Shown here: piece after piece, positions 1-64,000 of the stretch
Numbering within the stretch: the stretch's first letter is position 1
Layout of the letters: each line of letters begins with the position of its first letter
NCBI RefSeq assembly: GCF_921294215.1
Contig: NZ_CAKLDM010000002.1
Coordinates: 434,001 to 498,000 of the forward strand
Reading direction: 5' to 3'
DNA from: Vibrio marisflavi CECT 7928
Lineage (GTDB): Bacteria > Pseudomonadota > Gammaproteobacteria > Enterobacterales > Vibrionaceae
DNA length: 64,000 nt
Made by a program: the position numbers and the translations under genes
The notes under the pieces: model-generated
Told to the model about the DNA's origin: nothing
Databases searched by the model: none
Seen by the model: only the letters and a program-made list of their open reading frames with translations

Positions 1-29
1 TAACAACGATAACTAATTATGAGGCAGGA

Positions 30-1118
30 ATGACAACACAGCATACGCAAAATATCCCTCAACTAACAATAAAAGGCGATCATTTTCAGATAGGTTTTCA
101 ACTTGGCCAGTTTTTTAAATCAGCTATTCATGAACGCCTATTAAATAATAAAGAACTTAACACTCTTATTGAAAGTTGGAGTAGTAGTCCCGAGTTTGAT
201 TCGTTAAAAATTGCAGCGAAGCAGTTTTCTACAGGCTATTTTGATGAGGTTAGGGGGCTTAGCGAAGGCGCAGGTGTTCCATTTGATACTATCTTCATGT
301 GGAATTGTCGCGGTGATTTTGCTTTTCCATCACAACAAGGGGATGGGCTTCCAGTCAACGGTTGCACAACTCTTTTCCTACCAAAAAGCGAATCAGAAAG
401 TGCGTATATTGCACATAACGAAGATGGAGACATCGAGTTCTTAGGTCAGTGCGCGTGGGTTACTGTTATACCTAAGCATGGAAACATGTTTAAAAGTTTT
501 GTATATCCGGGTTTAATCGCAGGCAACGCAATTTCAGTGAACGAAAAAGGGCTAGTTCAAACTATTAACAATATTCGCGCTTTTGATTGCAAAGCAGGGA
601 TACCTCGACAGTTCATTTCTAGAGCGATTCTTGATGCAAACTCACTTGTAGAAGCAATAGAGTTATTGCAGCGTAAAGACAGAGCTTCAGGTTACCATCA
701 TGGCTTAGCTCAGGCTGGTGAAAATTATCTGTTTAGTGTTGAAACGTCTGGTGGGGAGTGCGAAGTTATACGACTAGAAAGTCATCAATTTTATGGGCAT
801 GCCAATCACCTCAAATCTGCGGGGTTAAAAGATCTTCCGAACACAAAAACGGACTCTTCATTGTACCGTGAGAAGAGAATGACTGAGCTGTTTGAATCAC
901 TTTCTTCTCATTCGGGTGAGCAAATTACTGAAGTGCTGTTTGATCAGGAAGCGGCCAGCGGCAACACTTTGTATCGTCAAGGTGACTCTGGTGGGGAATA
1001 TGCGCAGACCTTAACAACGGGTATTTTCGAGATAAAAGATAACTCAGTGAATATCACGTTACATTTCTCTCCAGAAGATACATTTACTATCTCTGATACC
1101 ATTACAGTCACTCGTTAG
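30..1118 (+). CDS. C45-family Ntn hydrolase / acyltransferase-like protein
   Basis: A 362-residue protein of the peptidase C45 / acyl-CoA:6-aminopenicillanate acyltransferase type, which mature by self-cleavage before a catalytic Cys and then cleave or transfer acyl groups on amides. The signature Asn-Gly-Cys-Thr-Thr places the expected nucleophile at Cys112, followed by an AHNEDGD segment that fits the family's substrate-pocket Asn/Asp region. No signal peptide is seen, so it is probably cytoplasmic. The ATG has a purine-rich SD (GAGGCAGGA) directly upstream. It is followed by a hairpin and then mtnK, and appears to be its own transcription unit. The family is clear; the substrate is unknown. 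Confidence 0.8.
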   Translation: MTTQHTQNIPQLTIKGDHFQIGFQLGQFFKSAIHERLLNNKELNTLIESWSSSPEFDSLKIAAKQFSTGYFDEVRGLSEGAGVPFDTIFMWNCRGDFAFPSQQGDGLPVNGCTTLFLPKSESESAYIAHNEDGDIEFLGQCAWVTVIPKHGNMFKSFVYPGLIAGNAISVNEKGLVQTINNIRAFDCKAGIPRQFISRAILDANSLVEAIELLQRKDRASGYHHGLAQAGENYLFSVETSGGECEVIRLESHQFYGHANHLKSAGLKDLPNTKTDSSLYREKRMTELFESLSSHSGEQITEVLFDQEAASGNTLYRQGDSGGEYAQTLTTGIFEIKDNSVNITLHFSPEDTFTISDTITVTR

Positions 1119-1130
1119 ACGTTTTTAAAT

Positions 1131-1166
1131 AAAGGTGCCCAAGAGAGTTCAATTCTTGGGTGCTTT
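1131..1166 (+). terminator. Probable terminator after the C45 gene
   Basis: Inverted repeat AAAGGTGCCCAAGA / TCTTGGGTGCTTT with one imperfect position, starting 13 bases after the stop codon. The T-tract is short, so the terminator is moderately supported. Confidence 0.5.
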
Positions 1167-1365
1167 GCTCTAAATGGTGTCTATATAACCTTTAGTGTAA
1201 GAATTATTTTCCTAAGTATATCAATGATATAAATGTCACTATTTGAGGCGAATATTTTGCTAAAACAATTGATAGTATCTTACAATTTTGTCTTCCTTAA
1301 TTGAGTTTTACTGCATATTTATTCTTTTCTCAGGTTTTGAAGTTTAACAATAAATGGAGATCTAA

Positions 1366-2640
1366 ATGCAAAAGGCCGCTCAAGATAAATACCTACCTAA
1401 AACGAATGAAACTCTTCCTCACTACATTTCTGAAAAATTACCTGCTCATATCCAATTAGGCGGTGAACCAAGCAATTGGTCTGTTAAAGAAGTCGGTGAT
1501 GGTAATTTAAATCTTGTGTTTATTGTTGCAGGAACGGAAAAGACAATTGTAGTAAAGCAAGCACTTCCATACGTTCGCGCCGCGGGTGAGAGCTGGAAAC
1601 TCTCGACGAAGAGAGCATTTTTTGAATACAACATATTGGCTCTTGAGGCTCGCTTTGCAGGTCAAGACTTAGTGCCGGAAGTGTACTTTTACGACGAGGA
1701 GCAGGCGTTATGTGCAATGGAGTATTTAAGCCCGCATATTATCCTTCGCAAGGAGTTGATGGCGGGAAAACAGTTTCCTAATCTGGCTGAAGACATTGGT
1801 CGATTTCTCGCGAGAAGCTTGTTTTTCACATCCGATTTAGGGATGAACGCAGAAGAAAAGAAAGCGCTAGTGTCGAAATTCGTAGTTAATGACGAGCTTT
1901 GCAAGATCACTGAAGACTTGATTTTCACTGAGCCGTATTATGACGCGGAGTTAAATGACTGGACTTCACCTCAGCTGGATGAGGATGTGAAAAAAGTATG
2001 GCAAGACGAAGAGATGATTCAAGTTGCCATGCGTTACAAGTACAAATTTATGACCGAAGCTCAAGCACTATTGCACGGAGATTTGCACTCTGGTTCTATT
2101 ATGGTTGCGGATTCTGATACTAAGGTGATTGACCCCGAGTTTGGTTTTATGGGGCCGATGGCTTTTGATATTGGTAATTATATCGGCAACTTGTTCTTAG
2201 CATATTTTTCAAGACCGGGTTGGCAGAGTGAGGAAGAGGAATGCAGCCTAAGTCAAAATTGGTTGCTAGAACAGGTATCAAAAACGTGGCAAGTTTTTGT
2301 CGCTCAGTTTACCCAGTTGTGGGCGGATAAAGCGCAAGGTGAGGCATACCCCGTTGCTATCTATCAACAAGGGTTAGGTCAAGCCGCTTTAACAAGAGCG
2401 CAGCAATCCTTCTTTGAGACGCTGCTCGAAGATACCCTTGTTAATGCGGGTCTAGAAATTAACCGTCGCATTATTGGCTTTGCTGGTGTGGCGGACTTTA
2501 AAGAAATTGCAGACGCGGATTTAAGGGCTGAGTGCGAGCGCAGCGCATTGAAATTGGCACGCGAGTTGATCGTGAATGCTCGACAATACGAAGACTTACA
2601 ATCCGTTGCTCGCTATGTACAGCACTGCAATAAATCTTAG
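1366..2640 (+). CDS. mtnK: S-methyl-5-thioribose kinase
   Basis: Phosphorylates 5-methylthioribose with ATP to the 1-phosphate, the first committed step in recycling the methylthioadenosine left by polyamine or quorum-signal synthesis. At 424 residues it is close to family size and has the aminoglycoside-phosphotransferase fold: the catalytic loop HGDLHSGS at 237-244 (Asp239) and the metal-binding IDPE at 255-258. The ATG has a good SD (GGAG, 6 bases away). mtnA follows 13 bases after the stop, so the two form an operon. The 247-base leader shows no SAM riboswitch that I can recognise. Confidence 0.93.
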   Translation: MQKAAQDKYLPKTNETLPHYISEKLPAHIQLGGEPSNWSVKEVGDGNLNLVFIVAGTEKTIVVKQALPYVRAAGESWKLSTKRAFFEYNILALEARFAGQDLVPEVYFYDEEQALCAMEYLSPHIILRKELMAGKQFPNLAEDIGRFLARSLFFTSDLGMNAEEKKALVSKFVVNDELCKITEDLIFTEPYYDAELNDWTSPQLDEDVKKVWQDEEMIQVAMRYKYKFMTEAQALLHGDLHSGSIMVADSDTKVIDPEFGFMGPMAFDIGNYIGNLFLAYFSRPGWQSEEEECSLSQNWLLEQVSKTWQVFVAQFTQLWADKAQGEAYPVAIYQQGLGQAALTRAQQSFFETLLEDTLVNAGLEINRRIIGFAGVADFKEIADADLRAECERSALKLARELIVNARQYEDLQSVARYVQHCNKS

Positions 2641-2653
2641 AGGCTAAAAAAAA

Positions 2654-3745
2654 ATGGAAATCAATGGAAAGCATTATCGCAGCGTTTGGCTAGCAGATGA
2701 CGGTACAACTGTCGAAATACTCGATCAAACTAAACTTCCTTATGAGTTGGAAATTATCCAGCTAACATCGATGCAGTTGGCAGCTACAGCAATTCGAGAT
2801 ATGTGGGTTCGTGGTGCGCCATTAATTGGCGCTGTGGCTGCCTATGGCGTGGCATTGGGAATGAAGCATGATCCAAGTGATGAGCACTTGCAGAAGTGTT
2901 ATGACGAGTTAATTGAAACTCGCCCAACAGCCATCAATTTGAAGTGGGCGCTAGACCGTGCGTTCTCTTTGTTGCAGGGCACTCCGACAGAGCAAAGAGA
3001 AAAAGTAGCATACACGTTAGCGGAAGAAGTTGCCGATGAAGATGTCAAACTATGTGAAAGTATTGGCGATCATGGACTAGAGCTTATTAAAGAGATAGCG
3101 AGCAAAAAGCCACAAGGTTCAGTAGTGAATATTCTTACGCACTGCAATGCGGGCTGGCTTGCGACGGTTGATTGGGGAACGGCTATTTCTCCTATTTATA
3201 AAGCTCACGAAGCTGGGATAAAAGTGCACGTGTGGGTGGATGAAACTCGGCCCCGTAACCAAGGACTTTTGACGGCATTTGAGCTCAGCTCTCACGGTGT
3301 GCCTCATACACTAATCGCCGATAATGCGGGTGGTCACTTAATGCAGCATGGTGAAGTCGATTTGTGCATTGTGGGTACTGACCGAACTACTGCCCAAGGT
3401 GATGTATGCAATAAAATTGGCACCTACCTTAAAGCTCTTGCAGCCTATGACAATAATGTGCCTTTTTATGTTGCACTACCGTCTCCAACTATTGACTGGA
3501 CTATCAATGATGGCCTCAAAGAGATACCCATTGAGCAGAGAGCTGGACACGAACAATCCCACGTATTTGGCCTAGATGAAAATGGAACTAGAAGAGAAGT
3601 AAACACTGCACCAAAAGGAACAGAATGCGGCAACTACGCATTCGATGTCACTCCTGCAAAGTATGTCACTGGGCTTATCACTGAACGCGGTGTTTGCGAT
3701 GCCAATCATGATGCGCTAGCGACTATGTTTTCTGATTTACTTTAG
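2654..3745 (+). CDS. mtnA: S-methyl-5-thioribose-1-phosphate isomerase
   Basis: Converts methylthioribose-1-phosphate to methylthioribulose-1-phosphate, using the product of mtnK just upstream. The 363-residue protein carries the catalytic Cys164 in LTHCNAG and Asp243 in the [17 protein letters not shown] block. Arg53-Gly-Ala-Pro near the N terminus is the conserved phosphate-binding part. The start is preceded by AGAGG and an A-run. None of mtnB, C, D or E is in the window, so the later steps must lie elsewhere or be missing. Confidence 0.94.
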
Positions 3746-3759
3746 AGTCACGCTTATAT

Positions 3760-3778
3760 GGGAGGGTCATTCCCTCCC
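3760..3778. terminator. Hairpin between convergent mtnA and LysR gene
   Basis: GGGAGGG / CCCTCCC stem with a 5-base loop. It overlaps the stop codon of the LysR-type gene and lies 15 bases past mtnA. No U-tract on either side, so efficient intrinsic termination is uncertain. Confidence 0.4.
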
Positions 3779-4672
3779 GATCTTCTGCAACCTCTCCACC
3801 AACACCCTCACTTTCGGTAGCATAAAATGATTGGCTTGGTATATAGCGTACGCGGCTTCTGGCTGCAGATACCAGTCTTCTAATATTGGCACTAACTCAG
3901 TTCTTTCTATAGCTGATTTGGCAATGAATTTGGGTAGATATGCGACACCTACTCCTGCGATTGCAGCTTCTAAAAGTGCTGTGCTGGTATTGCAGCGGAA
4001 CTTACTTGTTATTTTTATCTCGATAGGGTCTTTGTTTGTGTGTTTGAGCAATAAGCTGTGATGAATGGGGTGTCTTTGCCTGTAGGTCAGACAATCATAG
4101 CTCTCGAGCTGCTTGGGGTCTGATGGAATAGAATGCTGATCCAGAAATGTTGGTGAAGCACAAAAGACCCAGTCTATGTCCATTAGCTTACGAGCAACAT
4201 ATGACTCTGGTGGTTTATTTGTAACCACAATAGAAACATCAAAATTCGCTGCGATTAGATTGGCGTCTTGGTCAGATAGCTCCAAGTCGATTTGCAGTTG
4301 TGGGTACTCTGAAAGTAATTGGTTAACGATTGGAATAAGTTGGTAGTGGGCAAACGAAATAGGCGAAAGAACCTTAACTAACCCAGTTGGCTCTGACTGC
4401 TGCTTTTCAATCATGTCATTGGCGCTGGTGACTTCTGTGACTATTCGCTCACAGTGCCGGTAGTATTCTAAACCTACATCCGTTATTTGAACTTGCCTTG
4501 TGGTTCTGTGCAGCAGTTTTACTCCTAGGTATTGCTCTAGCCAGTGGATGTCTTTGCTTACTGAAGATTTAGATACACGTAGCTGTTTTGCCGCTAGGGT
4601 AAAACTCTGAGTTTCCACCACACTTGCAAAAACGGCCATCGCTTTAAGATTGTTCTGGATATTGGTATTCAT
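3767..4672 (-). CDS. LysR-family transcriptional regulator
   Basis: A 301-residue LysR-type regulator: winged helix-turn-helix at about residues 13-70 (helix region SFTLAAKQLRVSKSSVSKD), linker helix, then a periplasmic-binding-like effector domain from about residue 95. It is transcribed away from the exporter gene at 4784 with a 111-base shared intergenic region containing an inverted repeat, the standard layout for a LysR protein controlling its neighbour and itself. The effector is unknown. Confidence 0.9.
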   Translation of the reverse strand: MNTNIQNNLKAMAVFASVVETQSFTLAAKQLRVSKSSVSKDIHWLEQYLGVKLLHRTTRQVQITDVGLEYYRHCERIVTEVTSANDMIEKQQSEPTGLVKVLSPISFAHYQLIPIVNQLLSEYPQLQIDLELSDQDANLIAANFDVSIVVTNKPPESYVARKLMDIDWVFCASPTFLDQHSIPSDPKQLESYDCLTYRQRHPIHHSLLLKHTNKDPIEIKITSKFRCNTSTALLEAAIAGVGVAYLPKFIAKSAIERTELVPILEDWYLQPEAAYAIYQANHFMLPKVRVLVERLQKIGRE

Positions 4673-4684
4673 AAATTAGTCTAT

Positions 4685-4702
4685 TGTTTCTGTGAAGAAA
4701 CA
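4685..4702. promoter_or_regulatory. Inverted repeat, candidate LysR operator
   Basis: TGTTTC-N6-GAAACA between the divergent LysR and exporter genes. It contains a T-N11-A arrangement as expected for LysR-type sites. It lies 13 bases from the LysR start and upstream of the exporter promoter. Inferred, not tested. Confidence 0.5.
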
Positions 4703-4726
4703 GTGTTTTCGCAATAAGCTCTTTGT

Positions 4727-4755
4727 TTGCATTTTTGTTGTTAAGTTAAGATAAA
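4727..4755 (+). promoter_or_regulatory. Possible promoter of the exporter gene
   Basis: TTGCAT, 17-base spacer, GATAAA: four of six matches to each sigma-70 hexamer, 28 bases before the exporter ATG. Confidence 0.4.
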
Positions 4756-4783
4756 GCAACTTATTTAGAAAAGAGAAGGTGCA

Positions 4784-6004
4784 ATGAAGCTTGCAAAGTT
4801 TCCAGAAAGCATGACGTTGGTCTGCTTGATCATTGGACCAATGGTCGCACTTATTACTTTGTCGTTAGACATTTATGCACCTTCACTGCCAAGCATGGCT
4901 CGAGCACTATCGAGTACGACCGTACAAGCTCAGCTAACAATGACGGCATATACGCTTGCAATGGGGTTAGGGCAGCTGGTTAGTGGCCCACTTTCAGACA
5001 GGTTTGGCCGCAGAAAGGCTGCTATGCTTGCGATGTTGATTTACACGTTAGCATCGATATTTTGTAGTATTGCTCAAGATGTTTCTGTTTTGATTACGGC
5101 CCGTATACTTCAAGGACTGGCTGCGTCGGCAGCGGTGGTGACGGCCTTTGCGATTATCAGAGACAAATATGAAGGGCAGGAAGCGGCTAAAGGTTTTGGC
5201 ATTCTTTCCAGTGCAACAACTCTTGGGACAATAGTTGGGCCAATTATTGGTGGGTTGTTACAGCAACACTTTGCAAGTTTTAGAGCTGCGTTTGTTGCAC
5301 TTTCTGTGTTTGGCACAGTGTCACTATTTGTAGCGCTCTTGTTTGTTGAAGATACATCTAGTGGGAAAGCGCCGAGCCACTTTGGCCAGATCCTAAAAAA
5401 TTATCGGGATATAGTTCTGGATAGTCACTTGATGAGTTATAGCTTGTTTAGCACGGCGAGCGTATTGTTATTCTTCACTTTGAGTAGTATTTCACCGTTT
5501 ATTTTGATTGAGCAATACCATGTTAGCCAAGCTATGTACGGTGTCGCTTTCTCTACTTGCGCTTTGATGTTTACGATCGGAGCTTTGTGTGCAAACAAGT
5601 TTATTGACCGATTAGGCAGCCACCGCTCGATTTTGGTTGGCACGAGTTTTATGCTGCTAGGCTCGCTCACTATGCTTCTGGCTAACTTATTCATTGAGAA
5701 AAACGCAATCACGTTTATTGTGCCTTCTTGGCTACTCTTTTGGGGTGTAGCTTTTTGCTTTGGCCCTTCAATCTCTCTTGCAATGCAAAAGTACAAATCA
5801 ATCTCGGGATCTGCGAGTGCTGTACTAGCGTGTATACGCTATGGTGTTGGTAGTGTGATTGGTACTTTGTTCCTTTCATTTTGCGTACCTTCCTCAGTCC
5901 ATTTGAGTTGGTTCTTCATGTGTGTATCTGTAATATTAGTTATGGTCGCATGGTCAAAAAATAGCACTCAGAAACGAAGAGTATTGCAAAAGTCACACGG
6001 TTGA
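4784..6004 (+). CDS. Bcr/CflA-type MFS multidrug exporter
   Basis: A 406-residue inner-membrane major facilitator protein with about 12 hydrophobic segments. The loop 2-3 signature (SGPLSDRFGRRKAA, residues 67-80) and the YAPSLPSM stretch after helix 1 are typical of the Bcr/CflA drug-proton antiporter branch. The ATG follows an AAGGT SD. The divergent LysR gene and the operator-like repeat between them suggest inducible expression. The substrate cannot be predicted from sequence. Confidence 0.85.
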   Translation: MKLAKFPESMTLVCLIIGPMVALITLSLDIYAPSLPSMARALSSTTVQAQLTMTAYTLAMGLGQLVSGPLSDRFGRRKAAMLAMLIYTLASIFCSIAQDVSVLITARILQGLAASAAVVTAFAIIRDKYEGQEAAKGFGILSSATTLGTIVGPIIGGLLQQHFASFRAAFVALSVFGTVSLFVALLFVEDTSSGKAPSHFGQILKNYRDIVLDSHLMSYSLFSTASVLLFFTLSSISPFILIEQYHVSQAMYGVAFSTCALMFTIGALCANKFIDRLGSHRSILVGTSFMLLGSLTMLLANLFIEKNAITFIVPSWLLFWGVAFCFGPSISLAMQKYKSISGSASAVLACIRYGVGSVIGTLFLSFCVPSSVHLSWFFMCVSVILVMVAWSKNSTQKRRVLQKSHG

Positions 6005-6116
6005 ACAAATAGATGCTTTGAACTAGGCATTGTGCGCTAAGCTTAACCGGAATGGAGAAACGAACAGAGTTTCTATACAATGAATGACATATAGAAAGTT
6101 CTAGGAGGCAAGGTAA

Positions 6117-6917
6117 ATGCGCACAATAGTTTTTAACCAAAAAGGTGGGGTAGGAAAGTCTAGTATTACGGTCAATTTGGCGGCAGTTAGTGCCAGTATG
6201 GGGTTGAAAACACTTGTTATTGACTTAGATGTTCAAGGAAATAGCAGTCACTATCTTGGCTATGATATCCAACAGAAAAGTGATAAAACCATTGCTGACT
6301 TATTTGATCAAACCTCTTCATGGTTCTCCTTTTCCACTCCAATCAAAGATTTCCCTCATAAAACTGCGCATGAAAACCTAGACGTGATTCCTTCGAGCCC
6401 TAGATTGGCGGCTATGGAAAATGATTTAGAACGCCGATACAAAATTTATAAGCTCAGAGAAGCACTAGACGAACTGCAACCGAATTACGACTGCATTTTT
6501 ATCGACTCTCCACCAAACCTGAACTTTTATAGCAAAGCTGGGTTAATTGCGGCGCAGCGCTTGTTGATCCCGTTTGATTGTGACAGTTTCTCTCAGCAAG
6601 CTCTTATGACGTTGCTAGATAACTTGGCTGAGCTGAGAGATGATCATAATCGTGATCTTGAACTAGAAGGTATTGTTGTCAACATGTACAACTCACAAGC
6701 GCGCTTTCCTCAGCAAATCATTGAGTCGGTAAAAGCATTGGGCCTGCCAGTATTAGAACCATATTTACCACAATCAGTGAAGATGAAAGAGTCTCATTTT
6801 GAGCAATCGCCAATGATATTTAGCCACCCAAAGCATAAGTTAACCCAAAGCTTCATTGAGTTATTCTCCAAATTAGAAGTAGCTAAAGCAGCAGAAAAAG
6901 TGAAAGCAGCAAGCTAA
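6117..6917 (+). CDS. ParA-family ATPase (orphan)
   Basis: A 266-residue P-loop ATPase of the ParA/MinD class with the deviant Walker A KGGVGKSS (9-16), the Walker A' segment LDVQGN (36-41) and Walker B CIFIDSPP (126-133). Such proteins position DNA or protein cargo by ATP-dependent binding to the nucleoid. No ParB, parS cluster or chemotaxis or pilus genes lie nearby, so the cargo is unknown. The SD AGGAGG is strong. A bidirectional terminator follows. Confidence 0.85.
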   Translation: MRTIVFNQKGGVGKSSITVNLAAVSASMGLKTLVIDLDVQGNSSHYLGYDIQQKSDKTIADLFDQTSSWFSFSTPIKDFPHKTAHENLDVIPSSPRLAAMENDLERRYKIYKLREALDELQPNYDCIFIDSPPNLNFYSKAGLIAAQRLLIPFDCDSFSQQALMTLLDNLAELRDDHNRDLELEGIVVNMYNSQARFPQQIIESVKALGLPVLEPYLPQSVKMKESHFEQSPMIFSHPKHKLTQSFIELFSKLEVAKAAEKVKAAS

Positions 6918-6951
6918 TCAAGTGTTTTAGGCGAATGTTTCAGTAAAATAG

Positions 6952-6988
6952 AAAAGAGCAGCAGTCCCATAGGTATTGCTGCTCTTTT
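6952..6988. terminator. Bidirectional terminator between parA-like and olsF
   Basis: AAAAGAGCAGCA / TGCTGCTCTTTT, a 12-base perfect stem with A and T runs on opposite sides, between two convergent genes. Confidence 0.85.
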
Positions 6989-7015
6989 AGTCTGAGCTTA
7001 GTTAAGCGAATATCT

Positions 7016-8773
7016 TCAATCAATCGAGTGATATGACAGGTACTGTTGAGCTTCGGTTGAGCCCATGTAACGGCCTAACGTTTTCGCAGGAACGCTTCTG
7101 AGATCGACCACAATCAGTCCATCAAGAGCGCTATTGAATTCAGGATCGACGTTAAAGCTGACTAGTTTCCCATTTAATGCCAAATACTGTCTCAACAAGA
7201 CAGGAACGCCTTTTCCATCGTCTATTCTGGCAATTACTCTCGATAGCAACTGTAGATCGCTAAGTGCGGTGAGTAAGCTGGTATTCCATAACGATTGCTG
7301 TGACTTTAGAGGGTTGGAGGCTTCAACGTAGTTCGCACTATCATTGTCGTAATAGTGGAGTGTCATTGTGTCAGCCAAAAGCTGCCTTGCCTGCTCACTG
7401 TAATCGTTACTGATACTTACTGGACCAAATAGGTGAGTGTATTCTGGATTTTGGTTGATGAAACTTGCAATGCCTTTCCAAAGTAATAGCAATGCATTCA
7501 TACTTTTTTGATAGGGAGCAGCAATGACAGAGCGACCTAACTCGACTGCTTTTCCCATTTTGTTAAGAAAACGGTGATCGTAGTGAAAAAGAGTTCTAGA
7601 GTAGAGCCCGTTTACGCCTTTGCTGTCCAGTATTTGTTCGACAACGCCTAAGCGGTAAGCTCCAACCAGTTGCTGATTTTGATTGTCCCAAACAAACAGA
7701 TGGCGGTAATGTTTGTCAAACTCATCAATGTCGAGAGTTTCACCTGTCCCTTCACCAACAGCTCGAAAGTTTATCTCTCTTAAACGGCCAATTTCGTGCA
7801 GAATCGAAGGAATGTGATTGGCTGTAGTACAGTACACTTCGAACTCACCACTGCTAAGCAGGTGATGTTCTTGTGGTAGGTGTTGTAAGTCATCCAAAAT
7901 ATTCGATAAAGGTAAAGCGGGAGCAATAGCGGATTCCTTGTTTGTACTAAGTTCTGGCTTTTGAATAAGGTTTTGAGAGCGATTTAGTAAGTAGGTGTTA
8001 AGCCTCAAGTAGCTGACTATCTGCCCATCAGTAAGCTTATTTACTTCTTTATACTTAATCGCTTCCCCAATCGATATCTCAATTGGTTGGCGTGTTTTGT
8101 TTAGTAGCTCACGCCCCAACATGAGCGTTCTTAGCATAGGGTGAACTTTGCCAGCCATGTAAAAACTCTTGGAGTTTGTGCCGCGTACGAAAATTGGTAC
8201 GGTAGTAGCCTTGCTACCCTTAATAAACGCACTGACTGATCGGCTCCATTCTTTGTCTTCAAGACGTTTGGTTTTCCGGTCGATCATTTGTGAGACTTCA
8301 CCGGCTGGAAACATTAGCAGCAACCCACCTTCTTTCAGGTGTGTTTTCGCTTCACGATAAGCATGTAAGTTCGCTTTATGTGCATCTTGGCTGTCAAATA
8401 CATCAACTCCGATGAACAGATCATCAAGTTCAGGGATGGATTTGAGGTGGTAGTTAGCTAGAACCTTTACGTCAGGTCGAATCATGAGAAGCAGCTCCGC
8501 CAATATGACGCCTTCTACACAACCTAAAGGGTGGTTGGCGACGATGACAGTTGGCCCGTGAGAAGGTACTTCTGACAATAGACCGCTATTGATATGGTAC
8601 TGGATACCCAGAGTTTCTAATGTGTAACGAAGAAAAGCTTTTGTATCACAGCCGATAGGGCGCTCAGCATAGAACCTATCCAGTTGACTTAAACCAGTGG
8701 CCCATTCAGTGAGATTTTCACCGATTCCAAATGGGGTTTTTCGTGTTAAACGAAACGGACTCGTCATATCCAT
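7016..8773 (-). CDS. olsF: Bifunctional ornithine lipid synthase-like acyltransferase
   Basis: A 585-residue two-domain acyltransferase. The N-terminal half has the glycerophosphate-acyltransferase motif ANHPLGCVEG (His81, Glu87) and further conserved blocks (FPAGEVSQ). The C-terminal half, about residues 305-545, is a GNAT-type N-acyltransferase of the OlsB / haemolysin-like group (GEGTGETLDIDEFD, ELGRSV). OlsF proteins make ornithine lipids, phosphorus-free membrane lipids, by acylating ornithine and then lyso-ornithine lipid. Domain order and length agree with that. The ATG is 5 bases from AGAGG. It is transcribed divergently from the ligase gene at 8944. Function assigned by family resemblance. 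Confidence 0.75.
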   Translation of the reverse strand: MDMTSPFRLTRKTPFGIGENLTEWATGLSQLDRFYAERPIGCDTKAFLRYTLETLGIQYHINSGLLSEVPSHGPTVIVANHPLGCVEGVILAELLLMIRPDVKVLANYHLKSIPELDDLFIGVDVFDSQDAHKANLHAYREAKTHLKEGGLLLMFPAGEVSQMIDRKTKRLEDKEWSRSVSAFIKGSKATTVPIFVRGTNSKSFYMAGKVHPMLRTLMLGRELLNKTRQPIEISIGEAIKYKEVNKLTDGQIVSYLRLNTYLLNRSQNLIQKPELSTNKESAIAPALPLSNILDDLQHLPQEHHLLSSGEFEVYCTTANHIPSILHEIGRLREINFRAVGEGTGETLDIDEFDKHYRHLFVWDNQNQQLVGAYRLGVVEQILDSKGVNGLYSRTLFHYDHRFLNKMGKAVELGRSVIAAPYQKSMNALLLLWKGIASFINQNPEYTHLFGPVSISNDYSEQARQLLADTMTLHYYDNDSANYVEASNPLKSQQSLWNTSLLTALSDLQLLSRVIARIDDGKGVPVLLRQYLALNGKLVSFNVDPEFNSALDGLIVVDLRSVPAKTLGRYMGSTEAQQYLSYHSID

Positions 8774-8819
8774 AATAACCTCTGCTTGTTTATAGCATCG
8801 GCAATCCTATAAAGCTTCT

Positions 8820-8826
8820 ATGACAG
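8820..8826 (-). promoter_or_regulatory. Possible single Pho half-site upstream of olsF
   Basis: CTGTCAT on the minus strand, an exact PhoB half-site, 47 bases before the olsF start. The repeats 11 bases either side match only 3 of 7 positions, so a full Pho box is not shown. Reported because ornithine lipid synthesis is often linked to phosphate starvation. Confidence 0.25.
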
Positions 8827-8943
8827 TTAGAAATCTGAAAAATGATGAAGTGGTGAATTAATTGTGAAAATTCAGTGACAACTAACAGAGAATAATATGC
8901 TCTGTGATAAGTTAGAATCGTCTTTCAGAAAGGGAGTTTAGCT

Positions 8944-10284
8944 ATGATAGAACAAATCAAGGAGCGATTGACTCGCGCAGGTGTTCGATTTATTCGCTTT
9001 CAATATTGTGACAACGCGAATATGATCCGTTCTAAAGCGGTACCTCTTGAGAGAATAGATCACTATGCTGAGAAAGGCGTTGGCTTAACAAAGGCAGCGC
9101 AAGCTCAGCCAGCCATGTTTGATACTGTTGTAGCCAATGAGGCAGGGCTTTCCCCTGTTGGTGAAATTCGATTAATGCCGGATTGGTCTAGTTTACAGTT
9201 GTTACCTTATGCGCCTACTCACGCGAGTGTTATGTGTGATATGTATGATCAAGATAAGCCTTGGGAGCACTGCCCAAGAAGTTTTTTGAAGACCATGCTG
9301 GAACGAGCGAAAACAGCAGGCCTAGAGATAAAAGTTGGGCAGGAGTTTGAGTTTGTCCTATTTTACAATGATTCCCGGCGAGTTCTTACAGAATCGTCGC
9401 TCGATAGTAGTATATACGCACAATCCAGCGCTCTCGATGTTGCTGATGAAGTAATCAATGTGATCGTTGAGTATCTGGACGCGCAGGGAATCGAGATAAA
9501 TCTTATCCATGCAGAGTCAGCGCCGGGCCAGCTTGAAGTTTCTCTGATGCACAGTGATGTACTCAATAGTGCTGACAACAATATCCTCTTCCGACAGAGC
9601 GTTAAGGCAGCAGCACTTAACTGTGGATTGTCAGCAAGCTTTTTGCCTAAACCATATAAAGAAGCTGCGGGTAGTGGATGTCACCTCAACTTAAGCCTTT
9701 GGCAAGACGATACAAACATTGTGTTTGATGCGAACGGTGCTTATCACTTAGGTAGAGAAACGCAGGGCTTTATGGCAGGTATACTGCATCACTTGCCAGC
9801 CTTGATGGCTGTTACTGCCCCAAGTGTGAATTCCTATCGGCGCTTTTTACCTCATTATTGGAGTGGAGCGTATTGTAGTTGGGGTGAGCAAAATCGAGAA
9901 TCTGCTTTGAGAGTAGCGGGAGATGATCAACATCCCTCTCGGTTCGAGTTGAAAACAATGGATGCGTCTGCCAACCCTTACTTAGCCATGGGTGTAGTTA
10001 TTGCTGCTGGATTAGATGGTATTGAGCACAAACGCGAGTTGCCTAAGCCATATAACCAAGATCCCGGCTTACTGACTGATGAGCAGCGTAACAGCCTCAA
10101 TATCAATCGACTACCAATCACATTGCTCGAAGCTGTGTCAGAATATCAACGTAGTGATTTGCTAAAAAACTGTCTCGGTAATAAACAGCATCAAGCTTTC
10201 TACTCAATACGAAAGGCCGAGTGGGATCATATTAATTCGCTTAGTTTCGATGAAGAAGTACAGCTGTTGCTTGAACGATATTAA
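8944..10284 (+). CDS. Glutamine synthetase-family ligase
   Basis: A 446-residue protein with the glutamine synthetase fold: N-terminal beta-grasp to about residue 100, then catalytic blocks GQEFEF (132-137), HAESAPGQLEV (189-199), GSGCHLNLSL (243-252), NRESALRV (317-324) and RFELKTMDASANPYLAMG (333-350). It lacks the adenylylation-loop region of GlnA. Members like this join glutamate or another carboxylate to an amine or ammonia through an acyl phosphate. The SD is AAGGGAG. The next two genes encode a cytidylyltransferase-like and a phosphatase-like protein, so it may make an amide in a CMP-linked pathway. The substrate is unknown. Confidence 0.8.
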   Translation: MIEQIKERLTRAGVRFIRFQYCDNANMIRSKAVPLERIDHYAEKGVGLTKAAQAQPAMFDTVVANEAGLSPVGEIRLMPDWSSLQLLPYAPTHASVMCDMYDQDKPWEHCPRSFLKTMLERAKTAGLEIKVGQEFEFVLFYNDSRRVLTESSLDSSIYAQSSALDVADEVINVIVEYLDAQGIEINLIHAESAPGQLEVSLMHSDVLNSADNNILFRQSVKAAALNCGLSASFLPKPYKEAAGSGCHLNLSLWQDDTNIVFDANGAYHLGRETQGFMAGILHHLPALMAVTAPSVNSYRRFLPHYWSGAYCSWGEQNRESALRVAGDDQHPSRFELKTMDASANPYLAMGVVIAAGLDGIEHKRELPKPYNQDPGLLTDEQRNSLNINRLPITLLEAVSEYQRSDLLKNCLGNKQHQAFYSIRKAEWDHINSLSFDEEVQLLLERY

Positions 10285-10308
10285 TTGACTCTAGAGAGCA
10301 TGGTGCTG

Positions 10309-10317
10309 TGTTATACT
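10309..10317 (+). promoter_or_regulatory. Extended -10 promoter for the cytidylyltransferase gene
   Basis: TGT-TATACT in the gap after the ligase gene. Transcription would start near 10324, which excludes translation from the upstream ATG at 10319 and supports the start at 10379. A TTGACT lies 21 bases upstream, too far for an optimal -35. Confidence 0.5.
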
Positions 10318-10378
10318 CATGCGCTTAACTTGTCAGTGCGAATGTATTCGCCGAAAGTTCAAACTCGGAATGAATTCA

Positions 10379-11203
10379 ATGAAAAAAATACTTATCGTTA
10401 TCCCTGCGCGCTTTGGTAGTACTCGTTTACCCGGAAAGCCATTACTCAAAATTGCTGGTCGAGAAATGCTTCTTCGAGTGGCAGATATTGCGCAGGATGT
10501 TTGTCTTTCAAATGAACACTGCCGTTTTGTTGTTGCTACAGATAACGAGCAGATTGGTGAGCTGTGTGAGCAGCATAACATTGATTTTCAGTATACGTCC
10601 GAGCATTGCAAAAGCGGCACCGAGCGTTGTTTTGATCTGATTGAAAAATTGGATTATCAGCCTGACTTTATCATTAACTTGCAGGGTGATAACCCACTTT
10701 GTCCGCCTTGGTTTATTCAGTCTTTGATTGACTCTTGGAGCCAATCTGATGTTGGAGAAGTGTTTACACCATTCGTTCGATTAACTTGGCCTGAGCTGGA
10801 TACCTTGCGAGAAGTAAAGCAGGTGACGCCATTTAGTGGTACTACGGTGCAAGTTGCCAAGAATATGTGTGCATTAAGCTTTAGCAAAAATATTATTCCT
10901 GCGATTCGTAAAGAAGAGCAGTGGAAAGGTGAAACAGAGTTTTCTCCAGTGCTAAGACATATCGGTCTGTATGGTTACACTTTCGATGCTTTGAAAGCTT
11001 ATCTATCGATGGAAGAAAGCCACTACGAAAAATGTGAAGGCCTGGAGCAAATGCGCTTTATTGAAAATGCGATACCAGTAAAAATGGTAGAAGTCAGTTA
11101 TCAAGGTCGTGATGGTATGAGTGGTGTCGATAGCCCAGAAGATATTCAGCGCGCAGAGAAAATTATTGCCGAAAATGGCGAGTTTGATATTGAGCAATTG
11201 TAA
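10379..11203 (+). CDS. KdsB-like cytidylyltransferase
   Basis: A 274-residue nucleotidyltransferase resembling 3-deoxy-manno-octulosonate cytidylyltransferase, which activates a 2-keto sugar acid with CTP. Visible motifs: IPARFGSTRLPGKPL (8-22), KSGTER (78-83), LQGDNP (101-106), RHIGLYGY and GVDSPED near the C terminus. It differs from housekeeping KdsB in having Asn in place of Glu in QGDEP and about 25 extra residues, so it is more likely a specialised paralogue. The start was chosen over ATG 10319 (at the promoter) and ATG 10370 because GGA sits about 10 bases upstream. The next gene begins 26 bases later. Confidence 0.78.
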   Translation: MKKILIVIPARFGSTRLPGKPLLKIAGREMLLRVADIAQDVCLSNEHCRFVVATDNEQIGELCEQHNIDFQYTSEHCKSGTERCFDLIEKLDYQPDFIINLQGDNPLCPPWFIQSLIDSWSQSDVGEVFTPFVRLTWPELDTLREVKQVTPFSGTTVQVAKNMCALSFSKNIIPAIRKEEQWKGETEFSPVLRHIGLYGYTFDALKAYLSMEESHYEKCEGLEQMRFIENAIPVKMVEVSYQGRDGMSGVDSPEDIQRAEKIIAENGEFDIEQL

Positions 11204-11229
11204 GTTAGCCAACTAAAAGTACCAAAACA

Positions 11230-11871
11230 ATGACAACAAGATTAATCATCGCAAGACATGGTAATACTTTTCTACCTTCTCAAACACCAACAAGAGTAGG
11301 CGCCAGAACAGATTTAGACTTAGTTGAATCAGCTAGAAGTGAAGCTGTCGGTAATTATCTAAAACAAAACAATTTGCTACCAGATGTGGTTTTATCTGGC
11401 CCATTGAAACGTCATAAGCAGACGGCTGACATCATTTGTAGCCAAGTTGGTTTTGATGCGTCGCAGGTTTCTGAATGTCATTTTCTTAACGAAATTGATT
11501 ATGGCCCCGATGAAAACAAACCAGAACAAGAAGTTATGTCGAGGCTAGGAGCTGGCAATGAAGAGAAAGGCAAAGCTGTCATTGATAACTGGAACCAGAA
11601 TGCAATTGTGCCAGATGGTTGGTTGGTCGATCCCAATCAGCTAAAAAAAGAGTGGGTGAAGCTTGCTCAACATATTGCCGATGAGTATTCAGGTAAAACA
11701 GCTCTACTTGTGAGTAGCAATGGACTGATGCGTTTTAGCAATATATTGGACACAGAGTTTGAATATCAAAGCTTAAAAGTACCAACAGGCGGGATCTGTA
11801 TTTTCGAGTATGACGAAAGTGGTGATAAGCAGTGGCGTTGCATGAGTTGGGCAGTGAAGCCCGCTAGCTAG
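11230..11871 (+). CDS. Histidine phosphatase-superfamily protein, second His absent
   Basis: A 213-residue protein of the phosphoglycerate mutase / histidine phosphatase superfamily. The N-terminal phospho-acceptor motif is present (ARHGNT, His10) and so is the SGPLKRHKQTAD block at 56-67. The second conserved motif, normally VSHGGLxR, reads VSSNGLMR (161-168), so the usual catalytic His is Ser. Activity may be lost or altered. It lies 26 bases after the KdsB-like gene and is probably co-transcribed. Partner or substrate unknown. Confidence 0.75.
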   Translation: MTTRLIIARHGNTFLPSQTPTRVGARTDLDLVESARSEAVGNYLKQNNLLPDVVLSGPLKRHKQTADIICSQVGFDASQVSECHFLNEIDYGPDENKPEQEVMSRLGAGNEEKGKAVIDNWNQNAIVPDGWLVDPNQLKKEWVKLAQHIADEYSGKTALLVSSNGLMRFSNILDTEFEYQSLKVPTGGICIFEYDESGDKQWRCMSWAVKPAS

Positions 11872-11899
11872 CCGCACTTTTAAGATATGCATTAATTGT

Positions 11900-11934
11900 G
11901 GGGAGACGGCTCCGTTAGTCGGAAACGTGTCCCC
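11900..11934 (+). terminator. Possible terminator after the phosphatase-like gene
   Basis: GGGGAGACG / CGTGTCCCC stem with one mismatch and an inner TCCG/CGGA, followed by AGTCTTTT. It overlaps the 3' end of the convergent small gene. Confidence 0.4.
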
Positions 11935-12169
11935 AGTCTTTTAAGATCGTACGCACTTCTTCGATAGGAATATACTTGGCATCGATGCAGTCATCATTCT
12001 CGTCACACAATGCTAAAAAGAATGGAGTGATGCCTTTATCGCGCTTAGTGATTAGCCACTGATAGAGTGCAGATTTTCGGTCGATGTCATCCGATGAACC
12101 TAGGCATTTCCCTTCGCCTGAATCTTCTTTTTGAATGACTTTCAAAGTGAATTTCTTATTTTTATTCAT
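11915..12169 (-). CDS. Small hypothetical protein, 84 residues
   Basis: I do not recognise this protein. It is soluble and charged, with a lysine-rich N terminus, one short central hydrophobic stretch (FFLALCDENDD) and two cysteines in addition to Cys in the GEGKCLGSS segment. The ATG at 12169 was preferred over the upstream TTG at 12199 because GGA lies 7 bases before it. It runs convergent to the phosphatase-like gene and ends in that gene's possible terminator. An inverted repeat lies in its promoter region at 12203-12225. Confidence 0.55.
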   Translation of the reverse strand: MNKNKKFTLKVIQKEDSGEGKCLGSSDDIDRKSALYQWLITKRDKGITPFFLALCDENDDCIDAKYIPIEEVRTILKDWGHVSD

Positions 12170-12202
12170 TTTAGCGTCCAATGCTTTTCGTCTTTTCAAT
12201 TC

Positions 12203-12225
12203 GTATATTTACATAAAAAATATAC
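12203..12225. promoter_or_regulatory. Inverted repeat upstream of the 84-residue gene
   Basis: GTATATTT-N7-AAATATAC, 34 bases before the ATG. AT-rich, so it could be either an operator or a promoter element. Confidence 0.3.
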
Positions 12226-12324
12226 AATTAGCAGCCGAATCCATCAAGTTAGTGAGGTTCCTCTCAGTAAGCTTTTACTCTATAGGTGCACTGTTCCGTA
12301 TGTCAGTAATCGATAGCGATACCG

Positions 12325-12945
12325 CTAATCGTTTGATGTTGCTTTCTTTAGATATCGTACTTGGTAACGAGTAGGCTTATGGTTCATTGCTAACACTAGA
12401 TTCAGTATGATTGCTCCAAAAACGGATAAGGCAATAAGCTTTGGTGAGGTAAAAAAGAACGACGCAAAAAGGATGCACATATCAATCATTACCTGAACTT
12501 TCCCCACTGATATACCGAGTTTGTCTTGGATATAGAGGCACAAAACATTGAAGCCACCCAGACTCGATTGGTGCCTAAATAAGATAAGCATTCCCAGTCC
12601 CATAAGTAACCCGCCAGAAATAGCACAGTAAACAGGGCTGATATTGCTTAGCGTTATAAACGTAGTCAGGTGATCGGAAATAATTGAGACCAACCCACCC
12701 GAAATGACACTGTTAATAGCGAATCGAGAGCCAAATCGTTTCCACGCTAAAAGATAGAAAGGGCAGTTGAGGAGGAAATACAGCTGACCGAATTGAATGC
12801 CTGACAGTTGGCTAAATAGTAGCGCGAGACCGGCGGTGCCACCTGTAAGTAAATGAGCTGATTGTAAAAAGAATACGCCTTGTGCGACTAAAAACGTGCC
12901 TGTTAAGATGGCAACCCAATCTTCGTGTTTTGAATGCTTTTCCAT
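12325..12945 (-). CDS. YitT-family membrane protein
   Basis: A 206-residue integral membrane protein with about six hydrophobic segments, the first beginning at VAILTGTFLVAQGVFF. The LTGGTAGLALLF and SSLGGFNVLCLYIQ segments are typical of YitT/DUF161 proteins, whose function is not established. The frame stays open to a TTG at 13023. I placed the start at the ATG giving MEKHSKHED, the usual family N terminus; no strong SD supports any choice. Confidence 0.7.
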   Translation of the reverse strand: MEKHSKHEDWVAILTGTFLVAQGVFFLQSAHLLTGGTAGLALLFSQLSGIQFGQLYFLLNCPFYLLAWKRFGSRFAINSVISGGLVSIISDHLTTFITLSNISPVYCAISGGLLMGLGMLILFRHQSSLGGFNVLCLYIQDKLGISVGKVQVMIDMCILFASFFFTSPKLIALSVFGAIILNLVLAMNHKPTRYQVRYLKKATSND

Positions 12946-13119
12946 ATCTGAAAAAAGGTTTGTAAGTCCTAGTAAAAAAATTCCACGCATATTAGAAAAA
13001 AGCCGACCATAGTGGTAGCGCAAGCGGGAAAATTAAGGTAAACCTATGTAATTCGTGTTTTACGGGGTGTAAAGCACAAAATTGACAGTGGACTCTACAA
13101 ATAAAACTGTAATTTCCTC

Positions 13120-13148
13120 TTTATGAGGCAGATCAAATTATGTAGAAT
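13120..13148 (+). promoter_or_regulatory. Probable glyA promoter
   Basis: TTTATG, 17-base spacer, TAGAAT preceded by TG. The predicted start near 13155 falls 10 bases before the PurR box, a position where repressor binding would block transcription. Confidence 0.5.
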
Positions 13149-13164
13149 GCGCGCCATAACCATG

Positions 13165-13180
13165 ACGAAAACGTTTGCGT
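13165..13180. promoter_or_regulatory. PurR operator upstream of glyA
   Basis: ACGAAAACGTTTGCGT, identical to the reverse complement of the consensus PurR box ACGCAAACGTTTTCGT. Serine hydroxymethyltransferase supplies one-carbon units for purines and glyA is a PurR target in E. coli. Confidence 0.85.
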
Positions 13181-13271
13181 GGGTCTATTGCGGTACTTTT
13201 AACCCATTTTAGGCTCTAGTCACAGTGTGGTTTTTTGTGATTTTAAGTACATTCTCAATCAGGAGATACAA

Positions 13272-14522
13272 ATGCTAAAGCGTGATATGAATATCGCGAG
13301 TTACGACGCGGAGCTATTTGCAGCTATCCAAGAAGAAACTCTTCGCCAAGAAGAGCACATCGAACTTATCGCTTCTGAAAACTACACAAGCCCACGTGTA
13401 ATGGAAGCTCAAGGTTCTCAGCTTACTAACAAGTATGCTGAAGGTTATCCTGGAAAGCGCTACTACGGTGGTTGTGAGTATGTCGACAAGGCAGAAGCTT
13501 TAGCAATTGATCGTGCATGTAAGCTATTTGAATGTGAGTACGCTAACGTACAGCCACACTCTGGCTCACAAGCTAACAGCGCGGTATATATGGCGCTATT
13601 AAACCCAGGTGATACTGTTCTGGGCATGAGCTTGGCTCACGGTGGCCACTTAACTCACGGCTCTCCAGTAAACTTTTCTGGTAAGCATTACAACGTGATT
13701 CCTTACGGTATTGATGAAGCAGGTCAAATTAACTACGACGAGATGGAGCAACTTGCTCTTGAGCACAAGCCAAAAATGATCATTGGTGGCTTCTCAGCAT
13801 ACTCTCAGGTTGTAGACTGGGCTCGTATGCGTGAGATTGCTGACAAAGTTGACGCTTACCTTTTCGTTGATATGGCGCACGTTGCTGGCTTGATTGCAGC
13901 AGGCGTATACCCAACACCAGTACCACATGCTCACGTTGTAACGACAACTACTCACAAAACGCTAGCAGGTCCTCGTGGTGGTTTGATTCTTTCAAACGCA
14001 GGTGAGGACATGTACAAGAAGCTGAATTCAGCTGTTTTCCCTGGTGGTCAAGGTGGTCCTCTAATGCACGTTATCGCAGCGAAAGCGGTAGCCTTTAAAG
14101 AAGCAATGGAACCAGAGTTCAAAGAGTACCAAGCTCGCGTAGTAGAAAATGCAAAAGCAATGGTTGCTCAATTCCAAGAGCGCGGTTACAAAATTGTTTC
14201 TAACTCAACTGAAAACCACTTGTTCCTTGTTGACCTGATTGATAAAAACATCACAGGTAAAGAAGCGGACGCAGCGCTTGGTGCAGCGAATATTACTGTA
14301 AACAAGAACTCAGTGCCTAACGATCCTCGCAGCCCGTTCGTAACATCTGGTATCCGTGTTGGTACTCCAGCGATTACTCGTCGCGGCTTCTCTTTAGCTG
14401 ATGCAAAAGAGTTAGCGAACTGGATGTGTGATGTTCTAGATAACGTTGAAGACGAAAAAGTTATCGAAGCAACTAAAGCGAAAGTTCTAGAGATCTGTAA
14501 GCGTCTACCTGTTTACGCGTAA
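13272..14522 (+). CDS. glyA: Serine hydroxymethyltransferase
   Basis: Interconverts serine plus tetrahydrofolate with glycine plus 5,10-methylenetetrahydrofolate; cytoplasmic PLP enzyme and main source of one-carbon units. Length is 416 residues, the usual size. The PLP lysine is Lys229 in [16 protein letters not shown], with the substrate-binding [13 protein letters not shown] loop at 55-67. The ATG at 13272 follows AGGAG by 6 bases; the open frame back to a GTG at 13227 is not used. It is monocistronic between its promoter and terminator, and controlled by the PurR box. Confidence 0.98.
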
Positions 14523-14554
14523 TAGCTAAATACTTTTCGAAACTCGAAGACTTC

Positions 14555-14582
14555 AAAAGGTGAGCATTTGCTCGCCTTTTCT
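14555..14582 (+). terminator. glyA terminator
   Basis: AAAGGTGAGCA / TGCTCGCCTTT stem with a T-rich tail, 33 bases after the glyA stop. Confidence 0.85.
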
Positions 14583-14695
14583 CGTTTTTAATACACAGAC
14601 CTTTTTCCGAGTATCTCAAAGGCTCAATGGCCTAAAATTAGTAAAGGTGTATTCCAAAAGTTTATTAAGATGTTGGCACCTTAAGGAGTCGAGGT

Positions 14696-15118
14696 ATGGG
14701 TAAGTGCTATAACAGAATTGCCGTTAACAGGCCGATTGAAGAAGTGTGGCAAGCGGTAAGTGATTTTCACAATATGGGTTGGGCAGAAGGTGTTATCACA
14801 TCAGTTGAGAAAGTTGGAGCAATTGAAGGGCATCAAGTGGGTGCTAAGCGTATATTGAATAATGCTTTTCACGAGACATTAATTGACTACGATAATTATC
14901 ATCATCGCTTTTCTTACCGTATTGAAGATGGTCCCGGGCCGGTTTCTCATGATGCTGTCAAAGACTATATTGGTATTGTCCAGTTAACAGAGGTTCCAGA
15001 AGGAACTCTGGTTGAATGGAGCTCGTCTTATCGCTCGAAAAACGAGTCTGAAGTTGCTGAGTTTTGTAACCCTATCTATTCTGCATTGCTTGACGCGATG
15101 CGTAAAAATATCCATTAA
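14696..15118 (+). CDS. SRPBCC (START-like) family protein
   Basis: A 140-residue single-domain protein of the SRPBCC ligand-binding fold: an N-terminal strand with NRPIEEVWQAVSDF, a central W-x-E-G motif and a C-terminal helix from about residue 118. Such proteins bind hydrophobic ligands; some act as cyclases or lipid carriers. The SD AAGGAG is strong. It lies alone between two terminators. No partner or ligand can be inferred. Confidence 0.8.
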   Translation: MGKCYNRIAVNRPIEEVWQAVSDFHNMGWAEGVITSVEKVGAIEGHQVGAKRILNNAFHETLIDYDNYHHRFSYRIEDGPGPVSHDAVKDYIGIVQLTEVPEGTLVEWSSSYRSKNESEVAEFCNPIYSALLDAMRKNIH

Positions 15119-15134
15119 CGCCTTCCAATAAAAA

Positions 15135-15159
15135 GGGCAAGTGTGTAGTACACTTGCCC
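15135..15159. terminator. Terminator between SRPBCC gene and permease
   Basis: GGGCAAGTGT / ACACTTGCCC perfect 10-base stem with A-rich and moderately T-rich flanks, between convergent genes. Confidence 0.75.
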
Positions 15160-15188
15160 AAAAGTTTGTATTGAATGACCAACGTCTT

Positions 15189-16607
15189 TTAACTGTTGGA
15201 AGCTACCTGTTGCTTTTTCGCTTTTGATGTAGCGGAAGGTATAAGTAGTGGAATAACACATACTAACACTGTACCGCCAATCAAAATTGCTTCGTAAGCT
15301 GTCTTACTCATGATCGTAATTTGTGATGGAGGTAAGAAGCCCATCGCGAGTACAAAAAGGCAGGTAATGATGCCGATGCCGCCAACGATGCTTGTACCTA
15401 TTACTCCGCCTGGAATTGAATAGCCACGTGGAACGTCAGGCTGAGATACTTTTAGCTTGATTAAAGCAGCGAACAAGAACAGATAAAAAATTACAGATAG
15501 CTGCGCAGTCATGGCACTCAATAACCAGTAAGAAGCATTAAAGCCAGGGAAGTACAAGAACAACATCGCAAGGCCAGTAAAGATAATGCCCTGTACCATC
15601 AGGATTGCAATTGGCGCTCCGTTTTTAGAACTTTTCGCTAAAAACTTCGGTGCGCTGCCATCTTCACTTGCTTGACGGATACATTTACCTGGACCAAGAA
15701 TCCACGCCGACACGCCGGAGAAACCGCCAAGAATAATGCACACCATGATAATTGGCATCATCCAAGACATTTTGTAGCTGGCAAAAAAGATTGAGAAAGA
15801 GGTGATGACAGCCGAAGACAGGTTAATTTGATCTTGAGGGATCACGATTGCGACAGCGAGTGAGCCTAGGACCGAACAGAATAGAATTAACACTGTTGAG
15901 TAAAGAAGAGCTCTTGGGTAGTCCTTCTTAGGGTTTTCGACATCTTGTGCGTGAATTGCAGACATTTCCATGCCCACAAGACCAAATAGCATTCCAGATA
16001 AAATAGCGAGGTTGTTTAGGTTGCTCATATCTGGAAGGGCATCATTCCAGCTAAAGTTAATTGCTACATGCTTGCCTGCCATTACCCAGCCGGCCGCTAA
16101 AATGATGATGAGCAGCATAGGTAAAATAGTGCCAAAGATAGAGCCTAGTGTGCTAATTAGTCCAGAAACTCGCATACCAAAGCAATTTGCAAGCGTTGCC
16201 AGCCAGAACATAATAGTAATGGCGACGAAAATCATAGTTTTGTCAGTTGCTAAACTAGGATCAACGATATAGAAGAAAGTTGATGCTAGGAATGAAAGAA
16301 TGGTTGGAAACCAAATGATGTTATAGAGCCATAGAATCCAAGCAACGACAAATGCGGCCTTTTTACCGAATGCTTCACGAACCCATACGTAGATTCCGCC
16401 ATCTTGTGGCCAACCTGTCGACATATCTGCCGCAGCTAAAGCGCTTGGGATCATAAAGAAAATAGCGCCGGCAATATAATAAAATATTAGTGAAAGGCCA
16501 TATTCCGCGCTGATTGGCAATGAGCGTAAGCTATCTACCGCAATCACGTTGATCATGACTAATGAAAAGACGCTAAGTGCTTTTTTATTTTTACGATTTG
16601 TTATCAT
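15189..16607 (-). CDS. APC-family amino acid permease
   Basis: A 472-residue inner-membrane protein with about 12 hydrophobic segments. It is close to the glutamate:GABA antiporter / YjeM branch of the amino acid-polyamine-organocation family, with the helix 1 motif VMINVIAVDSLRSLP and the GWPQDGGIYVWVREAFG block after helix 2. It probably exchanges or imports an amino acid or amine. It follows the YerC-type regulator gene by 114 bases on the same strand, so they may form one unit. The substrate is not predictable. Confidence 0.82.
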   Translation of the reverse strand: MITNRKNKKALSVFSLVMINVIAVDSLRSLPISAEYGLSLIFYYIAGAIFFMIPSALAAADMSTGWPQDGGIYVWVREAFGKKAAFVVAWILWLYNIIWFPTILSFLASTFFYIVDPSLATDKTMIFVAITIMFWLATLANCFGMRVSGLISTLGSIFGTILPMLLIIILAAGWVMAGKHVAINFSWNDALPDMSNLNNLAILSGMLFGLVGMEMSAIHAQDVENPKKDYPRALLYSTVLILFCSVLGSLAVAIVIPQDQINLSSAVITSFSIFFASYKMSWMMPIIMVCIILGGFSGVSAWILGPGKCIRQASEDGSAPKFLAKSSKNGAPIAILMVQGIIFTGLAMLFLYFPGFNASYWLLSAMTAQLSVIFYLFLFAALIKLKVSQPDVPRGYSIPGGVIGTSIVGGIGIITCLFVLAMGFLPPSQITIMSKTAYEAILIGGTVLVCVIPLLIPSATSKAKKQQVASNS

Positions 16608-16721
16608 TTAAACCATACCATCAAAGTTAAGCTAACTGGCTCTTTTGGCCTTTGCACTCATCCTTGATTGCATAGCTTGAAGGTGTTCTATTGTTGAAGT
16701 TAACGACTGGAGCTTCTGCGC

Positions 16722-17024
16722 CTAAGACTCTTTGTCTGAGTGAGCTTGCTCAACGCGATCAAGCAATAGTTCATAGCCACCTTCACCATAATTGAGTGCT
16801 CTTGCAACTCTTCCCACAGTGGTGACACTGACACCCGTTTTAGCTGAAATTTCACGATAAGACATCTCTTGCTTAAGGCATGTTGCCACACGCCACCTTT
16901 CAGCCATGCCATGAATTTCTTGAGGCGTACAAAGGTCTGTCAAAAAAAGCTTGGTTTCTTCAGCGGAGTTTAACTGCGCGATTGCGCTGTAAAGTTCTTC
17001 AGCAAGTTTATCTGTATCTTTCAC
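16722..17024 (-). CDS. TrpR-like YerC/YecD-family regulator
   Basis: A 100-residue protein with the TrpR repressor fold. It resembles YerC/YecD more than TrpR: the segments FLTDLCTPQEI and GVSVTTVGRVARALNYGEGGYE match that group. The DNA-binding helix-turn-helix is about residues 54-77 (MSYREISAKTGVSVTTV). The start is a GTG at 17024 with no clear SD. A motif overlapping the start codon is repeated 45 bases upstream, suggesting self-repression. It precedes an amino acid permease gene, which may be its target. Confidence 0.75.
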   Translation of the reverse strand: MKDTDKLAEELYSAIAQLNSAEETKLFLTDLCTPQEIHGMAERWRVATCLKQEMSYREISAKTGVSVTTVGRVARALNYGEGGYELLLDRVEQAHSDKES

Positions 17025-17082
17025 TATAATATAGCTTGGGTGTTTTACTGTGCTAGCATGTTAATACACTATAGTGATATAG
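17022..17082. promoter_or_regulatory. Two operator-like repeats at the YerC-like gene
   Basis: CACTATAATATAG (17022-17034) overlaps the GTG start, and CACTATAGTGATATAG (17067-17082) contains the perfect palindrome CACTATAGTG. Both share CACTATA and ATATAG. Their spacing of 45 bases, about four helical turns, suits cooperative binding. Inferred. Confidence 0.45.
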
Positions 17083-17330
17083 ACAACAGTTTTGTATGCT
17101 GTTCGGTGGATACTTCTGTAGCCCTAGAGGGAGTGATAGTTTCTAGCTATTTGATATTGAGCTTTTTTTGTCAATCTTGCTTTGATTCATTGATAGTTAT
17201 ATATCTTGTGAGATTATTTAAAGTCAGCAATGCACACTACAAATGGCTGTGTATTACCTACGATAGTCGCTGGCTATTATTTTAAGTAAACCCCATAACC
17301 TTTTTCGTAAGGCTACAGGGTTTATATCAA
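17025..17330. other. Intergenic region upstream of the YerC-like gene
   Basis: 306 bases. It holds the repeats described at 17022-17082 and, near 17290-17325, a weak imperfect hairpin (AAACCC...GGGTTT) downstream of the binding-protein gene. An 81-codon frame on the plus strand has no SD and no recognisable features and I do not count it as a gene. Confidence 0.5.
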
Positions 17331-18074
17331 TTACTTAATACCGTACTTTGAAAGGATGGCATCGAATGTGCCATTGGCTTTTATTTCCGCTAAACCTTTG
17401 TTGTATGCATCAATGTAGGTTTTGCCATTCGCGTTGGCAGTGCCTGAGGTGACATGTAATGGATTTTCCGATAATGCCTTTTTGGTAAAGGCGAACTCAC
17501 TTTGATTCAGTCCTGACTTTTCCATAATCGATAGTGCTACTAATTTGTCTTCAAGTGTTAAATCAACACGCTTCGCTAGTAGCTTTTTCAGGTTTGAAAC
17601 TAAGTCACCTGCTTCAGGTTTTTTGAAGTTGGTTGCATTTAGGAAGGCATCGCCATATCCATAGCCTCTTACAATACCCACTACTTTCCCATCGAGACTA
17701 CTTAAGCCGGAGTATTCAAATGGGTCGCCTGCTCGTTTGATAAATGTCAGCTCGTTTGATAGATAAGGCTCGCTATAGAGTAAGAACTTCGTTCGCTCTT
17801 GGGTAAACCAAGTAGCGGGCAGTAGGTCTATTCGGCCTTTGGAGACTTCATCTAATGCGCGAGACCATGGGAGAATCTTGAAGTCTATTTCGTATCCTTG
17901 TGTTTTCATTGCTGCTTTGAGTAAGTCAATTGAAATACCATTACCTAAACTGCTTTTCTCAGTGACAAATGGTGGCCAAGGATCCTGAGCGGCTGTCAAC
18001 GTAGTGGAATTTACCTGAATTGAGAAAAATAACAGAATAGGTGCTAATAACCGAGTGCAAGATTTAATATCCAT
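17331..18074 (-). CDS. Periplasmic solute-binding protein, family 3 type
   Basis: A 247-residue protein with an N-terminal signal peptide (hydrophobic residues 9-23, cleavage probably near residue 23) and the two-lobed SBP_bac_3 fold: AAQDPWPPFVTE, GISIDLLKAAMKTQGYEIDF, DLLPATWFTQERTKFLLYSEPY. Such proteins bind amino acids or similar solutes in the periplasm. No ABC permease or ATPase gene adjoins it, so it is an orphan receptor or supplies a remote transporter. The ATG has an SD GGAGT. Confidence 0.8.
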   Translation of the reverse strand: MDIKSCTRLLAPILLFFSIQVNSTTLTAAQDPWPPFVTEKSSLGNGISIDLLKAAMKTQGYEIDFKILPWSRALDEVSKGRIDLLPATWFTQERTKFLLYSEPYLSNELTFIKRAGDPFEYSGLSSLDGKVVGIVRGYGYGDAFLNATNFKKPEAGDLVSNLKKLLAKRVDLTLEDKLVALSIMEKSGLNQSEFAFTKKALSENPLHVTSGTANANGKTYIDAYNKGLAEIKANGTFDAILSKYGIK

Positions 18075-18255
18075 CTAAATACTCCTCCATGAGTCAATAG
18101 GTTGCCGTATGGTAGCAATTACACTAGCCGTACTAACAAAATTATAGACAGGAGTTATTGGGTCAGGGATAAATTATTGGATTTGTTTAGCGAAGAATGT
18201 ACAAAAGGTGTGTTCAACCGAAACACACCTTTAATTAACAATATGCGAGAAGGGG

Positions 18256-18582
18256 TTATTTTGAAATGCTTAGCATAGTTCCTGATTTGCACTTAAACGT
18301 ATAGTACTTGCGGCTTTCATTGAATTTCCCTAGTCCTTCCCCGTGACAGTACTCCACGTTGATGTCTTTCATTGTTTCCAATGTCTTTTCGTCCTTCAGA
18401 GCAAACTTAGAACCGTCGGAACAGACTATTCGAACGCGGCCATCTTCACTAACGGAGTATACTTTTACTTCTGTGTTGCAGAGTTCAAATGAGGCTTCAC
18501 GGTAGTTGTCTTCCTGAGTATTTGATGAGCAACCTACAAGGAGAGCTGAAGTAATGAAGGCTAAAAATCCAATTTTGTTCAT
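18256..18582 (-). CDS. Small predicted lipoprotein
   Basis: A 108-residue protein with a type II signal peptide ending in the lipobox LVGC (Cys18). Serines at +2 and +3 predict outer-membrane sorting. The mature part has four further cysteines (in SFELCNTEV, VRIVCSDG, EYCHGEG and FKCKSG), which may form two disulfides. I do not recognise the family. SD GGAT precedes the ATG. It stands alone between the binding-protein gene and lipA. Confidence 0.7.
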   Translation of the reverse strand: MNKIGFLAFITSALLVGCSSNTQEDNYREASFELCNTEVKVYSVSEDGRVRIVCSDGSKFALKDEKTLETMKDINVEYCHGEGLGKFNESRKYYTFKCKSGTMLSISK

Positions 18583-18695
18583 CGCTAATCCTTAGCTATT
18601 CGCAATTTCACAATAAGTTATTTAGCTTAGCGTATAGAACAATATAAATATATTCAAGAAACGGGGAGAGTGTTTTCGGGGCTGTTAGCATTTTG

Positions 18696-18730
18696 AAGAG
18701 AAGAAGCGAGAAATTCTGCTTCTTCTCTTT
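18696..18730 (-). terminator. lipA terminator
   Basis: AAGAGAAGAAGC / GCTTCTTCTCTT stem, 17 bases past the lipA stop on the minus strand. Confidence 0.7.
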
Positions 18731-18746
18731 GAGCTAGCGGAGTAGG

Positions 18747-19712
18747 TTACTTGACCTCTTCCCCTTTAGCTTGAAGGTCTGCGTGATAAGAAGAACGCAC
18801 AAACGGACCACATGCTGCATGAGTAAACCCAAGCTCCAAAGCGATTTCTTTAAGCTCTTCAAACTCAGCTGGTGGAACGTAACGTTCTACTGGCAGGTGA
18901 TGGCGGCTAGGCGCTAGATATTGGCCTAGTGTTAGCATAGTTACACCATGTTCGCGTAGGTCTTTCAATACTTCGACGATTTCTTCTTTCGTTTCACCCA
19001 GCCCCATCATCAAGCCTGATTTAGTTGGAACGTCTGGATGCTGTTCTTTAAACTTCTTCAGCAAATTTAGTGACCACTTGTAGTTCGCTCCCGGTCTAGC
19101 TTTGCGGTATAGGCGAGGCGCAGTTTCTAGGTTGTGGTTGAAGACATCTGGTGGATTGTCTTTTAGAAGTTCAAGCGCAGTGTCCATGCGACCACGGAAA
19201 TCAGGTACTAGTGTTTCAATACGGATTTCAGGGTTGAGTGCACGAATCTCTTTATTACAGTTGGCAAAGTGCTCAGCACCGCCATCACGTAAATCATCAC
19301 GGTCAACAGAAGTGATCACCACATATTTAAGCTTCATATCTTTGATTGTTTGAGCGAGCTTTTGTGGTTCGTTAGCTTCTGGAGCGAGTGGACGGCCATG
19401 AGCAACGTCGCAGAATGGGCAGCGGCGAGTACAAATCGCACCCAAAATCATAAAGGTTGCAGTGCCGTGGTTAAAACACTCAGCAAGGTTTGGGCAAGAA
19501 GCTTCTTCACAAACAGAGTGAAGGTTATTTTTGCGCATTGCTGATTTGATATCTTGAATTCGCTGACTGTCTGCTGGGAGCTTTATTCTCATCCATTCCG
19601 GTTTACGAAGTACTTCTTTTTGCTCCGTTGGCATGTTCTTCACAGGAATCAGTGCCATTTTATCGGCGTCACGGTATTTTACGCCTTTCTCCATCTGGAT
19701 TGGTTTACTCAT
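18747..19712 (-). CDS. lipA: Lipoyl synthase
   Basis: Radical SAM enzyme that inserts two sulfurs into the octanoyl group on lipoyl domains. Length 321, equal to the E. coli enzyme. Auxiliary cluster cysteines are Cys68, Cys73 and Cys79; the radical SAM cysteines Cys94, Cys98 and Cys101 lie in CTRRCPFC; the C-terminal RSSYHA supplies the serine ligand. The ATG at 19712 was chosen over a TTG at 19739. It overlaps the end of lipB by 8 bases, so the two are translated from one message. Confidence 0.98.
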
Positions 19713-20358
19713 GATTATTTGCTTCTGTAATAAATTCAACGTGCTCGTAGTTGAGCATTGATACGAGCTCTTGTATAAGCTGCTGCTCTACAGCTTCTAA
19801 TGAATCAGGGCCGCCAAGCTGGCTAACTTGTACCATTTCCATACCTTCATAGCCGCAAGGGTTAATGCGTTGGAAAGGGGATAGGTCCATATTGACGTTA
19901 AGCGCAAGGCCGTGAAAAGAACAGCCTTTGCGGATGCGTAGCCCTAAAGAACAAATTTTCTTGTTATTTACGTAAACACCAGGCGCATCTGGCCTAGCAT
20001 TAGATTCGATATTATACGACTTCAGAGTATCAATTACGATGTTTTCGATATGAGTGACTAAATCTCTCACTCCTAGCTTTTTACGCCTTAAATTAATCAA
20101 AAAATACGCAACTAATTGGCCGGGGCCATGATAGGTTACTTGGCCTCCGCGATCACTTTGCACCACGGGAATGTCTCCGGGCGCTAAAACGTGCTCGGCT
20201 TTACCGGCTTGGCCTTGAGTAAAGACTGGGTTGTGTTCAACTAACCAAACTTCATCGAGACTGTCTTCATTTCGATTGTCAGTGAATTCATGCATGGCTT
20301 TCCAGACAGGAAGATAATCTTGTCGGCCAAGTTTTTTCACAATCAGTTGGTCTTGCAT
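19705..20358 (-). CDS. lipB: Octanoyltransferase
   Basis: Transfers octanoate from acyl carrier protein to the lipoyl domain lysine, providing the substrate for LipA. The 217-residue protein has the signature [13 protein letters not shown] (70-82), the KKICSLGLR block with the catalytic lysine, and the catalytic Cys168 in INPCGYE. The ATG at 20358 has AGGAA about 8 bases upstream; a longer frame to 20406 adds a non-conserved Cys-rich stretch and was not used. ybeD lies upstream on the same strand, separated by a terminator. Confidence 0.96.
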
Positions 20359-20463
20359 ACCCAATTTCCTTTGGCAAAAGCCAATACAACTACAAAGATT
20401 TCGCATTATAAATGGATTGCAGCTTAGGAGCTACTTTATGCAATAACTTTCTTTAGCTAATAA

Positions 20464-20485
20464 AAAAGCAGCTTGCGCTGCTTTT
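20464..20485 (-). terminator. ybeD terminator
   Basis: AAAAGCAGC / GCTGCTTTT stem with a run of T residues on the minus strand, between ybeD and lipB. Confidence 0.85.
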
Positions 20486-20512
20486 CTAAAATTCTTTAGG
20501 CTATAAGCTTGG

Positions 20513-20791
20513 TTACAGAACCATTCTTACGATATCTATTTCACCAAGTTCTTTGTACAGAGTTTCAACCTGTTCGATAGATGTTGCTGTGATATTAATA
20601 GAAACAGAGTGATAGTTACCTTTTGCACTTGGTTTTAGCGTTGGGCTATAGTCGCCAGGTGCGTGTCGTTGGATTACTTCGAGCACTTTTTCTGTCAATT
20701 CAGGTTTAGCATGCCCCATAACCTTGTAAGTAAATGAGCAAGGAAATTCGAGCAGATCTTTCAATTTAGCGTCTGAATTAATGTTCAACAT
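20513..20791 (-). CDS. ybeD: YbeD / DUF493 family protein
   Basis: A 92-residue cytoplasmic protein of the YbeD family (ACT-like alpha-beta fold). Features: [16 protein letters not shown] near the N terminus and [14 protein letters not shown] in the middle. The biochemical role is not established; the position between dacA and lipB is conserved in gamma-proteobacteria. The ATG has GGAG 8 bases upstream. Confidence 0.92.
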
Positions 20792-20902
20792 TATAGAGGC
20801 TCCAACAATATCGATAGTAACAAGGGCGCAATAGTACTGCCAATTAGACTCGATCTCAAGGGGAAGAGAAGTCAGAGACTTTCTTCCCGTAAAAACTAGA
20901 CT

Positions 20903-22084
20903 CTAAAATAGACCTTTAAAAAATAGTACGATGTGATCCCATAGTCGACTAAAGAAGCCGCCTTGTTCAACATTATCAAGTGCTACCAGTGGATACTGAG
21001 CAACATCTTTACCATCGAGCTGATAGAAGAGTTTACCAACAACTTCGCCTTTCTTAATCGGTGCTTCGAGGGCTTTTTCAAGTACAAAACTAGCGGTTAG
21101 GTTTTTAGCTTGTCCTCTAGGTAGAGTGACATAAGTATTTTCGTTCACTCCCAGCGCGATCATGTCTTGGTTACCCATCCAAACTCTATCTTTGATAAAA
21201 GTTTCGCCAGCTTTGTGTGGCTCGACGGTTTCGAAGAAGCGGAAACCATAGGTAAGCAATTTTTTGCTTTCTGCTACGCGAGCATTTGTGCTTTTGGTTC
21301 CCATTACAACGGAAATTAGTCGCATGTCGCCTTGAGTAGCGGAAGTGACTAGGTTATACCCTGCGTTACTTGTGTGGCCAGTTTTTATACCGTCTACGTT
21401 TAGGCTGCTATCCCAAAGTAGGCTATTGCGGTTGTATTGGGTGATGCCGTTGTAAGTAAACTTTTTCTGTGCGTAGATTTTATATTCTTCAGGAACATCT
21501 CGAATGAGCGCTTGTGCCAGCACCGCCATGTCATACGGCGTGGTATAAAGATTTGGGTTGTCTAGGCCGTGAACATTGGTGAAATGTGAGTCTTTCATGC
21601 CAATTTTTTTCGCCCAAGAGTTCATCAAATCGACAAATGCACCCTGAGAGCCAGCAATGTATTCTGCCATTGCAACACATGCATCATTGCCTGAGTCAAT
21701 AATGATGCCCTTGTTTAAATCCTCTACAGAAACTTGGGTGCCCACTTCAATGAACATCTTTGAAGAGTCAGGAAAGTTTTTTGCCCACGCATCTTTACTT
21801 ATAGTGACTTTATCGTCTCTATGGATGTTGCCGTGTTTGATCTCTTGACCAATCACATAGCTAGTTAGCATTTTGGTTAAGCTTGCTGGGTGCATCTTGC
21901 TGTTCATGTTGTTTTCAGCAAGTATTTTTCCAGAGTTGTAGTCCATTAATACGTAGCCTTTTGCGGCGATGTCTGGAGCATCGGGAATCACCATGGGAGT
22001 CGCATAGGCTGAGAATATTGAGAAGGTCGCTGAAAGGGCAGCTACCGAAGAAAAAATTGATTTGAGAAATGTAGTTTTTTTCAT
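20903..22084 (-). CDS. dacA: D-alanyl-D-alanine carboxypeptidase (PBP5/6 type)
   Basis: Removes the terminal D-Ala from peptidoglycan pentapeptides in the periplasm. The 393-residue protein has a signal peptide (about 1-29), the penicillin-binding motifs SLTK (68-71), SGN (131-133) and KTG (234-236), a beta-rich PBP5 C-terminal domain, and a C-terminal amphipathic helix (FFSRLWDHIVLFFKGLF) for membrane attachment. The ATG at 22084 gives a normal signal peptide; the TTG at 22126 would bury it. It lies downstream of rlpA. Confidence 0.96.
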   Translation of the reverse strand: MKKTTFLKSIFSSVAALSATFSIFSAYATPMVIPDAPDIAAKGYVLMDYNSGKILAENNMNSKMHPASLTKMLTSYVIGQEIKHGNIHRDDKVTISKDAWAKNFPDSSKMFIEVGTQVSVEDLNKGIIIDSGNDACVAMAEYIAGSQGAFVDLMNSWAKKIGMKDSHFTNVHGLDNPNLYTTPYDMAVLAQALIRDVPEEYKIYAQKKFTYNGITQYNRNSLLWDSSLNVDGIKTGHTSNAGYNLVTSATQGDMRLISVVMGTKSTNARVAESKKLLTYGFRFFETVEPHKAGETFIKDRVWMGNQDMIALGVNENTYVTLPRGQAKNLTASFVLEKALEAPIKKGEVVGKLFYQLDGKDVAQYPLVALDNVEQGGFFSRLWDHIVLFFKGLF

Positions 22085-22155
22085 GTCAGTACAATGTGTT
22101 TTCACATCCAAGTAATACAATTGCAAAAAGAAACTAGCCTAAGGCTAAGTACACT

Positions 22156-22938
22156 CTAACGAGTAACGGCCTGCTTCCTGATAAATGCGGTTGAGTAACC
22201 GAGCCGTTTAACTTCGTTTAGAGCTTTCTGAGTTGAGTTATAGTCTTCAAACGGACCTAAATATATTCTATATAGGCCCTTATTGCTATTGATATAGCTA
22301 CCAACTGACAACTTATGAGCTAGGTTTTTCGCTAAGCTTTTCGAGCGACTTTCATCGCTTGAAGAGGCGACCTGGATGGCGTATTTCTGGAGAGCAGCCA
22401 CTTTATGCTTTGCGGTCGGCTTTGGAACACTAATGTACTGAATTTCTACATTGGCTGTCCCTGTTTTGATTACGCCCAGTTTGCTCGCTGCTGCATAGCT
22501 GAGGTCAATGATCCTACCTTCATGGAAAGGGCCTCGGTCGTTAACGCGAACGATGGCTGTTTTTCCATTGTCTAGGTTAGTGACCTTAACGTAGCTCGGA
22601 ATCGGCAAGGTTTTATGCGCGGCCGTCATGGAGTACATGTCGTACACCTCTCCATTTGAGGTGTAGTGACCGTGGAATTTTTTACCGTACCATGAGGCTT
22701 TACCTTTTTCGGTAAATCCTTTCGGATTTTTGATTATATGATAGCGGTGGCCACGCAATGTATAGTCTTTGTTCCCCCCTCGGCTAAAAGGTTCATATTG
22801 CGGTACAGCATTCTCGATATGAGAGGTGGAAATCGGCTTCTTAGGAGCGACATCATTGGAAATGCTATAGCGGCTAGATGATGAGCAACCAGCTAATGCA
22901 ATCCCAGCGGCGATTACAGTAAGAGTTTTCAGCTTCAT
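22156..22938 (-). CDS. rlpA: Rare lipoprotein A, septal ring lytic transglycosylase
   Basis: Outer-membrane lipoprotein that cleaves denuded peptidoglycan strands. The 260 residues contain a lipobox LAGC (Cys18), the double-psi beta-barrel (GKASWYGKKFHGHYTSNGE, then RVNDRGPFHEGRIIDLS with the catalytic Asp) and a C-terminal SPOR domain from about residue 183 for binding denuded glycan. It starts 3 bases after the rodA stop, in the elongasome operon. Confidence 0.96.
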   Translation of the reverse strand: MKLKTLTVIAAGIALAGCSSSSRYSISNDVAPKKPISTSHIENAVPQYEPFSRGGNKDYTLRGHRYHIIKNPKGFTEKGKASWYGKKFHGHYTSNGEVYDMYSMTAAHKTLPIPSYVKVTNLDNGKTAIVRVNDRGPFHEGRIIDLSYAAASKLGVIKTGTANVEIQYISVPKPTAKHKVAALQKYAIQVASSSDESRSKSLAKNLAHKLSVGSYINSNKGLYRIYLGPFEDYNSTQKALNEVKRLGYSTAFIRKQAVTR

Positions 22939-22941
22939 TAA

Positions 22942-24063
22942 TTAGTTCGCCTTGGAGAATGCTTTTCGGTGAGTATGAATCGACATAATCATGCCAAATC
23001 CAGCCATGATAGTAACCATAGAGGTGCCGCCATAACTGATCAGTGGAAGTGGTACGCCAACAACAGGAAGTATGCCGCTTACCATCCCCATGTTCACAAA
23101 TACGTAAACGAAAAAGCTTAATGTTAAGCTGCCGGCCATCATTCGACCAAATGCGGTTTGTGAATTACTGGCTAGGTATAAACCTCGGCCAATCACAAAT
23201 AAATAGGCGGCAAGCAAAACTAAGCTACCAATTAGCCCCCACTCTTCAGCGATAACGGCGAAGATAAAGTCGGTATGTCTTTCTGGTACAAACTCGAGCT
23301 GAGACTGGGTGCCATGCAGCCAGCCCTTTCCTAACAATCCACCAGAGCCAATCGCAATTTTACTTTGAATGATGTGGTATCCAGCACCGAGAGGATCAGA
23401 CTCTGGATTGAATAAGGTCATAACCCGAAGCTTCTGATAAGGCTTCATTAAGAAAAACCAAAGTATTGGTAGAAAACCGCCAAGTGCCACAGCCGCTGCC
23501 GCGATAATTCTCCAGCTGATACCCGCAAGGAAGATAACAAAAATACCTGAAGCAGCGATTAATATTGAAGTGCCAAGGTCGGGTTGTTTTGCAATTAGAA
23601 TTGTCGGGATGAAAACCAACACCAACGACATAATAATGGTTTGAAAGCTAGGTGGTAGAGAGCGTTTACCGATAAAGCGAGCCACCATTAGCGGAACAGC
23701 AATTTTCAGCAACTCTGAAGGTTGAAAGCGCACAAAACCAATGTCTAGCCAGCGCTGCGCACCTTTTGACGATTCACCAAATAGCAGTACGCAGACCAAT
23801 AAAACTGTACCGACAAAATACAATAATGGCGCGAGTGCTTCATAAGTCCTTGGGGGGATCTGCGCGACTAGTAACATAACGCCAAGTGACAAGCCCATAC
23901 GCATAGCTTGTCTGTCCATCACCTGCATACTTTGTCCGCTTGCGCTATACATGACAATCAAGCCAAAACCCATGATGACTAGCAAGCCAAGTACCAGTTG
24001 CAGGTCAATATGAAAGCGTTCGAAAAACGCTCTGTTTTGACCTGTTGAAGGATCTAGATCCAT
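22942..24063 (-). CDS. rodA: Peptidoglycan glycosyltransferase RodA
   Basis: SEDS-family polymerase that works with PBP2 in cell elongation. It has 373 residues and about ten transmembrane segments, with the SEDS block [20 protein letters not shown] and the C-terminal [13 protein letters not shown]. Its ATG overlaps the mrdA stop by one base (TAATG), so the two are translationally coupled. Confidence 0.97.
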
Positions 24064-25955
24064 TATTTTTCTACCTCGTTTTTATCGCCTAAAAGGGCGT
24101 AATCAAGAACTTTACGGACAAAGGAGCCCCCTTGGCTAGAACCACCACCGGCATTTTCTAAAACGACGGTGACGATAAAGCGGGGATCTTTATAAGGTGC
24201 AAATGCAGTGAACAAAGCGTGATCGCGTAAATGTTCTGCAAGTTCTTCTGCGTTGTAGTCTTCGTCTTCGCCCAAACCAAAGACCTGCGCTGTGCCAGAT
24301 TTTCCTCCACTGACATATTTAGTATTTTTAAAGTAATGTCGAGCCGTGCCTGTTTTACCGTGGTTAACTAAATTCATTCCATGCAGTGCTATGTCCCAAT
24401 ACCGTTCAGGTACATTATTAATCGAGTTTGGTGAGCTTGGATATTTCTCTAAAACTTGTTTGTCAAAGCTCTCCCCACTGTCAATTGTGGCGCGAAGCAG
24501 GTGTGGTGAAATCACTTTACCGTGATTGACGAGCACCGAAGTCGCTTTTGCTATTTGAATGGGCGTTGCGGTCCAATAACCCTGTCCAATTCCGACAGGG
24601 ATAGTATCACCCTCATACCAAGGGGTTTTGTGTCGTAGTTGTTTCCAATCTCTTGTGGGCATGTTTGCTTTACTTTCTTCGTGAATATCCACACCGGTAT
24701 ATTCACCAAAGCCAAACAGCTTCATCCAGCGAGAAATGTCGTCAATTCCCATGTCATAGGCGACTTGATAAAAGAACGTATCAACTGACTCTTCAATTGC
24801 CTTCGTAATATTGACAACACCGTGCCCCCAACGTTTCCAATCGCGATAGATTTTTTTGGTTTTTGAATTTGGAATACGCCAATAGCCAGGATCGTTACGG
24901 CTTGTCCTAGGGGTAATGATGCCTTCTTTCAATGCTGCGATTGCCATGAAAGGCTTAATCGTTGAGGCGGGAGGGTAAATCCCCAAAGTGGCCCTGTTTA
25001 CTAGTGGGCGGTTTTTATTTTCGAGCAAGTCCCGGAAGTCCCGGCTAGAAATGCCGCGAACAAACGAGTTTGGATCGTAACTTGGGCTAGATACCATGGC
25101 TAAAATGCCGTCATCTTTAGGGTCGAGCACAACGGCACTGCCGCGCCTTCCTTTCAGAAGCTTATAAACGTACTCTTGCAGTTTGATATCTAGGTTTAGA
25201 ACAATATCCTTACCTGGAATAGGTGGAACATACTTCAACCTGCGAATGACTCGACCACGACTGTTTACTTCAACCTCTTGATACCCTGCTGTGCCATGAA
25301 GTAAATCTTCGTAGTAGCGCTCGATACCGATTTTGCCGATAAATCGAGAAGCTTGATAATTGGATTCTTTCCCTTCATTTGCTAGGCGCTGAAGATCTCT
25401 GTCGTTGATTCGAGATACGTAACCTATGGTGTGCGTCATCATCTCGCCATACGGATAGTAGCGAGTCAGACTTGCATTGACGGTGACACCGGGAAAAGAG
25501 TGTTGTTTAACGGAGAACTTAGCCACTTGCTCTGGTGTAAGGTGAGTCAAAATCGGAATTGACTTAAAGCGGCGACTGCGTCTGAGCTCTTTTTTAAAAT
25601 CTTCGACTTGATCGGGCGTAATGACCAAAATCTTGCGCAAGCCAGATATAGTGTCGTCCATGTTTTCGACTTCTTCAGGAGTGATTTCCAGATCGAAAAC
25701 AGGCCGGTTCTCAGCTAGTATGACACCATTTCGGTCATAAATAAGTCCCCTTGTGGGGGCAATGGGGACGATTTGAATTCGGTTGTCGTTGGAGCGAGTT
25801 TGGTAGTCCTGATAGCCACTGATTTGTAGGTTGTAAAAGTTAACAACCAGTAGGCCAAGCAGAAACACGATTCCAATAAATGCAGCAATTGCGCGAAACT
25901 TAAATAGTCGTGCTTCTGCCTTATAATCCCTTATTTGACTGCGCTTGCGTAACAT
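24063..25955 (-). CDS. mrdA: Penicillin-binding protein 2, transpeptidase
   Basis: Class B PBP that cross-links peptidoglycan during elongation. The 630 residues comprise a membrane anchor (21-45), a pedestal or dimerisation domain (about 65-240) and a transpeptidase domain with STIK (331-334), SVD (390-392) and KSGT (552-555). It lies 6 bases after rlmH and overlaps rodA, its glycosyltransferase partner. Confidence 0.97.
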
Positions 25956-25961
25956 AAACTC

Positions 25962-26432
25962 TTATTCTCGATGATACGGGTGATTCGCGGTAATACTCCA
26001 AGCTCTATAAAGGCTCTCTGCCATTATCACTCTTACAAGAGGATGAGGAAGAGTCAAAGGTGAGAGTGACCAACTTTGATCTGCTGCAGCTTTACAAGCT
26101 GGTGCAAGTCCCTCTGGGCCACCAATTAAAATTGAAACGCTGCGAGCATCTAACTTCCATGCTTCTAGTTGTTCAGCTAATTGTTCTGTATCCCACCGTT
26201 TACCCGGAATATCGAGAGTAACAATTCGGTTTCCTTTTGGCACGGCGGCAAGCATCGCTTCGCCTTCTTTTTGCAATATTCTTGCAATATCAGCGTTTTT
26301 TCCTCGTTTTCCTGCAGGTATCTCAATAAGTTCCAATGGCATATCTGAGGGGAAACGGCGTCGATACTCTTGAAAGCCTTCTTCTACCCATTTTGGCATT
26401 TTAGTGCCGACAGCGATGAGCTGAATTTTCAT
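25962..26432 (-). CDS. rlmH: 23S rRNA pseudouridine-1915 N3-methyltransferase
   Basis: SPOUT methyltransferase acting on helix 69 of 23S rRNA in assembled 70S ribosomes. The 156-residue protein carries the trefoil-knot SAM site [12 protein letters not shown] and the C-terminal [20 protein letters not shown] block, ending HPYHRE as usual. It starts one base after rsfS. Confidence 0.97.
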
Positions 26433-26433
26433 A

Positions 26434-26751
26434 TCAGCCCCACAGTTTTTCTAACTGATATAGCGCGCGTTGTTCGTCTTGCATTACGTGAAGCATGCTG
26501 CTGCCCATGTCGACAACGACCCATTCGCCTTCTGCTTCACCATCAATACCTATTGGCTCCATTCCAGCCTTCTTTACTTCAGAGGCGACATGTTCAGCGA
26601 TTGAGTTAACGTGACGTTTAGAAGTGCCAGTACAAATTACCATGTAGTCCGTCACACTAGATTTACCTTGTACGTCAATCGTTGTGATGTTTTGTGCTTT
26701 CATATCGTCTGCTTTGTCAGCAAGAAATAGAGTAAGTTCGTTCTGTTGCAA
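26434..26751 (-). CDS. rsfS: Ribosomal silencing factor
   Basis: Binds uL14 and blocks subunit joining when nutrients run low. The 105 residues match the E. coli length only if translation begins at the TTG at 26751, which has AGGA 7 bases upstream; the frame extends further to another TTG at 26775 without support. Conserved blocks are [16 protein letters not shown] and [18 protein letters not shown]. It is the first gene of rsfS-rlmH-mrdA-rodA-rlpA. Confidence 0.95.
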
Positions 26752-26795
26752 TGGATGGTCCTTACAATGATTCAATTCAGTTCTTTTGGCGGCGC

Positions 26796-26804
26796 ATTAT
26801 ATCA
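26796..26804 (-). promoter_or_regulatory. Extended -10 promoter of the rsfS operon
   Basis: TGA-TATAAT on the minus strand, 45 bases before the rsfS start in the short holA-rsfS gap. The -35 is weak, as is common with extended -10 elements. Confidence 0.55.
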
Positions 26805-27836
26805 TGCTTTGGCTGGGGTGAACGGCAGGCAGTCATTTGTACTGCAGAGCTGCACAGAGAGTTGACTCAACCATGGCCATGCAGAAAATGTAAAATCTGT
26901 TTTAGAGTGTAGTTCAACGTAAGCCAACGTGCTGATAGCATTACGTAATCTTTGTTTTGTTAGTCGATTTAATGCCGCACTATACAGAGGCTTTTTAGAT
27001 TGCCAAATTTTGTGTTGGCTGAACACTTGGTTGATATTGCTCTTCTTTAATTGGTCATGCATTTTAGAAAGTAGCATTAGCTCTTTCTGAATTGTTCGGA
27101 GTAGAACAACAGGTTCAGTGCCTTCAGATTGGAGTTGGTTGAGGATTTTCTGGCAGCGGTTCGCTTTGCCAGCTAATAAAGCATCGGTCCAATGGAAAGC
27201 CGTAAAGTGATTGTGACGGCTCAAAGACTCTTCCAAACGGACTAAATTAAGTTGGCCATCGGGATAATTAAGCGCCAATTTTTCTAAGCTTTGAACAAGA
27301 GCAGTTAGGTTTCCTTCGTGCCACTGAGCAAGCATTTGAGTCGCTTCCCTGTCAGGAGATAATCCCAGCTTTCTGCATCGAAATTGAACAAATTGAGATA
27401 AGCGCCCCGCATCTGGTGTGAGACAAGTTACCCAGCACCCGATTGAATGAAGGCTTTTAAACCACTTACTGTTCTCTTGGGCTTTCGTGAGTTTGCCACC
27501 AATTAATAACAGCAAAATATCGGGGCTGAGTGCTTGTTGTAACGATAGCAGTTCTTTGCTAATTGACGCATTGACACCTGAGTCAGGTAGGTCGAGTTCA
27601 ATTATCTTTTTACTACCAAACAAGCTCAATGATAAGCAGCAGTCGTGGATCTCTTGCCAATTAGTGGAGTCATTGATGACATACTTAAAGTGTTCATCAA
27701 AACCTTGTTTTTTGGCTTGTTGAGTAATGGCCTGCTGAGACTCATTAATTAGTAGAGGCTCGCTGCCAAACACCAAAAAGACAGGCTCTAGTTGCTTAGA
27801 TAAATGATCTTCGAGCCTGTCGGCATAGACTCTCAT
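26802..27836 (-). CDS. holA: DNA polymerase III delta subunit
   Basis: Opens the sliding clamp within the clamp loader. The 344 residues show the delta-subunit fold, with FLVFGSEPLLINESQQ at the N terminus and ARLSQFVQFRCRKLGLSP-type helical regions centrally. The start codon abuts the lptE stop with no gap. Confidence 0.95.
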   Translation of the reverse strand: MRVYADRLEDHLSKQLEPVFLVFGSEPLLINESQQAITQQAKKQGFDEHFKYVINDSTNWQEIHDCCLSLSLFGSKKIIELDLPDSGVNASISKELLSLQQALSPDILLLLIGGKLTKAQENSKWFKSLHSIGCWVTCLTPDAGRLSQFVQFRCRKLGLSPDREATQMLAQWHEGNLTALVQSLEKLALNYPDGQLNLVRLEESLSRHNHFTAFHWTDALLAGKANRCQKILNQLQSEGTEPVVLLRTIQKELMLLSKMHDQLKKSNINQVFSQHKIWQSKKPLYSAALNRLTKQRLRNAISTLAYVELHSKTDFTFSAWPWLSQLSVQLCSTNDCLPFTPAKA

Positions 27837-28475
27837 CTACTCACCTTGTGAGGAGGTTGTCTGAGAGGAAGCATCAGAGCTAGTAGACGTGCTAGGTGAC
27901 ATTGAATTCTGCTCGGCAGTGCTGTTCGTTTGATTATCTACTTCACTGTCGTCAGCAAGTGTCATTGAGCCTGCTCTGATGTTAGCTTTGAGTCGTGACA
28001 TCTGGGTTAGAATTCGTTCCGCTGCGGTCTTTCTCATTTCATTTTCTAGCATATCCACTTCAACAGACTTAGCTAGCGCTGCCAATGAGTTTGCTAGGTA
28101 TGTGCGCGTTACAGTTGTGGTAAACGTCTTAGAACCAAGTTCTGGAATAGTTACTTGATACGAAACTGTCATTTTCAGTTGCTGTTCAGCGGTTTGCGTG
28201 TTTTGGTATAGCGACAACGTTTGTGTTGCCGTACTCTCACTCATGATATACAGGTTTGGAATGTCTTCAGCAGGAGATACGAGGTCGACCTTGCTGAGGC
28301 GTAATTGGTTTTTAACATCGCGAGTCAATACACTGTACTGGTCATAACTAGTCACAGACATCTTGTTAAGCTCGGCAGGGACAGAGTAGTCACCACGAAG
28401 GTGAAAGCCACAAGCGGAGAGTAAAAGCGCAGAAAATAATACTATGGATAATTTGAAATAAGGCTTCAGGCGCAT
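27837..28475 (-). CDS. lptE: LPS assembly lipoprotein LptE
   Basis: Outer-membrane lipoprotein that plugs and stabilises the LptD barrel for LPS insertion. Signal peptide with lipobox LSAC (Cys22), then GFHLRGDYSVP, the hallmark of the family. The 212 residues end in a Ser/Thr/Gln-rich tail of about 45 residues. A TTG two codons upstream, at 28481, lies closer to the SD and may be the real start. Adjacent to holA. Confidence 0.94.
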   Translation of the reverse strand: MRLKPYFKLSIVLFSALLLSACGFHLRGDYSVPAELNKMSVTSYDQYSVLTRDVKNQLRLSKVDLVSPAEDIPNLYIMSESTATQTLSLYQNTQTAEQQLKMTVSYQVTIPELGSKTFTTTVTRTYLANSLAALAKSVEVDMLENEMRKTAAERILTQMSRLKANIRAGSMTLADDSEVDNQTNSTAEQNSMSPSTSTSSDASSQTTSSQGE

Positions 28476-28558
28476 TAGCAATAGACTTCCTTTATGCTGA
28501 ACATATTTATTTTATGACTCTTAAAGTGTATTTGACGGCAAAATCATAAAATAAATAA

Positions 28559-28583
28559 ACAGGGTGGACTCTTTCCACCCTGT
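28559..28583 (-). terminator. leuS terminator-like hairpin
   Basis: ACAGGGTGGA / TCCACCCTGT, a 10-base perfect stem followed on the minus strand by TTATTTATTTTATG, between leuS and lptE. lptE-holA probably has its own promoter or depends on read-through. Confidence 0.75.
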
Positions 28584-28613
28584 TGGACTCTTAAAAATTA
28601 TATTCGTTCTATA

Positions 28614-31187
28614 TTAGTTAGCAACGATATTCAGTAGTTTACCTGGTACGTAAATTACTTTACGCACAGTTTTACCTTCGGTGAACTTACAAACGTTTTC
28701 ATCGCCAAGGCCAAGTGCTTCAACTTGTTCTTTTGTTGCGTCAGCAGCAACAGTCAGCTTAGCACGTAGCTTGCCGTTGACTTGAACAACGATTAGCTTT
28801 TCATCTTCAACCAATGCAGACTCATCGTGCTGTGGCCAAGTAGCGCTATCGACATTCTCTTCACCTAATGCATTCCACATTTCAAAGCAGATGTGTGGAG
28901 TAATTGGGTAAAGCATTGCAACGATTGCTTTCAGCGCTTCATCTAAGATTGCTCTGTCTTGCCCGCCTTCTTGTGGCGCTTTCGCTAGCTTGTTCATGAG
29001 TTCCATGATTGCTGCAATCGCTGTGTTGAAGGTTTGGCGGCGAGCAATATCGTCACTTACCTTAGCGATAGTCTTGTGAACATCACGGCGTAGTGACTTC
29101 TGCTGTGAGGAAAGTTTGCTAACTTCAACGCTGGTTGCTTCGCCTTTTTCGGTATGCTCTTTAACAAGTTTCCATACACGTTTTAGGAAGCGGTTCGCAC
29201 CTTCAACGCCAGATTCTTGCCACTCAAGAGTCATGTCGGCTGGAGAAGCGAACATCATAAATAGACGAACGGTATCTGCGCCGTACTTGTCGACCATTTC
29301 TTGAGGATCGATACCGTTGTTTTTCGACTTAGACATTTTAATCATGCCTGAGTGTTCAACTTCACGACCTTGGTTGTCTGTTGCAGAGCTGATACGGCCT
29401 TTACCGTCACGTTCAACTTTAACATCAGTTGGTGCAACCCACTCTTTGGTGCCTTTTTCATTGGTGTGGAAGAAAGCATCCGCTAGTACCATACCTTGGC
29501 AAAGAAGCTGCTTAAATGGTTCGTCAGAAGTGACATAACCTGCATCGCGCAGCAGCTTGTGGAAGAAGCGAGAGTATAGTAGGTGCATACACGCGTGCTC
29601 GATACCACCGATGTACTGATCCACTGGCAACCAGTAGTTTGCTTTTTCTGGATCTAGGATATCGTCAGCTTGAGGTGAGCAGTAACGTGCGTAATACCAT
29701 GATGACTCCATGAATGTATCAAAGGTATCTGTCTCGCGAAGTGCTGGCTCGCCGTTAAATGTGGTTTGCGCCCACTCTTTATCCGCTTTGATTGGGCTTG
29801 TTACGCCATCCATCACTACGTCTTCAGGCAGAATAACCGGAAGTTGCTCTGCTGGCACTGGGTGAACTTCACCATCTTCTGTTGTTACCATTGGGATTGG
29901 CGCACCCCAGTAACGTTGACGAGAAACACCCCAGTCGCGTAGACGGAAGTTAACGGTCTTTTTACCTTTACCAAGAGATTCTAGCTTTGCAGCAATAGCA
30001 TCAAATGCCGCTTTAAACTCTAGGCCATCAAATTCACCAGAGTTAAACAACGTACCTTTTTCAGTATATGCAGCTTCAGAGATATCAAGCTCACTACCGT
30101 CTGCAGGGTTGATAACTGGAGAAATTTCTAAACCATATTTAGTCGCGAATTCATAATCACGTTGATCGTGAGCCGGAACGGCCATCACAGCGCCAGTTCC
30201 GTAATCCATCAATACGAAGTTTGCGACATAAATCGGCACTTCTTTACCTGTGAGTGGATGAATCGCTTTCAGGCCAGTATCCATGCCTTTCTTTTCCATC
30301 GTAGCAAGTTCGGCTTCAGCTACTTTGGTGTTTTTGCATTCTTCGATAAATGCAGCAAGCTCAGGATTGTTTTGCGCAGCAATTTCTGCAAGAGGGTGAC
30401 CCGCTGCAATACCTGTGTATGTCACACCAAGTAGAGTGTCTGGACGAGTTGTGTAGACTTCTAGATCTTTTTGACCTGCAACTTCAAAACTTAACTCAAC
30501 ACCTTCAGAGCGACCAATCCAGTTGCGCTGCATGGTTTTAACCATTTCAGGCCAACCTTCTAGGTTGTCTAGGTCGTCTAGTAGCTCTTGTGCGTACTCA
30601 GTGATTTTGATGAACCATTGAGGAATCTCTTTTTGTTCAACAGGTGTGTCACAGCGCCAGCAACAGCCGTCTTCGACCTGCTCGTTTGCTAGAACTGTTT
30701 GGTCGTTAGGGCACCAGTTTACAGAAGAAGTTTTTTTGTAAACTAAGCCTTTTTCGTAAAGCTTGGTGAAAAACTCTTGCTCCCAGCGGTAGTATTCAGG
30801 AGTACAAGTTGCGAATTCACGGCTCCAATCGTAGCCAAAGCCAAGTAGCTTAAGCTGGTTTTTCATGTACTCGATGTTTTCGTAAGTCCATGGTGCTGGA
30901 GCAGTATTGTTTTTTACCGCTGCGTTTTCAGCAGGCAGACCAAAAGCATCCCAACCAATTGGCTGCATAACGTTTTTGCCCTGCAGACGTTGGAAGCGTG
31001 AGATAACATCACCGATGGTGTAATTGCGCACGTGTCCCATGTGGAGTCGGCCACTTGGGTAAGGGAACATAGATAGACAGTAGAATTTTTCTTTATTTGG
31101 GTCTTCACTTACAACAAAGGTTTTGTTGTCGTCCCAGTGCTGCTGAACTTTCTGTTCAATATCTTGCGGGTTATATTGGTCTTGCAT
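28614..31187 (-). CDS. leuS: Leucyl-tRNA synthetase
   Basis: Class I synthetase charging tRNA-Leu. The 857 residues include HMGH (49-52), the connective-peptide editing domain with [10 protein letters not shown], the KMSKS loop ([11 protein letters not shown] near residue 620), an anticodon-binding helical bundle and the C-terminal domain. A zinc-binding CPNDQ...CWRC segment is visible around residue 160. The ATG at 31187 gives the standard N terminus; the upstream frame to 31229 is not conserved. Confidence 0.98.
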
Positions 31188-31310
31188 CGATGATATCCGG
31201 TTATCTTGGAATTTGTGAGTTCTGTACAATCACAGACTCATTGATCGACATAGAATACCTAAAGCCGAGGTGCACAACAATAGCCAATCTATCTTGAAGG
31301 AGGTTACTGA

Positions 31311-31781
31311 ATGCCAAAGCGCAAAGCAGGTTATGAACATATGTTCAAAGAAGTACTGGAAACACTCAAACACAGCCCAGAAGAAGTGGCTAGAGTGTTA
31401 GAAACTTCAGGGAAGGTTATGCATGCAGCCAACGATATGACCAAAGACGAGTTGGCTTTGATTTCAGCGTATATAAAGTCGGATTTGAAGGAGTTCGCTG
31501 ATAACTATGAAGAAGGAAAAAGTGGTCCGTTTTATTTGATGATTCGAGACTCCATTTGGCAAGGGTTACTCGATATTACCGACAGAACCAAAGTGGAGTG
31601 GGTTGAGTTATTTTCTGATTTGGAACATCAGGGGCTTTACGAAGCGGGAGAGATGATTGGCTTAGGTGTGCTCGTTTGTGAACATTGTGGCCACAAAACC
31701 GAGTACTCTCATCCAACAACCATTATTCCATGTGTGAAATGCGGTAAGAAAGAGTTTAGTCGTCAGCTATTGAAGCCTTAA
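31311..31781 (+). CDS. ybeL: YbeL-type zinc-ribbon protein
   Basis: A 156-residue cytoplasmic protein: a helical N-terminal region (about 1-115) and a C-terminal zinc ribbon with two Cys pairs (CEHCGH and CVKCGK) of the DUF1451/YbeL family. Function unknown. The SD AAGGAGG is strong. It is divergent from leuS, the position it also has in enterobacteria. Confidence 0.88.
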   Translation: MPKRKAGYEHMFKEVLETLKHSPEEVARVLETSGKVMHAANDMTKDELALISAYIKSDLKEFADNYEEGKSGPFYLMIRDSIWQGLLDITDRTKVEWVELFSDLEHQGLYEAGEMIGLGVLVCEHCGHKTEYSHPTTIIPCVKCGKKEFSRQLLKP

Positions 31782-31807
31782 CTTTTCTTTCTTACCACTA
31801 TTTAGAG

Positions 31808-33331
31808 TTATTGGTGGCGGCGTTTACGTTGCCACCAAATAGAAAGCACTAAACACAGCGCTGCCCAGATATAAAGTGGGTATGAGCCAACGTACCAGTA
31901 CGGAGTTTCACCTTTAGTCGACGCGACTTTCACTTTTAGTACACCCACTTCAAAACTCGGTAATTTAGCAATTATTTGTCCTTTATAGTTGGTTACCGCA
32001 GTTACACCGTTGTTTGTTGAACGAATTAGTGGCTTACCCAGCTCCAGTGCTCTCATTTGGGCTATCTGCATATGTTGTAGTGGCCCTATCGAATGCCCAA
32101 ACCAAGCATCGTTCGACATAGTCAAAATAAAGTCCGTTTTACGTGTGACATTTTGCCTTACTTGATTACCAAATAATATTTCATAACAGAGTGCTGGTGC
32201 GAAATATCGCCCTTTCGCAACGATGTTAGGCTGAATGTAAGCTCCCGGGCTGAACGATGACATCGGTAAGTCAAAAAACGGTGCTAGTGGTCTGAGAAGG
32301 CTTTCAAACGGCACATATTCGCCAAATGGCAGTAAGTGATGTTTGTGATAACGTTTCGCTGGGTCGTAGTTGTACGGCCCATAAGGCGTTTTCCCAATAG
32401 CTAAAATACTATTGTAAAAGTTACCAGACTCGGTTCGATTGATAACACCAGTAATTAGCGCAGAATCATGCTTTCTCACGGCTTCATCTAAGCCCTTTAA
32501 GAAAGGTGTGACTTCATATTCGAGAGCGGGTATTGCCGCTTCGGACCAAATAACAATGTCCGATCCCCAAGACTTCTCAGTGAGGCTTGTGTACTTGTCG
32601 ATGATAGGCCAACGGTTATCGGGTTGCCATTTACTTGCTTGGGCAATATCACCTTGAATCAAGGCAAAATTCGTTGTGGTAGAGGGGGCTGGCGTTACCC
32701 AGTTAACATTTTTAAGCCCATATCCAAGGCCTATCACAACAAATGGAATTAGTAGTAAATTCCACTGCTTTTTTAAGATTGCTAGTGACGTCGCCCCTGA
32801 GCAAATCAATATCGCTAGTGTGATCATTTCCACGCCACCGATTGGCGCGTAAGATGCAAGAGGTGAGTTTATTTGACTGTAGCCTAGCCATAGCCACGAG
32901 AAGCCTGTTAACACCCAACCGCGTAGCCAATCTGTCACCAGCCAAAGTGCAGGTACAGCAAGTAAAAAGCGCGAGAGAGTGATGGCAGGGAAGAATTTAT
33001 TTAAACTCCATGCGAACAATCCGCTATAAATCGCTAAGTAGGCGATGAGAAGACCCATTAAAAACAGGTTGGCAGCCAATGGCATTCCACCAAAAGTCGC
33101 AATACTGACGTAAACCCAGCTCACTCCCGTAGTGAATTGCCCAAGGCCCCAGAAATAACCGATTGCTAGCGCCTGTTTTGAAGACTGCTTATGAAGTAGA
33201 AGAATAAGTAAAATTGGGCTGATGAAGGCGATGGGCCAAATATCATAGGGGGCAAATGCGAGTGTTGTAGACGCACCAACCAGTGCAGCCATGAGTGGCC
33301 GCACTAAGCGAAGAGCAAATTTTTTTATCAT
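31808..33331 (-). CDS. lnt: Apolipoprotein N-acyltransferase
   Basis: Inner-membrane enzyme adding the third acyl chain to lipoproteins. The 507 residues have about six N-terminal membrane segments and then a nitrilase-like periplasmic domain containing the Glu ([10 protein letters not shown]), Lys and Cys ([11 protein letters not shown]) triad. The ATG at 33331 gives near E. coli length; the TTG at 33373 lies almost against the corC stop. Last gene of miaB-ybeZ-ybeY-corC-lnt. Confidence 0.95.
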
Positions 33332-33388
33332 TGTATTTGGATCTGTTAGAGCCTGTTGGCTATTTGAGGTCAACAGACTCTTTGCGAG

Positions 33389-34297
33389 TTAATTAACTTT
33401 CTCTTCAGTTTCAGTAGGAAGAGATACTTCGTCCGGGATCGTGACCTGCAATTGCACAACTCTACGGTTATCTGCCGCCGTCACTTTAAAGTTGTAACTT
33501 TCTATTTCTACAACTTCTCCACGCGAAGGAAGATGTCCAAATGCTGTCATTACTAAGCCACCAACGGTATCCACTTCTTCATCGCTGAAATGAGTATTGA
33601 AGGTTTCGTTAAACTCTTCGATTGTGGTTAAGGCTTTGACTGCAAAAGTGTGCTTGCTCAGTTTTCGGATCTCGATCTCTTCTTCATCGTCAAACTCATC
33701 TTCAATTTCACCGACGATTTCTTCAAGAATATCTTCGATAGTGACAAGACCAGAAACTCCCCCGAACTCATCTACGACAATAGACATGTGATATCGTTCC
33801 TCTCGGAACTCTTTAAGTAGTCGATCGACTCTTTTGCTTTCGGGTACGACATCGGCTGGGCGAATCACTTGGGCGATATCAAACTCATTGCAATCGGAGC
33901 CTAAGTATTTGATAAGATCTTTTGCCAGCAATATGCCTTCGACGTGGTCTTTGTCTTCACTAATGACGGGGTAACGGGAGTGCTGTGCGTCGTTAATCAG
34001 ATTTACGATGCTGTTGAGGTCGTCAGATTTATCGATAGTGACCATTTGAGAGCGAGGGATCATAATATCCCGTACGCGTTTCTCTGAAATGGCCATCACA
34101 CCTTCGAGCATATCTCTTGTATCGTGATCGATGAGATCATTCTCTTCAGAATCCCGAATAACATCGACAAGCTCTTGTCTGTCTTTAGGGTCTACTTGAA
34201 ACAATTGTCCGAGACGTTCAAAAAATGACTTTCTACTCGGACCTTCCGACTTTTCCTTTTTTCCCTCTGTAGTTGAGGGAGAATTATCTTCGTTCAT
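33389..34297 (-). CDS. corC: CorC/YbeX transporter-associated protein
   Basis: A 302-residue cytoplasmic protein with two CBS domains (about 68-190) and a C-terminal CorC_HlyC domain (from about 205). The family is linked to magnesium and cobalt efflux and, in E. coli, to ribosome metabolism along with YbeY and YbeZ. Acidic linker [12 protein letters not shown] at about 200. The ATG at 34297 lies in the same operon as ybeY. Confidence 0.93.
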
Positions 34298-34375
34298 TGT
34301 CTATCTATTATGTAACGCTATCAGACGTGTGATAGCACACATTGTGTAGCTCATCGACACTTCGACTTTCGTGGG

Positions 34376-34840
34376 CTACTCCTTTTCTGCAAGGTATGGG
34401 TCTTCGAACCCAAGTTGTTGCATAATTTTACTTTCGAGGGACTCCATTTCTTCGGCTTCAGCATCCTCGATATGATCATAACCTAGCAGATGTAGGCTTC
34501 CATGTACAACCATGTGAGCCCAATGAGCGATAAGAGGTTTATCATGTTGATTTGATTCGCTTTCAACCACCTGCTTACAGATGACTAAATCACCAAGCAA
34601 ATCAATCTCAACTCCGGGCGGTGCTTCAAAAGGGAAAGACAGAACATTGGTCGGCTTGTCTTTACCACGATACTCAAGGTTAAGCTGATGGCTTTCTTGG
34701 GTGTCTACCACACGAATCGTCACTTCAGCATCTGGCTGAACAGCATCAACGGTATGAGAAAGCCATTGTTTGAATTGAGACTCACTAGGAAGATTTGAAG
34801 GCTCTTCAACTGCAATTTGCAGATCAAGTACAACACTCAT
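34376..34840 (-). CDS. ybeY: Endoribonuclease YbeY
   Basis: Zinc endonuclease involved in 16S rRNA 3'-end maturation and 70S quality control. The 154 residues carry the metal motif H-x3-H-x5-H in [15 protein letters not shown] and the conserved [15 protein letters not shown]. It starts 4 bases after ybeZ, its usual partner. Confidence 0.97.
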
Positions 34841-34844
34841 ATGC

Positions 34845-35942
34845 CTATTCTACCTTTGTTTTTGCAGTGGACGTAGCTTCTGAAGCTTGGGCTTCGAGTA
34901 GTTTTGCTTCGCGTTCTTCACGGCGACGTTTTTCATACTCTTTGCGCTCTTTTTGATCTTGAGCTTCCCATTTCTCGTAAGCGTTAACAATACGAGCGAC
35001 AACAGGGTGGCGAACAACATCATCAGATTGGAAAAAGTTGAAGCTGATTTCATCTACATCATTTAGAACCTCTACGGCGTGTCGTAGACCCGATTTCGCT
35101 CCGCGAGGTAAATCTATCTGCGTTACGTCGCCAGTAATGACAGCTCTTGAGTTGAAACCAATTCGTGTCAAAAACATTTTCATTTGCTCGACAGTCGTGT
35201 TCTGACTTTCATCGAGAATAATAAATGCGTCGTTTAAAGTTCGGCCGCGCATATATGCAAGCGGTGCTACTTCAATAACGTTTCTTTCGATTAACTTCTC
35301 GACACGTTCAAAGCCAAGCATTTCGAATAGAGCGTCGTACAGTGGGCGCAAATAAGGATCGACCTTCTGGCTGAGATCGCCAGGCAAGAATCCTAGCTTT
35401 TCACCTGCTTCGACAGCAGGGCGAGTCAGCAAAATTCGGCGAATTTCTTGGCGCTCAAGAGCATCTACCGCGGCTGCAACGGCAAGGTACGTTTTGCCCG
35501 TACCAGCAGGGCCAATACCAAAGCTAATATCATGTGTCACCATGTTCACTAAGTACTGAGCTTGGTTTGGTGTACGTGGTTTAATGACGCCTTTTTTGGT
35601 CTTTACGAACACTTCTTTACCGTGTTCAATATTCGCTTCAGAATTCTGTTCAAGAACACCAGATTCTTTCACTGCTAAGTGAATTTGCTCAGGTTCGATA
35701 TCAGGAATATTTCCACGAATAGGTGCGGTATCAACGTAAAGAGACTTAACGATATCGAGTGTTGCAGCAGCAGTATGAGGTTTACCAACGATAGTAAAGA
35801 AGTTACTTCTATGGTTGATCTCTACCCCTAATCGGCGTTCTAAGTGTTTGATATTGTCATCAAAAGGGCCGCAAAGACTGGCTAGTCTGCGGTTATCGGA
35901 AGGTTCTAGAGCGATCTCTAGAGTCACAATTTTATTGCTCAA
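34845..35942 (-). CDS. ybeZ: PhoH-family ATPase YbeZ
   Basis: A 365-residue cytoplasmic ATPase with an N-terminal KH-like region and the Walker [19 protein letters not shown]; Walker B is [12 protein letters not shown]. It works with YbeY. The start is a TTG with GAGG 5 bases upstream. The C-terminal 45 residues are strongly charged and probably coiled ([20 protein letters not shown]). Confidence 0.94.
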
Positions 35943-36013
35943 TGTTGCCTCACAGTTTGGTCATTATAGGTACCCGACAACGACCGGGCACCTAATGACA
36001 GTATAGTACGAGC

Positions 36014-37438
36014 TTACGGAGTAAAGGTAGCGACTCCTAGCTCATTTTCGCGTCGTGTTTTACCCATCATTTCTGACGGTGATGTTACTACGCGAAGATC
36101 CATTTCTTGTTCTGTTCTAACTAGTTCACCACGCAGAGAATTTGGGAATACATCGACGATGTTAACATCAACAAATTGACCAATGAGTTCTGCTGGTCCT
36201 TCAAAGTTTACTACGCGGTTATTTTCAGTACGACCGCGAAGCTCCATCAAGTTTTTCTTTGATGGCCCTTCAACTAGAATTCTCTGCTCAGTGCCTTGCA
36301 TCAAGCGGGAATAACGCATCGCTTGTGTGTTGACGGTTTGCTGTAGTTCGTACAGACGTTCTTTCTTCACTTGCTCAGGCGTATCACACGGATAATCCGC
36401 GGCTGGAGTTCCTGGACGAGGAGAGAAGATGAAGCTGAAGCTCATATCAAAATCTACGTCTTTGATTAGCCTCATCGTATCTTGGAAATCTTGATCTGAT
36501 TCGCCAGGGAAGCCAACAATGAAGTCAGAACTGATTTGAATATCAGGGCGAGCTTTGCGTAGCTTACGAATAATAGATTTGTATTCAATCGCCGTATGCG
36601 GACGTTTCATCATAGTCAGAACACGATCAGAGCCACTTTGAACTGGTAAATGCAAGAAGCTAACTAGCTCTGGAGTGTCTTCGTAGACAGCGATAATGTC
36701 GTCAGTAAACTCAAGCGGGTGGCTAGTAGTAAAGCGAATACGATCGATACCGTCGATAGATGCAACCAGTCTTAGCAGTTCTGCAAAAGAGCAAATCTCA
36801 CCATCATGTGTTAGGCCGCGATACGCATTTACGTTTTGACCTAGTAGGTTGACTTCACGTACGCCCTGCTCAGCCAATTGTGCTACTTCGTACAACACGT
36901 CATCCATTGGGCGGCTAACTTCTTCACCACGAGTGTAGGGTACAACGCAGTATGTGCAGTACTTCGAACAGCCTTCCATAATTGAAACGAAAGCTGTTAC
37001 GCCATCCGCCTTTGGTTCTGGTAGACAATCAAATTTTTCGATCTCTGGGAAAGAAATGTCCATCACAGGCGCTTCATCGCTTTGTGACTGTTTAATCATT
37101 TCTGGAAGGCGATGCAGCGTTTGAGGGCCAAAGATAACATCTACAAATGGCGCTCGTTCGCGGATGTGATCACCTTCTTGTGTAGCAACACAGCCACCCA
37201 CACCGATTACAACACCTTCTTTTTTATCTTTCAGTGTTTTCCAACGACCAAGTTGGTGAAACACCTTTTCTTGCGCTTTTTCACGAATAGAACAGGTGTT
37301 CAGTAATAAAACGTCTGCTTCTTCTGGCTCTTCCGTTAGCTCATAGCCGTTTGCCGCATTGAGCAGATCAGCCATTTTTGATGAATCGTATTCGTTCATC
37401 TGGCATCCCCAGGTTTTAATTAGCAGTTTTTTACTCAT
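36014..37438 (-). CDS. miaB: tRNA-2-methylthio-N6-dimethylallyladenosine synthase
   Basis: Methylthiolates i6A37 in tRNAs. The 474 residues comprise the N-terminal UPF0004 domain ([12 protein letters not shown] with Cys11, LLNTCSIRE), the radical SAM cluster CSKYCTYC and a C-terminal TRAM domain. First gene of the operon leading to lnt. Confidence 0.97.
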
Positions 37439-37665
37439 CTCACTTACGCTCGTTCTATTTTGTCAATTGGCACACGCTTGTCTGCCATAGGTCATGCAAT
37501 TAGGCGGCGTATTGTACTGCTTTCCATAGCCTCTGACTAGAGGGCGATTGATGTTTGTTGGTTAAAATTTACCCAACAATATCCCTCAATTTTCTAGGTC
37601 TTCGACTTACTTTTTGTCTCATAAGCCGTACAATATCGGCAACTCAGATATTAGGTAGTTAGATA

Positions 37666-38829
37666 GTGCAAGAGCTAGAGAAGTTTGATGTCGTCATTGT
37701 TGGTGGCGGTATGGTGGGAGCTGCGCTGGCAGTAGGCTTAGCCAAGCAGAACAAAACAGTTGCTGTTATAGAAGGCTTCCAACCACAGCCATTTAACGCT
37801 GAACAGGCGATGGACGTGCGTGTGTCAGCTATATCTGCAGCGTCTGTGTCGTTGCTAAAGCAACTAGGTGCATGGGAGTTTATAGGTAGTACTCGAGTTT
37901 GTCCTTATCGCCGACTAGAAACATGGGAGCATCCAGAGTGTAGGACGCGCTTTCATTCAGATGAACTGAATTTGTCCGAGTTAGGCTTCATTGTAGAAAA
38001 CAGACTGATTCAGCTTGGTTTATGGCAACAGTTTGACCAGTATGAGCAACTAACGTGTTATTGCCCGGAGAAACTTAAAACTATCGCTCTTGAAGAAGGC
38101 TTAAATCGAGTTGAGCTGCAGTCTGGCAAAATTATTGAGGCTCAATGGATCGTGGGTGCTGATGGTGCTAATTCAATGGTGAGACAAATAGCGGGTATTG
38201 GTGTCACAGCTTGGGATTACCGTCAGCATTGCATGTTGGTTAATGTTGAGACCGAGCTCGAACAGCAAGACATCACATGGCAGCAATTTACACCTTCTGG
38301 CCCACGTTCGTTTTTGCCTTTGTGTGGCAATCAAGGCTCTCTTGTTTGGTACGACTCGCCAAAAAGAATTAGACAGTTAAGCACTATGAATGACGAACAG
38401 CTAAAAGAAGCCATTCTCGCGGAGTTTCCCAAAGAGCTGGGTGACATAAAAGTATTGCAACATGGCAGCTTTCCATTAACTCGACGTCACGCTCAGCAGT
38501 ACTCAAAACAGAACTGTGTGTTAGTAGGAGATGCAGCTCATACCATCAACCCGTTGGCAGGGCAGGGTGTAAACCTTGGCTTTAAGGACGTTGAAGCTTT
38601 ATTGAAGGTAACTAGTGACTCCGAGTCACTGAGTCCTGATATGCTAGCAGAGTATGAAAAGTTACGCCGAAAAGACAACTTGCTCATGCAGACCGGAATG
38701 GATGTATTTTACAAAGGTTTTAGCAACAACAATGTGGTCCTAAAGCCATTAAGGAACCTAGTGTTAAAAATTGCGGAAAACTCTGGGCCAATTAAACATA
38801 AAGTACTGAAATACGCTTTAGGTTTGTAG
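37666..38829 (+). CDS. ubiF: Ubiquinone-biosynthesis FAD hydroxylase, UbiF type
   Basis: A 387-residue flavoprotein monooxygenase of the UbiH/UbiF/VisC family that hydroxylates the ubiquinone ring. It has the FAD dinucleotide fold VVIVGGGMVGAALA, the mid-protein GADGANS and the GDAAHTINPLAGQGVNLGFKD motif. The start is a GTG at 37666. UbiF is the best fit from length and vibrio gene order beside miaB; UbiH cannot be fully excluded from sequence alone. Confidence 0.85.
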   Translation: MQELEKFDVVIVGGGMVGAALAVGLAKQNKTVAVIEGFQPQPFNAEQAMDVRVSAISAASVSLLKQLGAWEFIGSTRVCPYRRLETWEHPECRTRFHSDELNLSELGFIVENRLIQLGLWQQFDQYEQLTCYCPEKLKTIALEEGLNRVELQSGKIIEAQWIVGADGANSMVRQIAGIGVTAWDYRQHCMLVNVETELEQQDITWQQFTPSGPRSFLPLCGNQGSLVWYDSPKRIRQLSTMNDEQLKEAILAEFPKELGDIKVLQHGSFPLTRRHAQQYSKQNCVLVGDAAHTINPLAGQGVNLGFKDVEALLKVTSDSESLSPDMLAEYEKLRRKDNLLMQTGMDVFYKGFSNNNVVLKPLRNLVLKIAENSGPIKHKVLKYALGL

Positions 38830-38866
38830 AAAGAAACTTGATAGCCACAGATAAACAAAAACGCTG

Positions 38867-38893
38867 CCATGGGCAGCGTTTTTGCAAAGAACT
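38867..38893. terminator. Bidirectional terminator between ubiF and crr
   Basis: AAAAACGCTGCC / GGCAGCGTTTTT perfect 12-base stem with a 3-base loop between convergent genes. Confidence 0.9.
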
Positions 38894-38913
38894 GTATTTA
38901 CGTAGGTAACCGA

Positions 38914-39423
38914 TTATTTAGTTACACGTAAAACTGGAGTTTCACCTACAGTTACAGCACCAGAAAGTTTGTTCAACTCTTTGATTTCATCCATGTTTGA
39001 GATAACAACAGGAGTTAGAGTCGATTTTGCTTTTTCTTGAAGAAGAGCTAGGTCGAATTCGATTACAGTGTCGCCTGCTTTTACAGTTTGACCTTCTTCA
39101 GCAATGCGCTTGAAACCTTCGCCTTTTAGCTCGACAGTGTCGATACCGAAGTGAACGAAAAGCTCAACACCGTCATCAGACTCGATAGAGAAAGCGTGGT
39201 TAGTTTCAAAGATTTTGCCGATAGTGCCGTTTACTGGAGCAACCATTTTGTCGCCACTTGGCTTGATAGCAATACCGTCACCAACGATCTTCTCTGCAAA
39301 TACCACATCTGGCACATCTTCGATGTTTACGATATCACCAGAAAGAGGTGCGATAATTTCAATAGCACCAGCCTCGGCACTGTCGTCAGATACGAACTTC
39401 TTTAGTTTGTCAAACAGACCCAT
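38914..39423 (-). CDS. crr: PTS glucose-specific EIIA
   Basis: Phosphocarrier that takes phosphate from HPr to the glucose permease and controls adenylate cyclase and non-PTS permeases. The 169 residues have the phosphorylated His91 in [12 protein letters not shown] and the partner His76. Last gene of ptsH-ptsI-crr, but preceded by a terminator-like hairpin and its own -10, so expression can be uncoupled from ptsHI. Confidence 0.98.
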
Positions 39424-39458
39424 TGTGTCATGCTCCTAACGTTTGTTTATTCTGTCGA

Positions 39459-39464
39459 ATTATA
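39459..39464 (-). promoter_or_regulatory. Possible crr promoter -10
   Basis: TATAAT on the minus strand, 35 bases before the crr ATG and downstream of the ptsI-crr hairpin. No strong -35. Confidence 0.4.
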
Positions 39465-39481
39465 GTATACCAATGAAACAA

Positions 39482-39509
39482 AATAGACGACTACTTTTAG
39501 CCGCCTATT
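39482..39509 (-). terminator. ptsI-crr intercistronic terminator
   Basis: On the minus strand AATAGGCGGCT / AGTCGTCTATT, an 11-base stem including two G-U pairs with a 6-base loop, followed by TTTTGTTT. The wobble pairs work only in the pts-sense RNA. Confidence 0.7.
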
Positions 39510-39537
39510 AAATCTTCAATTGATTAGAATCATTAGA

Positions 39538-41262
39538 TTATTGAGTTTTCTCTGCGATAAATTTTTCTACACAAGCTTCAATTTCAGCTGCTGTTGGCAG
39601 TGAAAGGGCTTCTTTAGCCATTGCTTGTACTTCCGCAAAGTTAGAGTTACGAATTACTTTCTTAACTTTAGGGATAGAAATTCCGCTCATAGAGAACTCG
39701 TTTAGGCCCATACCTAGAAGTAGTAAAGTAGCACGCTCATCACCAGCCAACTCACCACACATACCTGTCCATTTGCCTTCTGCGTGAGAAGCATCGATTA
39801 CTTGCTTAATCACAGTAAGTACTGCTGGTGATAGTGGGTTGTATAGGTGAGAAATCATTTCGTTACCACGGTCAACAGCAAGAGTATATTGCGTTAAGTC
39901 GTTAGTCCCGATAGAGAAGAAAGCTACTTCTTTCGCTAGGTGGTGAGCAATCGCTGCTGCAGCGGGAGTTTCAACCATAACACCGATTTCGATGTTTTCG
40001 TCGAATGCTAGGCCTTCTGCACGAAGCTCAACTTTGTATTCTTCAATTGCTTTTTTCAGCTCACGAATTTCTTCAACAGAGATGATCATAGGGAACATGA
40101 TGCGAAGCTTACCGTGCGCAGATGCTCTTAGGATACCACGTAGTTGGTCACGTAGAATCTCTCTGCGATCTAAGCTAATACGAACTGCACGCCAGCCAAG
40201 GAATGGGTTCATCTCTTTTGGAAGATCCATGTATGGTAGATCTTTGTCGCCGCCGATATCCATAGTACGGATAATAACAGCTTCGCCGTGCATAGCTTCT
40301 GCAACGTCTTTGTATGCTTGGTATTGTTCTTCTTCAGTAGGAAGCGCATCACGGTCCATGAACAAGAATTCAGTACGATATAGACCAACACCTTCACCGC
40401 CGTTGCGTAGGATACCGTCACAGTCTTTTACTGTACCGATGTTACCGCAAACTTCTACACGGTGTCCGTCTAGAGTTTCAGCTGGTAGGTCTTTAAGTTT
40501 TGCTAGCTCTTCTTTTTCAGCAAGGAAAGTATCGCGAACTTTTTGTGCTTCTTCTAGCTCTGCTTCTGAAGGGTTTACAATCAATTTGTTGTTGATTGCA
40601 TCTAGTACTAGCATGTCACCACTTTTAACTTGTTTAGTGATGTCGTTAGTACCAACGATTGCAGGAAGCTCTAAGGAGCGTGCCATGATAGATGTATGTG
40701 ATGTACGACCACCGATATCACAAGCAAAACCTAGAACGTAATCAAGGTTGATTTGAGCTGTTTCAGAAGGCGTTAAATCGTAAGCAACTAGGATAACTTC
40801 TTCATTGATGTCGCTTAGAGAGACGATGTTAATGCCTAGCGCATTTTTTACAAATCGAGTACCGATATCACGGATATCTGTTGCGCGCTCTTTTAGGTAT
40901 TCGTCATCTAGAGATTCAAGCGCAGATGCTTGCTCTTCGATAACAGTGTGAATCGCGTTGTCAGCGTACATCTTGTCATTTTTGATGAGTGCTAGGATTT
41001 CTTCCTCTAGCTCTTCATCTTCAAGCAACATGATGTGACCTTCGAAGATGGCTTCTTTTTCTTCGCCGAACGTTTCTAGCGCTTTCTGTTTTACAGTTTC
41101 TAATTGAGCGGAAGACTTGTTGCGAGCGTCGTAGAAACGTTGAACTTCAGTCTCTACTTGATCATCTGAAATAGTTTCAGTGTTTAGGATAATTTCATCT
41201 TCTTGAAGCAGTAAAGCTTTACCAAAAGCAATACCTGGAGATGCTAGGATACCAGAAATCAT
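39538..41262 (-). CDS. ptsI: PTS enzyme I
   Basis: Phosphoenolpyruvate-protein phosphotransferase that starts the PTS phosphorelay. The 574 residues have the phosphorylated His189 in [13 protein letters not shown], the PEP-binding [17 protein letters not shown] and the catalytic region [18 protein letters not shown]. It lies between ptsH and crr. Confidence 0.98.
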
Positions 41263-41349
41263 AGCGATACCTTAATTGGTCACATTATACGGAAGGGTTT
41301 AGACTCTGCTTACCGTTAGGTTTAGTCTAATATGGTGTGTATTTCCAAC

Positions 41350-41380
41350 AAGGCCATTTTGTGGTTAACAAAATGGCCTT
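41350..41380 (-). terminator. Long hairpin between ptsH and ptsI
   Basis: AAGGCCATTTTGT / ACAAAATGGCCTT, a 13-base perfect stem with a 5-base loop, 16 bases after ptsH. There is no U-tract in the sense strand, so it may be a processing or 3'-protecting structure and not a full terminator. Confidence 0.6.
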
Positions 41381-41396
41381 AGAACAGTCAGCTTTA

Positions 41397-41654
41397 TTAG
41401 TGAAGCTCATCCATTAGAGCTACTAGGTGATTAACTGCTTGCTCAGCTTGTGGGCCTTCAGCAGAAATAGTCACTGTAGTGCCTTTTACCAAGCCTAGAG
41501 TTTGTAGCTTGAATAGGCTTTTCGCACTAGCGCTTTTACCATTAGAAGTCACAGTGATGTCTGCATCGAAAGATTTTGCTTCTTTAACAAACTGTGCAGC
41601 TGGACGAGTGTGAAGGCCATTTTCTGCAGTGATTTCTACTTGCTTCTCGTACAT
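41397..41654 (-). CDS. ptsH: PTS phosphocarrier HPr
   Basis: An 85-residue carrier accepting phosphate from EI on His15 ([10 protein letters not shown]). The regulatory serine position Ser46 lies in [13 protein letters not shown]. First gene of the operon, with GGGG as SD. Confidence 0.98.
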
Positions 41655-41891
41655 GTTTAATACCCCGATTGATTTTACTTTGTTAGTTTCTTAACCGCCG
41701 TCAGACTAACTGTTTATGGTCGCTTAAAGCAATACCATACACTAAGACCAACATTGGTTAATGACTTACAGCTGCGATTGATTGAATTATTTAATGCTCG
41801 CAACTGTTCAGATCTCTTTAATGCTTCTTTTTTATTTTGAAGCTAAAAATAATAGTGTGGTGATATTACCAAAGGTTCAGCAGGGATCAAC

Positions 41892-41918
41892 AAAAAAGCC
41901 CCAATTAGGGGCTTTTTT
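41892..41918. terminator. cysK terminator
   Basis: AAAAAAGCCCC / GGGGCTTTTTT perfect 11-base stem, 26 bases past the cysK stop. Confidence 0.9.
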
Positions 41919-41944
41919 ACACGAAAAATTGATTTCACCACATA

Positions 41945-42913
41945 TTATTGGGCAGTTTCTTTTTCGGTGAATGCGCCTGCAAATAGCGCTGAACTTAAGT
42001 AACGCTCACCAGAGCTTGGCAATACAGTGACAATGGTTTTGTCTTTAAATTCAGGTAGTTCTGAAATTTTGTTTGCTGCTACAATAGCCGCGCCTGACGA
42101 GATGCCCGCAAGGATGCCTTCTTCTTCCATCAGCCTTTTAGCCATTTCTATTGCTTCTTCTGAGCTAACAGTGACCACACGATCAACAAGTTCTAGATCT
42201 AAGTTTGCAGGAATAAAGCCCGCACCGATGCCTTGAATTTTGTGTGGAGCAGGTTGGATATCATCGCCAGCTAAAGCTTGCGTAATCACAGGAGACTCTG
42301 CAGGTTCCACTGCAACTGAAGTCATCGCTTTACCTTTTTCGCCTTTAATATAGCGACTCACACCAGTGATAGTTCCGCCAGTACCTACGCCAGCAACAAA
42401 CACATCTACCTCACCGTCAGTGGCTTCCCAAATTTCAGGGCCAGTGGTTTTTTCATGAATTTGCGGGTTGGCTGGGTTGCTAAATTGTTGCAGTAGAAGA
42501 TACTTGTTTGGATTAGTTGCCACGATTTCTTCTGCTTTTTCAATCGCACCTTTCATGCCTTTCGCTGCCTCGGTGAGCTCAAGGTTAGCGCCGAGAGCTT
42601 TAAGGAGCTTACGTCTTTCTAAGCTCATTGACTCAGGCATAGTAAGAGTGAGTTTATATCCACGAGCTGCAGCTACAAAAGCAAGAGCGATACCTGTATT
42701 GCCACTTGTTGGTTCAACCAGTTCGATACCTTCTTTTAGAATGCCTTGTTTCTCAGCTTCCCAAATCATATTGGCGCCAATTCGACATTTAACACTGAAG
42801 CTTGGGTTACGTGCTTCTACTTTTGCCAATACGTTGCCATTGCTTACGCGGTTTAAGCGAACCAATGGTGTATTACCAATCGTTAAGGAGTTATCTTCGT
42901 ATATCTTACTCAT
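41945..42913 (-). CDS. cysK: Cysteine synthase A
   Basis: O-acetylserine sulfhydrylase, PLP enzyme making cysteine from O-acetylserine and sulfide. The 322 residues have the PLP Lys42 ([10 protein letters not shown]), the substrate loop [10 protein letters not shown] and the phosphate-binding [10 protein letters not shown]. The sulfate permease gene cysZ lies upstream on the same strand with 182 bases between. Confidence 0.97.
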
Positions 42914-43095
42914 GGCTACTTTCTCTTCCTCTGATAATTTTAAGCTACGGTTAACAGCATATGTTCTAGGTATGACTTGGAAAAAGACTAAAAAGTTATA
43001 AGCTATAGACAGTTTGTCTTCAAGGCTCAGCGGATGGTTAATGTGTTTCCATATTTATTGCACAACCACCCACTAAGTACTTCAATATTAGGGCG

Positions 43096-43836
43096 TTATT
43101 CTCCTTTAAATTCTGCAACCCACATAGCAGTTGCACCACAAATTGCGACAGGAACAACAAATAGGTTGAGAATAGGAATAGAAGTAAAGAAGGCAACTAA
43201 AAATCCGAAGCCATACGCCTTACCTTTCTTACGTTTAAGATCCATTTTCATTTGGTTAAATGAGATTTTGTGATTGTCATAAGGGTAATCACAGTATTGG
43301 ACTGCCAGCATCCAAGAACTAAAGACAAACCAAAAAATTGGGCCTAGCGTCTGACCTAAAGCAGGGATCAGTAACAAAATAAACAGTCCGATTGCTTTGG
43401 GAAGGACGTAGAGCAACTTCTTCCACTCTCGCGCTAAGACTCTTGGTATATCTTTTACCACTGACATCAAGCCATCGTCATTCACGCGATGTCCAGTGAG
43501 CTTTTCTTCGACTTTTTCCGCCAATAAACCATTAAAGGGCGCTGCAATAAAATTAGCTAATGTGCTAAAGAAGTACGAGAAGGTGGCTAAGATGGTTATT
43601 GCAAGTATTGGCCATAGCAGGTAGCTAAGCCATGATAGGTAGCTAGGCATTTGGCCTAGTAAGTGATCAATCCATACACTTAGATGGGAGAACATATAAT
43701 AAAGAGCGCCACCGACCAATAATATATTGGCTAATAGAGGCAATAAAACAAACTTTCTAATACCGGGTTGTCGTGCAATTTCGAGCCCATATAAAAAATA
43801 CCCAAATCCGGTTCTTTTTTTTTGATATGTAGTCAT
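43096..43836 (-). CDS. cysZ: Sulfate transporter CysZ
   Basis: A 246-residue inner-membrane protein with four main hydrophobic segments, of the CysZ sulfate-uptake family (GFGYFLYGLEIARQPGIRKFV, NFIAAPFNGLLAEKVE). It feeds sulfate to cysteine synthesis, in keeping with cysK next door. Divergent from zipA across 272 bases. Confidence 0.94.
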   Translation of the reverse strand: MTTYQKKRTGFGYFLYGLEIARQPGIRKFVLLPLLANILLVGGALYYMFSHLSVWIDHLLGQMPSYLSWLSYLLWPILAITILATFSYFFSTLANFIAAPFNGLLAEKVEEKLTGHRVNDDGLMSVVKDIPRVLAREWKKLLYVLPKAIGLFILLLIPALGQTLGPIFWFVFSSWMLAVQYCDYPYDNHKISFNQMKMDLKRKKGKAYGFGFLVAFFTSIPILNLFVVPVAICGATAMWVAEFKGE

Positions 43837-44108
43837 GTGTACCTGTTATCTATAATAAAAAGGTCGAAGCTTAGATCGTGAACAAAAGTTAACCTGGAGA
43901 GACTAACTGACTCTATATTACCTAACCTTTTTAAGAAAAAAAGCGTGGCTAGTGTCACGGTATATTGACAAGTTCTAACAATATTCGGTTCTAAAACCCA
44001 TATTAGTTTTGGTAAAGTAGGTTAACTGTGCTGAACGTTTAAGGTAAAAACCTCAAAACAAGCGCATATCTAAGTACATCCAATGGACAAATAGCTTGAG
44101 AGTAAATA

Positions 44109-45062
44109 ATGCAGGAATTGCGACTTGTACTCATTATCGTTGGCGCGTTAGCAATAGGTGCGCTTCTTTTCCACGGTCTTTGGTCGAGCAAACGGGAAGG
44201 TAAATCTAAGTTTGGTAGTAAACCTCTAGGAAAGCTCGATATGAGCACTTCTCCAGATCAGCTCGATCTAGAAGAGGATATTGCACCAGCCACAACGGCG
44301 GAAGTCAGTCGTAAGAAACGTAAGGAACCAGACTTCAGCGCTGGTGATGTTATCTCTGATCCATTGTTTGATGACTTTTCCGCTACACAGGACAAACAGC
44401 AGCAAGCTCCAATCGAAAGTCAGCATCCAGATCCGTTACTTTCTACGAATGATTCAACTGAAGAGGTATCAGAGAAAGTCGCTGAAGAGCCTGAACTTGT
44501 AGAAGAGACAATCGTTGCGCAACCAGTAGACTTAGAAGTTGAGACGCAATTTTCTATGTCATCGGTCATCGAGCCTGAAGAAACGGTAGTGGTTGAGCCA
44601 GAGCCAGCTCCAACTGTGATAGAAGAAAGCCCTGAGCCACAAATGGAAGTATTAGTACTAAATGTACATTGTGCGGGCAACGAACCTTTTGTTGGCACCA
44701 AGCTATTTGATAGTATGCAGCAAAATGGATTGTTATATGGTGAGATGGACATTTTCCATCGCCATTCGGATTTGTCCGGAACTGGCAAAGTGTTATTTAG
44801 TGTGGCTAATATTATGCAGCCAGGTACGCTAAAACACGGTGACCCAGCGGAGTTTACGACGAAAGGAATTTCGTTTTTTATGACTTTGCCATGCTATGGA
44901 GAGCCTGACCAAAACTTTAAGTTGATGCTTAAGACTGCACAGCAGATTGCTGACGATTTAGGCGGCAATGTGTTGGATGATCAAAGGAATCTGATGACGC
45001 CAGATAGATTGGCCGCTTACAGAAAGCAAATTCAAGATTTTGCAGCAGAAAATATAGCCTAA
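44109..45062 (+). CDS. zipA: Cell division protein ZipA
   Basis: Membrane anchor for FtsZ at the septum. The 317 residues comprise an N-terminal transmembrane helix (about 5-25), a basic stretch, a long acidic Pro/Glu-rich linker (about 45-178) and a globular FtsZ-binding domain (from about 180, [18 protein letters not shown]). ligA follows after a hairpin. Confidence 0.96.
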
Positions 45063-45082
45063 ACTCAACCAAATAACTTTTA

Positions 45083-45105
45083 GGGCTCCTGTTTGGAGCC
45101 TTTTT
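45083..45105 (+). terminator. zipA terminator
   Basis: GGCTCC / GGAGCC stem with TTTTT directly after, between zipA and ligA. It may attenuate ligA. Confidence 0.75.
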
Positions 45106-45144
45106 GTTGCGACTAGAGTCGAGCAAATCGAATATTAAGAGTGA

Positions 45145-47157
<2,013 letters not shown>

Positions 47158-47185
47158 GCGATAAGTTAGCTCCACTTCTCATAAA

Positions 47186-47207
47186 AAAGGCCCTTGTTAG
47201 GGCCTTT
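47186..47207 (+). terminator. Terminator after ligA
   Basis: AAAGGCCC / GGGCCTTT stem with a 6-base loop, between convergent ligA and nfeD. Confidence 0.8.
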
Positions 47208-47234
47208 ATAGTTTGATTCCGATGAAAGCTTGGA

Positions 47235-47693
47235 TTATTCGTTATTGTGAGAAACGATGATTAAAGTGATGCCATCGACTGAATCTACTTTAACTTTTGT
47301 TCCTGCAGCTAGGAATTCCTCACTGCTGGCAGGCCAAGTTGTATCGCCAATTTTGATTCGGCCTCTACCTTCCTCTAAGTCTTCATCTAAGATAATGGTT
47401 TTTCCTATCAGCTGTTTTTGCTTTTGATTTAAGTCTCTTTGCTCATCGCTAGTGGCGTCATTTTGTTTCTGTTTTCTCCACCAAAGCCATGTTGTAATTA
47501 GGGATAGTAAGCCAAATGTAATCCACTGAATCTGCCAATCCAGTGGGACTAGAGCCATAATAATGCCCACCACCACAGCAGAGATTCCAAGCCAGAGGAA
47601 GTACCCAGCTGTCCCTAGCACTTCGACAGCAAGAAGTGCGAAGCCAAACGCAAGCCAGTGCCAATGATTAAGGTTTCCCAAAAGCTCGATCAT
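47235..47693 (-). CDS. NfeD-family membrane protein
   Basis: A 152-residue membrane protein: three hydrophobic segments in the first 70 residues, then an OB-fold domain (IGKTIILDEDLEEGRGRIKIGDTTW). Short NfeD proteins partner with SPFH proteins; qmcA is 33 bases upstream on the same strand, as in E. coli ybbK/qmcA. Confidence 0.9.
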   Translation of the reverse strand: MIELLGNLNHWHWLAFGFALLAVEVLGTAGYFLWLGISAVVVGIIMALVPLDWQIQWITFGLLSLITTWLWWRKQKQNDATSDEQRDLNQKQKQLIGKTIILDEDLEEGRGRIKIGDTTWPASSEEFLAAGTKVKVDSVDGITLIIVSHNNE

Positions 47694-47726
47694 AACGTTC
47701 CTTAACTAGATATCTCGAGATTAAAA

Positions 47727-48647
47727 TTAGTCGTTGGCATCTTTCGATTTAAACATTTCAGCGATACCAGCAACAGAGCCCATTAGGCCTGATGCTTCTA
47801 ATGGTAGCATAATGATTTTACCGTTGTCGGCTTCACCTATTGACTTGAGGGCGTTGGTGTATCCCTGAGCGATAAAGTAATTCACTGCTTTGATGTCACC
47901 TTGAGCAATAGCGTTGGAGACCATTTCTGTCGCTTTTGCTTCTGCTTCAGCCGATCTTTCTCTTGCTTCAGCTTGCAGAATAGCTGCTTGTTTTTCCCCT
48001 TCAGCTTTTAAGATTTCAGCTTGTTTTTGGCCTTCTGCTCTTAAAATTTCTGCTTGGCGAACCCCTTCAGCCTCAAGTACTTCAGCACGTTTGTTTCTTT
48101 CTGCTTTCATCTGCGCGTTCATCGCAGCGGTTAAATCTGCTGGTGGCTGCACGTCTTTAATTTCGATCCGGGTAACTTTTACGCCCCAAGGGTTGGTCGC
48201 TTCGTCCACTATCGAAAGAAGTTTGGTGTTAATCATGTCGCGGTGACTTAGCATCTCGTCGAGCTCCATTGAGCCTAACACGGTACGCATGTTGGTAAGA
48301 GTAAGGTTGCGGATAGCGTTTTCTAGGTCGTTAACTTCATAGGCAGCCCTTGCTGCATCGATAACCTGGACAAAGCAAACCGCGTCGATTGTTACATTTG
48401 CGTTGTCTTTAGAAATGATTTCTTGAGCGGGTATATCAAGCACTCGCTCCATCATGTTCATTTTTTGTCCGACACGATCGATAAAAGGAATGATTAAGTT
48501 TAAACCTGGAGAAAGCGTGTGAGTAAAGCGACCAAAGCGTTCGACGGTCCAGTTGTTACCTTGAGGAACAGTTTTAACGGCTGCAGCGATGACGACCACA
48601 ATAACAACGACGAAAAAAATGATGGTAACCAAAGAATCAACGTTCAT
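47727..48647 (-). CDS. qmcA: SPFH/stomatin-like protein QmcA
   Basis: A 306-residue membrane-anchored band 7 protein: N-terminal transmembrane helix (about 3-25), SPFH domain ([19 protein letters not shown] onward) and an Ala/Glu-rich coiled coil with near-repeats of [12 protein letters not shown] (about 195-235). The family forms large membrane rings around proteases such as FtsH. Operon with nfeD. Confidence 0.94.
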
Positions 48648-48734
48648 GATAAAGCTCCATTTTAAGTAGTTGATTTATTTTGGCTCATATCCCGTATTTG
48701 AACAAATGAATTTGCTTAGCAAATCAAAATAAAA

Positions 48735-48756
48735 AGGCCAACGTTTACGTTGGCCT
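48735..48756 (-). terminator. cnoX terminator
   Basis: On the minus strand GGCCAACG / CGTTGGCC followed by TTTTTATTTTG; strong intrinsic terminator. Confidence 0.9.
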
Positions 48757-48784
48757 ATAGAGGTATCTAGACTCTCAGTTGTAC

Positions 48785-49639
48785 TTAGTACATTAGAGAA
48801 TAAAGCTGCTTGCGATATTTACTCGCAATGCTGTTGCCTTGCCCTAGAGCGCTGAGGATATCCATAAAGGCTTTCTTTAGATTGCCATCCTGAGCGTTGA
48901 GGTCTTTGCTAAGGAACGACCACAGTAGATCTAGCGCTTCTTCATCTCGATTGACTTGGTGATACTGAATGGCCAAATCATGAGCAGTTTGTAAATTGCT
49001 AGGATCATCTTGCAAGGCCTTCTCTAGAGCTTGAACTTCTGGGCTGTTAGCCGTTTGCTCATGCAATTCTAACTTCGCAACCAAGCTTTTGTAGTAGTTG
49101 TCTTGATATTCAAGAGGGATGTGTTCTAGCAGCTTGCTAGCTAAATCAAACTGTTGTGTTTCAAGAAGGCAATCTGCGAGGGCTAACTTAACATCACCTT
49201 TTTGTGTTAGCTCTTCAGGAAGCGTTTGTAAAATCTTGAGTGCTTCAGCGTGGCTACCTTGTTGAATCAACTCTAAAGCTTTGTTGAGGTCGAGTTCTTC
49301 TTGGCTTGGTAAGTGCTTGTTAAGCATAGCTTGTACACTAGCTAGTGTTTGTGGTCCACCTAGGCCATCAACAGGTTGGCCATTCATAAACAACGCAATA
49401 GTAGGAAGGGCTTGAATACCGAATTGAGCTGCGATTGCTTGTTGCTCTTCACAGTTAACCAGTGCCAGAGTAAATGCCCCATTATATTGCTGGGCTAGGT
49501 TTCGTAGATCTGGAATGATATCAGCGCTTTCTTGGCTCATTGATGCCCAAAAATGGATGAGCACAGGCGCTTGCATGGAACCTTCTAGAGTTTGGTGAAA
49601 GTTTTGTTCGTTCAGTTCCACAATAAACGGTGATTGCAT
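48785..49639 (-). CDS. cnoX: Chaperedoxin CnoX / YbbN
   Basis: A 284-residue protein with an N-terminal thioredoxin fold and C-terminal TPR repeats that holds unfolding clients and hands them to GroEL or DnaK. The redox-site position reads SQES (35-38), where E. coli has SQHC; Cys63 (VNCEEQQ) and the cis-proline loop ALPT are kept. The ATG at 49639 gives exactly the E. coli length; the frame runs back to a TTG at 49675. Confidence 0.92.
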   Translation of the reverse strand: MQSPFIVELNEQNFHQTLEGSMQAPVLIHFWASMSQESADIIPDLRNLAQQYNGAFTLALVNCEEQQAIAAQFGIQALPTIALFMNGQPVDGLGGPQTLASVQAMLNKHLPSQEELDLNKALELIQQGSHAEALKILQTLPEELTQKGDVKLALADCLLETQQFDLASKLLEHIPLEYQDNYYKSLVAKLELHEQTANSPEVQALEKALQDDPSNLQTAHDLAIQYHQVNRDEEALDLLWSFLSKDLNAQDGNLKKAFMDILSALGQGNSIASKYRKQLYSLMY

Positions 49640-49711
49640 CGGTAGGTGTCCCTTATTAATTGGATTACTTATCAAATAAGGGCTATGGCGCTATTTTTCA
49701 AGGGACAAAAT

Positions 49712-49746
49712 GTGAAAAAACGCCGTGTTCACACGACGTTTTTCAC
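49712..49746 (-). terminator. Strong terminator upstream of cnoX
   Basis: On the minus strand AAAAACGTCGTGT / ACACGGCGTTTTTT, a stem with one internal mismatch, a 2-base loop and six T residues. Confidence 0.85.
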
Positions 49747-49767
49747 CACATTCATTGCACTTGAATG

Positions 49768-49833
49768 TTAATACAAGACAAATAGCATGAGTGCGACACC
49801 CACACCTAGCCAATTTAACTGGGTTAATGTCAT
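49768..49833 (-). CDS. Possible 21-residue hydrophobic peptide
   Basis: ATG-started frame encoding a short hydrophobic peptide, with the segment WLGVGVALMLFVLY able to span a membrane. GGTG lies 8 bases upstream, a weak SD. A strong terminator follows 21 bases after the stop. Too short for certainty; it might be chance. Confidence 0.25.
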   Translation of the reverse strand: MTLTQLNWLGVGVALMLFVLY

Positions 49834-50021
49834 TTGCAAAGCACCGAATCTAAAGCTTGGAGGTTTCGTTTAGATTGATGACCTTTAATGATGATTAACA
49901 TCGACCGATCTTCAACCATAGTGAGCATAATGGCAGCACTTTGTGACGATAAAATGACACAGGCTACTTTTTATACCTCAATGCTTCAATTTGGTTGTTT
50001 GATAGCTGTAACTTAGCGCTT

Positions 50022-50849
50022 TTATGCAGCTTTTCGTAGCAAAGGATCAAGCCAACGACTAGGTAAGAGCCTTTTAAGAACGGCAAATACTTTGGTTGGA
50101 GTCGTGATTCGGTAGCGATTTTTAGGCTTTGGGGACTCAAGAGCGTGCAACAATGGTTTTATGCATGACTCTGGAGGCAATACGAACTGCTTACTGGATT
50201 GCTCTTTTTCTAGTCGTTGTAGCTGCTCAATATATGACTGGGAGTGAACGCTATTTTCTATGTTTATCCATTTTTTAAATGCTTGTAATGCGTTTTGTCT
50301 AAACTGTGTTTCTATTGGGCCCGGTTCGAGTAGAGCGATCTTTATGTCAGTACCATATAGTTCTAGACGTAGTGTGTCGGTCCAGCCTTCAATAGCAAAT
50401 TTTGACGCATTATATGCTCCTCGATATTTCATTGCCGCAAAGCCCAGAACTGAGCTGTTTTGTACAATTCGGCCCTCTCCATTTTTCCTCATCGTTGGCA
50501 GAATATTGATAACCAGTTCATGCCAGCCAAAAAAATTGGTTTCAAATTGAGTCTTTAGCGCTTCTGTCGAGAGGTCTTCAATCGCACCAGGCTGACCATA
50601 AGCACCATTATTAAACAGTGCATAGAGTTTGCCTCCGCTCAATTGAATGGCTTCTTTTGCTGCACGCCGAACGCTCTCTATATCACTTACGTCAAGCTGA
50701 ATACAGGTAAGGCCTTCTGATTTCAATTTTTCTACATCTTCTTGTTTTCTACACGAAGCAATGACTTGATAACCTTTTTTATGTAGAGCATGCGCGCAGG
50801 TATAACCAATGCCAGTGGAACAACCAGTAATGAGAATGGCTTTATTCAT
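50022..50849 (-). CDS. Short-chain dehydrogenase, YbbO-like
   Basis: A 275-residue SDR oxidoreductase with the cofactor motif TGCSTGIG (8-15), an NNGAYG segment and the catalytic YNASK. Overall it resembles YbbO, an NADP-dependent carbonyl or retinal-type reductase. It lies 49 bases after the TIGR01777-type gene on the same strand; both are Rossmann-fold reductases and probably share a message. Confidence 0.85.
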   Translation of the reverse strand: MNKAILITGCSTGIGYTCAHALHKKGYQVIASCRKQEDVEKLKSEGLTCIQLDVSDIESVRRAAKEAIQLSGGKLYALFNNGAYGQPGAIEDLSTEALKTQFETNFFGWHELVINILPTMRKNGEGRIVQNSSVLGFAAMKYRGAYNASKFAIEGWTDTLRLELYGTDIKIALLEPGPIETQFRQNALQAFKKWINIENSVHSQSYIEQLQRLEKEQSSKQFVLPPESCIKPLLHALESPKPKNRYRITTPTKVFAVLKRLLPSRWLDPLLRKAA

Positions 50850-50898
50850 TGTTTATTCGTATGTGGTTAGAGGAGTTTTATAAATACAGACTACTGGA

Positions 50899-51813
50899 TT
50901 ATTGAGAATGGTGTAATAAATTTTTGAGTGCAGGCTCTAATCTAGAGAAATTGAACTGGAAGCCAAGTTCAGTCAGTTTCTTAGGTTTGGCTCTGGCACT
51001 ATCAAAAAGTAATACCGAACTTTCTCCCAATGCAAGTTTAAGCACCCATTTAGGGGTGAACAAAAAATGAGGTCGCTTTAGAGACTTAGCTAGCTGTTTA
51101 CTGAAATGTTTATTGGTGACAGGGTGAGGAGCACACAAGTTGAATTCACCATGAGCGTGTGGAGTTTTTAGTAGGTAAAGAATACCTCGAATCATGTCTT
51201 GGATATGAATCCAAGGCATATACTGCTGTCCACTGCCAATTGGACCTCCCAAGCCAAGTCGATATGGTGGTAGCATTTTCTTCATTGCTCCACCATCGGC
51301 TTTCAGCACTATTCCTGTCCTTAGCAGGCAGACTCTAGTCGTATCCGTACGGGCTCTTTTAGCTATTTGTTCCCATGTTGAGCAGACTAAATGTGGGAAC
51401 TTTGGTTGGTTGACGTGCAAGCTCTCATCGAATGGGTGGGACTCCTGATTTCCGTAATAACCAACTGCAGAGCCACTAATAAAAACTGAAGGTGGCTGGG
51501 CACTTGCGTGGATAAGGTCAACAATCTTTTCTGTCGTTTCCCAGCGGCTATTGCATATTACTTCTTTTTGCTTTCTGCTCCACCGTCTGTCTACGATAGG
51601 TTCTCCAGCAAGGTTTATAACGGCATCGAAACCATTCAGATCAAGCAATTCCGACAAAGAAGAGATGTAGTGAATATTCCCGTGATCGATATGTTTTAAG
51701 GCTTCCTTAGCCCGCTGAATATTGCGAGTAAGCAATACAACGTCATAAGTTGTAAAGTGCTTCATAAGCTCTCTACCAATAAAGCCTGTTCCGCCTGTTA
51801 TTAGTATTTTCAT
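50899..51813 (-). CDS. TIGR01777-family epimerase-like protein (YfcH type)
   Basis: A 304-residue extended-SDR protein with the N-terminal KILITGGTGFIGREL, NLAGEPIVDRRW, and a C-terminal DUF1731 domain (about 240-295). The ATG at 51813 has AAGGGAA upstream and puts the Rossmann motif at the very N terminus; the frame runs back to 51867. Substrate unknown. Confidence 0.88.
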   Translation of the reverse strand: MKILITGGTGFIGRELMKHFTTYDVVLLTRNIQRAKEALKHIDHGNIHYISSLSELLDLNGFDAVINLAGEPIVDRRWSRKQKEVICNSRWETTEKIVDLIHASAQPPSVFISGSAVGYYGNQESHPFDESLHVNQPKFPHLVCSTWEQIAKRARTDTTRVCLLRTGIVLKADGGAMKKMLPPYRLGLGGPIGSGQQYMPWIHIQDMIRGILYLLKTPHAHGEFNLCAPHPVTNKHFSKQLAKSLKRPHFLFTPKWVLKLALGESSVLLFDSARAKPKKLTELGFQFNFSRLEPALKNLLHHSQ

Positions 51814-51947
51814 TCTTATTCCCTTGCTTGTGATAACAGTATAGCAATACCAATCCGAGGTGAGCATACGTGCTTGCGCAAAATATCACTAGCAAAGCTT
51901 TATTAGTGCGGTCTGATTCAAAACCAGGATCTAAAAATTCGTCTATT

Positions 51948-51976
51948 TTGAAAGTGGAGTTTTCTAAAAGTAGAAC
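51948..51976 (+). promoter_or_regulatory. Possible promoter of the DUF1538 operon
   Basis: TTGAAA, 17-base spacer, TAGAAC. The predicted start near 51983 leaves only a short leader before the SD at 51986. Confidence 0.35.
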
Positions 51977-51994
51977 ACGAGATGCGGAGTGGAT

Positions 51995-52726
51995 ATGGAA
52001 GCACTGACAGCACTATTGAAATCCTTATTTAGTAGTGTCAGAGATCTATTACCTATTGCACTCGTCGTGGTGTTCTTCCAAGTTATCATCTTGCAAAATC
52101 CGATGCCAAATATGGCATCCATCTTAGTTGGCTTTTGTTTGGTCATTTTGGGCCTAACCATTTTTATCTATGGATTAGAAATGGGGCTTTTTCCAATTGG
52201 GGAGTCGATGGCACAATCATTTGCTAGAAAAGGCAGCTTCTTTTGGCTAATGGTTTTCTCTTTTTGTCTTGGTTTTGGCACCACTATTGCGGAGCCTGCG
52301 TTAACCGCAGTCGCTGACGAAGCAGCAGAAGTTGCAGCGGAAGGCGGCGTTATTCCTCACAACCTTGAAGAAATGGAAGAGTATGCTGACGGGTTAAGGC
52401 TGACCGTTGCTCTGTCTGTTGGCGTGGCTATTATGTTGGGCGTTTTACGTATTCTCAAGGGTTGGCCCATTCACTATCTCATCATTGCAGGTTATGTAGG
52501 AGTCGTGATCCTCACAGGCTTTGCTCCTGATAGCATCATTGGCGTGGCATATGACTCGGGAGGCGTGACGACTTCAACAATTACAGTTCCATTGGTTACT
52601 GCTCTTGGTGTTGGTTTGGCGTCGGCAATTAAAGGGCGAAACCCGATGATAGATGGCTTTGGCCTGATTGCGTTTGCGTCTCTGCTGCCCGTTTTGTTCG
52701 TAATGATTTATGGGATGCTAATTTGA
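51995..52726 (+). CDS. DUF1538 membrane protein, subunit A
   Basis: A 243-residue integral membrane protein with six or seven hydrophobic segments. Two conserved blocks stand out: TTIAEPALTAVA (96-107) after helix 3, and YDSGGVTTSTITVPLV (186-201) followed by KGRNPMIDGFGLIAFASL (213-230). These small-residue, Ser/Thr-rich re-entrant-looking motifs resemble ion-path sequences. The function of DUF1538 is not established to my knowledge. The ATG at 51995 is 5 bases from GGAG. The next gene, a paralogue, overlaps its stop by one base. Confidence 0.85.
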   Translation: MEALTALLKSLFSSVRDLLPIALVVVFFQVIILQNPMPNMASILVGFCLVILGLTIFIYGLEMGLFPIGESMAQSFARKGSFFWLMVFSFCLGFGTTIAEPALTAVADEAAEVAAEGGVIPHNLEEMEEYADGLRLTVALSVGVAIMLGVLRILKGWPIHYLIIAGYVGVVILTGFAPDSIIGVAYDSGGVTTSTITVPLVTALGVGLASAIKGRNPMIDGFGLIAFASLLPVLFVMIYGMLI

Positions 52727-53496
52727 TGATTACGTTTGCTCAAATTATCGATATGTTTTTGAGCACTGCTCGGGATGTCATCCCCATTACTGTCATCATC
52801 TTTGGCTTTCAATTTGCAGTGTTACGTCAGTCTGTGACCAATCTAGCTAAGGTTTGTGCTGGGTTTGTCTGTGTGCTGGTGGGCTTATCGCTGTTTTTGT
52901 TAGGGCTTGAACTCGCGTTGTTTCCGCTTGGTGAAACCATGGCCCAGCAGCTCACTGCATCAGAATTTTTACATCAGTTCAGCTTAACAGACTCCATCAA
53001 ACTGACTTGGGTTGATTACTACTGGGTTTATCTATTTGCTTTCTGTATTGGCTTTAGCACAACGGTGGCTGAGCCATCTCTGATTGCTGTAGCGATTAAA
53101 GCTAACCAAGTGTCTGGCGGGAGCATAAGCGTCAATGGTTTACGTTTTGCTGTTGCTTTAGGTGTTGCGGTTGGCATTTCTTTGGGAAGTTATCGAATCG
53201 TAGTTGGAGACCCAATCCATTACTACATTATTTTTGGTTACATTGTGGTCATCATTCAAACTTACTATGCGCCCAAAATGATTGTGCCTTTGGCTTACGA
53301 TTCTGGGGGAGTTACCACTTCAACGGTGACCGTCCCTCTGGTTGCAGCATTGGGGCTAGGGCTTGCGTCCACAGTACCTGGTAGGAACCCACTGATTGAT
53401 GGCTTTGGATTGATCGCTTTTGCCAGTTTGTTTCCCATGATTTCTGTTTTGGGATATGCCCAAATCACGCAACGGATAAACAAAGAAACGTCGTGA
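52726..53496 (+). CDS. DUF1538 membrane protein, subunit B
   Basis: A 256-residue paralogue of the preceding gene with the same plan: TTVAEPSLIAVA (112-123), YDSGGVTTSTVTVPLV (191-206) and GRNPLIDGFGLIAFASL (219-235). It differs mainly in the loop at about 78-98. The ATG overlaps the upstream stop as TGATG, so translation is coupled and a hetero-oligomer is likely. The PII-like gene follows after 15 bases. Confidence 0.85.
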   Translation: MITFAQIIDMFLSTARDVIPITVIIFGFQFAVLRQSVTNLAKVCAGFVCVLVGLSLFLLGLELALFPLGETMAQQLTASEFLHQFSLTDSIKLTWVDYYWVYLFAFCIGFSTTVAEPSLIAVAIKANQVSGGSISVNGLRFAVALGVAVGISLGSYRIVVGDPIHYYIIFGYIVVIIQTYYAPKMIVPLAYDSGGVTTSTVTVPLVAALGLGLASTVPGRNPLIDGFGLIAFASLFPMISVLGYAQITQRINKETS

Positions 53497-53511
53497 AAAT
53501 AGGAGAAGACA

Positions 53512-53862
53512 ATGCGCTTTAAACTAATACTCGCGTTTGTAGAAGACAGTAAGACTTCAGCGGTGCTTGACGCCGCGCGTGAAGCTGGTGCCACTGGTGC
53601 CACAGTAATAAACAATGCCAGAGGGCAGGGGCTCAAAGAAAAACGTACTTTTTTTGGCCTAACTTTGGAAGTGCAAAAAGATGTGTTGTTGTTCGTTGTC
53701 GAAGAACATTTAGCGAGACAAATTTTAGAAAAGATTAGTGAGGTTGGTGAGTTTGATAACTCCCCCGGGCAAGGTATCGCGGTACAGATCGATGTTGAAG
53801 ATGCCGTGGGCGTAGCCCATCAAGTGGAAACATTAACTAAAGTGGTTGAGGAAAACATATGA
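53512..53862 (+). CDS. PII-like signalling protein
   Basis: A 116-residue protein of the PII fold: the first beta-alpha-beta with GATGATVI (26-33), a shortened T-loop region (37-52, GQGLKEKRTFFG), the second beta-alpha-beta with DVLLFVVEEHLARQILEKI (57-75) and GQGIAVQIDVEDAVGV (86-101). The uridylylated Tyr51 of GlnB is absent, so GlnD control is not expected. PII proteins bind ATP or ADP and often gate a membrane partner; here the partner would be the DUF1538 pair. The stop overlaps the next start (ATGA). Confidence 0.85.
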   Translation: MRFKLILAFVEDSKTSAVLDAAREAGATGATVINNARGQGLKEKRTFFGLTLEVQKDVLLFVVEEHLARQILEKISEVGEFDNSPGQGIAVQIDVEDAVGVAHQVETLTKVVEENI

Positions 53863-54260
53863 ATCAGCGAGACAAAGTTCGTGTTCGAGATGTGATGTCT
53901 AGCACTTATGTTGTTATAGATGGTTTAACAACGGTACAAGAAGGTATTACCTTAGCTCGGGAGCATCAACTGAAAGCGTTGATAGTGGATAAACGACATG
54001 AAGACGATGAGTACGGTATCGTACTAATGAATGATATTGCCAAAAAGGTATTGGCAAAAAACCGCTCGCCGGAAAGAACCAATATTTATGAAATTATGAC
54101 CAAGCCTGCGCTGTCGGTTGACCCAGATATGAACGTGAAATATTGCGCTCGCCTATTTGAAAGATTTGGTATTAGCCGTGCACCCGTAATAGATCATGGC
54201 AAAGTTATCGGTATGGTGAGTTACAATAATATTGTTATTAACGGTATGGCGAGAGGGTAA
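53859..54260 (+). CDS. Two-CBS-domain protein
   Basis: A 133-residue protein made almost entirely of a CBS pair: the first CBS from VRDVMSSTYVVIDGLTT (about 7-65), the second from YEIMTKPALSVDPDMN (about 72-130). CBS pairs bind adenosine nucleotides. Start overlaps the PII-like stop by 4 bases, the tightest coupling in the operon. No catalytic domain is attached, so it is a sensor or regulatory subunit. Confidence 0.88.
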   Translation: MNQRDKVRVRDVMSSTYVVIDGLTTVQEGITLAREHQLKALIVDKRHEDDEYGIVLMNDIAKKVLAKNRSPERTNIYEIMTKPALSVDPDMNVKYCARLFERFGISRAPVIDHGKVIGMVSYNNIVINGMARG

Positions 54261-54309
54261 AGCGCCTTTCTACAAACCGAACATCAAAACAATATGAGAG
54301 TTAATAGCT

Positions 54310-54861
54310 ATGAACGCTATATTTTTTGCAGCAGATATTCATGGTAGCTTGCCAGCAGCGACCAAATTGCTTAGCGCATTTGAAGCGTCGGGAGCGAGTC
54401 AACTAGTACTTTTAGGTGATATTTTAAATCATGGTCCAAGGAACTCTGTTCCAGTAGGTTACGATCCAGCTGAAGTAGCCAACAAACTCAATGAATACTC
54501 TGATCGCATTATTGCAGTAAGAGGGAATTGTGACAGTGAAGTCGACCAAATGCTGTTAGATTTTCCTATGATGGTAGATTATTCATGGTTGTTGCTAGAA
54601 TCCGGCAAAAGAATGTTCATTACGCATGGGCATATCTACAATATGGACAACCGTCCAAAGCTGGCTGAAGGCGATATTTTGGTATGTGGGCACACACATA
54701 TTCCAGTCGCAGAGAGATACCATGATATTTATGTTATTAACCCCGGTTCAATTACTTTCCCTCGAGGTTACTCGAAAGCCAGTTATGCAATTTATAGTCA
54801 GGGAGCTTTTAAGGTGATGTCTTTTGATGGAAAAGTGGTGTTATCCACGAATTGCAATTAA
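54310..54861 (+). CDS. yfcE: YfcE-type phosphodiesterase
   Basis: A 183-residue metallophosphoesterase with the metal motifs AADIHGS, LLGDILNHGP, RGNCDSEVD, THGH and CGHTHIP. E. coli YfcE hydrolyses phosphodiesters in vitro; the natural substrate is unknown. It begins 49 bases after the CBS gene on the same strand and ends overlapping the SelW-like gene by 4 bases, tail to tail. Confidence 0.92.
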   Translation: MNAIFFAADIHGSLPAATKLLSAFEASGASQLVLLGDILNHGPRNSVPVGYDPAEVANKLNEYSDRIIAVRGNCDSEVDQMLLDFPMMVDYSWLLLESGKRMFITHGHIYNMDNRPKLAEGDILVCGHTHIPVAERYHDIYVINPGSITFPRGYSKASYAIYSQGAFKVMSFDGKVVLSTNCN

Positions 54862-55136
54862 CGGGAGTCTGAATGGCCTAGAAAGCGCTCTGGGTCAATA
54901 ATATCTCGTACACGTTGCTTCAATATTTTTGCTTCAGGAAAGCCGCCATCAGCTTTTCGCTCCCAGATAACATGATCATTGCATAGGATCTCAAATCTTC
55001 CGCCAGTATCAGGATGCAAACTCACAGAGTCAATATCTTCACTAAATGTGCTCAATAGCTCTTGGCTTAGCCATGTTGCACGAAGCATCCAGTTACACTG
55101 GCGGCAGTAGTAAATGTCGATTTTAGCTCTGTCCAT
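54858..55136 (-). CDS. SelT/SelW/SelH-family redox protein
   Basis: A 92-residue thioredoxin-like protein of the Rdx family: beta strand, then C11-R-Q-C14, the site where animal SelW has CxxU, followed by NWMLRATWLSQELL. The C-terminal WERKADGGFPEAKILKQRVRD fits the family. Redox partner unknown. Convergent with yfcE with a 4-base overlap. Confidence 0.85.
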   Translation of the reverse strand: MDRAKIDIYYCRQCNWMLRATWLSQELLSTFSEDIDSVSLHPDTGGRFEILCNDHVIWERKADGGFPEAKILKQRVRDIIDPERFLGHSDSR

Positions 55137-55166
55137 ACACTGTAGATTTAGTTGATTGAGAAAAGT

Positions 55167-55194
55167 AGCAGGGCGCGCTGAGGCACACCCTGCT
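55167..55194 (-). terminator. toxRS terminator
   Basis: On the minus strand AGCAGGGTGTGC / GCGCGCCCTGCT, a 12-base stem using two G-U pairs and a 4-base loop, followed by ACTTTTCTC. Confidence 0.7.
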
Positions 55195-55202
55195 GTAGAA
55201 GT

Positions 55203-55727
55203 TTAGTCAGTAGATAATAGTGTTGAGCCATGCCCTAAGCTGGTTAGAAGCAAGGTTTTGCTGTTTACTACGTCGATGCGGCGGCTCTGTTGAGAATCCA
55301 TACGAATCAACTGAGTAATTAAATGAATTTGCTTCTCTGTGAACTCATTAGTTTCTGCTGACGTCACATCTTTAAACTCTTGCGGAGAAACGATTAAGTA
55401 GTCGTCACTAATACTCCACTTTCCAGATTCAGAGATATTAATAACATTTGTCAGCACCACTTTGCCTTTTTCTTTAGCGTAAAGTCTAACCACAGAAGAG
55501 CGGATATAGGTACCATTGGGCAGATACTTCACATTCGCGATCAATGTTCCCTTTTTAACCGGGCCGACAGCTTCTTCTGGCATTTGTGTATCAATCACAG
55601 TCACCATGTTGCTCTGCCATTCTTGCGAAGTTAGGATTTGCTCAACTTTGAGATCGCTTCCCCAGTACAGCCATCCACTGAACAGGATAGAAAGACCCAA
55701 TAAACCCGCTGCTATTTTTGTATTCAT
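55203..55727 (-). CDS. toxS: ToxR-stabilising protein ToxS
   Basis: A 174-residue membrane protein with a single N-terminal transmembrane helix (about 5-24) and a periplasmic domain; ToxS binds the ToxR periplasmic domain and protects it from proteolysis. Conserved portions are GKWSISDDYLIVSPQEFKDV and the C-terminal SLGHGSTLLSTD. The ATG at 55727 has GGAGAAGAG upstream; 16 bases separate it from toxR. Confidence 0.93.
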   Translation of the reverse strand: MNTKIAAGLLGLSILFSGWLYWGSDLKVEQILTSQEWQSNMVTVIDTQMPEEAVGPVKKGTLIANVKYLPNGTYIRSSVVRLYAKEKGKVVLTNVINISESGKWSISDDYLIVSPQEFKDVTSAETNEFTEKQIHLITQLIRMDSQQSRRIDVVNSKTLLLTSLGHGSTLLSTD

Positions 55728-55743
55728 TGTTCTCTTCTCCAAC

Positions 55744-56601
55744 TCAGTGACTGCAGACGTTGCTTAGGTCTTTTTGATTAGCAAAAATTCGCACCGTTAC
55801 ATTTTGGTCAGAATGCTTAAGCGAATGGATGTAGTTCAGCACTAGTTGATTATCTTGTCCGCCAGTCGTGATGACTTCTTGCAGAGATGAGTCTGCATTG
55901 TTCGTTTTAATATATTCTTGAACGCATTGTTTTATAGACGGTACCCACTTATCAATTGGAGGGTGGTCTGCAAATGTAAGCACAGGTACTTTATCTATCG
56001 TTGCTAAGCTAACAAATCTTGAATCAGCTGGTTTGGTAAACAGAACCACAATCAAAGGAATGATAACAGCCAATAGAAGCATAACAGCGGCAGGCTTGCT
56101 CAGCTTTGCTCGTGGTGCTGATGGCGCTACTGGAGTAGAGGTCGGTGCGTCGCTATTTAGCTGGGGTGATGCACTTGTTACATCCGGAGCAATTTCACTA
56201 ACCTCATGGCAGCTAGTATTCTCTTCAGTCTCGACACTATCATTGGCCAAAAGTGGTGTTGTTCTTTCCACACTGCATATAAGTTGGTAGCCGCGTTTTG
56301 GAACCGTTTTGACAAAAATGGGCGACTTGGTCGAGTCTTTGAGCATTTTTCGTAGGGTCGAGATTGCTTGAGTTAAGCTTGAATCATCCACTTCAAAGCC
56401 TTGCTCTCGCCATACAAATTCGTGTAATTCGTTACGAGAAATAACCTCATTTGGACGCTCGGCAAGTAACAAAAGTATGCGACTTTCGTTGCTACCTAAA
56501 CGGATAGTCTCATCACCGTTAGCTTGGTCGACCAGAGAGTTATTATTAGGATCAAAAGTAAATCGATTATCTAGAATAAACTTAGTACCAATATTGCTCA
56601 T
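55744..56601 (-). CDS. toxR: Membrane-bound transcription activator ToxR
   Basis: A 285-residue inner-membrane regulator of porins and, in pathogens, virulence genes. OmpR-type winged helix (about 5-112, with SNESRILLLLAERPNEVISR and the wing FVKTVPKRGYQLI), a variable Pro/Ser/Thr tether (113-167), a transmembrane helix (171-188) and a periplasmic domain with the disulfide pair Cys226 and Cys283. The ATG at 56601 was chosen over upstream frame to 56709, which adds non-conserved sequence. Divergent from htpG. Confidence 0.96.
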   Translation of the reverse strand: MSNIGTKFILDNRFTFDPNNNSLVDQANGDETIRLGSNESRILLLLAERPNEVISRNELHEFVWREQGFEVDDSSLTQAISTLRKMLKDSTKSPIFVKTVPKRGYQLICSVERTTPLLANDSVETEENTSCHEVSEIAPDVTSASPQLNSDAPTSTPVAPSAPRAKLSKPAAVMLLLAVIIPLIVVLFTKPADSRFVSLATIDKVPVLTFADHPPIDKWVPSIKQCVQEYIKTNNADSSLQEVITTGGQDNQLVLNYIHSLKHSDQNVTVRIFANQKDLSNVCSH

Positions 56602-56756
56602 TGAATTCTTCTTTATTAGCCTACTTTTTAGCCGAAACCTTATCTCAGTGTCCGTACCAAGCGTTCGTTCGTCAAGTTTTAGATTATTTGATAATATTTT
56701 AAACGCCAAGAATAATAAAAATAAATCAAAAAAACACTGTTTTTATGCTTTTTGAC

Positions 56757-56784
56757 CTTGAATTTACACTTTTCAACCTCATCT
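56757..56784 (+). promoter_or_regulatory. Heat-shock (sigma-32) promoter of htpG
   Basis: CTTGAA, 14-base spacer, CCTCATCT. This matches the sigma-32 consensus CTTGAA and CCCCATnT with one mismatch in the -10. It lies 75 bases before the htpG ATG. Confidence 0.85.
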
Positions 56785-56859
56785 CTACAGCCAAAGCATT
56801 GTAAACAGCGCCCAATCATTCAGGATGCGCGTAAATTTAGCAGATGTTACGGAGCTAAT

Positions 56860-58767
56860 ATGAGCGAAACTGCAACCATCAATAAAGAAACTCGAGGCTT
56901 TCAGTCAGAAGTAAAACAACTACTTCATTTGATGATCCACTCTCTGTATTCAAATAAAGAGATCTTTTTGCGTGAGCTAATTTCGAACGCATCAGATGCC
57001 TCAGACAAGTTGCGTTTTCAAGCACTGTCTAACGCAGATTTATACCAAGGTGACGCAGACCTAGGCGTTAAACTATCTTTCGATGAAGCCAATAACACTC
57101 TAACCATTTCCGACAACGGAATTGGTATGACTCGTGATGATGTCATTGAGCATTTAGGCACAATCGCAAAATCAGGTACTGCGGAGTTTTTCTCTAAGCT
57201 ATCTGAAGATCAAACAAAAGATTCTCAACTAATCGGTCAATTCGGTGTTGGCTTTTACTCAGCATTCATCGTTGCTGATGCAGTAACAGTTAGAACTCGC
57301 GCGGCGGGTGCGTCAGCAGAACAAGCTGTACAATGGCACTCTTCTGGCGAAGGTGAATACACGATTGAAGACATCAGCAAAGAGTCTCGTGGTACTGATA
57401 TCGTTCTGCACATGCGTGAAGAAGGTAAAGAATTCCTAAGCGAATGGCGTCTTCGCGAAGTGATTGGTAAGTATTCAGATCACATCGGCATTCCTGTTTC
57501 TATCTTAACGAAAGTGAAAGATGAAGAAGGAAAAGAAACCGAAGAAACTAAGTGGGAACAAATCAACAAAGCTCAAGCGCTTTGGACTCGCAACAAGTCA
57601 GATATCTCAGAAGATGAGTATAAAGAGTTCTACAAACATGTTTCGCATGACTTCGCTGATCCGCTATTGTGGAGCCACAACCGCGTAGAAGGTAAAAACG
57701 ACTACACAAGCCTGCTTTATATTCCAGCGAAAGCACCATTTGACATGATGAACCGTGAGCACAAAGCAGGTCTTAAGCTTTATGTTCAACGCGTATTCAT
57801 TATGGACGACGCTGAGCAATTCATGCCTTCTTACCTTCGTTTCGTGAAAGGCTTGATTGACTCGAATGATCTTCCACTAAACGTATCTCGTGAGATTCTA
57901 CAAGATAACAAAGTCACTCAATCTCTTCGCAATGCATGTACTAAGCGTGTATTAACTATGCTTGAGCGCATGGCGAAAAACGACGAAGAGAAATACCAAA
58001 GCTTCTGGAAAGAGTTTGGTCTAGTGATGAAAGAAGGTCCAGCAGAGGATTTCTCTAACAAAGAGAAGGTTGCTGGTCTACTTCGCTTTGCATCAACAGA
58101 AGTCGATTCTGAAGAGCAAACAATTGGCCTAGCTTCATACGTTGAGCGTATGAAAGAAGAGCAAGATAAGATTTACTACCTAACAGCAGATAGCTATGCT
58201 GCAGCGAAGAACAGCCCACACTTAGAGCAGTTCAAAGCAAAAGGTATCGAAGTAATTCTAATGTACGATCGCATTGATGAGTGGCTAATGAACTACTTGA
58301 CCGAATTTGACGGTAAGCAGTTCCAGTCAATCACCAAAGCGGGCCTTGACCTTAGCAAGTTTGAAGATGAAGCTGAAAAAGAAAAACAGAAAGAAACTGA
58401 AGAAGAGTTTAAGTCTGTTGTCGAGCGTACAAAAGAGTACCTAGGCGATCGCGTTAAAGAAGTTCGTACTACGTTTAAGCTTGCGACAACTCCAGCTGTT
58501 GTTGTGACTGACGACTTTGATATGGGCACACAAATGGCGAAGCTTTTGGAAGCTGCAGGTCAAGATGCTCCTAAAGTAAACTACATCTTTGAAATCAACC
58601 CAGAGCATGAGCTAGTGAAGCGCATGGCTGATGAGGCTGATGAGCAAGCATTTGGCCGCTGGGTAGAAGTATTACTTGGTCAAGCAATGTTAGCAGAAAG
58701 AGGTTCGATGGAAGATCCATCGCAGTTCTTAGGTGCTATAAATACCTTGTTGGGTAAAGTTTCCTAA
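56860..58767 (+). CDS. htpG: Chaperone HtpG (Hsp90)
   Basis: ATP-dependent chaperone dimer. The 635 residues have the N-terminal GHKL ATPase ([40 protein letters not shown]), the middle domain with [13 protein letters not shown], and the C-terminal dimerisation domain. The ATG at 56860 follows GGAG; the upstream frame to 56752 includes the promoter. It is the only gene between the sigma-32 promoter and a terminator. Confidence 0.98.
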
Positions 58768-58784
58768 TAGAAACGATTAAATTA

Positions 58785-58808
58785 AAAAGCTCGCATTAGC
58801 GAGCTTTT
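58785..58808 (+). terminator. htpG terminator
   Basis: AAAAGCTCGC / GCGAGCTTTT perfect 10-base stem followed by CTTTTTTC. Confidence 0.92.
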
Positions 58809-58952
58809 CTTTTTTCTACTTAGGCTATTGTAAATTATGTATTTTTACATGATTTATATATTTTTAATATTGGTGAAGAAATACACTTGTTTGGTAGATT
58901 CAACGCCAATAGTTCAAAATTTGTGTTAAACTATGCAGCTTACACATTAAGA

Positions 58953-59029
58953 ATCACGCGGATGTTAATTTCGTGTGATAAAACTTAGACAATTTACACC
59001 GTCGTATCAAATGCTTACTTATTTGATAC
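58953..59029 (+). promoter_or_regulatory. Two stem-loops in the adk leader
   Basis: ATCACGCG / CGTGTGAT (58953-58979, one G-U pair) and GTATCAAAT / ATTTGATAC (59004-59029, perfect 9 bases, 8-base loop). The second ends about 14 bases before the AGAGG ribosome-binding site. A possible extended -10 (TGTTAAACT, near 58923-58931) would place both in the mRNA. Confidence 0.5.
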
Positions 59030-59045
59030 ACAGCATAAATTCTAA

Positions 59046-59702
<657 letters not shown>

Positions 59703-59732
59703 TTCAAAACAAAGCGTTAAAAATACTATTTA

Positions 59733-59758
59733 AAAGCGGCCTTTATGGCCGTTTTTTT
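59733..59758 (+). terminator. adk terminator
   Basis: CGGCC / GGCCG stem flanked by A-run and TTTTTTT. Confidence 0.85.
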
Positions 59759-59761
59759 ATA

Positions 59762-59809
59762 GAATGATGAGAGCCTGTTTACCTTCGTAGGTGCAGGTTT
59801 TCATCATTC
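59762..59809 (+). promoter_or_regulatory. Tiered hairpin in the hemH leader
   Basis: Outer arm GAATGATGA / TCATCATTC, middle CCTG / CAGG, inner ACCT / AGGT around TCGT. It begins directly after the adk terminator and ends 25 bases before the hemH ATG. No U-tract, so it is not a second terminator. Confidence 0.5.
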
Positions 59810-59834
59810 CCGAAAATATAACTGGCTGAGTATT

Positions 59835-60788
59835 ATGGAAAACAGCGATAAAAAAGGTGTTTTGCTTGTCAACCTAGGTACACCTGATGCACCGACAGCT
59901 CCTGCTGTGAAGAAGTTCTTAGGGCAATTTCTTCACGATAAACGTGTTGTTGATATGAGTCGTTTGCTTTGGTGCCCAATTTTACATGGTGTAATTTTGC
60001 CAATTCGTTCACCAAAGGTCGCCAAGTCTTATCAGACAATTTGGATGGAAGAGGGTTCGCCTTTGATGGTTCACTCTAAGAACCAAGCTGCGAAGTTGCA
60101 AAACAGACTGGGTTACCCAGTTGAGCTAGGTATGACCTATGGCTCGCCATCTGTGGAATCCGGCATTTCTAAACTACTAAGCCAAGGTGTGGAGCAAATC
60201 GTTATTTTGCCCTTGTACCCTCAGTACTCCAATACTACGACAGCGGCGGCTCTAGACGCGGTATCTAAAGTCGTGAAGCGTTTATCAACGATACCTTCTT
60301 ACCGGTTTATCCGCGATTACTGCTCACACCCAAGCTACATAAAGGCACTTGCGGCATCTGTTCGAAAGTCTTGGGATGAGCAAGGAAAAGGGGACTATTT
60401 GCTGTGTTCCTATCACGGTATTCCAAAGCGTTTTGCTGACAATGGTGATATTTATCCAAAGCAATGTGAATTGACAACGCACCTGCTCGCCCAAGAGTTG
60501 GGTTTGACCTCAGAGCAAATTGGTTTTGCTTACCAATCTCGATTTGGAAGAGAGGAGTGGCTTAAGCCATATACGGACAAAGTCTTAGAAGAGCTTTCAG
60601 GCAAAGGAATACAAACCCTAGATGTAATTGCTCCCGCTTTTTCTGTGGACTGCTTAGAGACGTTAGAAGAAATTTCTGAACAATACCAAGAGCTATTTGT
60701 TGAATCAGGCGGCAAACAGTTTCGTTATATTCCATGCCTAAACGATGATGACGAACATATTGAAATGATGAGACAGTTAGTGCTTTAA
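59835..60788 (+). CDS. hemH: Ferrochelatase
   Basis: Inserts ferrous iron into protoporphyrin IX, the last step of heme synthesis. The 317 residues show [14 protein letters not shown] at the N terminus, the catalytic His in [12 protein letters not shown], and the conserved Glu region near [14 protein letters not shown]. Order htpG-adk-hemH is typical of vibrios. Confidence 0.97.
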
Positions 60789-60813
60789 CTTTTTAATATC
60801 TTTCTTTAGGCAC

Positions 60814-60846
60814 AAAAAAACCGAAGCTTCATGCTTCGGTTTTTTC
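60814..60846. terminator. Bidirectional terminator between hemH and the peptide permease
   Basis: AAAAAACCGAAGC / GCTTCGGTTTTTT perfect 13-base stem, 5-base loop, between convergent genes. Confidence 0.93.
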
Positions 60847-60859
60847 TAATGCGTATTTG

Positions 60860-62350
60860 TTACGCAGCTTTTTCAGTAAGAGCACTTTCTTCTGAAGTGC
60901 CACCACGACAAATGCGAGTCAATTTTGGTGCAATGATGAAAGTAATCACTGCGATAGCAAGTGTCCAGTAACCGATTTGGCCAAATACGTGACCGTAAAC
61001 ATGCAATGACTGATGCGCATCGTTGATATGGGATGGTACAGAAGTTAGGCTCGCAACCCAACCAGCAACAACAGCAGCAGTTGCTGAGGTTAGGAACCAC
61101 ATCCCCATAGCAAAGCCCATCATACGTTGTGGAACAAGCTGTGCAACCATTGCTAGGCCAAGACCAGAAACGAGTAGCTCACCGATTGATTGGAATGCAT
61201 AGCTAGCAACTAACCAGTCTGAACTTACAATACCTTCGTGGTTTGCGAAGCCAACACTCCAAGAAAGTACTAGGAATGAAATCGCGCACAACAGCATACC
61301 GATAGCAAACTTAAATGGCATTGATAGGCTATCGCCTAGGCGGTTGTATAACATCGCTAGGATAGGGCTAGCAACCATAATCCACATTGGGTTAAGCGCT
61401 TGGAACTGTTCTGGCTCAACAGGCATACCAAAGATGTCATGAGACACGTTGTGAATAGCGAAAAAGTTAAGAGATGTTGGCATTTGGAAGTAAAGCACAA
61501 AGAACACAACACCTTGTAGCATTAGAACAAATGCAACAAGCATCTTCGCACGCTCAATTCCAGAAATTGACATCGCTTCTTTAAAGTAAAGGACAACAAT
61601 CGCAATGCCTGCAATTGCTAAGATAGCATGAGCAACAGATAGGTGTTGTAGCAAATATGCACACACAAAGCTTGCGATAACACTACCAATGATAACCAAA
61701 GTCATTTTGCTCATGTTTAAAGGAGCAAGATCTGCTGGAGAACCTACACCTCTTAGCATTCGTTGACAAAATAGGAAGTTAACAAGAGTAATAGCTAGAC
61801 CTATTGCACTTACACCAAAAGCCATACCGTATCCTACTTTCGCCGCAACATACGGGGTTAGTAGCATTGAGAAGAACGAGCCAAGGTTGATCGCCATGTA
61901 GTACATAGTAAAGGCACCATCTAGACGAGGGTCATTCTCTTCGTAACACTTAGATAGAAGGCTTGAAGGGTTAGCTTTGAATAAGCCATTACCAACAGTA
62001 ATGAAGCCCATAGCAACAAAGATGAAAGTAGATCCACCAATGTGAGACTTGGTAGTAGAGAGGCCTAGCATTAGGTAGCCAATCGTAAGAATGATGGCCC
62101 CTAGAGTGATGGTTCGTTTCGTTCCGATTACCTTGTCACCAATCCAGCCACCTGCAGCTACGAAGCCGTAGACAAGCGCTGAGAAAGCACCAAACAAGAC
62201 AAAAGAGGTCGATTCTTTCATACCCAGTATTTGCACTAGGTATACGGTAAGAATCGCTTGCATACCGTAAAAGCCGAAACGCTCCCAGAATTCTATAGAA
62301 AATATTAAATAAAACGGCTTAGGTTGCTTGAATACATTCAAGTCGGACAT
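60860..62350 (-). CDS. POT-family di/tripeptide permease
   Basis: A 496-residue proton-coupled oligopeptide transporter with 14 or so hydrophobic segments. The signature E-x-x-E-R-F in IEFWERFGFYGMQAILTVYL lies in helix 1, and the second PTR2 motif block (FTMYYMAINLGSFFSMLLTPY) in helices 4-5. Closest in type to DtpA/TppB. The ATG has AGGAAA upstream. Confidence 0.92.
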   Translation of the reverse strand: MSDLNVFKQPKPFYLIFSIEFWERFGFYGMQAILTVYLVQILGMKESTSFVLFGAFSALVYGFVAAGGWIGDKVIGTKRTITLGAIILTIGYLMLGLSTTKSHIGGSTFIFVAMGFITVGNGLFKANPSSLLSKCYEENDPRLDGAFTMYYMAINLGSFFSMLLTPYVAAKVGYGMAFGVSAIGLAITLVNFLFCQRMLRGVGSPADLAPLNMSKMTLVIIGSVIASFVCAYLLQHLSVAHAILAIAGIAIVVLYFKEAMSISGIERAKMLVAFVLMLQGVVFFVLYFQMPTSLNFFAIHNVSHDIFGMPVEPEQFQALNPMWIMVASPILAMLYNRLGDSLSMPFKFAIGMLLCAISFLVLSWSVGFANHEGIVSSDWLVASYAFQSIGELLVSGLGLAMVAQLVPQRMMGFAMGMWFLTSATAAVVAGWVASLTSVPSHINDAHQSLHVYGHVFGQIGYWTLAIAVITFIIAPKLTRICRGGTSEESALTEKAA

Positions 62351-62769
62351 ATAGATTTCCTGTAAATACGTTGTGTTTAGTCAAATTAGCCTGACATAGT
62401 TGTTATATTTTTATAAATAATTTGTTAACACAAAAGGTTAAGATCAAATTACCGAGGCAAATTATCACTGATGGCGATAACAATAAATGACAATAATGCA
62501 ATGTTATTATTCAATAATGATCTTCAATTGATGGGTAGCATCTAATAACTGTCAGTTTTCTATTATATTTCTGTTAGTTACAAACTTGGGTTATTTATCT
62601 GAGAAAAAAATGAAATGTAATGTTTTGTCTGGTTTATTTATAACCAAATAGATATTTAGACTATTTATGAGTCTATTAATAGTACTTTATTTAACCTGTT
62701 CAATAGGTTAGCGTTTGGGGTGCGGTTTAGAAGGATAAGTAGCCTGCTCGCAGGCTACTGAATTTTTAG
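62351..62769. other. AT-rich intergenic region between bcp and the peptide permease
   Basis: 419 bases. It holds the permease promoter region (TATAAAAATATAAC-like on the minus strand near 62410) and short AT-rich inverted repeats around 62490-62520 (for example AATAA-N7-TTATT). A hairpin past bcp is listed separately. No gene recognised. Confidence 0.5.
62739..62758 (-). terminator. Hairpin after bcp
   Basis: GTAGCCTG / CAGGCTAC perfect 8-base stem, 4-base loop, 12 bases past the bcp stop. T-tract weak on the bcp strand. Confidence 0.55.
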
Positions 62770-63234
62770 CTATTTATTTAGGTAATCTAGCACCACTTGG
62801 TGGTGATCTTTGGTTTTGAATTTATTGAAAACGTGCTCGATGTTACCTTGTTCATCAATAAGGAAGCTAATGCGATGAAGCCCATCATACACTTTACCCA
62901 TAAATTTCTTTTCTCCCCAAACGCCATATGAATCGGCTACGGCATGGTCTTCATCAGAAAGAAGGGTAAAGTTAAGCTCATCTCTTTCAATAAACTTACC
63001 TAGTCGCTTTACAGGGTCAATGCTGACACCTAAGACGACAACGTTTAAATCATCAAGCTGTGACTTTATATCTCTTAGGCCTTGTGCTTGGACCGTACAC
63101 CCGGGAGTCATCGCTTTCGGATAAAAGTAGAGCAGCACCTTTTTGCCTTTGAGTTCGGCTAACGTGACGGCTTGGTCATCTTGGTTATGCAGGGAAAAAT
63201 CTGGAGCAACACTGCCTGCTGTTAACGTGTTCAT
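62770..63234 (-). CDS. bcp: Thioredoxin-dependent thiol peroxidase (1-Cys Bcp type)
   Basis: Peroxiredoxin reducing hydrogen and lipid peroxides. The 154 residues have the peroxidatic Cys46 in FYPKAMTPGCTVQAQGLRD. The resolving cysteine found five residues later in E. coli Bcp is Gln51, so it should work as a 1-Cys enzyme or use another partner thiol; no other Cys is present. Lies 13 bases after gcvR on the same strand. Confidence 0.94.
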   Translation of the reverse strand: MNTLTAGSVAPDFSLHNQDDQAVTLAELKGKKVLLYFYPKAMTPGCTVQAQGLRDIKSQLDDLNVVVLGVSIDPVKRLGKFIERDELNFTLLSDEDHAVADSYGVWGEKKFMGKVYDGLHRISFLIDEQGNIEHVFNKFKTKDHHQVVLDYLNK

Positions 63235-63247
63235 AGAAAGAATCCTT

Positions 63248-63790
63248 TTAAAGGTTATTTTTTGTAAAACTAATGCTGCCTTTGACTAGCAATTTCTCGC
63301 ATAAATGCTCGAACTCTGTCTCTAACATAGCAACATCTATATCAGAATCGAGCTTAGCAGTAATAGAGATATGGAACTGGTCTTGGCTAAGTTTGGAAGT
63401 TGACTTGTCAATGGTTTGGGCGCTCAGTGAGGCTAACCCTATACTTTTGTCTGCAAAAAACTGGGTGAATTGCTCAGTCAGGCCTAGCCTGTCCTCAGCT
63501 TCAACAGTTATTTCAATGTTATAGAAGTTATTCTGCTGCGGAGGTGGAGTGGTCCGTTTAGTCATTGTAATAATATCGTTGTCTTGACCTAGCAAAGGTA
63601 GCAAGGACTCAATACGTGTTATTGCACTCGATATACCAGAAATATGCATACTCAGCGTACACTCGCTGCCAAAGATAGCAATTCGGCTATCGAGGATATT
63701 GCACTCTGCACTGCTGACTAAGTGGACGATTTGATTGCACATACCAGGACGGTCTGTGCCTATTGCAGTAATCACTAAATGTTGACTCAT
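63248..63790 (-). CDS. gcvR: Glycine cleavage system repressor GcvR
   Basis: A 180-residue protein of two ACT domains (about 5-80 starting VITAIGTDRPGMCNQIVHLVS, and 93-170 with VEAEDRLGLTEQFTQFFADK). In E. coli GcvR binds GcvA and blocks activation of gcvTHP when glycine is low. It is upstream of bcp in a probable two-gene unit. Confidence 0.92.
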   Translation of the reverse strand: MSQHLVITAIGTDRPGMCNQIVHLVSSAECNILDSRIAIFGSECTLSMHISGISSAITRIESLLPLLGQDNDIITMTKRTTPPPQQNNFYNIEITVEAEDRLGLTEQFTQFFADKSIGLASLSAQTIDKSTSKLSQDQFHISITAKLDSDIDVAMLETEFEHLCEKLLVKGSISFTKNNL

Positions 63791-63956
63791 AGTAATCTTC
63801 TGTACGCTCCTTTATTAGGGAGTTAGCTTAGCATACGCAAAGAAATAATATATGTTGGAGACTGATTTATTCTCGGTAAGTTTTCCGCTGGAAATATCGG
63901 TTGAAATAGATATGAAGTTGAGTGGCTAGCAACACTTAAAGCCAAATTACCGAGCG

Positions 63957-63988
63957 TTGACAACGATACAACTCAGATAACGTATAAA
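63957..63988 (+). promoter_or_regulatory. Possible promoter leading out of the window
   Basis: TTGACA and TATAAA separated by 20 bases, longer than optimal, on the plus strand near the window edge. It is divergent from gcvR, where vibrios commonly have dapA, but that gene is not in the window. Confidence 0.3.
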
Positions 63989-64000
63989 AGAGAAATCGGG

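Follow-up and report, generated by a model that had tools for sequence, protein, structure and literature searches.

A conserved operon of paired DUF1538 membrane proteins with PII-like and CBS-pair proteins: a candidate regulated cation/proton antiporter

What might two neighbouring paralogous DUF1538 membrane proteins be doing in one operon with a PII-fold protein and a stand-alone CBS pair? The question is raised by a locus in the window that we analysed, namely a 64,000-nucleotide stretch of the genome of Vibrio marisflavi CECT 7928. The answer that we favour, with fair though limited confidence, is that the operon specifies one regulated machine, in which the PII-like protein would gate a UmpAB cation/proton antiporter and the CBS pair would act as a second ligand sensor.

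Organization of the operon and its surroundings

The original prediction had joined four genes into an operon through a 1-base overlap, a 15-base gap and a 4-base overlap, and upon re-reading the sequence we recovered all four genes and all three junctions at the same positions. The features of the locus are:

50899-51867, read divergently: oxidoreductase gene on the left flank of the operon
51986-51989: GGAG upstream of the UmpA-like gene, read in the sequence
51995..52726, + strand: UmpA-like DUF1538 membrane protein, 243 aa, ATG start, PF07556 match
52726..53496, + strand: UmpB-like DUF1538 membrane protein, 256 aa, PF07556 match
53501..53506, + strand: AGGAGA, likely ribosome-binding site for the PII gene, from the sequence
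53512..53862, + strand: PII-like signalling protein, 116 aa, PII fold, PF00543 match
53859..54260, + strand: stand-alone CBS pair, 133 aa, two PF00571 stretches
54310-54861, same strand as the operon: YfcE-type phosphodiesterase, 49 bases past the CBS gene

The sequence and its translations place all four operon genes (51995-54260) in the same orientation, with the umpA stop and the umpB start sharing the base at 52726, the spacing between umpB and the PII gene occupying 53497-53511, and the PII stop overlapping the CBS start by 4 bases. The best named matches of the operon proteins are mostly from Vibrio. A promoter and terminator scan at the operon returned sites in a number not above that in shuffled sequence. 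Near the operon, at 55203-56709, we observed a winged-helix regulator with a small partner, a pair which we take to resemble ToxR/ToxS; the NCBIfam matches of the regulator all lie under the cut-off, the best being CadC, and its small partner has no NCBIfam match.

To delimit the module, ORFs were clustered across 203 loci. On the strand of the transporter, DUF1538 was found in 203 loci, PII in 184 (a cluster that leaves out divergent PIIs) and CBS in 173. A wider module was rejected, as the next family is found in only 23 of the 203 loci, 22 of which are from Vibrionaceae. The YfcE-type gene could be co-transcribed with the operon in the window; the YfcE-like family on the same strand occurs in 15 of the 203 loci, each one from Vibrio or Photobacterium.

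Phyletic conservation of the association

In 29 of 29 best-scoring loci, the window's own not counted, the DUF1538 gene (or genes) is followed by a PII ORF. A scan of named genomes recovered at least 586 confirmed DUF1538 places, and the best 80 were kept, a set that leans to close relatives; within these best 80, PII and then CBS follow on the same strand in all 76 loci with at least 1 kb of downstream sequence, and the 4 loci with less than 1 kb include two with PII and CBS, one with PII only and one with neither. UmpA-type matches were detected in 126 of 369 genomes, and 99 of 272 genera, of the window's class (Gammaproteobacteria). We fetched 117 loci from the phylum, of which 101 come from 100 of these 126 class genomes and 16 from a phylum sample, most of the omissions being duplicates within a genus, contig ends or matches without a listed place. 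At least 1 kb of downstream sequence is present in 112 of these loci, and a PII gene was found in 110 of the 112: it lies at most 800 bp away in 107 (17 of them without CBS), and in the other three PII and CBS lie further downstream (L127), before the transporter (L207) or between two transporter copies (L209). The two loci with no PII nearby are L218 and L197, the latter being a lone umpA in a genome that carries umpB-PII-CBS on another contig (L280). By the same rule, PII was scored as present in three and absent in two of the 5 loci with less than 1 kb downstream, and L200, one of those scored as PII-less, has a PII elsewhere in the locus.

The reverse test queried the same 369 class genomes with a model of the PII subfamily, taking E <= 1e-12 as a strong match (the next weaker match has 2.5e-5). 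Strong matches were seen in 123 genomes. DUF1538 and the PII subfamily occur together in 120 genomes; the PII stands alone in 3, DUF1538 alone in 6, and both are lacking in 240. A Fisher test on these counts takes no account of how the genomes are related, and its value does not serve as a probability. Of the three PII-only genomes, two have the PII gene at the end of a contig (L274, L276) and the third has it next to an umpB remnant (L275). Of the six DUF1538-only genomes, G533, G620 and G677 carry tripled-PII proteins, G581 has a weaker PII (L251), G575 is unconfirmed by the Pfam model, and G667 is 72% complete. In L275 (970-1326) we observed only a short piece of umpB ahead of intact PII and CBS genes. 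The genome G426 has PII-CBS without DUF1538 in the preceding 1.5 kb (L277), which counts against the reading that we favour. The 4-base overlap between the PII and CBS genes was seen in 134 of the 168 loci scored using longest-ORF starts, and is a sign of coupled synthesis of the two proteins. That the four genes are co-transcribed by chance, with no functional link, is hardly credible: short gaps are indeed common in bacterial operons, but the counts contradict this explanation, given the match in presence and absence across the 369 genomes and the conserved order and overlap. The coupling of PII and CBS to DUF1538 is strongly conserved.

The association also extends beyond the phylum. In the phylum of the Nitrospirae MAG L101, DUF1538 was found in 5 of 61 genomes, and the A-B-PII-CBS order is seen in L101 and in four of four newly fetched loci. 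One locus of that phylum (L271:4558-6764) has three consecutive DUF1538 genes, rather than two, followed by PII and CBS. Four plasmid records from two species, Methylocystis rosea and Paraclostridium bifermentans, were matched, and one of each was examined: the former (L268) has two DUF1538 genes and one PII with no CBS, and the latter (from Bacillota) a fused DUF1538 protein with a double-PII protein. The double-PII gene of the P. bifermentans plasmid (L269:5494-6162) overlaps the end of the fused DUF1538 gene. None of 78 pattern matches in viral contigs was confirmed as a relative, and a library of anti-phage systems gave no match. Restriction of the neighbourhood to close relatives had been set beforehand as grounds for refutation; instead, order and strand recur across the class, the phylum, another phylum and plasmids.

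These distributions bear on an alternative in which the transporter itself is the sensor: UmpAB would sequester both small proteins at the membrane, and the true targets of PII and CBS would be soluble enzymes or regulators elsewhere. There is a precedent in AmtB-GlnK, where GlnK is also held sequestered at the membrane. However, PII follows DUF1538 on plasmids and in CBS-less loci, which favours a local target, and no further family is widely recurrent nearby; we regard this alternative as improbable.

The membrane pair and its putative sensors

Both membrane proteins match PF07556 (DUF1538; cut-off 22.6 bits) over practically the whole profile, the UmpA-like protein with 238.4 bits (positions 1-211 of 211) and the UmpB-like protein with 229.6 bits (1-210 of 211), and they share 51% identity. 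They also match the NCBIfam models NF041627 (UmpA-like, 374.6 bits, below the cut-off of 490) and NF041628 (UmpB-like, 347.1 bits, below the cut-off of 500) over nearly their full length, and none of the 369 genomes of the class exceeds the NCBIfam UmpA cut-off. Since the two proteins are homologous to the NCBIfam UmpA and UmpB but fall under the curated cut-offs, we label them 'UmpA-like' and 'UmpB-like'. In Halomonas zhaodongensis, according to excerpts of a 2017 report, the DUF1538 pair UmpAB works as a heterodimer and forms a two-component Na+(Li+,K+)/H+ antiporter, with pH-dependent antiport of three cations and seven predicted helices in each subunit (PMC5484666). The cloned Halomonas fragment, as described in the same excerpts, has umpAB among four ORFs with PII and CBS absent; as the fragment has neither, the pair is active in E. 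coli without them (PMC5484666). The original prediction had called the membrane proteins paralogs of unknown function: the paralogy stands, but the function does not go undescribed, given the match to the NCBIfam antiporter models and the reported antiport. Its further proposal of a transporter or channel is to be corrected, as the activity of the DUF1538 pair makes an antiporter more probable than a transporter or channel of some unknown kind (PMC5484666). By homology, the window pair probably exchanges Na+ or K+ for H+, and we infer that its substrate is the same as that of the Halomonas pair.

The distribution of charges suggests an inverted arrangement of the two subunits. In UmpA the net positive charge of the N terminus exceeds that of the first loop in 146 of 152 UmpA/UmpB pairs, in UmpB this bias is reversed, the first loop exceeding the N terminus, in 140 of the 152, and both tendencies are present in 135. 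This suggests that the N terminus of UmpA lies inside, and that UmpB has its N terminus outside and its C terminus inside. Given the opposite charge bias and the seven helices predicted in each, the two proteins appear to insert upside down with respect to each other, suggesting an inverted 7+7 antiporter, and the existence of natural A-B fusions is compatible with such insertion. The terms 'topology', 'inverted' and 'antiparallel' are absent from the main text of PMC5484666. A structure model of a fused DUF1538 protein attained a pLDDT of 89.4 and a pTM of 0.89; our searches detected no solved relative of UmpAB by sequence and no convincing fold match of the model among solved structures. Among the relatives of UmpB we also observed six metagenomic A-B fusions (P0125, P0126, P0127, P0129, P0131 and P0210), 401-445 aa long, which lack the N-terminal part in the alignment.

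The missing structural relative, which could otherwise back an antiporter mechanism, is one point in favour of a different view of the substrate. Here the regulated module would be the same, but its physiological substrate would be another cation or an anion, and the Halomonas antiport would be a side activity of overexpression in antiporter-less E. coli. Parts of the literature likewise attribute antiport of the Na+(Li+,K+)/H+ or Na+(Li+)/H+ type to the unrelated RDD, MFS, CDF and UPF0118 families. Against this, the antiport reported for UmpAB is pH-dependent and covers three cations (PMC5484666, in part), and excerpts of papers on cable bacteria place UmpAB homologues under marine adaptation. 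We consider this alternative unlikely, though it is to be taken seriously.

The PII-like protein (P0003) scores 43.6 bits against PF00543 (cut-off 25), and its family conserves G26, G29 and T31 (TG..T), R37-G38 (RG) and G86-x-G88, along with a loop of the form RGxGxxxx[KR]TFFGLxLExQ[KR]D. GlnK, a canonical nitrogen PII, is uridylylated on Tyr51, and Lys90, Arg101 and Arg103 of GlnB bind the ATP phosphates. The loop of the window protein reads TFFGL, with no Tyr, and Lys90 of GlnB aligns with I89 (82% I), Arg101 with G100 (100% G) and Arg103, by extension, with A102. A canonical GlnB/GlnK identity was ruled out by the missing T-loop Tyr and the replacement of all three basic residues. The protein holds no Cys, and hence no CGPxGC hairpin, and its neighbour is DUF1538 rather than sbtA, which ruled out SbtB. 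PII-NG was ruled out by the neighbours, which are DUF1538 and CBS and not CzcABC-type metal efflux genes. The CBS protein scores 64.9 bits against PF00571 (cut-off 24) with two CBS stretches, and its best solved relative by sequence is the CBS-CP12 structure 5nmu (E 8.4e-26).

The departures from GlnB could alternatively mean that PII and CBS no longer sense ligands and serve instead as subunits for structure or assembly. The GlnB-type ATP-phosphate residues are not kept, and tripled PII proteins exist (see below); on the other hand, the PII positions listed above are conserved, as is D59 of CBS (92%), and we hold such a role to be quite improbable, even more so than sequestration.

The occurrence of two separate sensor-type genes with the transporter, as originally claimed, proved to be the usual state: CBS is found in 93 of the 112 phylum loci with 1 kb or more of downstream sequence, and a tripled or second PII in another 12, whereas 5 have a single PII alone and 2 have no PII nearby. 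Counting against our favoured reading are the loci where our search turned up one PII but no second sensor in the vicinity (L188, L212, L213, L219, L240 and L268), together with L218, which has no PII nearby. By eye, a gene resembling a response regulator follows the PII gene in L212 and L213. CBS is absent from a divergent set of loci that encode UmpA and UmpB as a single fused protein of about 570-730 aa (with a broken reading frame in L242), and a second or tripled PII was found in 15 of 15 of these loci. A second PII-type gene follows the first in 12 of 12 (L243-L247, L249-L252 and L254-L256), and profile comparison of this family with the main PII family gave 92.9% probability (E 3.6e-7, 98 columns). 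The other form is a single protein of about 390 aa with three PII-like thirds, encoded right after the divergent DUF1538 gene:

L241:5659-6813: triple-PII-like protein, about 390 aa
L242:5087-6265: triple-PII-like protein, about 390 aa
L248:2986-4161: triple-PII-like protein, about 390 aa

The middle third scores directly as PII and gave 97.9% to the main PII family in profile comparison; the outer thirds, for which single-sequence models were too weak, were linked by profile comparison, the C-terminal one to the main PII family (93.1%) and the N-terminal one to the second-PII family (87.9%). The tripled protein might form a pseudo-trimer.

A possible gating mechanism and its precedents

In the mechanism that we propose, UmpA and UmpB would be two inverted halves of an antiporter, exchanging, by homology, Na+ and/or K+ (Li+) against H+, and the PII-like protein would be its dedicated cytoplasmic gate. 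By analogy with SbtA-SbtB and AmtB-GlnK, the likeliest form of this gate is a PII trimer docking on the inner face through the conserved T-loop under ligand control; PII would open or close transport depending on a small molecule that it binds, for which an adenine nucleotide is the likeliest candidate. The CBS pair would be a second ligand reader, placed in series with PII or tuning its affinity for the transporter. Cation/proton exchange would thereby be matched to the energy state, with, for example, a proton-consuming antiporter shut at low ATP. Docking, gating, the nucleotide ligands and the direction of control are steps that we infer. As the operon joins a transporter to two small sensors, and nearly the same combination is met again in other bacteria, the energy state of the cell probably turns transport on or off. 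A covariation analysis of 149 quartets (Neff about 105) gave the best A-B pairs with z of 9.0 and 8.1, PII-membrane pairs with z of at most 5.5, and CBS-membrane pairs with z up to 6.7; the PII-membrane signal in this set is not above the CBS-membrane one, and it has no focus on the T-loop. Only the A-B pairs stand out, which neither supports nor disproves a contact site of the sensors. Points against the proposal are this missing signal, the activity of UmpAB in E. coli without PII and CBS, the scores under the NCBIfam cut-offs, the replaced GlnB residues and the lack of a convincing fold match.

It is mainly as nitrogen sensors that PII proteins are known, and few of their transporter partners have been studied. 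Halomonas UmpAB resembles the window pair as a homologous DUF1538 pair with seven predicted helices each and a 1-base gene overlap (PMC5484666, in part), but the window proteins are under the NCBIfam cut-offs, and the main text of that report names no PII or CBS partner. The cyanobacterial Na+-dependent bicarbonate transporter SbtA is likewise Na+-linked and shares an operon with a PII-like protein, SbtB; in the AMP-bound complex the T-loop is inserted and the tunnel exit partly blocked (PMC8352866, in part). In contrast, UmpAB has no sequence match among solved structures, the window operon adds a second sensor, and the Cys-free window PII differs from those SbtB proteins that carry the CGPxGC hairpin. 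AmtB-GlnK also links a PII gene to a transporter gene, and GlnK blocks AmtB by its T-loop (PMC10710835, in part); however, AmtB is an ammonium channel, and the window PII has its Tyr-less TFFGL loop. For a PII encoded next to a proton/cation antiporter, the closest precedent is PII-NG of Geobacter and others, a non-canonical PII clustered with CzcABC (PMC7726332, citing Sant'Anna 2009), although CzcABC is a metal efflux system of another transporter family, and the part of the source consulted mentions no CBS partner. Nucleotide-binding CBS pairs control transport in MgtE, MpfA and an osmoregulated ABC importer (PMC10710835, in part). The window CBS protein is similar in sequence to CBS-CP12 5nmu, but it is a separate protein whose gene overlaps the PII gene. 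The main texts of the UmpAB papers examined in the open-licence literature mention no PII or CBS partner, and UmpAB is not named in the review table on PII-regulated transporters, as far as the excerpt of PMC10710835 extends. The original statement that the combination has no described function is accordingly to be divided: it fails for the membrane pair, whose antiport was already known (PMC5484666), and it stands for the pairing of DUF1538 with PII and CBS, no description of which was found in the open-licence literature searched. The DUF1538 module would be a further variant of PII-gated transport, not a separate category.

More tentatively, and as a possibility in which we place distinctly less trust than in the regulated machine itself, DUF1538 proteins might form the membrane component of a class of cation/proton antiporters that is gated by energy charge, is widespread yet unrecognised, and has its own PII subfamily. 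In such a class an inverted UmpA-UmpB unit would be plugged by a PII trimer, a second nucleotide sensor would be supplied by a CBS pair or, in divergent lineages, by a second or tripled PII, and the homeostasis of Na+/K+ and pH would be set by two adenylate readings together; the fold of the membrane part may have no solved relative. If true, ion and pH homeostasis would join the processes under PII control, with a PII subfamily tied approximately one-to-one to a Na+/K+/H+ antiporter. Antiporters that spend the proton gradient should be throttled at low energy, and this small, self-contained module would be a ready switch. It would also provide a likely role for the PII gene that many records annotate as 'P-II family nitrogen regulator', and for its CBS neighbour.
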